A stretch of DNA of 37,215 nucleotides from contig CANFPU010000020.1 of the NCBI GenBank assembly GCA_947448955.1, forward strand, positions 1 through 37,215. Reading direction: 5' to 3'. Positions 1 through 37,215 of this stretch are shown here, one piece after another. This DNA is from Burkholderiales bacterium (GTDB taxonomy: Bacteria > Pseudomonadota > Gammaproteobacteria > Burkholderiales > Burkholderiaceae_C). The first letter of the stretch is position 1, and each line of letters opens with the position of its first letter. The translations under genes and the position numbers were made by a program. Below the pieces are notes generated by a model. That model ran no database searches. It worked only from the letters and a program-made list of their open reading frames with translations, and was not told where the DNA came from.

Positions 1-190
1 CTGTGTCCGGCCGGTTTCAGTGCAGACCGGTCACCGGGATGAATTGGCCTTGGCCCAGCCGTACGCGTTGCCAGCGCTGCATCGATGACCGGCCCGCGAG
101 CTTCCTGGTGATGGGGCAAAGGCGGCGTGCTGCCAGCACATCGGCGCCAGGTTCCGTACCATAGGGACCCACATTCACTGCAGAGCCGAG

Positions 191-958
191 ATGACCGCCG
201 AGCCCACCGAACCCAACCTTGTCACAGCCGCCGTGCTGATCATCGGCAATGAGATTCTGTCCGGACGCACCCAGGACACCAATCTGGCCTACCTGGCCAA
301 GAAGCTCAACGAATATGGCATTCAGATCCGTCAGGCGCGGGTCGTGCCCGATGTTGAGCATGACATTGTCGAAGCCGTGAATGCGCTGCGCGAGCGCCAC
401 GACTATGTCTTCACCACCGGCGGTATCGGCCCGACCCACGACGACATCACCGCCGACTGCATTGCGGCAGCCTTTGGGGTCGATCTGGTGGTGTCGCCCG
501 AGATCGCGGCCATTCTGGAGCGGCGGCCGGCGCCGCCCGAGATCATGGCCGCCCGCATGCGCATGGCGCGCATCCCCCGAGGTGGCGGCCTGATCGACAA
601 CCCGCTCGGGCCGCCAGGTTTCTACATTGGCAATGTTTACGTGATGGCCGGCATCCCACGGGTCATGCAACAGATGGTCGATTCTCTGGACGGCAAGCTG
701 CGTCGCGGTGCCACCGTGCGATCACGCAGCGTGACGGTCTACTTGCCCGAGAGCCAGATCGCTGCTCGCCTGGGTGAGATCCAGCAAGAGCAACCACGCG
801 TCGACCTCGGCAGCTATCCCTTCCAGCGCGAGGGCCGCTACGGCACCACGCTGGTCATGCGTGGCATCGATGCCGCCGCGCTCGACGCCACGCTGGCCGC
901 GGTCTCAAGCATGATCGTGGAACTCGGCGGCGAGCCGCTGGATATCCTGGCTGGCTGA
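191..958 (+). CDS. Molybdopterin-binding (MoCF/CinA N-terminal-like) protein
   Basis: The 255-residue product matches the MoaB/MogA-like MoCF domain that forms the N-terminal half of CinA. Visible marks are the opening strand AAVLIIGNEILSGRTQDTN (about residues 13-31), the TTGGIGPTHDDIT loop (about 75-87) that in this family contacts the molybdopterin or nucleotide ligand, and a NPLGPPGF segment near 137. Full-length CinA is about 400 residues and carries a C-terminal PncC deamidase domain, which is absent here. This is therefore the single-domain form commonly labelled competence/damage-inducible protein A, whose cellular role is not settled. It is a soluble cytoplasmic protein with no signal peptide. 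The ATG at 191 is the first in frame and the conserved domain begins a few residues later. It converges on the MerR gene across about 100 bases. Family assignment is firm and function is not. Confidence 0.88.
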   Translation: MTAEPTEPNLVTAAVLIIGNEILSGRTQDTNLAYLAKKLNEYGIQIRQARVVPDVEHDIVEAVNALRERHDYVFTTGGIGPTHDDITADCIAAAFGVDLVVSPEIAAILERRPAPPEIMAARMRMARIPRGGGLIDNPLGPPGFYIGNVYVMAGIPRVMQQMVDSLDGKLRRGATVRSRSVTVYLPESQIAARLGEIQQEQPRVDLGSYPFQREGRYGTTLVMRGIDAAALDATLAAVSSMIVELGGEPLDILAG

Positions 959-966
959 GCCGAATC

Positions 967-1007
967 TCCGTTCCGTTCAGTTCGACCTGGTTGGCATGGG
1001 GAACGGA
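967..1007. terminator. Possible hairpin between convergent genes
   Basis: A perfect 8-bp inverted repeat, TCCGTTCC (967-974) and GGAACGGA (1000-1007), with a 25-nt loop, lies between the stops of the convergent MoCF and MerR genes. There is no T-run, so it would be a weak or bidirectional terminator at best. Confidence 0.3.
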
Positions 1008-1059
1008 TGATGAGTCGAGCACGGCCGTGATAGCCGGGGCACGCGGGTTCAGCCTCAGC

Positions 1060-2193
1060 TCAGGAGGGAGAGGCTGGTTTGGCGGCAATGCCGGCCTTGG
1101 CCCGCCGCGGAGCCCGTGCCATTGCGGCCGGTTCGGACTTCGCTGAGGAGGGCGGAAGCAGGCCTTCGTGCAGCGCCACATGCTCGAGCGCAGTCTCGAA
1201 ACGAGCACGCGAGGCCGTGGCAACTTGGCGCAAGTAGGCATGCAGTTCAGCGTCGGCCGCGTTGAGGTCTTCGCACGCCGAGCTATAGGCTTCGAAGTGC
1301 AAGAGCTGCAGTAGCAGTTCGGCCACATGGCGCGGGCACTCGCAAGCGATCGTCGACGACAGGTTCACGAACTCAGCGAGGGCTGCGTCGTTCCAGCGGC
1401 GCGGCGGCACGGGATGGGCTCCAGGCTCGGGCAGCTCGACTGCGGACTGCCGTGCCGATGCCGTCCGGGCTGACAGGCTGTTCAGCCATTGCGCCACCAC
1501 GGCGTCGGGCTGCGGCTCTCGTAGCAAGGCCGTGCCAGACGTCGCCAAAGCCTCGCACACGGGGTCGGCGGCAAAGCTGTACAGGACGGCTTTCGGCACC
1601 CCTACAAAGGCCGGAGCCCCCGCTTCGACGGCCGCTAGCCAGCCCCCGTGCAGTTGCGGCTCATGGAAGAGCAAAGCGTCGATCTGCGAACCCTGCAATC
1701 CGTCGGCGGCCTGCGCGATGTTGTCGAATGGGCCCAGCAGCACCACGGCCCGGTCTAGCCGACGCAGCAGCTGCGGTCTTTGCAATCGGGTGCCCAGTGC
1801 CGCGCCGACCACCGCCAGCCGCCAGGCCCGCATGGGCGGCGCCTGGCCCATCGCAGCGTGTTCATGGCGCTGGGTGGCCGCCAACGCCTGTTCATGCGTG
1901 GAGGCGACAGCCTGCAGTTGCGGCATGGCCAGCGGTGCCAGGCTTCCAATGGCGTGACCCAGGTCGGTGAGTTGTTTGATCAACGCCAGCCGCTGAACGT
2001 CATCGGCCGAGTACAGGCGCTGGCCGCTTGGGGTCAGCGCTGGCTGGGTCAACTGGTAGCGGCGCTCCCACACACGCAGCGTTGCCACCGGCATGCTCAA
2101 CATGCGCGCCACGGCGCCGCTTCGGTGGAGCGACCGAGCTGACGCGCCTGACGCAGGCCCGGGTGGCTGTACAGGTGACTTCGCTGCGTTCAC
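1060..2193 (-). CDS. MerR-family transcriptional regulator (LitR/CarH-like architecture)
   Basis: The 377-residue protein has an N-terminal MerR winged helix-turn-helix. The segment ARMLSMPVATLRVWERRY (about 29-46) is the recognition region, followed by the wing PSGQRLYSADDVQRLALIK. A middle part (about 120-230) reads like a Rossmann-type sensor domain, and a helical C-terminal part contains CECPRHVAELLLQL (about 285). This layout resembles the light-responsive LitR/CarH group, where the C-terminal half binds adenosylcobalamin. The cobalamin signature D-x-H-x-x-G is not visible here, so cobalamin binding should not be assumed. It is divergent from a HiPIP-photolyase operon, which is the usual target of such regulators (inference). 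A Pro/Ser/Ala-rich N-terminus and a basic Ala-rich tail flank the domains. Regulation of the neighbours is inferred from position only. Confidence 0.85.
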   Translation of the reverse strand: MNAAKSPVQPPGPASGASARSLHRSGAVARMLSMPVATLRVWERRYQLTQPALTPSGQRLYSADDVQRLALIKQLTDLGHAIGSLAPLAMPQLQAVASTHEQALAATQRHEHAAMGQAPPMRAWRLAVVGAALGTRLQRPQLLRRLDRAVVLLGPFDNIAQAADGLQGSQIDALLFHEPQLHGGWLAAVEAGAPAFVGVPKAVLYSFAADPVCEALATSGTALLREPQPDAVVAQWLNSLSARTASARQSAVELPEPGAHPVPPRRWNDAALAEFVNLSSTIACECPRHVAELLLQLLHFEAYSSACEDLNAADAELHAYLRQVATASRARFETALEHVALHEGLLPPSSAKSEPAAMARAPRRAKAGIAAKPASPS

Positions 2194-2205
2194 AAGCTTC
2201 CTAGG

Positions 2206-2277
2206 TTGACTCTGATTTGACGCCGATTATAGCGATTTCATTGAAAATGTTTCTGAATGAACTTCTTTTGAATCGCT
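2206..2277. promoter_or_regulatory. Divergent promoter/operator region, merR versus HiPIP-photolyase operon
   Basis: On the minus strand a perfect TATAAT -10 hexamer lies at 2226-2231, about 32 bases before the merR start. No good TTGACA lies 17 bases upstream, which fits regulated promoters. On the plus strand TTGACT (2206-2211) and TATAGC (2228-2233) are 16 bases apart and could serve the HiPIP operon with a leader of about 200 nt. Two inverted repeats sit here: TTCATT (2237-2242) with AATGAA (2256-2261), and AGCGATT (2231-2237) with AATCGCT (2271-2277). The local AT-rich tract contrasts with the surrounding GC-rich DNA. These are plausible MerR binding sites, but none is proven. Confidence 0.5.
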
Positions 2278-2444
2278 AATGGCGTACACTTTGAGCCGTC
2301 ATGACGCGCTTTTGCTGCGCTTTGTGTTGTGGAGTCGTCCCGGGGTTACCGGGGTCAAAGGTGGCGGTCTGTCGGCTCCAGCGCGGTCCTCTGCGTCTGA
2401 CCTTTTCTTCAATGTGTCTCATCACTCCTCTCGAGGAATCTCCA

Positions 2445-2759
2445 ATGAATCAATCAGTCCCCCGCCGTGTTTTTCTGTTGACGCTGGCCAGTTCCGGCGC
2501 AGTGCTGGCCACTGGTGCCCAAGCCCAAGCCCAGGCCCAGGTCGACGAAAAGGATCCCAAGGCCGCCGGCCTGGGCTACGTGGCCAATGCCAAGCGCGTC
2601 GATGTGAAGAAGCACCCCAAGTTCGCCGTCAGCCAGAACTGCGCCAACTGCGCGCTGTACCAAGGCAAGCCTGCCGACAAGGTCGGCGGCTGCCCGCTTT
2701 TCGCGGGCAAACAGGTGGCCAGCGCTGGCTGGTGCAGCGCCTGGGCGAAGAAGGCATGA
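2445..2759 (+). CDS. High-potential iron-sulfur protein (HiPIP), Tat-exported
   Basis: The 104-residue precursor starts with a twin-arginine signal: SVPRRVFLLTLASSG, then a cleavage region ATGAQAQA. The mature domain carries the four HiPIP cysteines at C66, C69, C83 and C97 (C-x2-C-x13-C-x13-C), which bind a [4Fe-4S] cluster, and the typical CALYQGK and GWCSAW contexts. HiPIPs are periplasmic one-electron carriers between the cytochrome bc1 complex and terminal oxidases or photosynthetic reaction centres. The ATG at 2445 is preferred because GAGGA lies at 2433-2437 and the Tat motif follows directly; the frame is also open further upstream. It is first in a plus-strand run leading to photolyase genes and divergent from merR. 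A short AQAQAQAQ run marks the signal cleavage area. Confidence 0.95.
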   Translation: MNQSVPRRVFLLTLASSGAVLATGAQAQAQAQVDEKDPKAAGLGYVANAKRVDVKKHPKFAVSQNCANCALYQGKPADKVGGCPLFAGKQVASAGWCSAWAKKA

Positions 2760-2830
2760 ACGACGGGGCGGGTCGCGAGGGTTTGCGGTGACCCACCGCG
2801 CCGCTGAGCCCCTTGCCGACGAGGCCGCGC

Positions 2831-4423
2831 ATGGCTGAGCTACGCGCGCTGGTCGTGGTGCTGGGCGACCAGCTGGACCTCGACGCAGCGGCGTTCGACG
2901 GGTTCGATGCGAGCGGCGACGCTGTTTGGATGGCTGAGGTCGTGGAAGAGTCCACCCATGTGTGGTCGAGCAAACCGCGCACAGCGTTGTTCTTGTCGGC
3001 CATGCGCCACTTCGCGCTGGCGCTTGACGCCGCCCGCCGACCGCTTCATTACACCCGCCTGGAGGCGCCCGGTAACGCCGGCAGTTTGGCAGGGCAGTTG
3101 CAAGCCGATATCTTGCGGCTGAAGCCTTCCCGCCTCGTGATGACTGCGCCGGGCGACTGGCGCGTGCTGGAAGCGATCAAGGCCGTCGCCGAGCGCAGCG
3201 GTCTGTCGCTGGATGTTCGCGAGGACCGCCACTTCTTCAGCAGCATGGCTGATTTCGCGGCGCATGCCAAAGGCCGCAAGTCCTTGCGCATGGAGTACTT
3301 CTATCGCGAGCAACGAAAGCGGCACGATGTCTTGATGCAGGGCGATGAGCCCATCGGTGGTCAGTGGAACTTCGACGCTGACAACCGCGAGGCTTTTGGT
3401 GCTGGCGGACCGGGCGCTGTGCCGCCGCGCACCCGCTTCGAGCCTGATGACGTCACGCGCGAGGTCATTGCGTTGGTGAACACCCGCTTCGCCCATCACC
3501 CGGGTCGATTAGACAGCTTTGCCTGGCCGGTGACGCGAGCGCAGGCGCTGCGGTCGCTGCATGCCTTCATCCAGGATCGCCTGCCGCTGTTCGGCCGTTT
3601 TCAGGATGCGATGTGGCCAGGCGACCCGTGGCTTTACCACGCCCACCTGTCGGCAGCGCTCAACCTGAAGTTGTTGAATCCGCGCGAGGTGGTGACGGCG
3701 GCTGAAGCGGCGCACCGTGACGGACATGCCACTTTGTCCAGTGTCGAAGGGTTCATTCGGCAGATTTTGGGCTGGCGCGAGTATGTGCGCGGTGTCTATT
3801 GGACGCAGATGCCGGCTTACCTGGAACGTAACGCGCTCGATGCTCAGCAGGACTTGCCGGCCTGGTTCTGGACCGGCGACACCGACATGGCCTGCCTGCG
3901 GGATGCGTTGACGCAGACGCTTGCGCACGGCTACGCCAACCATATTCAGCGCCTGATGGTCACGGGCCTTTACACCTTGATGCTCGGTGTGCAGCCGAAG
4001 CAGGTCCACGCTTGGTACCTGGCGGTCTATGTCGATGCAGTGGAGTGGGTGGAACTGCCCAACACCCTGGGCATGAGCCAGTACGCCGATGGCGGTGTGA
4101 TGGGCAGCAAGCCCTACATCGCCACCGGCAAATACATCCAGCGCATGAGCCCTCACTGCAAGGGCTGCCGCTACGACCCCGCGCAGCGCAGTGGCGACAG
4201 TGCTTGCCCTTTCACCACGCTGTACTGGGACTTCTTGATGCGCCATGCATCGGCGCTGGCCCGCAACCCGCGCATGGCGCTGCAGGTGAAGAACGTGGCG
4301 CGACTGACGGACGCGCAGAAGCAGGCGGTGAGCGAACGCGCAGCGGCCATCCGGCTCGGCGGGGTCGGCCTCCAAACCGTCGCCAAGGTGGACTTACTGA
4401 GCTTCGACGAGGCAACAGATTGA
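2831..4423 (+). CDS. phrB: FeS-type bacterial cryptochrome/(6-4) photolyase
   Basis: The 530-residue flavoprotein belongs to the FeS-BCP group of the photolyase/cryptochrome family, whose studied members repair (6-4) photoproducts in DNA using light, FAD and a lumazine antenna. The N-terminal alpha/beta antenna domain starts at LRALVVVLGDQL. The C-terminal FAD domain contains LSSVEGFIRQILGWREYVRG and NHIQRLMVTGLY. The four cluster cysteines are C355, C443, C446 and C459. Their spacing of 88, 3 and 13 equals that recalled for Agrobacterium PhrB (C350, C438, C441, C454), so a [4Fe-4S] cluster is expected. The ATG at 2831 has GAGG about 8 bases upstream; in-frame TTG at 2813 and GTG at 2788 are possible but less likely. 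Its stop overlaps the start of the DUF393 gene (TGATG). Confidence 0.95.
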   Translation: MAELRALVVVLGDQLDLDAAAFDGFDASGDAVWMAEVVEESTHVWSSKPRTALFLSAMRHFALALDAARRPLHYTRLEAPGNAGSLAGQLQADILRLKPSRLVMTAPGDWRVLEAIKAVAERSGLSLDVREDRHFFSSMADFAAHAKGRKSLRMEYFYREQRKRHDVLMQGDEPIGGQWNFDADNREAFGAGGPGAVPPRTRFEPDDVTREVIALVNTRFAHHPGRLDSFAWPVTRAQALRSLHAFIQDRLPLFGRFQDAMWPGDPWLYHAHLSAALNLKLLNPREVVTAAEAAHRDGHATLSSVEGFIRQILGWREYVRGVYWTQMPAYLERNALDAQQDLPAWFWTGDTDMACLRDALTQTLAHGYANHIQRLMVTGLYTLMLGVQPKQVHAWYLAVYVDAVEWVELPNTLGMSQYADGGVMGSKPYIATGKYIQRMSPHCKGCRYDPAQRSGDSACPFTTLYWDFLMRHASALARNPRMALQVKNVARLTDAQKQAVSERAAAIRLGGVGLQTVAKVDLLSFDEATD

Positions 4424-4887
4424 TGACTGAACCCCCTGTTGAGCGACCGCAGCTGACCGTGCTATACAACGGCGCCTGCCCGCTCTGTCGACGAGAGATC
4501 GGCCTTTATCGCGGCCTGCGGCCGCTGCAGCCGGACTCGCCGGTGAGTTTTGCCGATGTCAATGACACGGCATGGCCATTGCCGCCCGGCACCACCCGCG
4601 AGCAACTGCTGGCACGCTTTCATGTGCGCTGTGGCGACGGCACACTGCTCAGCGGCGCTCGGGCCTTTCTCGCGCTGTGGGCCGCATTGCCCGGTTGGCG
4701 CTGGCTGGCCTTGGCTGGGCGCATGCCAGGCGCCGCTTGGGTGATGGAGCGCGCCTACCGACGTTTCCTGCGCTGGCGGCCGATGTTGCAGCGCTGGGCG
4801 TCTCGACTCGACCGGCCTTCGCTGGAGCGGCCATCGCTCGACCGGCAGTCTCTGGACCGGCCGAGCCAGCGCGATGCTGGTTGGTGA
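4423..4887 (+). CDS. DUF393 (DCC family) thiol-disulfide oxidoreductase-like protein
   Basis: The 154-residue protein has the DUF393/DCC signature near its start: LTVLYNGACPLCRREIGLY, with C19 and C22 forming a CPLC pair in a thioredoxin-like fold. Family members are predicted thiol-disulfide oxidoreductases of unknown substrate and are often found beside photolyase genes. The start codon overlaps the photolyase stop, so translation is probably coupled. The C-terminus carries four near-perfect pentapeptides of the form L-D/E-R-P/Q-S encoded by a 15-bp repeat (4807-4866), which lies outside the conserved domain. The protein is soluble, with no clear signal peptide. Confidence 0.85.
   Translation: MTEPPVERPQLTVLYNGACPLCRREIGLYRGLRPLQPDSPVSFADVNDTAWPLPPGTTREQLLARFHVRCGDGTLLSGARAFLALWAALPGWRWLALAGRMPGAAWVMERAYRRFLRWRPMLQRWASRLDRPSLERPSLDRQSLDRPSQRDAGW
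4807..4866 (+). repeat. 15-bp tandem repeat, four copies, in the DUF393 gene
   Basis: Four diverged 15-base units encode LDRPS, LERPS, LDRQS and LDRPS. They keep the frame and add a charged, Pro/Ser-rich tail to the protein. Confidence 0.75.
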
Positions 4888-4931
4888 CCACTCTGTTTGA
4901 CCTCACTCACTTCACAGCTTTGGAATTCAGC

Positions 4932-5663
4932 ATGTCCGAAATCGTCCTCATCACCGGTGCCAGTGGCGGCATCGGCCGCGCGCTGGCGCGCCAGATGCAT
5001 GGTCAAGGCTACCGCGTTGCCGCGGTCAGCCGCGACCTCAACCGCCTGACCGATGTGCCGGACGCCGTGCACATCGCCGCCGACACCACCACGCCCGATG
5101 GCGCCGCGCTGGCCATCGCCGCTTGCTAAGAAGCACTCGGGGCTGTCCCCACATTGCTGGCGCACTGTGTGGGTAACACGCTGATCGCGCCGCTTCATCG
5201 CACCCGAGCGGACGCCTATCGCGAGATCTTGCGGGTCAACCTTGACAGCGCTGTGTTCATGCTGCAGGCCTGGATTACGGCGTTGAATCGCACACCTGGC
5301 GCCGCCGTCTTTGCAAGCTCGGTGGTGGCGCGCATTGGTGTGGCCAATCATGAAGCCATTGCGGCCGCCAAGGGCGGTGTCGAAGCCTTGGTGCGCAGCG
5401 CCGCGGCCACCTATGCGACCCAAGGCCTGCGCATCAATGCGGTGGCGCCAGGCATGATTGATACGCCAATGACGGCCGGGATGCTGAAGATGCCCGCGAT
5501 GCGAGAGGGCGCTGCGCGGCAATACCCGCTGGGTGGCGTGCAGACGGCCGACCAGGTGGCCGATGTGATGGCCTGGCTGCTCGGTGACGGTGCGGCACGC
5601 TTGACCGGCCAGGTGATCGCGGTGGATGGCGGTTTCACCACCGTCCGCCCGCTCGTGAAGTAA
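4932..5663 (+). pseudogene. Short-chain dehydrogenase/reductase, interrupted by an in-frame TAA
   Basis: The frame starting at ATG 4932 encodes an SDR Rossmann fold: IVLITGASGGIGRALARQM near the N-terminus. It meets TAA at 5127-5129 after codon 65 and continues in the same frame without shift to 5663. The continuation has SDR features: NTLIAPLHRT, NLDSAVFML, FASSVVARIG, NAVAPGMIDTPM and VDGG near the end. A single CAA to TAA change would explain the stop. The expected active-site Tyr of YxxxK is Ile in HEAIAAAKGG; this replacement is known in some SDR lineages, so it need not be damage. A TTG at 5154 could start a C-terminal fragment lacking the NAD(P)-binding Gly motif. A sequencing error is the main alternative. 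It lies between the DUF393 and small Cys-rich genes of the same operon. Confidence 0.8.
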
Positions 5664-5686
5664 GACCGACACCCAAGGAGTTCTGA

Positions 5687-5848
5687 ATGAACGAAGACCC
5701 ACGCTGCTGCGGCAGCGGCACCTGCATCATCGACATGGAAGGCCGCTGCTGGTGTGGTCAGCAGTGGGATGGCGAAAAAATGTGCAGTCCTGCTTTGGTC
5801 AACCCGCCAGCAGCCACCGCAACGCCGGAGACGAAGGACAAAGACTGA
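5687..5848 (+). CDS. Small Cys-rich protein of unknown function
   Basis: This is a 53-codon gene. ATG 5687 has AAGGAG at 5675-5680, a strong ribosome binding site. The product opens with a cluster of six cysteines: C7, C8, C13, C21, C23 and C33, within RCCGSGTC, GRCWCGQQWDGEKMC, followed by a Pro/Ala/Thr tail. Such spacing suggests metal or cluster binding or a disulfide-rich fold. There is no signal peptide. I do not recognise a named family. Its position between an SDR and a photolyase suggests a link with the light/oxidative stress operon. Confidence 0.75.
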   Translation: MNEDPRCCGSGTCIIDMEGRCWCGQQWDGEKMCSPALVNPPAATATPETKDKD

Positions 5849-5866
5849 TGCGCGAATTCATTCAGC

Positions 5867-5892
5867 GAATCTAATCGGCGAACCTAATCGGC
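5867..5892 (+). repeat. 13-bp tandem duplication before the second photolyase gene
   Basis: GAATCTAATCGGC (5867-5879) is followed at once by GAACCTAATCGGC (5880-5892), with one mismatch, and then by a partial third GAATTC. It lies in the 77-base gap upstream of the photolyase start. Confidence 0.6.
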
Positions 5893-5925
5893 GAATTCAA
5901 TGTCAAGCAGCACGAGGTTGGCAAG

Positions 5926-7410
5926 ATGACGGGCACGACCGCGCTGGTTTGGTTCAAACGTGACTTGCGCGTGCGCGATCACGCGCCGTTGCGAGAAGCC
6001 ATGCGCTTCGACAGCGCGGCCGGCCTGTTGGTGATCGAGCCGCAGTGGTTGGCGAGCCCGGAGTGCGACCCACGCCATGTTGGCTTCCTGCTCGACAGCG
6101 CGGCCGAGTTGCAGCACGGCTTGGCGTCGCGGGGACTAACGCTGATTGTGCGCTGCGGTTCCATGCCGCAAGTGCTGCAGACGCTGCGGCACGAGTTCGC
6201 TTTTACCCACCTGTTCAGCCACGAAGAAACCGGCCCGGGTTGGAGCTACGCCCGCGATCTGGCCGTCGCCGACTGGTGCCGCAGCCAAGGCGTGAACTGG
6301 ATCGAATCGCCACAGACCGGCGTGGTACGTCGCTTGCGCTCGCGTACCGGGTGGGCCGGGCGGTGGGCGCAGCGCATGAATGCACCCGAGACCGCGGAGG
6401 GTCCGGCGGCTTGTGGCATCGGCGCGGCCACCGCATTGAAGGCATCGGTGCTGCCCACCTTGCGTGAGCTGGGCCTGCCCGACTTGCGCGCGGCGTTGCC
6501 ACCGGGCGGCGAGCGTGCTGCGTGGGCCACGCTTGAAAGTTTTCTGGACGGCCGCGGGCGCGATTACCGCCGCGCGATGTCCAGCCCGATGACCGCCGCC
6601 GAAGGTTGTAGCCGGCTGAGCGCGCACCTGGCATTCGGCACGATTTCGATGCGCTGCGTCCATCAAGCCACCGAAGCGCGGATCGCGACCACGCCGGATC
6701 GTGGCTTGAGCTATGCATTGCGAGGCTTCGCCAGCCGCTTGCGCTGGCACTGTCATTTCATGCAAAAGCTCGAAGACGAGCCTGCCATCGAATGGCGCAA
6801 CGTGGCGCGAAGTGTCGACGGGTTGCGTGCGGGCGACGGCGTGAACGAGGGCGCGATCGACCGTGAGCGCCTGCAGGCCTGGTGCGAAGGCCGCACCGGC
6901 TTCCCGATGGTCGATGCCTGCATGCGCCAATTGCGGGCCACCGGCTGGTTGAACTTTCGCATGCGCGCCATGCTGGTCAGCTTTGCGTCTTACCACCTGT
7001 GGTTGCACTGGCGCGAGCCAGGACTGTTTTTGGCGCGCCAGTTTCTCGACTTCGAGCCCGGCATCCACTGGAGCCAGATGCAGATGCAGTCGGGCACCAC
7101 CGGCATCAACACCCTGCGCATCTATTCGCCGGCCAAGCAAGCGAGCGACCACGATCCGCAAGGCCATTACATCCGGCAGTGGGTGCCGGAGATCGGAACA
7201 CCGGCCTATCCGCGCCCGATCGTCGAGGAACGTGCGGCGGTGGCGGCGGCGAAAGACCAGTTGTACGGTCTGCGTCGGACCCGCGAGGCGCAGACCGAAG
7301 CCAAGGCCATCCAGGACAAGCATGGTTCACGCATGAGTGGCTTGCCACCGACTTCGAACCGGAAGCGCCGGATCCCGGCCGCGCCGGATGGCCAAGGCCA
7401 GTTGTTCTAG
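5926..7410 (+). CDS. Deoxyribodipyrimidine photolyase/cryptochrome family protein
   Basis: The 494-residue flavoprotein begins with the class I photolyase antenna domain: [17 protein letters not shown] (residues 6-22). The FAD domain shows [51 protein letters not shown] and [19 protein letters not shown]. The end of the FAD domain reads [20 protein letters not shown] rather than the usual ADAAPYFRIFNP region of E. coli PhrB. It therefore belongs to a proteobacterial subgroup of the superfamily, and CPD repair is likely but not certain. GAGG about 9 bases before ATG 5926 supports the start. It is a second, unrelated-class photolyase in the same run as the FeS enzyme, which fits repair of both main UV lesions in one regulon. 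Confidence 0.9.
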
Positions 7411-7440
7411 CCTGCCGCGCCCACAACCTGCAACCATGAC

Positions 7441-8193
7441 ATGGCCTTCATGACCCCGTCCAGCACCGTCCGCGTTGACGAAATCGAGCGCTTCAACCGC
7501 CTTGCCGCCACCTGGTGGGACCGCACCGGACCGATGCGACCGCTGCATGTGGTGAACGACCTGCGGCTCGGTTACGTGCTCGAACAGATCGCCCAGCGCT
7601 TCGGGCGTCCGGTCGGTGCGCTGCGAGGGCTGCGTGTCGCCGATGTCGGCTGCGGCGCCGGCCTGGTGTGCGAACCGCTGGCAGCTCGCGGTGCGACGGT
7701 CGTCGGGATTGATGCTGCGGCCAACAGCATCGCCGCCGCACGGCTGCATTCGGGGGCGGCCGGCCTGCAGATCGACTACCGGCTCGGCGAGCCCGAGGCC
7801 GCGCTGCACGATGGCGAGCTGTTCGATGTGCTGCTGCTGCTGGAGGTGGTCGAACATGTCGATGACATGGCGGTCTTCGTGCGCGACGCGGCAGCCCATC
7901 TCGCCTCCGGCGGGCTGCTGCTGGCCTCGACGATCAACCGCACGCTGCGCAGCTACCTGACGGCGATCGTCGGTGCCGAGCGGGTGTTTCGGGTGCTGCC
8001 TCGGGGTACGCACCAGTGGGCGCAATTCGTGCGGCCCGATGAGCTGGGCCGGGCTGCGGCGGCCTGCGGCTTGGTCGCTGGCGACCAGCGCGGCATGGCT
8101 TACCTGCCCGCCGTTCACCGCGCCTGGTGGACCCGCGGGCTGTCGGTCAACTACATCGCCAGCTTTCACAAACCCGAGGCGACCGCGCCATGA
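7441..8193 (+). CDS. ubiG: Ubiquinone biosynthesis O-methyltransferase UbiG
   Basis: The 250-residue SAM-dependent methyltransferase carries out the two O-methylations of the ubiquinone ring. UbiG signatures are the N-terminal ERFNRLAATWWDRTGPMRPLH (here WWD then PLH), the SAM motif VADVGCGAGLVCEPLAARGA (about 64-83) followed by VVGID, and LLLEVVEHVDD (about 133-143). The C-terminal part contains GTHQWAQFVRPDEL, matching the family's TH-x-W-x-x-F pattern. ATG 7441 is used here; ATG 7450 is an in-frame alternative. The stop overlaps the next start as ATGA, so the two methyltransferase genes are likely co-translated. It is a membrane-associated cytoplasmic enzyme. Confidence 0.93.
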   Translation: MAFMTPSSTVRVDEIERFNRLAATWWDRTGPMRPLHVVNDLRLGYVLEQIAQRFGRPVGALRGLRVADVGCGAGLVCEPLAARGATVVGIDAAANSIAAARLHSGAAGLQIDYRLGEPEAALHDGELFDVLLLLEVVEHVDDMAVFVRDAAAHLASGGLLLASTINRTLRSYLTAIVGAERVFRVLPRGTHQWAQFVRPDELGRAAAACGLVAGDQRGMAYLPAVHRAWWTRGLSVNYIASFHKPEATAP

Positions 8194-8975
8194 ACCGCTG
8201 TTGGCCAAGTCTCCGTCATTCGGCCGCAGGGCCGCGACCCCAGCACCCGGGGCGGCTGTCGTTGACCCAGGCAGCGCTGTTGGCGATGCTGCTGACGGTG
8301 GGCGTTGCGCAGGCCCAGTCTGCCGCTGCCGCTGAGCGTTACAGCGCCGTGCCGGTCAGCGCCGACGGCATTGGCAAGCGCTACTTGGGGCGCGAGATCT
8401 CGGCGGTGATGGGCTGGCAGGGCGCGGCCTGGCTCGAACGCGAGGAACGTGAACGCGAGGAGCGCACCGACCTGTTGCTGGCCGCGCTGGCGCTGCGACC
8501 GGGCATGGTGGTGGCCGATATCGGTGCCGGCACCGGCTACCTGTCGCGGCGCATGGCACCGGCGGTGGTGCCGGGCGGCAAGGTCTGGGCTGTCGACGTG
8601 CAGCCCGAAATGGTCAAGCTGCTGCAGGCCGGCGCAAAAAGCAGTGGTCTGGCCCAGATCGAGGCACGGCTCGGCGCGGTCGACGATGTCGGGCTGCCGG
8701 CAAGCTCGGTCGACCTGGCGATCATGGTCGACGTCTACCACGAGCTTGCCTTTCCGCATGAGGTGATGACCAGTCTGATGAAGGCCCTCAAGCCCGGCGG
8801 GCGAGTCGTCTTCGTCGAGTACAAGGCCGAGGATCCACGTGTGCCGATCAAGCCGCTACACAAGATGAGCGAAGCGCAGATCAAGCGCGAGGCCGCCGTC
8901 TTCGACTTGGACTGGGAGCGCACCGTGAGCACGCTGCCCTGGCAGCACGTGGTGGTGTTCCGCAAGCGGGGCTGA
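8190..8975 (+). CDS. Exported class I SAM-dependent methyltransferase
   Basis: The 261-residue protein has a long N-region followed by a hydrophobic stretch (AALLAMLLTVGVAQAQ, about 30-45) typical of a Sec signal peptide. A Rossmann methyltransferase domain follows: VVADIGAGTGYLSRRM (SAM motif I, about 108-123), VWAVDVQPEMVKLL and VDLAIMVDVYHE, with LKPGGRVVFVEYK (post-motif strand). Periplasmic SAM methyltransferases are unusual because SAM is cytoplasmic, yet this family is common in proteobacteria; its substrate is unknown to me. The start ATG at 8190 overlaps the ubiG stop (ATGA). An upstream in-frame start at 8127 would lie inside ubiG and is less likely. Confidence 0.85.
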   Translation: MNRCWPSLRHSAAGPRPQHPGRLSLTQAALLAMLLTVGVAQAQSAAAAERYSAVPVSADGIGKRYLGREISAVMGWQGAAWLEREEREREERTDLLLAALALRPGMVVADIGAGTGYLSRRMAPAVVPGGKVWAVDVQPEMVKLLQAGAKSSGLAQIEARLGAVDDVGLPASSVDLAIMVDVYHELAFPHEVMTSLMKALKPGGRVVFVEYKAEDPRVPIKPLHKMSEAQIKREAAVFDLDWERTVSTLPWQHVVVFRKRG

Positions 8976-9040
8976 ATCCTTGGCGGCACCTGGCGCCATC
9001 ACCAGCCCACCAGCCACCAGCACAGTCTCCAGCGGTCTCG

Positions 9041-9613
9041 TTACCAGCCCTCGCTGCGGGGCTCGCCTTTGAACGGGCCTGCCAGTTCGGGCGTGATCCA
9101 GCCACCGTAAAAGCCACCGGGCTGCGCGCTCACTGCCGCGCCGTCGACCCGGCAGTCCAGCGCCGCTGGATAGAAGGCCACGCGGTCCGCCAAGTCCTCG
9201 GCGCCGGCCAGTGGCCGCGGGTAGCTCCAGGCGACGCCGGGCAGTCGGCGATCGCTGCACAGCAGCGTCCAGTACTGTGCCGGCCCTTTCCATTCGCAGA
9301 ACGAACTGCCTGCGGCGGGTTGCAGCAAGGCCTTGTCAACGTCGTCCCATGGCAGGTAGAAGCTGGGCGGGTGTCCGGTTTCCAGCACACGCACGGCCCG
9401 GCGGGTGCGCGCGACCTCGATGCCGCCCCAACACACCACCACCTCTCGGACGTCGGGCGCCAGGCGTGGCGGACGCGGGAAGTCCCAGACCGAGACCTGG
9501 CCCGGCCCGGGTGGCGCGGCAAAGCTCGGACGCGCCTGGCCTCGCCAATGCCACTGCTGGCGCGCCAAGAGGATCCAGTCGGCAGGCTCGGCCATCAGTT
9601 TCGCCATTGGCAA
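9041..9613 (-). CDS. DUF427 domain protein
   Basis: The 190-residue soluble protein shows the DUF427 pattern: VREVVVCWGGIEVARTRRAV, then VLETGHPPSFYLPWDDV, SFCEWKGPAQYW and a C-terminal DRVAFYPAALD. In typical members the conserved core is V-x-G-x-x-I-A-x-S, H-P-P-x-Y-Y-x-P and F-C-x-W-K-G-x-A-x-Y. The function of the family is unknown. Starts at codon 1 (9613), codon 3 (9607) or codon 8 are possible, as the first residues MPMAKLMAEP contain several Met. Its upstream region holds an inverted repeat. It stands alone, divergent from nothing on its promoter side and separated from the TonB receptor by about 200 bases. Confidence 0.88.
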   Translation of the reverse strand: MPMAKLMAEPADWILLARQQWHWRGQARPSFAAPPGPGQVSVWDFPRPPRLAPDVREVVVCWGGIEVARTRRAVRVLETGHPPSFYLPWDDVDKALLQPAAGSSFCEWKGPAQYWTLLCSDRRLPGVAWSYPRPLAGAEDLADRVAFYPAALDCRVDGAAVSAQPGGFYGGWITPELAGPFKGEPRSEGW

Positions 9614-9634
9614 ATGGACGGCGGAATGTCCATT
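9613..9634 (-). promoter_or_regulatory. Inverted repeat at the DUF427 gene start
   Basis: AATGGAC (9613-9619) and GTCCATT (9628-9634) form a perfect 7-bp inverted repeat with an 8-base spacer. A direct repeat CCATTGGC (9604-9611 and 9631-9638) overlaps it. It spans the proposed start of the DUF427 gene, so it may be an operator or a translational hairpin. Confidence 0.35.
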
Positions 9635-9790
9635 GGCGCAGCCCGCGCATGCACCTCAAGCGAGAACTTGTTCGACTTGTTCATGGCGGCATCTTCTCCA
9701 GCTGGGAGCCTCCTCAAAAGCCGGGGCGACGCATCTCTCTCGCCAGCGCAAGTCGGCGCCGGTCGGGTTTGCGCGGTAGTCCAACAGGTC

Positions 9791-9805
9791 TCGGGCTTTG
9801 CCCGA
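9791..9805 (-). terminator. Small hairpin after the TonB receptor gene
   Basis: TCGGGC (9791-9796), a 3-base loop and GCCCGA (9800-9805) form a perfect 6-bp GC-rich stem 5 bases past the receptor stop. No U-run follows on the minus strand, so intrinsic termination would be weak. Confidence 0.4.
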
Positions 9806-9810
9806 CCGTC

Positions 9811-12054
9811 TCAAAGGCGCATGTCCAGCGACAAATTGAACTGCGGCTTGGTCTGGCGGTCGATGCGGGTGAAGTCGCCGTTGGTCAGCACGGTGTTGGT
9901 TTGACCGTTGGGTGGACCAAAGGGCTGCACGCCGGAACTGGCCGCCAGCCGCATCGACAGACCTGGCCGAAAGATCCATTGTCCGAACAAGTCCAGCGTT
10001 CGCGTGTGGGAGCGTCGCTGCAGCTGATCCAGCGTGAGCTGGGTGTCATAGGACGGATTCAGGCTCATGCTGCCGCCCACATTGAGCGGTAGGCTGACAA
10101 AGCGATTGTCAAAACCCAGCGTGGCTGACCAGGGTTGCTGGCCATCGAGTCGGTTGTCGGGGCCGGGCAATGCGGCCACCCGGGAGCGGTAGAAGTTGAT
10201 CGAAGCGCGCAGGTTCAAGGTCTTCGCATCGGCCAGCAGCACGGGCATCAGTTCGGTGGCACGACCCTTGACCTCCAGCTCCAGCCCGCTGGTGGTGGCC
10301 GACGAGAAGTTCAGCGGCTCCGCGACCCAGCGCGGTACGCTGGCCCACGCGACCGGGCGCAGTGTGGTCACCGTTCGCACCAGGCTCGTGATCTGGCGAT
10401 GGAAAACCCCCACGCTCCACAGCCCGCCGGCGGGCAAGTATTTTTCGAAGGCGATGTCCAGCCCCGTGGCCAGTTCTGGCGCCAACGCCGGATTGCCGAT
10501 GCGATCCGGCGCCAGCGCCGTGTTGCTGGCGTTGGTGTTGGTGAATTGGCTGTTGACCGTTGGCCGCGCCAGCAGCGTGCTCAGCACGGGTGCCTTGTAG
10601 CTGCGGGTCAGGCTGGCGCGCACCATGTCGCGCCCCTTGGGGTCGAGCTTGTAGGTCAGGTGCCACAGCGGTGACAGCACGCTGCTCTCGTTGGTCACTG
10701 GTTCGGCGTTGCCGTGGCTTTCGGTCCGGATGCGCTCGTTGCGCAGCCCCAGGTACATCTGCAGCGCTGGCGAAATTTCCCATTCGTCCTGCAGGTAGAA
10801 AGCCTGGCGCCTCACTTGCGCATCAAAGGGCTGGCCTTCGAAGTCAGCCAACACCGGGACGCCTTGGTCGGTGACGTATCGCTCCTCGCGGCGGCTTTTG
10901 GCCTCCAGATCCCAGCCAACGGTCAGACTATGGCTCTGGCCCAGCAGCCAGCTGTATTTTCCGGCCTGGCTGAGGCCTGCTTCGTCACCATGGCCCACCG
11001 TGTGCAGCCGCTCCAAGCCTTGGCGTAGATTCAGTGAATCGAGGCTCCATTTCGACTGTTGCACGCCAGCTCGCAACTCGATGCGCTGGTCATTGCGAAA
11101 ACGATTCGTCCAAGTCAGGTTGCCACGCAGGTTTTGCCAGGTGCCTTTTTGCTGGCTGTCGTCCTCCAGCACCGGCTGGCCGGACAACACGTGGTTCTCC
11201 TGGTTGGTGCGGTTGTGCCAATAGCCCTTTTGAGCGAAGCCCTGCAATGCCAAGGACTGCTCGTCGCTGATCTTCCAATTCAGCCTCGGCCCGAGGTTGT
11301 AGCCCCAGCCCCACACTTGTTGATGGCCCAGCTGCTGCGCATGCGCGGGCAGGCCATCGATGCCGGCCATCTGCCGATCGGTGCCGATGGTGTTTTCTCG
11401 ATGCCATTCGAAGAGCGACACCGGCAATGACAAGCCCAGCGGCCCTTTGGCCTCACCCAAGGTGAGATTTAGGTTGGCCTTCGGGCGCTGCTTGCCGTCC
11501 GTCAAGCCCATGCGCAGGTCGCGCTGTGTGCGGCGCGGCGCATCCTTCAGGATGATGTTGATGGTGCCCGCAATCGCCTGCGCGCTCTGGTCGGCGGTGG
11601 GCGCACGCAACACCTCGATGCGTTCAATCTGCGAGGGGCTCAACTGATCGAGTGCGAAGCCCTGCGGCGCAGGGTCACCGTTGATCAGGATCTGGGTGTA
11701 GCCGGCACCCAGACCACGCATGCGCGGCCCACCAGCGCCGACGTTCACGCCAGGCAAACGGCGCAGCACATCCAACGCGTTGGTGTCGCCGAAGCTGTCC
11801 AATTCTTCTCGGCCGTAGATTTGCTTGGCCACGTTGGCCGCACGGCGCAGGTCGGTGGCGCCTTGGCGCGCAGCGATTTCCACGCGTTGCACGCTGCTGG
11901 ATTGCTGCGCAGGGCCCTCGCTCTGGCCGGGACCGGCGTCCTGCGCCAGCGCCGAAAGCGGGCTTGCGAGCAGAGCCAGACAGGCCGCCAGTGCCGACAC
12001 TGCGGCGTAGTCGGTGCGGTCACGGTCTTTATCGCTCAAGTGGTTTTGCCGCAT
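9811..12054 (-). CDS. TonB-dependent outer-membrane receptor
   Basis: The protein of about 747 residues has a signal peptide (AAVSALAACLALLASPLSALA), a TonB-box-like segment SVQRVEIAAR, and a plug domain: SFGDTNALDVLRRLPGVNV, MRGLGAGYTQILINGDPA, IERIEVLRAPTADQ and AIAGTINIILK. A long beta-barrel follows and ends in FNLSLDMRL with alternating hydrophobic residues. Such receptors import siderophores, cobalamin, sugars or other large solutes with energy from TonB-ExbBD; the ligand cannot be read here. The frame is open upstream to 12171, but the Met at 12054 directly precedes a normal signal peptide; Met at 12075 is the nearest alternative. It is divergent from the GntR gene, whose putative operator lies between them, so joint control is possible. 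Confidence 0.9.
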   Translation of the reverse strand: MRQNHLSDKDRDRTDYAAVSALAACLALLASPLSALAQDAGPGQSEGPAQQSSSVQRVEIAARQGATDLRRAANVAKQIYGREELDSFGDTNALDVLRRLPGVNVGAGGPRMRGLGAGYTQILINGDPAPQGFALDQLSPSQIERIEVLRAPTADQSAQAIAGTINIILKDAPRRTQRDLRMGLTDGKQRPKANLNLTLGEAKGPLGLSLPVSLFEWHRENTIGTDRQMAGIDGLPAHAQQLGHQQVWGWGYNLGPRLNWKISDEQSLALQGFAQKGYWHNRTNQENHVLSGQPVLEDDSQQKGTWQNLRGNLTWTNRFRNDQRIELRAGVQQSKWSLDSLNLRQGLERLHTVGHGDEAGLSQAGKYSWLLGQSHSLTVGWDLEAKSRREERYVTDQGVPVLADFEGQPFDAQVRRQAFYLQDEWEISPALQMYLGLRNERIRTESHGNAEPVTNESSVLSPLWHLTYKLDPKGRDMVRASLTRSYKAPVLSTLLARPTVNSQFTNTNASNTALAPDRIGNPALAPELATGLDIAFEKYLPAGGLWSVGVFHRQITSLVRTVTTLRPVAWASVPRWVAEPLNFSSATTSGLELEVKGRATELMPVLLADAKTLNLRASINFYRSRVAALPGPDNRLDGQQPWSATLGFDNRFVSLPLNVGGSMSLNPSYDTQLTLDQLQRRSHTRTLDLFGQWIFRPGLSMRLAASSGVQPFGPPNGQTNTVLTNGDFTRIDRQTKPQFNLSLDMRL

Positions 12055-12209
12055 CGGACACGCCTGGGTGAACATGAAGGTGCGTATGCTGCCAGAAATG
12101 GCATGAGCCTTGCCCGCGCCAGGCGACGCTGCACGGACCACGGTGGCCTGCGCTGATGAAGGCTTGACCAACCTGAGGCTGTCAATCAGGTCTCAAGCTG
12201 ATGGCCAGA

Positions 12210-12220
12210 TTGTCTGACAA
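12210..12220. promoter_or_regulatory. Palindromic GntR-type operator
   Basis: TTGTC-T-GACAA is a perfect 11-bp palindrome, 8 bases before the first ATG of the GntR regulator and on the upstream side of the TonB receptor gene. FCD-type GntR regulators commonly bind short palindromes of the TTGTNNNACAA kind, so autoregulation is a reasonable inference. Confidence 0.5.
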
Positions 12221-12228
12221 GCCATAAC

Positions 12229-12975
12229 ATGCCAGCCATGCTGCCTTCGCTCACGCTGGTCAAGCCGCAAACGCTGCGCTCGCGGGTCGAGGACCAGCTG
12301 CGCCAGGCCATCGTCAGCGGTCAGCTCCAGGCCGGCGAGAAGTTGATCGAGCGCGAGTTGTGCGAGATGCTGGGTGTCAGCCGGCCATCCGTGCGCGAAG
12401 CGCTGCGCCGGCTCGAGGCCGAGAAGCTGATCATCATCGTGCCGCATCGCGGGCCCGAGGTCGCTGCCATCACGCTGCAGGAGGCGCGCGATCTCTATGT
12501 CTTGCGCCGGATGCTGGAGAGCTTTGCGGCCCACGAATTCACGCGCTTGGCCAGCGACGACCAGGTCAAACAATTGGCCAAGACCGTTCGCCGCATGCGC
12601 GAAGCCGGCCAGAAGAAGCTCACCGCTGGTGTGCTCGAGGCCAAGGCCGGGTTTTATCGCATCCTGCTCGAGGGCTCGGGCAACGCGCTGGTCAGCGAGA
12701 TCCTGGGCGGCTTGCTGGCGCGCGTCAGCCTGCTGCGCGCCACATCGCTGATGCGGCCTGATCGGCTGCCACGCAGCTTGGACGAAATAGATGCGCTGCT
12801 GGCTTGCATCCAGCGACGCGACGCCAGGGGCGCGCAGAAGATCTCGCGCCAACATGTTCTCAACGCCCAGCGCGCCGCGCTGGGCATCTTCAAGCAGGCC
12901 GACCCGGTCCGCGCAGTGCCCTCCCTCACCAACCACCACCCACCCCCACCCCCACCCAAAGGAGCCCTCCCATGA
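12229..12975 (+). CDS. GntR-family (FCD subfamily) transcriptional regulator
   Basis: The 248-residue protein has an N-terminal winged helix: LRSRVEDQLRQAIVSGQLQA, then ERELCEMLGVSRPSVREALR with the recognition helix, and RLEAEKLIIIVPHRG. The C-terminal alpha-helical FCD sensor domain starts near LQEARDLYVLRRMLES and contains FYRILLEGSGNALV. FCD regulators normally sense small carboxylic acids through a metal bound by His/Asp residues, and repress catabolic operons. The end of the frame (NHHPPPPPPKGALP) is read from the C-rich leader of the next gene and is not part of the fold. Two start codons, 12229 and 12238, are possible. The stop overlaps the next start (ATGA). It is the likely local regulator of the catabolic genes downstream. 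Confidence 0.93.
   Translation: MPAMLPSLTLVKPQTLRSRVEDQLRQAIVSGQLQAGEKLIERELCEMLGVSRPSVREALRRLEAEKLIIIVPHRGPEVAAITLQEARDLYVLRRMLESFAAHEFTRLASDDQVKQLAKTVRRMREAGQKKLTAGVLEAKAGFYRILLEGSGNALVSEILGGLLARVSLLRATSLMRPDRLPRSLDEIDALLACIQRRDARGAQKISRQHVLNAQRAALGIFKQADPVRAVPSLTNHHPPPPPPKGALP
12939..12957 (-). other. Potential G-quadruplex motif in the GntR/decarboxylase junction
   Basis: Four C-runs of 3, 5, 5 and 3 bases, each separated by a single A, give on the minus strand four G-runs with one-base loops, the strongest class of intramolecular quadruplex pattern. It lies just before the AGGAG ribosome binding site of the next gene. The mRNA itself is C-rich, so any structure would form in DNA. Confidence 0.6.
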
Positions 12976-13349
12976 ACCAAGACGCATTCGACAAAGGCCT
13001 GAAAACCCGTCGTGAGGTGCTCGGCGCCGAATATGTCGACGCCGCGATCAAGAATGCCGACGATTTCAACCAGCCGATGCAGGAACTGGTCACCGAGTAC
13101 TGCTGGAACGAGATCTGGAACCGGCCCGGTCTGGACCGGCGTACCCGCAGCATCATCAACCTGTCGATGCTGACCGCGCTGAACCGTCCGCACGAGCTCA
13201 AGCTCCATGTTCGCGGTGCCATCAACAACGGCTTGTCCAAGGATGAGATCCGGGAAGTGCTGTTGCAGACCGCGATCTACTGCGGCGTGCCGGCCGCGAT
13301 CGACAGCTTCCGCGGCGCCAAGGAAGTGTTCAAGGACATGGGGATCTGA
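12972..13349 (+). CDS. Carboxymuconolactone decarboxylase family protein
   Basis: The 125-residue protein matches the CMD family at full length: EYCWNEIWNRPGLDRRTRSI, LSMLTALNRPHELKLHVRGA (H79 in the helix that carries the active-site His in 4-carboxymuconolactone decarboxylase) and SKDEIREVLLQTAIYCGVPA. The CxxC of AhpD-type peroxidase members is absent, so it is closer to PcaC-type decarboxylases. PcaC acts in the protocatechuate branch of the beta-ketoadipate pathway, but no other pca gene is present here, so the substrate may differ. ATG 12972 has AGGAG about 8 bases upstream, and it overlaps the GntR stop. It is followed at once by the dehydrogenase gene. Confidence 0.9.
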   Translation: MNQDAFDKGLKTRREVLGAEYVDAAIKNADDFNQPMQELVTEYCWNEIWNRPGLDRRTRSIINLSMLTALNRPHELKLHVRGAINNGLSKDEIREVLLQTAIYCGVPAAIDSFRGAKEVFKDMGI

Positions 13350-14252
13350 ATGGCCGCGGCCACTGTCGGATTCATCGGCCTGGGACAGATGGGTGTCCCG
13401 ATGGTGCGCAACCTGCTGCGTGCCGGCCTCACCGTGCTTGGTTTCGACCTCAACCCGCAAGCGCTCGCGGGCTTGGCTGATGTGCCGGGCTTTGCCGCTG
13501 CGGCCTCGGCCGCGCAGCTGGCGCGAGAGTGCCCAACGCTGGTGTTGATGCTGCCCGACAGCCGCATCGTCGATGCGCTGCTGTGGGGTGAGCCCACCGC
13601 TGCAACGCCTGCCTCGGGTCTGGCGGGGCTGCTGAAGCCGGGCCAGTTGCTGATCGACATGGGCTCATCGGACCCGGTGTGCTCGCGTGACAACGCTGCG
13701 AAGTTGACGGCGCTGGGCATCCACTTTGTCGATGCGCCGGTCTCGGGCGGCGTGCGACGTGCGATTGATGGCAGCCTGGCCATCATGATCGGCGGCGAGC
13801 CTGCGGCGGTCGAGCTGGCGCATCCGGTGCTGCAGGCGCTGGGCAAGACCTTGGTCCATGTCGGCGAGGCCGGCGCAGGCCATGCCGTCAAAGCGTTGAA
13901 CAATTTTGTCTCTGCCTCGGGATTGTTGGCCGTGTGCGAGGCGCTGGTGGCGGCTGAGAAGTTCGGCATCGACCCCAAGCTGGTGAACCAGGTCTTCAAC
14001 GCCTCGACTGGCAAGAACAACACCACCGAGCACAAGGTGGAGAACTTCATGCTGTCCGAGGCGTTCAACTCGGGGTTCTCGCTGGCTCTGATGCGCAAGG
14101 ACTTGCAGACCGCGCAGGGCTTCATTGCGAGAATGGGAACGCCGGGCGGGTTCGCGGCGAACTGCCTGCAGACCTGGGCCGCTGCCGAGGCGGGTCTGGC
14201 ACGCGGCGCAGACCACACGGCGATGTTCAAGTTCGTGCGGGACGCGGTGTGA
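13350..14252 (+). CDS. NAD(P)-dependent 3-hydroxyisobutyrate dehydrogenase-like oxidoreductase
   Basis: The 300-residue beta-hydroxyacid dehydrogenase has the N-terminal dinucleotide motif VGFIGLGQMGVPMVRNLLRA, the substrate loop FVDAPVSGGVRRAIDGSLAI (about 127-146) and the catalytic Lys of the GHAVKALNNF segment (K181). Family members oxidise 3-hydroxyisobutyrate, tartronate semialdehyde or related 3-hydroxy acids. Specificity cannot be fixed from these motifs. The start codon follows the upstream stop directly, so it is co-translated with the CMD-like gene and probably acts in the same pathway. It could supply the 3-hydroxy acid oxidation step otherwise missing from the cluster, though this family normally uses free acids rather than CoA esters. 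Confidence 0.9.
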   Translation: MAAATVGFIGLGQMGVPMVRNLLRAGLTVLGFDLNPQALAGLADVPGFAAAASAAQLARECPTLVLMLPDSRIVDALLWGEPTAATPASGLAGLLKPGQLLIDMGSSDPVCSRDNAAKLTALGIHFVDAPVSGGVRRAIDGSLAIMIGGEPAAVELAHPVLQALGKTLVHVGEAGAGHAVKALNNFVSASGLLAVCEALVAAEKFGIDPKLVNQVFNASTGKNNTTEHKVENFMLSEAFNSGFSLALMRKDLQTAQGFIARMGTPGGFAANCLQTWAAAEAGLARGADHTAMFKFVRDAV

Positions 14253-14667
14253 GCCTGGCGCCGGACTCGGCGCGGTCTGGCACAGCAAGTCGGACAGCCT
14301 CAAACCCTTCGCCTTGGCCACACCAGCGCGGCCGAAGTCGGCGATGAAGAATGCCGGGGTCGTGCCCGAATGAATCCGTGAGCTGAGCCCGATCGACCGC
14401 TGCCCGAAGTCCGAGCTCAATCGGGTTTTCACCCGTGACCGCGGCGGGTCAAACGGCAAGAATGGTCCCCTATTTGCCTTTTGCTGCTCAGCGTTGCTCA
14501 CCGCGCTGTGCCGTCCAAGCGCCGTACCGATCCACCGCTTCGTGGACTTCATGGCTGCAAATCCCCTGTCGGCATGCTTGGCCGGATGCCAACACGGGGC
14601 ACAACGCGTGACGTCGACGACCTCTGGCGCCTTGCAAGTCCAGCCGCCCAACCCAAGACAGACACCC
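14253..14667. other. 415-base stretch without a supported gene
   Basis: No frame here has recognisable protein similarity or a convincing ribosome binding site. It holds a short hairpin CGGGT (14422-14426)/ACCCG (14431-14435) and a larger imperfect inverted repeat at 14563-14599. It separates the GntR-CMD-dehydrogenase operon from the reductase gene and probably carries the latter's promoter. Confidence 0.6.
14563..14599. promoter_or_regulatory. Imperfect inverted repeat upstream of the MDR reductase
   Basis: CCCC-TGT-c-GGCAT (14563-14575) pairs with ATGCC-a-ACA-c-GGGG (14586-14599) with one bulge and one mismatch around a 10-base loop. It lies about 70 bases before ATG 14668. It could be an operator, a leader hairpin or a terminator of upstream transcription. 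Confidence 0.35.
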
Positions 14668-15663
14668 ATGACCCACAGACAAATCGTGCTTCAAAGTTTG
14701 CCGCAAGGCGACAAGCTCTCTCTCGATCATTTCGCGCTCAAGCTTGCGCCGCGGCCAACAGCGGGGCCGGGCGAGGTGTTGTTGCAAACTCGCTATGTGT
14801 CGCTCGATGCGGCGAATCGTGCCTGGATGCAGGGCGCCACCTACCGCTCGGCCTTGAATTCAGGCCAGGTGATGGCTGGTGGCGGGCTGGCCGTGGTCGT
14901 GGTGGCGCATGTGCCGCATCTTCAAGCCGGTGATCTGGTGTTCGCCGATGTGGGCTGGCAGGAATATGCCGTCTTGCCTGGAAAAAATCTCTCCAAACTA
15001 CCCGACCTGAAGCCTGAAACCCATTTGCTGAGTGTCTTTGGTATTGCCGGTTTGACGGCTTATTTCGGGTTGCTGTCCTGCGGGCAACCCAAGCCTGGCG
15101 AGACGGTGGTTGTGTCGGCGGCGGCAGGTTCGGTCGGATCGATCGTCGGGCAGATCGCGAAGATCAAAGGCTGCCGGGTGGTGGGCATCGCCGGCGGAGA
15201 GGACAAGGGTCGCTGGCTGGTCGACGAACTCGGTTTCGACGCTGCGGTGGACTACAAGTCGGCTGATTTCAAGCGCAGGCTCAGAGCCGCAGTCCCCGAG
15301 GGCATTGATGTGTACTTTGACAACACCGGCGGCGATGTGTTTGAGGCCTGCCTGTTCGCGATGAAGAACTTTGGCCGGATCGCTTGCTGTGGTGCGCTGT
15401 CGCAGTACGACGGTGCGCCGCCGCCGCATGGCCCGCGCGGCATTCCTGGCCTGATCGTCACCAAGCGTTTGAACCTGCGCGGCTTTGTCGTGATGGACTT
15501 TGCTGACCAGCAAGACCAGGCATTGGCAGACCTGCAATCCTGGGTGGCCGACGGTCGTTTGAAGGTGAAGGAAGACATCGTCGAAGGCTTGGAGAATCTT
15601 CCCGCAGCGCTGATCGGATTGCTGGCTGGCGAGAACCGCGGCAAGAGAATGGTTCGAGTCTGA
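14668..15663 (+). CDS. MDR-family NADPH-dependent oxidoreductase (CurA/PTGR-like)
   Basis: The 331-residue zinc-free medium-chain reductase has the N-terminal GroES-like fold (RYVSLDAANRAWMQ) and the cofactor motif VVVSAAAGSVGSIVGQIAKI with A-x-G-x-x-G, then VDVYFDNTGG-type segment DVYFDNTGGDVFEA and IACCGALSQYD. Members of this branch reduce the alpha,beta double bond of enones (curcumin, prostaglandins, 2-alkenals) with NADPH. ATG 14668 is chosen because family similarity begins at once (RQIVLQSLPQG); the frame is open to 14494 but that extension lacks similarity. It lies 40 bases before the acyl-CoA synthetase on the same strand. Confidence 0.9.
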   Translation: MTHRQIVLQSLPQGDKLSLDHFALKLAPRPTAGPGEVLLQTRYVSLDAANRAWMQGATYRSALNSGQVMAGGGLAVVVVAHVPHLQAGDLVFADVGWQEYAVLPGKNLSKLPDLKPETHLLSVFGIAGLTAYFGLLSCGQPKPGETVVVSAAAGSVGSIVGQIAKIKGCRVVGIAGGEDKGRWLVDELGFDAAVDYKSADFKRRLRAAVPEGIDVYFDNTGGDVFEACLFAMKNFGRIACCGALSQYDGAPPPHGPRGIPGLIVTKRLNLRGFVVMDFADQQDQALADLQSWVADGRLKVKEDIVEGLENLPAALIGLLAGENRGKRMVRV

Positions 15664-15703
15664 AGCCCGGCGGCGGCGAAGCGACCAACATCAGGAGCGA
15701 TCA

Positions 15704-17629
15704 ATGGGTGCATGGCAGATCAACGGGCCGGCCCGCGGTACGGCCAAATCCTGGCGCGAGTTTGACCTTGGACTCGCCGCGCAGGTCGAGCGAATCACGG
15801 CTCCGGTGGGTCGTGGCATTGCGTGGGAAGGCACCGAGATCTGGGCTTACCGTGACCGGCCCAACAACTTGGTTGAGGTGCTGGCGGCCAACATCGCCCA
15901 GCGTCCTGAGCGTGAAGCTTATGTGTTTCACCCGGGTGGCCAGCGACTGAGCTGGCGCCAGGTTGGCGAGCAGGTTGACCGCGTCGCTGCGCGCCTGCGC
16001 CGCGACCACGGCCTGGTCAAAGGCGACAGGCTGTGCCTGCTGACGCTGGGCTGCCCGGACTACGTCATCAGTTATCTGGCGGCGATCAAGCTCGGTGCCA
16101 TCGCGGTGCCGGTCAACCTCGGGCTCACCGCCGAAGGCCTGGTCGCGCAGATTGACAAAGTCGGCGCCAAGGTCTTGCTGGTCTCACCCGAGGTCTGGCA
16201 GGCCAAGCTCGAGTCGGTTCGCGGCCGACTTGCCAGCTTTGAATCGGTGTTCATCACCGGCGACGCGGCGCCGCAGGGCTGCAGCGCATTTTCGGTGTTG
16301 AATCGGCCGGGTCAGGAGGCACCGGTTCACGAGACGATCGATGAATGGGACCTTTGCGCGATCTCGTTCACCTCGGGCACCACGGGTGCACCCAAGGGGA
16401 CGATGGCGATGCACATCAACGCGCTGGGCTGCGCGCAGAACATCGTGAATGTCGCCAAAGGGCTCGACGCCGATGACATCAACCTGTGCATGCCGCCGCT
16501 CTACCACAACACCGCGGTCTTTGCGGATTTCATGCCTGCGCTGCTGACCGGCGGCAAGTGCATCGTGATGAGCGCGTTCGCGCCGCTGGATGCGATCAAG
16601 CTGATCGAACAAGAGCGGGTCAGCTGGGCGGTGGCCGCGCCGATCATGCTGTGGATGATGATGAACCACCCGGCGTTCGGCTCGCATGACTGCAGCACCT
16701 TGAAGAAGATCATCTTCGGCGGGCATGCGGCCTCCGAGACTTACATCAACCAGCTCAAGCAGGCCTTTGATCCGGTCGCGATGGTCAACGGCGGCTCGGT
16801 GTCCGAGAGCACCGCGGTGGGCTTTGCGCTGCCCACTGAGGATGCGATCCGCAAGATCACCAGCTGCGGGTTGGCCACCCCCAACACCGACATTGCGATC
16901 TTCGACGAGGACGGTCGAGAACTTACCGAGCCTAACGCAATTGGTGAAGTGGCTTATCGCGGACAGCAGACCAATGCTGGTTACTGGGAAGAGCCCGGCA
17001 AGACCGCCGAGGTGTTTCGGCGTGACGGCTTCGTGTTGTCGGGCGACTGGGCCAAGATCGATGAAGAGGGTTATCTCTGGCTGCTCGATCGCAAGAAGGA
17101 CATGGTCGTTCGCGGTGGCCAGAACGTCTATTGCATCGAGGTCGAGAACAAGCTCTACCTGCACCCATCGGTGCTGCGAGCGGCAGTGGTCGGCGTGCCT
17201 GACCACTTGTTCTCCGAGCGGCTCAAAGCCGTGCTGGTGCTCAAGCCTGGCCACAGCGCCACCGCGCAGCAGATCCGGGATCATTGCGCTGCCAGACTCG
17301 CGCCTTACGAAGTCCCCGAGTACGTGGTGTTCGGGCAGGCCTTGCCGACCAATGCTGCGGGCAAGACGCTGAAGCCGCCACTGATCGATTTTTGGGGCGA
17401 CACCGACGACAACGCCGCCGCGCGACTCCAAGCGTTCTGCGCCAGCATGCCCGCGTCGCTGCTGGACCGGCCGCAACTCAAGGTCGATGGCGTCGCGGTG
17501 ACACCTCGCGAAGCGCTGGCCGCCGTCGAAGAGCACAGCGTGTTGGGCCAGCGCGTGGCCAAGATCATCGCCAGCCAAGGCTTGGTGGCGATGACCCAGC
17601 CCGACGAAGCGCGGTTCAGGCCGCGCTGA
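15704..17629 (+). CDS. AMP-binding acyl-CoA synthetase
   Basis: The 641-residue ANL-superfamily enzyme activates a carboxylic acid to acyl-AMP and then acyl-CoA. The ATP/phosphate loop is SFTSGTTGAPKGTMA (about 221-235). Other core motifs are GGSVSESTAVG, GYWEEPGKT, LSGDWAKIDEEGYLWLLDRK (the hinge Asp and Arg) and VRGGQNVYCIEVE, ending with the A10-type loop LPTNAAGKTLKP with the catalytic Lys. The N-terminus (about 60 residues) and the final 70 residues extend beyond the usual 540-residue core; the tail mentions no known domain. AGGAG at 15691-15695 supports the ATG at 15704. It probably performs the entry step of the catabolic island. Substrate chain length cannot be judged. Confidence 0.93.
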   Translation: MGAWQINGPARGTAKSWREFDLGLAAQVERITAPVGRGIAWEGTEIWAYRDRPNNLVEVLAANIAQRPEREAYVFHPGGQRLSWRQVGEQVDRVAARLRRDHGLVKGDRLCLLTLGCPDYVISYLAAIKLGAIAVPVNLGLTAEGLVAQIDKVGAKVLLVSPEVWQAKLESVRGRLASFESVFITGDAAPQGCSAFSVLNRPGQEAPVHETIDEWDLCAISFTSGTTGAPKGTMAMHINALGCAQNIVNVAKGLDADDINLCMPPLYHNTAVFADFMPALLTGGKCIVMSAFAPLDAIKLIEQERVSWAVAAPIMLWMMMNHPAFGSHDCSTLKKIIFGGHAASETYINQLKQAFDPVAMVNGGSVSESTAVGFALPTEDAIRKITSCGLATPNTDIAIFDEDGRELTEPNAIGEVAYRGQQTNAGYWEEPGKTAEVFRRDGFVLSGDWAKIDEEGYLWLLDRKKDMVVRGGQNVYCIEVENKLYLHPSVLRAAVVGVPDHLFSERLKAVLVLKPGHSATAQQIRDHCAARLAPYEVPEYVVFGQALPTNAAGKTLKPPLIDFWGDTDDNAAARLQAFCASMPASLLDRPQLKVDGVAVTPREALAAVEEHSVLGQRVAKIIASQGLVAMTQPDEARFRPR

Positions 17630-17630
17630 T

Positions 17631-17655
17631 CCGGTCGGACCGGCCGTCCCGGCCG
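17631..17655. terminator. GC-rich hairpins between convergent genes
   Basis: CCGGT (17631-17635)/ACCGG (17639-17643) and the overlapping CGGCC (17641-17645)/GGCCG (17651-17655) can form alternative stems in the 39-base gap between the synthetase stop and the convergent hydratase stop. No T-run follows on either strand. Confidence 0.4.
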
Positions 17656-17668
17656 TTCATTGTCCCGT

Positions 17669-18553
17669 TCACTCGAACGCCGGCTCGTCCCACCAAGGGA
17701 AAAAGTCGGGCATGTCGGTCGAAACCTTGTTCGGGTAGGCTGGCTGGCGCTTCTCGAGAAATGAGCTGACACCCTCCCGGGCATCGGCTGACTGGCCACG
17801 CGCCTGGATGGCGCGGCTATCGACCCGGTGCGCCATCATCGGGTGCTCCGCGCCCGCCATGTGCCACAGCATTTGGCGGGTTAGCGCGATCGACACCGGC
17901 GCGGTGTTGTCAGCGATCTCGCGCGCCAGCGCACGCGCCGCCGGCAGCAGGTCTGCGGGTGCGTGCAGCGAACGAACCAGGCCGCGGTCCAGCGCTTCCT
18001 GCGCGCCAAACACCCTGCCGGTGAAACACCATTCCAGTGCGGTCTGCATGCCCACCAGGCGAGACAGGAACCACGTCGATGCGGCCTCTGGCGTGATGCC
18101 ACGGCGCGAGAAGACGAAGCCAAATCGGGCGTCGGTTGATGCCAGCCGGATGTCCATTGGCATCTGCATCGTCACGCCGATGCCGACGGCCGCGCCGTTG
18201 ATCGCACCGATCACGGGTTTCAGGCTCTTGAAGATCCGCAGCGTCGTGATGCCGCCGCCATCGCGGTAGACGTCGTTGACTTTGTAGGCGTCTCGCGCCG
18301 ATTCGCTGCGTGAGGCATAGTCGAACGTCTTGCCGCCCGACGACAGGTCGGCGCCGGCGCAGAAAGCACGGCCTGCGCCGGTGATGATGACCACGCGCAC
18401 GGCGTCATCGGCGTCGGTCCGGTCGAACACGGCGACCAACTCGTCACGCATCTGGGTGGTGAAAGCGTTGAGTTTTTCGGGACGGTTCAGCGTGATCGTC
18501 GCGATGCCGTCTTCGACGCTGTAGAGCAGGGTTTCAAATGTGGCCAAGGTCAT
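17669..18553 (-). CDS. Enoyl-CoA hydratase/isomerase (crotonase family)
   Basis: The 294-residue crotonase-fold protein has TLNRPEKLNAF, the oxyanion segment GAGRAFCAGADL (about 59-70) and the second loop INGAAVGIGVTMQMPMD. A Glu at position 156 in RRGITPEAAST is at the place of the hydratase catalytic Glu. The other Glu of classical mitochondrial hydratase is replaced in the GIGV loop, so it may act as a hydratase or an isomerase. GGAGAAG lies just before the ATG. It is downstream of the amidohydrolase on the same strand with a 94-base gap containing 11-base repeats, and it converges with the synthetase. Confidence 0.92.
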   Translation of the reverse strand: MTLATFETLLYSVEDGIATITLNRPEKLNAFTTQMRDELVAVFDRTDADDAVRVVIITGAGRAFCAGADLSSGGKTFDYASRSESARDAYKVNDVYRDGGGITTLRIFKSLKPVIGAINGAAVGIGVTMQMPMDIRLASTDARFGFVFSRRGITPEAASTWFLSRLVGMQTALEWCFTGRVFGAQEALDRGLVRSLHAPADLLPAARALAREIADNTAPVSIALTRQMLWHMAGAEHPMMAHRVDSRAIQARGQSADAREGVSSFLEKRQPAYPNKVSTDMPDFFPWWDEPAFE

Positions 18554-18578
18554 GTCTTCTCCGGGTCTGTTGTTGAGC

Positions 18579-18621
18579 GCTCGTTGAATGCTCGTTGAAC
18601 GTTGTTGATACGCTGGTTGAA
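18579..18621. repeat. 11-base phased short repeats
   Basis: GCTCGTTGAA occurs at 18579-18588 and 18590-18599, and GCTGGTTGAA at 18612-18621, all in an 11-base register with a degenerate copy between. It fills the gap before the hydratase start and may bind a regulator or simply be a slippage product. Confidence 0.5.
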
Positions 18622-18647
18622 CGCTGCCAAGCAGTGCAGGGGGTTGG

Positions 18648-19850
18648 TCAGCTTTGCGCTGCCAGGCTTCGCTCGGGTGCTGGCCGACGCAGTTCGGGCG
18701 CGAGCCCGGCGCCCATCAGGTCGATGAAGTTGTCGGCGTAGAAGCGCTGGCGCGCCACGCTGCTGCAGCCTTGCAGTGACTCGTCGAATCGCTTCAATGG
18801 GTGGCGGCCGCCCTCGACATGGGGGTAGTCTGACGAGAACATGCAGACCTCTTCGCCAGCCTGCGCGACGATCCAGCCGCTGTCCTCGTGCGGGTAGGGC
18901 GTGACGCGGAGCTGCCGGCGGACGATCTCGCTAGGTTTGGCCGACAGCTTCTGCAGCCTTTCCTCGTTGCGCAGGAAGGCATGCGCTGCCGAATCCAACG
19001 CCCGCATCCAGCCCGGTACCCAGGCCGCGCCCAGCTCGATCGCGCCCCATTTGAGGTTCGGAAAGCGGTCGAACACGCCGTCAAAGATCAGCGTGGCCAG
19101 CGTCTGCATCACCGAGCTCGGGATCGGCATGTAACTGACCGCGGTGAAGTTGTCGTCACCGCCGTGGAAATCAGGCACCGGCGGCAAGCCGTTTTCCTTG
19201 TAGACCGGGCTCATTTTCTCTTCGCCGCCGACATGGAACAGCACCGGCAAGCCCGCTTCCTGCGCCTGGGCCCAGACGGCATCGAGTGCAATGTGGCTGG
19301 GCGCATGGTGCTGCGGGCAACGCGACGGCACCATCAGCGCTTTGGCGCCCAGCGCGATCGCCTCTTGCGTCAGCGTCTTGGCGCGGGCCGGGTCTTCCAG
19401 CGGCACATAGGCGGTGGCCAACAGTCGTGGGTCGACCGCACAGAAGTCGGTCATCATCCGGTTGTGGGCCTGCGCCGCGGCATAGCACAGCGCCATGTCG
19501 CTGCCCTGGTCGAGCCCGAAGTTACCGAGGCTGAAGGTGGTGAAGACCAGCTGGCTGGCGAAGCCGAGTTGGTCCAGCGCATGCGGCCGGTCGGCGGCAA
19601 TGAACGCGCCGTGGGCCTCGTAGTTCTTGCGCAGCAGCAGGTTGGCATCGACGCCGGCGCGGAACGACGGATCGGCGTGGGCCTCGCGCGACCGGCCCGG
19701 CCGAAGGTTGCGGTTCAAGGCACCGCGATAGCCTGCGCAGCCATGAAACTGCGCCAGCAGGCGCGGATCGAAATAGGGATCGAGGCAGTCGTCCAACTCC
19801 ATCAAGTGGCTGTCAGCATCATGGATCAAGCGCCCGTTGGCGTAGCTCAT
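18648..19850 (-). CDS. Amidohydrolase-2 family metal-dependent hydrolase/decarboxylase
   Basis: The 400-residue TIM-barrel protein starts with LIHDADSHLMEL, the D-x-H form of the first metal site found in the amidohydrolase-2 (PF04909) family, and continues with VPSRCPQHHAPSHIALDAVW, LPVLFHVGGEE (His on strand 5) and MFSSDYPHVEGGRHP (the Asp of strand 8). Studied relatives include ACMSD and gamma-resorcylate decarboxylase, which decarboxylate aromatic or related acids, but many members act on C-N or C-O bonds or are unassigned. GAGGA precedes the ATG. It lies between a CoA-transferase and a hydratase gene, all on the minus strand, so a ring-fission or decarboxylation step in the same pathway is a fair guess. 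Confidence 0.9.
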   Translation of the reverse strand: MSYANGRLIHDADSHLMELDDCLDPYFDPRLLAQFHGCAGYRGALNRNLRPGRSREAHADPSFRAGVDANLLLRKNYEAHGAFIAADRPHALDQLGFASQLVFTTFSLGNFGLDQGSDMALCYAAAQAHNRMMTDFCAVDPRLLATAYVPLEDPARAKTLTQEAIALGAKALMVPSRCPQHHAPSHIALDAVWAQAQEAGLPVLFHVGGEEKMSPVYKENGLPPVPDFHGGDDNFTAVSYMPIPSSVMQTLATLIFDGVFDRFPNLKWGAIELGAAWVPGWMRALDSAAHAFLRNEERLQKLSAKPSEIVRRQLRVTPYPHEDSGWIVAQAGEEVCMFSSDYPHVEGGRHPLKRFDESLQGCSSVARQRFYADNFIDLMGAGLAPELRRPAPERSLAAQS

Positions 19851-19902
19851 GTCGGTCCTCAGTTTGGGGTTGCAGTGAAGAGTTCGCTGTCTTTGAAGGG
19901 GA

Positions 19903-21135
19903 TCAATCCAGAGCCTTGTCGTCTCCCTCGAAGACCACCCGGGCTTCGATCAGTCCGGCAATGGTCTGTTCGTCGTAACCGGCGTCACGCAGCACGCTGG
20001 CGCTGTGCTGGCCCAGCGTCGGCGCCGGCCCGGGACTGCGCTTGACCACGCCGGCGATCGCGATCGGGTTGGCCACCGTCAGGCCTTCGCGGTGCGCGTA
20101 CGGCACGATGGCGCCTGCGCTGCGCATCTGCGGGTCATCGTTGATATCGGCCAGCGTGCCGATCACGCCGAAGGTGATGCCCGCGGCGTCGAGCCGCTGG
20201 CGCCAGACCGCCAGGTTGTCCTGGGCAAAACGCTGGTCGAACAAGGCGATCAGCGCGACCTTGTTCTCGGCCCTGGCGGCTTGCGTGGCAAAGCGTGGGT
20301 CGATGGCCAAGTGGGCCAGATCCAGCGCTTTCAGCAGTGATGGCAATTGGCGCGCCTCGTTGAGCACCACCAGGTTGAGCCAGCGGCCGTCGCTGCAGCG
20401 GTAGATATTGCCCAGCGGATTGGGCGCGTTGTCGCGCGGCTGACGCGGTGGGTAGACGACGCCCGAGAGGTGGGCCTGCACCTGAACGCCATTGGCCCAC
20501 AGGCCGTTGGCCAGCAGCGAGGTGCTGACCAGCCCGCCCAGGCCGCTGCGTTCGCGCCGGTACAGCGCGGTGGTGATCGCAGCAAACAGCGTGACCGCGC
20601 TGGGCTGGTCGCCCATGCCCGAGACCGGCCGCGTCGGTGCGGCGCTATGGTCTGCCTTGACCAGGTCCATCAACCCGGGCCTGGCCCAGTAAGCGGTGAC
20701 ATCGAACCCGCTTTTCTCGGCCTCGGGCCCAGTTTCGCCGTACGCCGTCATCGAGGCGTAGACCAGCCTCGGGTTGATCGCCAGCAAGCGATCATGGGCG
20801 ATGCCCAGGCGTTGGCGCACCGCCAGCGGCAGGTTGGTGATGAAGACATCGGCCTGCGCCACCAACCGGTGCAGCACCGCCTGGCCCTCGGCCTGCTTCA
20901 GATCCAGCGCCAGACTGCGTTTGTCGCGTGAACTCAAGTCCCAGGGGTAATTGCTGTCTGCCGCTGGGCTGCCGGGAAAGCGGTACAGGCCGCGGTGCGG
21001 GTCGCCGTCCGGGGGTTCGACTTTGACGACGTCGGCACCGAAGTCCGCCAGCATCATCGCCGCTGCCGGCGCCGCAATGAAGCTGGCGCAGTCGATCACT
21101 TTCAAACCGTCAAAAGGGCGTTCGCTGTTCGTCAT
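19903..21135 (-). CDS. CaiB/BaiF family (class III) CoA-transferase
   Basis: The 410-residue protein shows the class III features: LKVIDCASFIAAPAAAMMLA, DFGADVVKVEPPDGDPHRG, DKRSLALDLK, NPRLVYASMTAYGETGP and FDVTAYWARPGLMDL, where D145 sits at the catalytic Asp position. Such enzymes move CoA between acids without ATP, for example formyl-CoA:oxalate or bile-acid CoA transferases. ATG 21135 is chosen because the conserved domain begins 10 residues later; the frame extends upstream to 21309 but crosses the divergent gene's start region. It offers a second route to CoA-ester formation besides the AMP-dependent synthetase. Confidence 0.93.
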   Translation of the reverse strand: MTNSERPFDGLKVIDCASFIAAPAAAMMLADFGADVVKVEPPDGDPHRGLYRFPGSPAADSNYPWDLSSRDKRSLALDLKQAEGQAVLHRLVAQADVFITNLPLAVRQRLGIAHDRLLAINPRLVYASMTAYGETGPEAEKSGFDVTAYWARPGLMDLVKADHSAAPTRPVSGMGDQPSAVTLFAAITTALYRRERSGLGGLVSTSLLANGLWANGVQVQAHLSGVVYPPRQPRDNAPNPLGNIYRCSDGRWLNLVVLNEARQLPSLLKALDLAHLAIDPRFATQAARAENKVALIALFDQRFAQDNLAVWRQRLDAAGITFGVIGTLADINDDPQMRSAGAIVPYAHREGLTVANPIAIAGVVKRSPGPAPTLGQHSASVLRDAGYDEQTIAGLIEARVVFEGDDKALD

Positions 21136-21160
21136 CTGCAATCCTGGCTGTGCTGTGAGA

Positions 21161-21200
21161 GCATGCGGCCCGAGCCAAAGCCCTCGGCGCTGCATGCGGC
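21161..21200. promoter_or_regulatory. Direct repeats in the divergent CoA-transferase/DUF2889 promoter region
   Basis: GCATGCGGC is present at 21161-21169 and again at 21192-21200, 31 bases apart, close to three helical turns. Between them CCGAG (21170-21174) and CTCGG (21183-21187) form an inverted repeat. The site is between two divergent starts and may be a regulator binding region. Confidence 0.35.
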
Positions 21201-21248
21201 GTCCGACCAATGCGCTGAACCGACAACTTTTGACCCTGGAGAGATTGA

Positions 21249-21848
21249 ATGACCGTGCCTGGTGAAGCTCTGCATGCCGACCTCGAGGGCGGCTGGATCC
21301 TGCCGCCACCTGCCGCGCGCGAGACCGTGCACACCCGCAGCATCGTCTGCCGCAGTTTCAGGCGTGACGACAAGATGATCGACATCGATGGTCGGTTCAT
21401 CGACACCCGGCCGTTTGCCTACCACAACGATTTCCGCGGCGCTTGCCCGCCTGGCGCGGCGCTGCACAACATGCAGCTGCGTCTGACGATCAACCGCGAG
21501 CGCGCGATCCACGCGCTGGTCGCGGCCATGCCCAACACGCCCTACACCGGCTGTGCCGACATCAGCCCGAACTTCCAGCGCGTGGTCGGTCTGTCGATTG
21601 GCCGAGGTTTTCGCAAGGCGCTGCGCGAGCAGCTCGGCGGTGTCGAAGGTTGCACCCACGTGCTGGCCTTGCTCGAAGCGATGGCCGCTGCGGCCACGCA
21701 GTCTTTCGCGTCGAATGCCTACGCACCGCGCGAGCCTGGCGCGCCTGAGCCGGTCCGCATCTGGCGCATCGAGGCGCTGCTCGGTACCTGTCATTCGTAC
21801 CGCGACGACGGACCGGTCATGGCACAGATGAGACGCCGTCGCGCCTGA
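21249..21848 (+). CDS. DUF2889 family protein
   Basis: The 199-residue soluble protein matches DUF2889: RETVHTRSIVCRSFRRDD near the start, DIDGRFIDTRPFAYHNDFRG, a central LRLTINRERAIHALVAAMPN, and the family's end motif GCTHVLALLEAMAAAATQ. It has no assigned function. Conserved Asp, His and Cys residues suggest a catalytic or metal-binding role, but that is inference. GGAG at 21238-21241 supports the start. It is divergent from the CoA-transferase gene and converges with the kinase gene at a 12-base gap. Its presence inside a CoA-ester catabolic island is the only functional clue. Confidence 0.85.
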   Translation: MTVPGEALHADLEGGWILPPPAARETVHTRSIVCRSFRRDDKMIDIDGRFIDTRPFAYHNDFRGACPPGAALHNMQLRLTINRERAIHALVAAMPNTPYTGCADISPNFQRVVGLSIGRGFRKALREQLGGVEGCTHVLALLEAMAAAATQSFASNAYAPREPGAPEPVRIWRIEALLGTCHSYRDDGPVMAQMRRRRA

Positions 21849-21859
21849 TCCAGGCCGGG

Positions 21860-22942
21860 TCAAACTTTTCGCTCCAGCCGCTCGACTGCGGCCTCTGCCT
21901 GTGTCAGCGCCAGCAGGATCGATCGCTTCAGGCCTTCGAGATCGACACCGACCGTGCTCTTCTTGCCTTCAAGGTAGCGCGAGTACACGCCGTGCACGAT
22001 GGCCGCGGTCTTCCAGCGGTTGAAGCCGATGTAGTAGTCGAGCTTGGACAGGTCGCGGCCGGTGCGCGCGGCGTAGCGCTCAGCCATCTCGCGGCGGCTG
22101 GGAAAGCCGGGCAGCGTAGTCGGTGGCACGGCCCGCACCGGCGGCGGATCGCTCGGCTCTGCCCATTGGTTCAACGCGTATGCCAGATCAGCCAGTGGGT
22201 CGCCCAATGTGGAGATTTCCCAGTCGACGACCGCTGCGATCGCGCCGTCAGCGCCGACCAGCGTGTTGTGCAGACCGTAGTCGCCGTGGACGATACGCGC
22301 CGGTCCCTGGTCCGGGACGTTGGTCAGAAAATACTGTTGCAGCGAGTGCGCCCGCGGGTCATCCAGGTCGGCGCCGGCGATTGATGCGTTCCAAGACCGA
22401 TACCAGGTTCTGAGTTGCCGCCCGATGTAATCATCCTTCTTGCCCAGGTCGCTCAGACCCACCGCATCCGGGTCGATCGAGTGCAGGTCGGCCAGCACAT
22501 CGATGAAGGAATGCGCGAGCTTGATCCGCAGCGGTTCTGGCGCCCAGCGCCGGGCATCGTCTGCGGAGTAGAGCGGGTGGCCGTCGACGTGACCCATCAC
22601 GTAGAACAGCGCGCCGGTCACGCCCGGGTCGTCGCAGAAGCCGAGTGCGCGCGGCACCGGGACGGCACTACCGTCGAGCGCGCTGATCAAGGACCATTCG
22701 CGGGCCATGTCATGCGCTTTGGGCAGCAACTCGCCCATCGGTGGGCGACGGATCACCGCGCGCTGGCCGTGCGCGTCTTCGATCAGGTAGGTCAGGTTGG
22801 AATGCCCGCCTTCGAGCCGGGTCCAGACCAGCGGGGTCTTCAGGCTCGGGATCTGGCGGTCAATCCAAGCCTCGACCGATGCGGTGTCGTAGCCCACAGG
22901 CTGATGGGCCGGCTGGCTGGCTGGCTGGGTGCTGCTGGTCAT
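21860..22942 (-). CDS. Aminoglycoside-phosphotransferase-fold kinase (ACAD10/LvaA-like)
   Basis: The 360-residue protein has the APH/choline-kinase fold. LEGGHSNLTYLIE is the nucleotide loop, VIRRPPMGELLPKAHDM follows, HGDYGLHN (219-226) is the Brenner catalytic loop with D221 and N226, and VVDWEISTLGDPLADLAYAL has the metal-binding D240. This branch is the one fused to acyl-CoA dehydrogenase in animal ACAD10/11 and represented by LvaA of Pseudomonas putida, where 4-hydroxyacyl-CoA is phosphorylated before elimination. Antibiotic resistance is not suggested. Its location among hydratase, thiolase and dehydrogenase genes supports an acyl-CoA role. The N-terminal 20 residues are a Ser/Gln/Pro tail encoded in part by a GGCT repeat. 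Confidence 0.9.
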   Translation of the reverse strand: MTSSTQPASQPAHQPVGYDTASVEAWIDRQIPSLKTPLVWTRLEGGHSNLTYLIEDAHGQRAVIRRPPMGELLPKAHDMAREWSLISALDGSAVPVPRALGFCDDPGVTGALFYVMGHVDGHPLYSADDARRWAPEPLRIKLAHSFIDVLADLHSIDPDAVGLSDLGKKDDYIGRQLRTWYRSWNASIAGADLDDPRAHSLQQYFLTNVPDQGPARIVHGDYGLHNTLVGADGAIAAVVDWEISTLGDPLADLAYALNQWAEPSDPPPVRAVPPTTLPGFPSRREMAERYAARTGRDLSKLDYYIGFNRWKTAAIVHGVYSRYLEGKKSTVGVDLEGLKRSILLALTQAEAAVERLERKV

Positions 22943-23019
22943 GTCGTCATCCTGGTCGATGGGGTGCGAGGGCTGGCCGCCTTCGCACCGGGCTGGAATG
23001 GGCAGCGATCAACGCGCGA

Positions 23020-23829
23020 TCAAGCGCCCTTGAACACCGGCTTGCGGCGCTCCAGAAACGCCATGCCGCCTTCGCGCGCATCGGCGCTGTCGGCGGCCAG
23101 TGCCTGGTGCGAGGCTTCCATCGCCAGCGTTTCGTCGTAGGTCTGTTCGAGCGCGCGCGCCAGACCTTTGCGCATCAAGCCCAGCGCCAGCGTCGGGCCG
23201 TTGGCCAGGCGCTCAGCCAGCGCGTGCGCCTGGCTCATCAGCTCGGCGTCTTCGACCGCGCGGTAGATCAGCCCCCATTGCTCGGCCTTCTCTGCGGCGA
23301 TGCGCTCGCCCAGCATCATCATCTCGGTTGCACGGGCCTTGCCGACCTGGCGCGCCAGCATCCAGGTTGCGCCGCCATCGGGCACCAGACCGATGTTGAC
23401 GAAGGCCTCGAGGAAGTAGGCCGAGCGCGCCGCGAGCGTGAAATCTGCCGCCAGTGCGAGCGAGCAACCGATGCCGGCTGCCACGCCGTTGACCGCCGCG
23501 ATCACCGGCACTGACAGCTTTGACAGCGCGACCATCGTCGGGCTGTAGCTATCGCTCAGTGACTTGTAGGTTTGGGCGCCGCGCGAGACGGTGGTGTCCG
23601 TGCTGCGGCCTTGCAGGTCGGCGCCGCTGCAAAAGGCGCGTCCCTCGCCGGTGATCAGCAACGCGCGCGCGCCCAGAGCCGGCAGTTGCTTGAGCGCCTC
23701 GCCGATCTCGACGAACATCGCTGGCGGCGCGGCGTTCAGTCGCTGTGGGCGGTTCAAGGTTAGCGTGGCCACCGAGCCGGTCATTTCCAGGCGGATCGTC
23801 TCGAACAAGGGCGGGGAATCATGGCTCAT
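23020..23829 (-). CDS. Enoyl-CoA hydratase/isomerase, PaaG-like
   Basis: The 269-residue crotonase-fold protein has TLNRPQRLNA, GEGRAFCSGADLQGRS (oxyanion loop), AAVNGVAAGIGCSLALAADF and NIGLVPDGGATWMLARQVG. The catalytic position carries Asp (D151) rather than Glu, as in PaaG and related delta-isomerases, which shift double bonds or open ring epoxides of phenylacetyl-CoA type. Isomerase activity is therefore more likely than simple hydration, with moderate certainty. ATG 23829 begins the conserved region; the frame is open to 23880. It is divergent from the thiolase gene and upstream of the kinase gene on the minus strand. Confidence 0.92.
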   Translation of the reverse strand: MSHDSPPLFETIRLEMTGSVATLTLNRPQRLNAAPPAMFVEIGEALKQLPALGARALLITGEGRAFCSGADLQGRSTDTTVSRGAQTYKSLSDSYSPTMVALSKLSVPVIAAVNGVAAGIGCSLALAADFTLAARSAYFLEAFVNIGLVPDGGATWMLARQVGKARATEMMMLGERIAAEKAEQWGLIYRAVEDAELMSQAHALAERLANGPTLALGLMRKGLARALEQTYDETLAMEASHQALAADSADAREGGMAFLERRKPVFKGA

Positions 23830-23959
23830 CTTGGTCTCCAGGGTGATGGCGGCCAGCGTAGCGGCGCGCGTTCCCCGCATCTGTCACCCACTGGACTGCG
23901 GCGGCGTTCAGCGCGGGACCACAATCCATGTACAACTCACTTCTTGCTGGAGCCTGGCC

Positions 23960-25195
23960 ATGACTGAAGCCCTGATCATCGACGCTTGCCGCACCCCGCG
24001 CGGCATCGGTAAAGTGGGCAAAGGCGCCCTGGCCGACATGCACCCGCAGCACCTGGGTGCGGCGGTGCTCAAGGCGCTGGCCGATCGCAACAACCTCAAC
24101 ACCGCAGAGGTCGATGACATTCTTTGGGGTACCAGTACCCAGAAGGGCACCCAGGGCAACGACCTGGGCCGCATGTCCGCGCTCGACGCCGGCTACGACC
24201 AGCGCAGCAGTGGCATCACGATGGACCGCTTCTGCGGCTCGGGTATCTCGGTCGTCAATCTGGCAGCTGCTTCCATCATGTCCGGCATGGAGGATCTGGT
24301 GGTGGCTGGCGGCTGCGAAATGATGTCGATGACCGCCACGCTGCGAGGCGACGGTCCGGGCATGATGGACGCGGGCAACCTGCGCCTGCGTGCCAAGCAT
24401 CCGCAGTCGCACCAGGGCGTCTGCGCTGACGCCATCGCCACGCTGGAGGGCATCAGCCGCGCTGACCTCGACGCGCTGGCGCTCGAGAGCCAGAAACGTG
24501 CCGCGGTGGCGATCGCCGAAGGCCGGTTCAAAAAGAGCGTGGTGCCGGTGTATCGGGCCGACGGCACGCTGGCGCTTGACCACGAAGAGTTCCCCCGGCC
24601 GCAGACGACGGCCGAAGGCCTGGCCGGACTCAAGCCGGCGTTCGCCACGATGGCCGACGTCGCGCTGGACGATCAGGGCACCACTTTTCGGAAAATGATT
24701 CTGGCCAAACACCCGGGCCTGGACATCAACTTTGTGCACCATGCCGGCAACTCGTCGGGCGTGGTCGATGGCTCGGGCGCGCTGCTGCTGGCGTCACCGA
24801 GCTATGCCAAAAAGCACGGCATGAAGCCACGTGCCCGTGTCTTGGCCTACGCCAACGTGGGTGATTCGCCGACGCTGATGCTGAATGCCCCGGTGCCGGC
24901 GGCCCGCAAGGTACTGGCCAAGGCCGGGTTGACCGCGGACGACATCGACCTCTGGGAGATCAACGAGGCCTTTGCGGTGGTGGCCGAGAAGTTCATCCGT
25001 GACATGCGTCTCAACCGCGACAAGGTCAACGTCAACGGCGGCGCAATGGCGCTGGGCCATCCGATCGGTGCGACCGGCTCGATCCTGATCGGCACCTTGC
25101 TCGACGAACTCGAGCGGCGCGACTTGAAGCGCGGCTTGGTGACGATGTGCGCTGCCGGCGGTATGGCCCCGGCGATCATCATCGAGCGCCTCTGA
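23960..25195 (+). CDS. Acetyl-CoA C-acyltransferase (thiolase)
   Basis: The 411-residue thiolase carries the acylation Cys in MDRFCGSGISVVNLA (C92), NEAFAVVAEKF, the active-site His in GGAMALGHPIGATGS (H367) and the second Cys in MCAAGGMAPA (C397), so all catalytic residues are present. It cleaves 3-ketoacyl-CoA with CoA to acetyl-CoA and a shortened acyl-CoA; the biosynthetic direction is also possible. ATG 23960 is chosen because MTEALIIDACRTPRG is the family's opening. The frame is open much further upstream, over the divergent hydratase gene, without similarity. GGAG lies at 23949-23952. The thioesterase gene starts at or inside its end. Confidence 0.95.
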   Translation: MTEALIIDACRTPRGIGKVGKGALADMHPQHLGAAVLKALADRNNLNTAEVDDILWGTSTQKGTQGNDLGRMSALDAGYDQRSSGITMDRFCGSGISVVNLAAASIMSGMEDLVVAGGCEMMSMTATLRGDGPGMMDAGNLRLRAKHPQSHQGVCADAIATLEGISRADLDALALESQKRAAVAIAEGRFKKSVVPVYRADGTLALDHEEFPRPQTTAEGLAGLKPAFATMADVALDDQGTTFRKMILAKHPGLDINFVHHAGNSSGVVDGSGALLLASPSYAKKHGMKPRARVLAYANVGDSPTLMLNAPVPAARKVLAKAGLTADDIDLWEINEAFAVVAEKFIRDMRLNRDKVNVNGGAMALGHPIGATGSILIGTLLDELERRDLKRGLVTMCAAGGMAPAIIIERL

Positions 25196-25635
25196 GCTCC
25201 GATCTCGCGATTCCCGAGGGTTTCAAGCCGCGCAACTTCGGCGACGGCTTCATCTCGGCCAATGGCCCGCTTTACACGCGTCGCGGTGAGCGTGGTTTGG
25301 TGATGGGTTTTCGCGTTGAGCCGCGCCATTGCAATCCGATGAAGATTTGCCACGGCGGCATGATGGCGACCTTTTGCGACATGCTGCTGCCGATGAGCGC
25401 GCATCTCCAGTCCAAGGATTTGGCCGGCCGGTTCCTGCCCACCATCAGTCTGCAGGTCGACTATCTCGCGCCTTCGCCGTTGGGTAGCTGGGTTCAGGGT
25501 GAGGGTCAGGTGCTGCGCATCACGCGCAGTCTGGTCTTCATGCAAGGCCTGGTGACGGCGGACGGTCAGAATGTGGCGCGGGTCAGCGGCACTTTCAAGC
25601 TCGGCCCGCGCTTCGAAGATGCAGTGGATCAGTAG
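25147..25635 (+). CDS. PaaI-type hotdog thioesterase
   Basis: The product has the hotdog-fold PaaI pattern: GFRVEPRHCNPMKICHGGMM with the HGG turn, TFCDMLLPMSA, PTISLQVDYLAPSPLGSWVQ and ARVSGTFKLG. Such enzymes hydrolyse aryl- or acyl-CoA esters to relieve CoA trapping during catabolism. The ATG at 25147 lies inside the thiolase gene and would give 162 residues, but its first 15 residues are not family-like. CTG at 25192, which overlaps the thiolase stop as CTGA, would yield an N-terminus (SSDLAIPEGFKPRNFGDGF) that fits relatives better. No ATG exists between these points. The start is therefore unsettled while the domain is clear. Confidence 0.82.
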   Translation: MRCRRYGPGDHHRAPLSSDLAIPEGFKPRNFGDGFISANGPLYTRRGERGLVMGFRVEPRHCNPMKICHGGMMATFCDMLLPMSAHLQSKDLAGRFLPTISLQVDYLAPSPLGSWVQGEGQVLRITRSLVFMQGLVTADGQNVARVSGTFKLGPRFEDAVDQ

Positions 25636-25725
25636 CGCGTCTTGTCGCGCGCAGTTTGACCGTTTCAGTCTTGCCCAGCCGGCGCCTCCGCGCCGCTGGT
25701 CTTCAACCCCAGAAAGGCATCCGTC

Positions 25726-26907
25726 ATGGATATGAGTTATTCCGTCGAGGAACAGTCGTTCCGCAACGAGGTCCGGTCCTGGCTGGCCGGCAATCTCCCC
25801 AGCGACATCCGCGACAAGGTGGTCGGTTATCGCCACCTGACCAAGGATGAGTTCATCCGTTGGCACAAGATCCTCGCCGCCAAGGGTTGGTCGGTGCCGC
25901 ACTGGCCGGTGGAGTGGGGCGGCACGGGCTGGAACATCACCCAGCGCTACATCTATGACGAAGAATTCGGCCTGGCTGGCGCGCCCGGGCTGCCGAGCTT
26001 CGGTCCGTCGATGTGCGCCTCGGTGCTGATGCGCTTTGGCAGCCCTGAGCAGAAAAATCGGTTCCTGCCACGCATCCGCAACGGTGACGACTTCTGGGTC
26101 CAGGGTTATTCCGAGCCAGGCGCGGGTTCAGACCTCGCCTCGCTCAAGACCCGCGCGGTGCGTGACGGTGATCACTACCGTGTCACCGGCCAGAAAATCT
26201 GGACCACGCTGGGCCATTACGGCGACTGGATTTTTTGCCTGGTTCGAACCGACCCGACCGCCGAGAAGCGGCAAGAGGGCATCAGCTTTTTGCTGATCGA
26301 CATGAAGACGCCTGGCATCACCGTGCGCCCATTGATCCTGATGGATGGTGGCCACGAGGTCAATGAAATCTTCTTCGACGATGTCCGGGTGCCGGTCGAA
26401 AACCTGGTCTACGAGGAGAACAAGGGCTGGACGGTGGCCAAGTACCTGCTCGGCCACGAGCGCATGGGATCGGGTCAGGTGGGAGGGTCACGTCGCGAGA
26501 TCGCCGCACTGCGCGCGCTGGCTGCACGCGAGCTCAAGAACGGCAAGCCGCTGATGGAAGACACGCGGTTTCGCGACCGGCTGTCGCGTCTGGAGATCGA
26601 ACTCGCCGCGCTTGAGCTGACCTCGATGCGATTCGTTGACAAGATGCGCCGCTCAGGCCAGCCACCGGGTGCTGATGTGTCGATGCTCAAGATCCGCGGC
26701 ACCGAGATCCAGCAAGGCATCACCGAGTTGATGATGCAGGCAGTCGGCCCGATGGCGCAGCCGTTTGCCGCAGTCGACAACGGCGCGATCGATCACTACA
26801 AATCTCGCTTGGCGCCGCGTTATTTCAATCTGCGCAAGGCCAGCATCTACGCCGGATCGAACGAAATCCAGCGCAACATCATCGCCAAGATGACCTTGGG
26901 CCTCTGA
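25726..26907 (+). CDS. Acyl-CoA dehydrogenase, large-subunit (PimC-like)
   Basis: The 393-residue flavoprotein has the acyl-CoA dehydrogenase fold: GWSVPHWPVEWGGTGWNITQ, the FAD/substrate motif GYSEPGAGSDLASLKTRAVR, VTGQKIWTTLGHYGDW and the C-terminal SIYAGSNEIQRNIIAK. The residue matching the catalytic Glu of medium-chain dehydrogenase (Y-E-G-T) is Ala (A376), so the base must come from elsewhere, as in several bacterial subfamilies. The next gene encodes a second, shorter dehydrogenase, a pairing typical of heteromeric enzymes such as PimC/PimD or FadE26/27. It oxidises acyl-CoA to the 2-enoyl-CoA and passes electrons to ETF. AAAGG before ATG 25726 fits a ribosome binding site. Confidence 0.93.
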   Translation: MDMSYSVEEQSFRNEVRSWLAGNLPSDIRDKVVGYRHLTKDEFIRWHKILAAKGWSVPHWPVEWGGTGWNITQRYIYDEEFGLAGAPGLPSFGPSMCASVLMRFGSPEQKNRFLPRIRNGDDFWVQGYSEPGAGSDLASLKTRAVRDGDHYRVTGQKIWTTLGHYGDWIFCLVRTDPTAEKRQEGISFLLIDMKTPGITVRPLILMDGGHEVNEIFFDDVRVPVENLVYEENKGWTVAKYLLGHERMGSGQVGGSRREIAALRALAARELKNGKPLMEDTRFRDRLSRLEIELAALELTSMRFVDKMRRSGQPPGADVSMLKIRGTEIQQGITELMMQAVGPMAQPFAAVDNGAIDHYKSRLAPRYFNLRKASIYAGSNEIQRNIIAKMTLGL

Positions 26908-26920
26908 CCCGGAGCATGTC

Positions 26921-28045
26921 ATGAACTTCGAATACAGCGAAGAGCAGCAGCAACTGGCTGACTCGATTGGCAAGTACCTGGCCAATGAATACAGCTTCGA
27001 AAAGCGCAAGGCGATCCTCAAGTCGCCCAGCGGGTTGAGCGATGCGGCCTGGACCACGTTTGCCGAACTCGGCTTGACATCGATTGCGTTGCCCGAGGCC
27101 GATGGTGGTTACGGGGGTGGTGCGCTCGACTTGATGGCCGCGATGGAAGCCTGCGGCGAGGCGCTGGTGGTCGAGCCTTTGCTCGACAACATCGCGCTGG
27201 GTGGCCGCCTGGTGTCGCGTGCAGGGTCGGCGGCGCAGCGCCAAGCGATGTTGCCGGGCCTGATGGCCGGCAACCTCAAACTGGCTTTCGCCGGTCTTGA
27301 GCCCGGTGGCCGCTATGAGTTAACACCCAGCAAGACCCACGCCCGTGCAGCCGGCGACGGCTGGGTGCTGGATGGCGAGAAATGTGTGGTGTTCGGTGCG
27401 TCTTCCGCCGACACCCTGATCGTCTCGGCGTTGGCCGGGCCGGCCGGCGGCGTCAGCCTGTTCCTGGTCGACCGTCACGCCGAGGGAGTGACGCTCAACC
27501 CCAGTCGCAGCGTCGACGGCCAGCGCGCAGCCGATGTCCGTCTGGTCGGCGTCAAACTGGCGGCGGACGCGCTGCTCGGTCCGCTCGGCGCAGCGATGCC
27601 GCTGATCGAAGAGGCGGTCGATTTCGCCACCGCGTTGCTGTGCGCCGATGCGATTGGCGCGATGAAAAGTGCCAACGATGCGACGCTGGAATACATGAAG
27701 ACCCGCAAGCAGTTTGGCGTGTCGATCGCGTCGTTCCAGGTGCTGCAGCATCGCATGGTCGAGATGTACATCGTTTGCGAGCAGGCGCGGTCGATGGCGA
27801 TCATGGCGGCATCCAAGGTTGACACTGGCGGCGATGCGGCTGACCGGTCGCGCACAGTGTCGATGGCCAAGGTCAAGATCGCCGATGCGGCACGTCAGAT
27901 CAGCCAAGAATCGGTGCAATTGCACGGCGGCATGGGGATGACCGAGGAGTTGAAGGTTTCGCACACCTTTCGGCGCCTGACCATGGCGGCGCAGCGATTT
28001 GGCGACGCCGATCATCACCTGGAGCGCTATGCCGCTTTGGGCTGA
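26921..28045 (+). CDS. Acyl-CoA dehydrogenase, small-subunit (PimD-like)
   Basis: The 374-residue protein has the dehydrogenase fold: NFEYSEEQQQLADSIGKYLA, GLTSIALPEADGGYGGGALD, DGEKCVVFGASSADTLIVSA, TRKQFGVSIASFQVLQHRMV and SVQLHGGMGMTEELKVSH. It lacks the Y-E-G-T-type end and finishes with FRRLTMAAQRFGDADHHLER, which matches small subunits of alpha2beta2 dehydrogenases. The usual Ser/Thr-rich FAD-binding motif of the middle domain is weak. It starts 13 bases after the large-subunit stop with GGAG upstream, so the two are co-expressed. A shared enzyme with the upstream gene is the best reading. Confidence 0.92.
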   Translation: MNFEYSEEQQQLADSIGKYLANEYSFEKRKAILKSPSGLSDAAWTTFAELGLTSIALPEADGGYGGGALDLMAAMEACGEALVVEPLLDNIALGGRLVSRAGSAAQRQAMLPGLMAGNLKLAFAGLEPGGRYELTPSKTHARAAGDGWVLDGEKCVVFGASSADTLIVSALAGPAGGVSLFLVDRHAEGVTLNPSRSVDGQRAADVRLVGVKLAADALLGPLGAAMPLIEEAVDFATALLCADAIGAMKSANDATLEYMKTRKQFGVSIASFQVLQHRMVEMYIVCEQARSMAIMAASKVDTGGDAADRSRTVSMAKVKIADAARQISQESVQLHGGMGMTEELKVSHTFRRLTMAAQRFGDADHHLERYAALG

Positions 28046-28052
28046 GCTTCTG

Positions 28053-28081
28053 CCACCGACGTCATGGACTGATGTCGGTGG
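28053..28081. terminator. Hairpin between convergent dehydrogenase and MFS genes
   Basis: CCACCGACGTCA (28053-28064) pairs with TGATGTCGGTGG (28070-28081) over 12 bp, with one G-T wobble on one strand, around a 5-base loop. It lies 7 bases after the dehydrogenase stop and between convergent genes, so it is probably a bidirectional terminator although no T-run is seen. Confidence 0.65.
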
Positions 28082-28121
28082 TGGTCTTCAGCATGGAATA
28101 CATTGCCAGTCGATCTGGCGG

Positions 28122-29525
28122 CTATCCCGGTGCACGCAGGTGGCCTGACATCTCAGCGCCCGCATCGGGGCTGAGCTTGCGGTACCAAAGCACAGAGACC
28201 AGCGAGATCAAGCCTATCGCCCAAAAGGCGCGACTAAAATCGACAGCCGTTAACGCACTGCGCCCGTCGGTGGCACGGGAGCCGTCGAGCAGCATTGCCG
28301 CCACGGCGACGCCTGCTGCGAGTGACAACTGCTGTGCCACGCCGACCAGCGATGTGGCGCCGCTGAGTTGGCTGGCCTCGACATCGGCATAGCTCAGCGT
28401 GTTCAGGCTGGTGAACTGCAGCGAGCGGAAAAAGCCGCCGACCAGCAGCACCGCAATGATGGCTGCATGCGGGGTCTGGACCGTGAACATCGCCAGCGCG
28501 GCGATCATCGCGCTGCTGATCCAGGCATTGCCGCACAGTACGTTCTTGAAGCCATAGCGACGCAGGATGGGCGCTGCGGTCAGTTTCATCGTCACCGCAC
28601 CGACCGCCGAGGTGAAGGTCAACGTACCCGACTGGAATGCCGACATGCCGAACCCGAGTTGCAGCATCAGCGGCAGCAGAAAGGGCATCGCGCCAACCGA
28701 GACACGGAACATCAAACCGCCGACCAGCGAGAGGCGAAAGCTCGCGTGGCGCAGCAGTGACAAGTCGATGATCGGATGCGCCGCACGCCTGGCGTGGCGC
28801 AGATACAGCGCCAGCAAGGCCGCGCCAGCGGCCATCATCGCCAGCGCGACCCAGACGCCACCCTGGTGGCTGCCCAGCAGGGTGAAGCCGAAGATCGCCA
28901 GCGACAGGCCCAGGCCGGTGAGCAGAAAGCCTGGCCAATCCAACGGACGAAGCGTGTCGGCCCGCACCTGTGGCACCAGCCACATCGCCAGCGCCAACCC
29001 GATCATCCCGACCGGCACGTTCAGCCAGAAGATGCCTCGCCAGTGGTAATAGGTCGTGATGAAACCGCCCACCGGTGGGCCGAGAATGGGCGCGAACAGC
29101 GTGGGTATGCCCAACCAGGCCATCGCCGAGACCATCTCACGCTTGGGAATCACCCGAAGCAGGATCAGTCGACCTACCGGCAACATCATCGCTCCGCCCA
29201 GCCCTTGACAGAAGCGGCCGGCGATCAGGCTGTGCAGGTTCCAGGCCAGCGCGCAGGCGATCGAAGACAAGGTGAACACCGCGATCGACGCGGCGAACAC
29301 GGTCTTGGCCCCGAAGCGGTCGGCGCACCAACCGCTGATGGGGATGAAGATCGCCAGCGCGACGAAGTAGGCGGTGAAAGCCAGCTTGAGCGTCAACGCG
29401 TCGACTTGCAAGTCGGCTGCGATCGCTGCCAGTGAGGTGGCGATCACTGTGCTGACCAGGCTCTCCATGAACAGCGCTGATGCCACCACCAGCGTCAGCA
29501 GCCGCATCGTGCGCTGCTCGCTCAT
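28122..29525 (-). CDS. MFS transporter, DHA2 (EmrB/QacA-type)
   Basis: The 467-residue membrane protein has 12-14 hydrophobic helices. The first contains LVVASALFMESLVSTVIATS, the DHA2 counterpart of the D-x-T motif, followed by ISGWCADRFGAKTVF (motif A between helices 2 and 3) and LGPPVGGFITTYYHWRGIFW (motif C region). This family exports drugs or, in catabolic clusters, may move organic acids. It is the third gene of a minus-strand run after FadH and the hydrolase, with a 28-base gap, and converges with the dehydrogenase pair. Substrate and direction cannot be read from the sequence. Confidence 0.9.
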   Translation of the reverse strand: MSEQRTMRLLTLVVASALFMESLVSTVIATSLAAIAADLQVDALTLKLAFTAYFVALAIFIPISGWCADRFGAKTVFAASIAVFTLSSIACALAWNLHSLIAGRFCQGLGGAMMLPVGRLILLRVIPKREMVSAMAWLGIPTLFAPILGPPVGGFITTYYHWRGIFWLNVPVGMIGLALAMWLVPQVRADTLRPLDWPGFLLTGLGLSLAIFGFTLLGSHQGGVWVALAMMAAGAALLALYLRHARRAAHPIIDLSLLRHASFRLSLVGGLMFRVSVGAMPFLLPLMLQLGFGMSAFQSGTLTFTSAVGAVTMKLTAAPILRRYGFKNVLCGNAWISSAMIAALAMFTVQTPHAAIIAVLLVGGFFRSLQFTSLNTLSYADVEASQLSGATSLVGVAQQLSLAAGVAVAAMLLDGSRATDGRSALTAVDFSRAFWAIGLISLVSVLWYRKLSPDAGAEMSGHLRAPG

Positions 29526-29553
29526 GCAGCGCGGCCTGTGCCGTTTCGGCGCA

Positions 29554-30465
29554 TCAGCGCACGGCCATGGCGTCGTGGATCAACTGCGCCACCATCGCTG
29601 GGTCCTCCATCGGCATCATGTGGGTCTTGTCCGTCGGCATATCGCGCCCCTGCGGGAACTCGCCGGCCAGTCCTGGCCAGGTGGGCGAACCCAGCGGATC
29701 CCAAGGCAGGATGCTCGGGTCTTGCACCCGCGCGCGAACGACCAACACGGGAATCTGCAAAGACCGGATGCTGGCGTAGATACCGCGGTTTTGGCGTGCC
29801 AACGGGTAGATCTGACCTTCAAAACCCGGTGCACAAGTGAGCTGATAGCCCTCGCCGTTGTCGGCTGGACGCAGACCGTGCAAGCAGTAGTCCAGCAGAC
29901 ACTGCCGTTCGAACACCGAGTACGGTGGCCGATCCACGAAGCGGTCGAACATCGATTGCGGCGACTCGAACTGGTTCTTGCGGTAGGCCGAGGGATGCAC
30001 GGTGCCTGCTGGCGGCGCCGGCAAGTGGTAATCGGCCGGCGCCGAGATCACCGGGTCGATCAGCACCAACTGCGAGAAGCTGTCGGGTGCGAAAGCGGCT
30101 GCTTGCACCAGCGCATGCCCGCCCATGCTGTGGCCGATGGCGACCACGCCGCGCAGATCGAGCGCAGCCGCGAAGCCGGCCAGGTCGCGGCTGAACTCTT
30201 CCCAAGTGCTGAAGTCCTTGGCTTGGCTGCGGCCGTGGCCTCGCTGCTCGACGGCGACCACGTGCCGGTCAGGAAAGCGTGCAATGACCTGGTCCCAGAC
30301 CCTGGCATGGAAACCGGTGGCATGGACAAACAGCAGCGTCGGCGCCTGGCCGCGCAGTTCTGGCCGCCACTCAAAGCTGGCCATTGAGATGCCGTTGGAG
30401 GGTACAAAGGACAGCTCGGGCTCAGTGCCGGTGGCCACAGCGGACGGAGCTGGGTTCGGACGCAT
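29554..30465 (-). CDS. Alpha/beta hydrolase
   Basis: The 303-residue hydrolase has the oxyanion strand LLFVHATGFHARVWDQVI, VVAVEQRGHGRS, the nucleophile elbow VAIGHSMGGHALVQ (S113) and a late His in DKTHMMPMEDPAMVAQLI. The acid is probably one of the Asp residues after strand 6. Related enzymes hydrolyse esters, lactones or ring-fission products. It starts 3 bases after the FadH stop, showing tight operon coupling, and may release the acid that the synthetase or CoA-transferase then activates. There is no signal peptide. The first 30 residues are a low-complexity leader, so a later Met (MASFEWRPEL, residue 28) could be the true start. Confidence 0.9.
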   Translation of the reverse strand: MRPNPAPSAVATGTEPELSFVPSNGISMASFEWRPELRGQAPTLLFVHATGFHARVWDQVIARFPDRHVVAVEQRGHGRSQAKDFSTWEEFSRDLAGFAAALDLRGVVAIGHSMGGHALVQAAAFAPDSFSQLVLIDPVISAPADYHLPAPPAGTVHPSAYRKNQFESPQSMFDRFVDRPPYSVFERQCLLDYCLHGLRPADNGEGYQLTCAPGFEGQIYPLARQNRGIYASIRSLQIPVLVVRARVQDPSILPWDPLGSPTWPGLAGEFPQGRDMPTDKTHMMPMEDPAMVAQLIHDAMAVR

Positions 30466-30468
30466 CGA

Positions 30469-32880
<2,412 letters not shown>

Positions 32881-33435
32881 ATGGCCAACGTACCGAATGA
32901 CGCGGTGGATGTGTTGCGCGCCCTGGTGCTTGAGGTTCGTGCGCTGCGGCAATTGGCTGAAGCCGCGATTCGGCAGGTGCCATTGAGCCGACTGGTGGCG
33001 CCACCCGGCGCGGCGGGTGCGGGTGCGGGTGCCGCTGCCGGTGCCGGTGCCGGTGCGGCGGGCGAAGGCGCAGCGGCTGCGGGTGCTGCGGGTGCTGCAG
33101 GTGCTGCAGGTGCTGCGGCTGCGGGCGCAGGTGCGGCGGCGGCAGGTGCTGCGGGTGCAGCCGCGGCGGTGGACTTGGCCGATTTGCCGGCGCTCACCAG
33201 CTTGGCGACGGTCCCGGTATTGACCGACCTGTTGCCGGCGTTGGAGGATCTGCAGATAGAGGCTGCTGTCGTCCTGCCAGAGGTTGACCAGTCGTTGGCA
33301 CAGATGGACTTGACCATGGTCAGTGTCGATTCAGCCTCGGCCTCGCTAACCCCTGCGCCTGACAAACTGCCGCCGGTCAAGGAGGCCATGGCCAAAGCCA
33401 GCGCAGACGCCCAGACCAAGCTCGACAGTCTTTGA
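32881..33435 (+). CDS. Unknown 184-residue protein with Ala/Gly-only central tract
   Basis: I do not recognise this gene. GGAGG at 32867-32871 gives a strong ribosome binding site for ATG 32881. The N-terminal 40 residues are a predicted amphipathic helix (DVLRALVLEVRALRQLAEAA). Residues about 43-96 consist almost wholly of Ala and Gly with one Glu, encoded by GGTGCT/GGTGCG repeats. The C-terminal half is Leu/Pro/Asp-rich (DLADLPALTSLATVPVLTDL) and ends in a Lys/Ala helix. There is no signal peptide, no Cys and no clear membrane helix. The next gene starts 19 bases later, so both are likely co-transcribed. The helix-linker-helix layout suggests a partner or assembly role for the very large downstream protein, which is inference only. 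Confidence 0.7.
   Translation: MANVPNDAVDVLRALVLEVRALRQLAEAAIRQVPLSRLVAPPGAAGAGAGAAAGAGAGAAGEGAAAAGAAGAAGAAGAAAAGAGAAAAGAAGAAAAVDLADLPALTSLATVPVLTDLLPALEDLQIEAAVVLPEVDQSLAQMDLTMVSVDSASASLTPAPDKLPPVKEAMAKASADAQTKLDSL
33007..33171 (+). repeat. GGTGCN/GCGGCN low-complexity tract encoding poly-Ala/Gly
   Basis: Imperfect 3- and 6-base repeats of GGT-GCN and GCN encode only Ala and Gly, apart from a single Glu. Such tracts change length easily by slippage, so the protein length may vary between strains. Confidence 0.75.
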
Positions 33436-33454
33436 CGCTGCCAAGCGCCAACCC

Positions 33455-36400
33455 ATGCAACTCGTCACCCGAACCCAGACCGCACTGACCAGCGGTGCGA
33501 GCAAGGTCAGCGCGGCCATCTCTGAGGCGGGTGGCACCTTGAAGACGCAGATCGGTGAGGGGTTGACGGCGACCAGTGAAGCACTGGGCGCGGTGCAGGA
33601 TAGGCTCAAAGGCATCGTCACCAAGCTGCTCGAATTGGGCCCTTTGCTGGATCCGACCGGTCTGCTGCCGCCTTTGACTGCAGCGTTGGGGCGCTGCCAA
33701 GCCGACTTGCAGACTTTGGCCAGCACTTTGTCTGGGCTGGGTGACCGCTTGTTGACCGCAGGGCAGAGCTTGGGCGGGGCCAGTACCGAGTTACAAACGG
33801 CGCTGGCCATCGTGACCGCACTGCCCGACCGGCTGTTGGCAGCACAACCCGATGTCTCAGGCCTGACCGAGCAATTGCAGGCCTTGTTGCAGCGAGGCCA
33901 GGGGATTGCGCTGCGGGCGGCCGATGTCGAGCCGCGTCTCAACCGGTTTGCCAGCCAGCTACAAGCCCTGCTGCCAGAACTCAATGAGCTGCGCGATGTG
34001 GCGGCCCAGACGGTGGTGTCGATGGACACCAATGTGGCAGTGGAAGCGGCGCATGCGCGTGCTCAAGCGATGGTCCGTGGCGCGGAGACCGCTGCACTGG
34101 CTGAACTCAACCTGCTCAAGACCGAAGTCCATGAAGGCGCCGATGCGCTACAGGCTGACTTGAGGACGTTGGCCCAGGTTGTGCCGGACACCCTGGACCG
34201 TGCGGTCGAGGCGGTGGATGCGTCGGTGCAGGAGGTATTCGATGCACTCGACCGGGTGTTTGACCGGCTCGATGTGGCGGTGGATACGCTACGTCAGGCG
34301 CTGACCGAACTGCAGGACCAAGCCAAGCTGTTGCACGACCGTTGCGACGATGCGGGCGAGCTGTTGCAGATGCCGCTGGACAAGGCTCAGGCGGCGATCG
34401 CTTTGCTGGTGTCGCAGGTTGACGAGGTCGGCAAAGCGGTTGACGAAGTGCTGGCGCTGGTCGATGCGCAGGTGGGTCGCTTGCAAGCCATGATCGACAC
34501 CATCCGCACGGCCATCGACAAGGTGGTGGCCGCGGTGGTCGAGGTGCTGGCCGAACTCTCAGACATCTTGAAAGAGCTTGATGCGGAGATCGAGGGTGTC
34601 AAGGCCACGCTGTTGTCGATACCTCAGCTGCTCGAAGACACTGTCAAGCCGCAGATCGACGCCGCTGAAGCTTTTGTGCAAGAGGTACGACAGCGCATCG
34701 TCAACTTTATGCAGCAGGCCGACAGCGCCTTGTCTGCGGCCAGCGACGAAATCGATCAAGCCGAAGCCTGCTGCGACACCGCAATCGCCACCTGCACGAA
34801 ATACCAGATGCGGGTGCCGCCGCTGATCGCTGCACGGCTGTTGTTCGTCGGTGTCAAATCCAGTCTGCCTGGCATTCGCACCGCGATCGCCACGGCACGA
34901 ACCACCGTGCGCACTGCCGGCAAAACCGCGCTGGGCTTGATGGATCTGGCCATCAAGGCCGTTGGCACGCTGCGTGGATTGTTGGAGCAGGCGATTGTCC
35001 AAGTCAAGACGGTGGTCAACCGGCTGCTCGGCTTGCTCGCGCAGGTGCAAGCGGCGCTGGCACAGGGTCAGGAAAAATTGGCCCAGGTCGCCGATGAACT
35101 GAAGGCGCAAGCCGAGGCCATCAAGGCCAAACCCGATCCGTTGATGGCCCAGGTTCGGGCTGCGATCGACGCCTTTTTGGCGAAAGCCAAGCCTCGGGAG
35201 TCGGTGGCAGATGTGCGCGCAAAAGTCGATGGGCTGAACCAGACGGCGTTGGGCCCTGTTCGAAAACGTCTGGCCGACGGTCTTTCCAGCACCCACTTGT
35301 CGATCGACGCTGCGGCGGCCAAGCTGCCGCCGCTGGCCAACCCGGTGCAGGACCAGATCGATGCGATGAGGGCTCGTTTGGCCGAGTTGCGCCTATCGGC
35401 TCAGAAACCCAAGGAACAGGCGCTGGCCTTGATCGAGCAACTGCGGGGGCGAATCGACCTCACCTTGACGCAAGGCCGGCGGTCGCTGGACGTGGCGCTG
35501 GACCATGCGTTCGAACTGTTGGAGCATGGCCTCAGCAACGCGGCCAAGATGGTCGCCAACTTCAGCCTGCCCAATCTGCCTAGATTGCCGGGACTGCCTG
35601 GCCTGTCATTGGGGGCAGGCGGGACCGGTGGGGCTGGCGGCGGGTTGTCCTTGCCGGGGCTATCCGGTTTGTCCGGTATTTCCGGTCCGTCGGGCTTGTC
35701 CGGCCTGTCCGGCCTTTCCGCAGGCGCTCTCGGCGGGGGTGGAGCTGGCGGAGGCCTATCCTTGTCGGGTCTGTCCGGCCTGGCAGCGAGCGTGCCGGGT
35801 CTGGGCGAGGCCGGCGGCGCAATGTCGTGGCCTGGAAGTGCCGATTTGCTCAGTGATCTGGGCGCTGCGGTGTCGCGAGCGGGCTCCGTCAACCAGGCAC
35901 TGGCAGCCGCCTGTGATGCGGCAGCCGATCTGGTCAACGAGGCTGCGGCCGTGGCAGACGAGTGGATCCAATCCCTGCCTGCGGATGCCAGTGGCATGTT
36001 GGCGCGATTCCAATTGCCGCTGCATTGTTTGATGTGCCAGAAAGTCATTGAGATTTCCGCCGATGCCCAGTCGAAGCTGGAGAGCGCAGCCAAGGGCGCT
36101 GTTCAAGGGGCGGAGGGTCAGGCGAAAGCGCTGGCAGATGCCGCGCAGGCGCAGGGCGAAAGTGCCCTCCAATCCCCCGAAAGCATCCCGCAGCAGCTTG
36201 AAGCCGCAGCGGAAGCCGCCCAATCCAAACTCGCTGAGGCGATGGCCTCGGCTGAGGGTGCTGGACAGCAGGCTCAAAAGGATTTGGTGGCATCGCTGGT
36301 CGACAAGGCTTCCGGCGGGTTCCCGGTGCTTTGTTTGGAATGCGGCCCTCAGCTTCGTGCCAAGCTGGAAAGTGCAGCCGGCCCGATGGCCGATGCCGTC

Positions 36401-37215
36401 AAAGATTTACAGGTGCAAGCCGACGAGTTGGCGGGCGCTTGGAGCGGTCTGGGCGACAGTGCCCGCGAAGCCATTGAGTTGCCGTTAGAAGAAACTCGTC
36501 ACGACGCTGAAGCCGCGGCTGGAGAGGCGGACCAGGCGAGCCAGGCCGTCGAAACTGAATTGGCTGAGGCGATGCAGCCTATGCAGTCGATGTCAGACGA
36601 CATGACCGAAGCACTGGCCGCTGCTGATGAGGGTGCGCAGCAGACGCAGCAGCAATTGGCGGCGTCGCTGGTCGATGTGGCTGCGGCGGCTGATTCGTTG
36701 CGTGAAGCGCTGTCTGAAGCTTCTGCTGAGATGCAGAAGTCCTGCGACGAAGTGCAGGCCAAGGTCACCGATTTGCGCGATCAGGCGCAGGCTGAAGTCG
36801 ACAGCGCCAAGCAATCGGTGACCTCTGTCCAAGCCGCCGTGCAGGCCACGCGAGTTGATGTGGTGTCGGCAGAGTCCATTGTCGATGCCGAGGTCGAGCG
36901 CCGCGGTGGCGAACCTCGGGTCCCGCCGGCCCCGGCCCCGGCCCCTGCACCAGCAGCACCTGCGGCTGAAGCACCAGCAGCGCCTGCGGCTGAAGCACCA
37001 GCAGCGCCTGCGGCTGAAGCACCAGCAGCGCCTGCGGCAGAAGCGCCAGCAGCGCCTGCGGCAGAAGCGCCAGCAGCGCCTGCGGCTGAAGCACCGGCCG
37101 CGCCTGCGGCAGAGGCACCGGTCGCGCCTGCGGCTGAAGCGCCAGCAGCGCCTGCGGCAGAAGCGCCAGCAGCGCCTGCGGCAGAAGCGCCAGCAGCGCC
37201 TGCGGCTGAAGCACC
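33455..37215 (+). CDS. Very large unknown coiled-coil-like protein, 3' end outside the window
   Basis: The frame from ATG 33455 stays open for 1253 codons to the window end without a stop. I recognise no named family. Residues 1-700 are almost entirely helical and rich in Ala, Leu, Glu, Gln, Asp and Val with heptad spacing (for example QDQAKLLHDRCDDAGELLQM), like apolipoprotein- or tropomyosin-type amphipathic repeats. Residues about 706-790 form a Gly-Leu-Ser linker. CxxC pairs lie at C858/C861 (CLMC) and C960/C963 (CLEC), each followed by KLESAA. A further Cys group is C439, C440, C447. The visible C-terminus is an Ala-Pro-Ala-Glu octapeptide repeat. No signal peptide or membrane helix is seen, and aromatic residues are rare. 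No clear ribosome binding site precedes the ATG; translation may be coupled to the gene 19 bases upstream. Confidence 0.75.
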   Translation, partial: MQLVTRTQTALTSGASKVSAAISEAGGTLKTQIGEGLTATSEALGAVQDRLKGIVTKLLELGPLLDPTGLLPPLTAALGRCQADLQTLASTLSGLGDRLLTAGQSLGGASTELQTALAIVTALPDRLLAAQPDVSGLTEQLQALLQRGQGIALRAADVEPRLNRFASQLQALLPELNELRDVAAQTVVSMDTNVAVEAAHARAQAMVRGAETAALAELNLLKTEVHEGADALQADLRTLAQVVPDTLDRAVEAVDASVQEVFDALDRVFDRLDVAVDTLRQALTELQDQAKLLHDRCDDAGELLQMPLDKAQAAIALLVSQVDEVGKAVDEVLALVDAQVGRLQAMIDTIRTAIDKVVAAVVEVLAELSDILKELDAEIEGVKATLLSIPQLLEDTVKPQIDAAEAFVQEVRQRIVNFMQQADSALSAASDEIDQAEACCDTAIATCTKYQMRVPPLIAARLLFVGVKSSLPGIRTAIATARTTVRTAGKTALGLMDLAIKAVGTLRGLLEQAIVQVKTVVNRLLGLLAQVQAALAQGQEKLAQVADELKAQAEAIKAKPDPLMAQVRAAIDAFLAKAKPRESVADVRAKVDGLNQTALGPVRKRLADGLSSTHLSIDAAAAKLPPLANPVQDQIDAMRARLAELRLSAQKPKEQALALIEQLRGRIDLTLTQGRRSLDVALDHAFELLEHGLSNAAKMVANFSLPNLPRLPGLPGLSLGAGGTGGAGGGLSLPGLSGLSGISGPSGLSGLSGLSAGALGGGGAGGGLSLSGLSGLAASVPGLGEAGGAMSWPGSADLLSDLGAAVSRAGSVNQALAAACDAAADLVNEAAAVADEWIQSLPADASGMLARFQLPLHCLMCQKVIEISADAQSKLESAAKGAVQGAEGQAKALADAAQAQGESALQSPESIPQQLEAAAEAAQSKLAEAMASAEGAGQQAQKDLVASLVDKASGGFPVLCLECGPQLRAKLESAAGPMADAVKDLQVQADELAGAWSGLGDSAREAIELPLEETRHDAEAAAGEADQASQAVETELAEAMQPMQSMSDDMTEALAAADEGAQQTQQQLAASLVDVAAAADSLREALSEASAEMQKSCDEVQAKVTDLRDQAQAEVDSAKQSVTSVQAAVQATRVDVVSAESIVDAEVERRGGEPRVPPAPAPAPAPAAPAAEAPAAPAAEAPAAPAAEAPAAPAAEAPAAPAAEAPAAPAAEAPAAPAAEAPVAPAAEAPAAPAAEAPAAPAAEAPAAPAAEA
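35573..35810 (+). repeat. Gly-Leu-Ser/Pro-rich linker repeats in the large protein
   Basis: Codons here give LPGLPGLSL, then seven consecutive Gly-x-Ser triplets (GLS GLS GIS GPS GLS GLS GLS), poly-Gly, and GLSLSGLSGLA. The TCCGG core recurs in the DNA. It separates the long helical part from the CxxC-bearing part. Confidence 0.75.
36026..36676 (+). repeat. Diverged internal module duplication with CxxC
   Basis: Copy 1 begins at CLMC (36026) and copy 2 at CLEC (36332); both continue to KLESAA about 8-14 residues later. A second shared block, EAMASAEGAGQQ...VASLVD (about 36236-36304), recurs as EALAAADEGAQQ...AASLVD (about 36608-36676), 372 bases later. The modules are therefore tandem and diverged. 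Confidence 0.65.
36947..37215 (+). repeat. 24-bp tandem repeat encoding APAAPAAE, at least 11 copies
   Basis: Eleven complete 24-base units fill 36947-37210 and a twelfth starts at 37211, leaving the window. The consensus is GCACCAGCAGCGCCTGCGGC with TGAA, giving the octapeptide APAAPAAE; some units use GCAGAA, GCCAGC or GTCGCG variants (one APVAPAAE). It extends a disordered Pro/Ala tail like those that span cell walls or act as flexible linkers. Confidence 0.9.

Follow-up and report, generated by a model that had tools for sequence, protein, structure and literature searches.

A giant helical protein and its small partner as a probable accessory or cargo module of the type VI secretion system T6SS-b in Burkholderiales

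Type VI secretion systems are, to our knowledge, held to lack a tape-measure-like component, and the adaptor or chaperone families that accompany them include DUF4123, DUF1795, and DUF2169/Tvp. DUF2169 is described as a family of this kind (PMC11883445, PMC13373197). One such machine, the T6SS-b of Paraburkholderia phymatum, acts in competition between bacteria, as judged from the mutants reported for it (PMC5732942), and its cluster is given as extending from tssB, Bphy_5978, to tssA, Bphy_5997 (PMC8356804). In Streptomyces, Sle1 and Sle2 are presented as a tape-measure-related cargo and its small partner, both encoded beside a sheath gene (PMC13277306).

The window considered here, i.e., the whole stretch of DNA that was analyzed, comprises 37,215 nucleotides from a Burkholderiales bacterium (genome G000) and coincides with contig G000:C20, which is exactly 37215 bases long. 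Two adjacent plus-strand open reading frames lie at its right edge, where an earlier note, made from the letters of the sequence, had reported an unrecognized gene pair. These two genes probably constitute a hitherto undescribed module of T6SS-b, accessory or cargo, which would probably head the operon of that machine in this genome. The literature searches turned up no account of the pair.

Gene 1 (32881–33435) runs from an ATG at 32881 to a stop at 33433–33435, encodes 184 residues, and could be aligned with seven homologues; ahead of it, a Shine-Dalgarno-like GGAGG can be read at 32868–32872. An Ala/Gly tract (about 33007–33168), far shorter in the sister species (G007), precedes a conserved C-terminal module, LEDLQIEA..VLPE...SL..MDLT... 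(33214–33432), which was recognized from the homologue alignment and by tblastn in genomes G195, G468, and G470. Gene 2 (33455–37215, plus strand) starts with an ATG at 33455 and, as previously claimed, continues for at least 1253 residues, without a stop up to position 37213 (1253 codons), so that it is open at the contig end. Its conserved, all-helical core, residues 1–700 (33455–35554), is seen in an alignment from 11 genomes and in a low-confidence AlphaFold2 model, and is most conserved at residues 425–490 (34727–34924), where the mean majority fraction per 40-residue block is 0.68–0.70 in the 11 genomes. Here lies an invariant C-x6-C (C440 and C447; 34772–34795), part of a motif, C..AI..C..Y, present in all 11 gene 2 sequences; among 2191 open reading frames of at least 150 codons from the fetched loci, with overlapping copies counted, 37 contain this motif, and each is a copy of gene 2. 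The core is followed by a Gly-Leu-Ser-rich stretch (residues about 705–791; 35567–35827), a stretch (36026–36343) with the motifs CLMC (858–861) and CLEC (960–963), and a long Pro/Ala-rich tail, coded by 11.2 copies of a 24-bp tandem repeat specifying AEAPAAPA (36947–37215), in which the contig ends. The contig of the sister ends in the same array. Draft assemblies can thus hide such genes: both pair-bearing assemblies of the genus of the window are broken within the repeat.

All the parts that the earlier note listed for the large protein exist, but the CxxC modules and the Gly-Leu-Ser linker find no support as defining parts: in the sister, the CxxC stretches are missing, the Gly-Leu-Ser stretch is almost entirely gone, and little remains of gene 1's Ala/Gly tract, and for this reason these parts are taken to be lineage-specific. 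Similarly, the sharp difference in composition from the neighboring genes holds for the proteins and not for the DNA, with a G+C content of 0.62–0.66 for the pair versus 0.60–0.69 for its neighbors. The N-terminal sequences agree with the proposed lack of signal peptides. Compared with the sister species, dN/dS is 0.12 for residues 1–700 of gene 2 and 0.17 for gene 1, against 0.08–0.09 for two neighboring genes and 0.014–0.18 for four T6SS genes; because of these low values, and because the pair is kept across genera, the two genes are more than chance reading frames.

By sequence searches, the two proteins match no curated family other than through coiled-coil cross-matches. Scans of gene 2 against Pfam, NCBIfam, PHROGs, and PADLOC returned generic coiled-coil matches, SMC and SpiroCoCo among them, and nothing else, and comparison with PDB sequences gave coiled-coil cross-matches as well. 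Baculo_PEP_C of Pfam passed its 38-bit cut-off with residues 1–700 (38.9 bits), scored 36 with the whole protein, and was matched by eight of nine gene 2 members (best 2.1e-18); since many of the 42 Pfam families matched in all are coiled-coil proteins, it is read as cross-matching. A relation to Zorya was considered and set aside, because the ZorA matches in PADLOC (best 1.1e-9) cover the long tail of the profile, its positions 316–593 of 699, and leave the membrane part uncovered, and because no clear membrane helix can be seen in the window protein. For gene 1 of the window, NCBIfam gave three matches far below cut-off, the best with 18 of 250 bits, and the PDB sequences gave nothing convincing (best E 0.43). 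No known T6SS cargo, effector, PAAR, Rhs, or adaptor domain was detected by Pfam and NCBIfam in gene 2 or in six gene 1 sequences. The two genes are unrelated to one another by profile comparison (probability 0.5%), and no conserved third gene stands out as a possible immunity gene in the lists of open reading frames of the loci.

The link to T6SS-b begins with what lies beyond the broken contig. The T6SS contig of the same genome, C158, opens in frame with a tail ending in TPATPADLAAQAQKAGLK, followed by a stop and then by tssB, while contig C189 of the sister starts with a tail ending in PPLKDAAGQSQQLADALRSAS and a stop, a beginning that resembles the ends of the complete homologues of G169, G198, and G082 (SPLKDAAAAAAEKQKLLDMLKQAAGDAPKG and close variants). 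Because C158 and C189 begin with this in-frame Pro/Ala tail ahead of tssB, gene 2 probably extends as far as the T6SS operon in both genomes, the contig ends fitting across a gap in the repeat, and the further genes that the earlier note expected past the right edge are very probably those of a type VI secretion operon. In the window genome, tssB-C-hcp-E-F-G-H are on C158, a second symporter, tssJ-K-L, and the start of tssM on C247, and the rest of tssM with tssA on C33. Its one TssC, on C158, is 74–82% identical to that of 10 genomes in a draw from the family, all other matches listed having 59% or less. From the gene content of the clusters of these relatives, rather than from a comparison with P. 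phymatum sequences, this clade corresponds to the published T6SS-b.

In other genomes, the pair is found at either end of the T6SS-b cluster. In G250 and G468 it precedes tssB by about 260 bp, whereas in G248 it follows tssA at a distance of 12 bp; in G470 it is encoded on the opposite strand, some 1.3 kb beyond the final TssA match. Three of the 11 pair-bearing genomes, namely G169, G082, and G198, show no linkage between pair and cluster; in G198, a single contig carries the pair at about 90 kb and the T6SS at 811 kb. The contigs of G392 and G195 leave the linkage undecided. Gene 2 and T6SS trees broadly agree, and over the 11 genomes the distances of gene 2 correlate with those of TssF (Mantel r 0.94) and TssC (r 0.76), with none of 10000 permutations as high in either case. 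Outside the sister, the window protein shares 21–36% identity with gene 2 of the nine remaining genomes, versus 47–60% for TssF and 75–81% for TssC, so gene 2 evolves faster than the machine.

The pair occurs together in 11 genomes of the order, including those of the window and its sister, and across genera. Where the earlier note had named a strong family match of the large protein, or absence of the pair elsewhere together with no expression, as grounds against its reading, the outcome was coiled-coil cross-matching and conservation in other members of the order. In the family draw (399 genomes), gene 2 was present in eight of the 11 genomes of the T6SS-b TssC clade, defined by a TssC identity of 74% or more, and in none of the 388 others (Fisher 1.1e-14, counting genomes as independent and ignoring relatedness), with one match, in G244, left out (4.9e-4, not recovered by the profile). 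A draw from the order, without G000, gave two of nine clade genomes against none of 389 others (Fisher 4.6e-4); here, 11 of 14 matches were short and partial (E 7.3e-5 to 7e-4) and were left out. A second match in G470, which lacks the motif (2.2e-7), was also left out. In a draw from the class (264 genomes), G000 alone was strong among 11 matches, and the other 10 were left out, the runner-up being G922, with 5.7e-10 over 139 positions and no motif. For these large draws, scoring for gene 2 covered two to four candidates in each genome, and copies outside the T6SS-b clade may therefore have been missed; gene 2 was not found in seven non-clade genomes scored in full, nor in G510. Scoring of every candidate in 10 T6SS-b genomes, of which four have a completeness below 90%, likewise gave no gene 2, and the pair is missing from about half of the T6SS-b carriers sampled.

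Taken together, the conservation of the pair, its linkage in four genomes, its co-occurrence with the TssC clade, and its co-divergence with the machine argue for an accessory module, and we regard the association with T6SS-b as very likely. As for its role, our best guess, tentatively held, is that gene 2 is a helical cargo and gene 1 its adaptor. Gene 2 would be a long helical protein made in the cytoplasm and loaded in or on the contractile apparatus, much as other contractile injection systems carry effectors related to tape measures, with the Pro/Ala-rich tail as a flexible docking part; gene 1 would be its adaptor or chaperone, with the conserved C-terminal module held behind an Ala/Gly or Pro/Ala linker. 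Another reading, possible though somewhat doubtful in our view, is that nothing is exported, and that gene 2 serves in the cytoplasm to scaffold or regulate the assembly of T6SS-b, tethering or positioning the sheath, the baseplate, or ClpV, with gene 1 as the link. The generic coiled-coil matches (SMC, SpiroCoCo) agree with a scaffold, as does a window protein with no apparent membrane helix (maximum 19-residue Kyte-Doolittle mean, KD19, of 1.48) whose conservation extends across the 700-residue core, where no variable toxin-like domain was recognized. However, the absence of the pair from 10 T6SS-b genomes marks it as dispensable, and it can sit far from the cluster, as in G198; these facts, with its faster evolution, favor a cargo or accessory component over a core part. 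The secreted or translocated protein and the scaffold of the earlier note are both still plausible, now with a concrete machine, while nothing points to the filament it also listed.

The core is amphipathic, with a hydrophobicity period of 3.58 residues, and its conserved prolines (67, 132, 307, 390, and 455) point to helices folded into hairpins more than to a single continuous rod. This counts against the cargo reading, as do the failure to detect a known cargo or adaptor domain or a candidate immunity gene and the weakness of the tape-measure matches. A further proposal, a membrane-active, long-helix pore-forming protein delivered by T6SS-b, we consider improbable. The AlphaFold2 model of residues 1–700, made with two sequences, was nearly all helix with a pLDDT of 53, too weak for the structure search that the earlier note had recommended. 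The conserved block of residues 300–520, for which the model shows three long helices at a mean pLDDT of 72, was searched. In keeping with a pore-former, ClyA pore chains are near the top of the Foldseek list (E 0.016–0.018), one of nine gene 2 members weakly matches MakE (6.3e-6), and homologues in G248, G169, G198, and G082 have one extra hydrophobic place with a KD19 of 2.07–2.40, so membrane contact is possible. Nevertheless, the Foldseek matches are generically helical with none at 0.001, scores comparable to those of ClyA are reached by designed bundles, chemoreceptors, and the arms of SMC proteins, and strongly hydrophobic stretches are absent from the window protein. It is equally hard to credit the pair as a passenger that shares genomic islands with T6SS-b and has no joint function: the three unlinked and two undecided genomes would fit, but within the draws even the unlinked copies are confined to T6SS-b genomes, the gene 2 distances track the machine, and the pair appears at different cluster ends. 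Least credible of all is a degraded phage tail operon, i.e., a remnant tape measure and its chaperone. The PHROGs tape-measure matches that suggest it are weak (best 4.1e-7), spread across several unrelated coiled-coil families, and count little because any coiled coil gives such matches; against it stand the purifying selection on both genes, the conservation with T6SS-b, and the searches of 50,697 phage records (tblastn, no match at 0.001), of plasmids (no match at 1e-3), and of viral contigs (no match).

Compared with the known systems, the setting of the pair is that of a familiar cluster. The T6SS-b of P. phymatum and of most relatives studied here carries the same genes after vgrG, i.e., YwqK/MORN, PAAR-like, small, and solute-binding proteins, a dicarboxylate symporter, an Asp/Glu racemase, and a second symporter, and the pair goes unmentioned in that account of the cluster from tssB, Bphy_5978, to tssA, Bphy_5997 (PMC8356804). 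Variations exist: like a Janthinobacterium strain for which this has been reported, the sister and G468 have no racemase between the symporters; the metabolic insert is missing altogether in G250 and G195; and a T6SS-b without the pair is present in G719, which belongs to a different family of the order (TssC 78%). As in the T6SS adaptor and chaperone families, a small protein is encoded beside a large putative cargo, although gene 1 and its homologues match none of DUF4123, DUF1795, and DUF2169/Tvp. From what is described of the Sle pair (PMC13277306), the gene order is the opposite, Sle1 has a predicted C-terminal membrane hairpin, which gene 2 of the window does not show (maximum KD19 1.48, against 2.07–2.40 in the homologues of G248, G169, G198, and G082), and Sle2 has DUF4157, absent from six gene 1 sequences (Pfam, E 1 or 0.1), in which the lone sub-threshold match was DUF3391 (E 0.8). 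Adjacency to the sheath gene is seen in G250 and G468 and is likely in G000 and G007, whereas the pairs of G248 and G470 are by tssA and those of G169, G198, and G082 are away from the sheath gene. The likeness resides in a large coiled-coil protein and a small partner, in tandem, sheath-adjacent, and with a remote tape-measure flavor (PMC13277306).

A giant, fast-evolving pair that tracks T6SS-b across genera, even when unlinked, must be regarded as a strong candidate, whether for a new cargo or for an assembly factor. It is conceivable, if unlikely, that T6SS-b in part of the order contains a tape-measure-like giant helical protein, which would occupy the Hcp tube as a length ruler, as cargo, or as both and would have an adaptor of its own, and the pair would allow one to test directly if type VI tubes can contain such a protein. 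Gene 2 differs from phage tape measures in having no significant sequence match to phage records, yet it resembles them in being very long and helical, in its association with a contractile tail-like machine, and in its weak matches to their families in PHROGs.

The last two genes of the window, both on the plus strand, are a small protein gene (gene 1, 32881-33435, 184 aa) and a giant helical protein gene (gene 2), which starts at 33455 and runs to the window end, coding for at least 1253 aa with no stop before the contig end; this is how the earlier note had described them, and sequence reading and repeat analysis bear it out. Because the window is the entire contig G000:C20 (37215 bases) of a draft genome of 324 contigs, the assembly truncates gene 2, within a 24-bp repeat coding AEAPAAPA. 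A sharp difference in composition from the neighbours, also claimed, did not hold up at the DNA level: the G+C of the pair is no different from that of the adjacent genes. Elsewhere in the window (1060-7410), what we take to be a MerR-like regulator lies close to two photolyase/cryptochrome-like genes, a group that presumably resembles a light-response cluster.

The nearest relative of the window is RGQD01000046.1, a contig of a betaproteobacterial MAG from the same genus, equal in length and match to contig C391 of the sister genome, G007. There, the pair occupies the same position, next to the same metabolic genes, and the contig ends in the same repeat. Identity is 85-86% over the aligned parts, and dN/dS between the two is 0.12 for residues 1-700 of gene 2 and 0.17 for gene 1; the values for comparison are 0.08-0.09 (two neighbours) and 0.014-0.18 (four T6SS genes). 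Gene 1 and gene 2 are real genes. Missing from the sister pair are the CxxC stretch, all but a little of the Gly-Leu-Ser stretch, and the greater part of the Ala/Gly tract, so that the CxxC modules and Gly-Leu-Ser linker, earlier listed as parts of the giant protein, are lineage-specific. The gene 2 product of G250 has a C-x-x-C at residues 695-698 (L025:695-698), though the sister is devoid of the CxxC stretches of the window.

When 399 family genomes were searched with a 700-residue gene 2 query, nine matches came up, eight of them strong (E <= 2.6e-24; seven genera, own genome included); the ninth, in G244, did not reappear with the gene 2 family profile, A4, and was dropped. In 399 genomes drawn from the order, the profile matched 14 times: three matches were strong (G000, G470, and G468; <= 2.8e-101), and the other 11, short and close to threshold, were set aside. 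The 264 genomes of the class draw held no further convincing relative. Counting the sister, gene 2 is found in 11 genomes, and in all of them it is immediately preceded by gene 1, or at minimum by the conserved C-terminal module of gene 1, which answers the proposed check on joint conservation in other Burkholderiales. In gene 1, this module of ~70 residues is preceded by a variable linker. In gene 2, 24 of the 720 residues compared are invariant in the 11 genomes, including five prolines and both cysteines (C440/C447) of the motif C..AI..C..Y. Of the 2191 ORFs in the fetched loci, 37 carry this motif, all of them gene 2 copies. Gene 2 of G195 (L026:1921-4738) stops after 687 residues, with another matching piece downstream in a different frame, reflecting either a true break or an assembly error.

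The pair is very probably linked to T6SS-b, a type VI secretion system type published from Paraburkholderia phymatum. G000 has a single TssC, which falls in a clade of 11 among the 399 family genomes (74-100% identity, G000 included); outside it, identity is at most 59% among the matches listed. Gene 2 is present in eight of these 11 genomes; it was not found in G204, G051, and G273 with all candidates scored, nor was a copy of the pair found in their cluster loci by tblastn. With few candidates scored per genome and G244 dropped, it was found in none of the 388 other family genomes, and 128 of these carry another TssC (Fisher 1.1e-14 and 5.9e-11, kinship ignored). In the order draw, ten genomes have a TssC of >= 74%, and gene 2 occurs in three (G000, G468, and G470); scoring every candidate in the other seven gave no gene 2, and the gene 1 and gene 2 profiles found no copy in the stretches fetched upstream of tssB from these seven and from G510 (TssC 67%). 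Overall, 11 of the 21 T6SS-b genomes encountered have the pair, sister counted; four of the ten in which it was not found are < 90% complete.

Position points the same way in several genomes: the pair lies ~260 bp ahead of tssB in G250 and G468, immediately after tssK-tssL-tssM-tssA in G248 (genes assigned by Pfam and NCBIfam), and on the opposite strand ~1.3 kb beyond the last TssA match in G470. It is located apart from the cluster in G169, G198, and G082, and the contigs of G392 and G195 end before linkage can be read. The ribosomal gene rplQ precedes the pair in G392, and the slot behind it is filled by T6SS-b itself in G082 and G198, which is a further hint at a link. Gene 2 distances correlate with those of TssF (r 0.94) and TssC (r 0.76) across 11 genomes, with 0 of 10000 permutations as high, and species relatedness may account for part of this correlation. 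The main groups of the gene 2 and T6SS trees agree; the discrepancies are long gene 2 branches for G195 and G250 and a different order of G248/G392. On a TssC tree of 15 clade members, four of which lack the pair (six further negative T6SS-b genomes were not included), the pair label needs five changes, which a single gain followed by several losses could explain, but it is not significantly clustered (61 of 500 shuffles as low).

In G000, TssC lies on the 9.7-kb contig C158, whose opening bases read in frame through a TPA repeat into DLAAQAQKAGLK and a stop, with tssB ~0.7 kb further on; other T6SS-b parts are on C247 and C33. The T6SS contig of the sister, C189, likewise opens with an in-frame Pro/Ala-rich stretch, terminating in PPLKDAAGQSQQLADALRSAS. 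Three of seven complete gene 2 homologues (G169, G198, and G082) have SPLKDAAAAAAEKQKLLDMLKQAAGDAPKG or a close variant at their end, from which the other four and the end in G000 itself differ. Judged from these contig starts and homologue ends, gene 2 probably continues across the gap between the unjoined contigs into the T6SS-b operon in both genomes.

Regarding function, the gene 2 product is predicted to be helical almost throughout (structure model, low confidence), and the model of residues 300-520 shows three long helices that come together near the conserved prolines 390 and 455 (pLDDT 72). The window protein has no clear membrane helix by the 19-residue Kyte-Doolittle mean; in four homologues, one place is more hydrophobic. 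Gene 2 diverges more quickly than TssC and TssF do, went undetected in half of the T6SS-b genomes, and in some genomes lies away from the cluster. This pattern may be best fitted, tentatively, by gene 2 as a cargo of T6SS-b with an adaptor. Nearly as likely, and still short of an even chance, the pair would be a cytoplasmic assembly scaffold of T6SS-b.

The fullest clusters of the relatives read tssB-C-hcp-E-F-G-H-vgrG-MORN-DUF4280-small-SBP-SDF-racemase-SDF-tssJ-K-L-M-A; those of G250 and G195 lack the segment from SBP through the second SDF, and those of G468 and G007 lack the racemase. The operon holds a solute-binding protein, two dicarboxylate symporters, and an Asp/Glu racemase (L044:2377-7068 and equivalents), and the P. 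phymatum paper terms such transport/racemase genes within a secretion operon intriguing (PMC8356804). The sister tssB (L039:1040-1476) matched in two overlapping frames and appears frame-shifted in that draft assembly, and tssC of G470 (L108, G470:C4:245254-246729) has one in-frame TGA. Directly upstream of tssB, three small T6SS-b genomes without the pair (G737, G681, and G709) have a different, similar-looking gene of 224-245 codons (L129:799-1473, L130:6406-7143, and L131:11086-11796).

Titles and abstract openings in the literature searched, with most subscription journals outside it, gave no account of such a pair. As far as can be seen, the module of gene 1 and gene 2 is new and the machine is already known: the gene set of the relatives' clusters is that of the P. 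phymatum T6SS-b, assigned there to i4a (PMC8356804). The cargo and adaptor reading is modelled on Sle1/Sle2, the Streptomyces cargo pair of contractile particles (PMC13277306).
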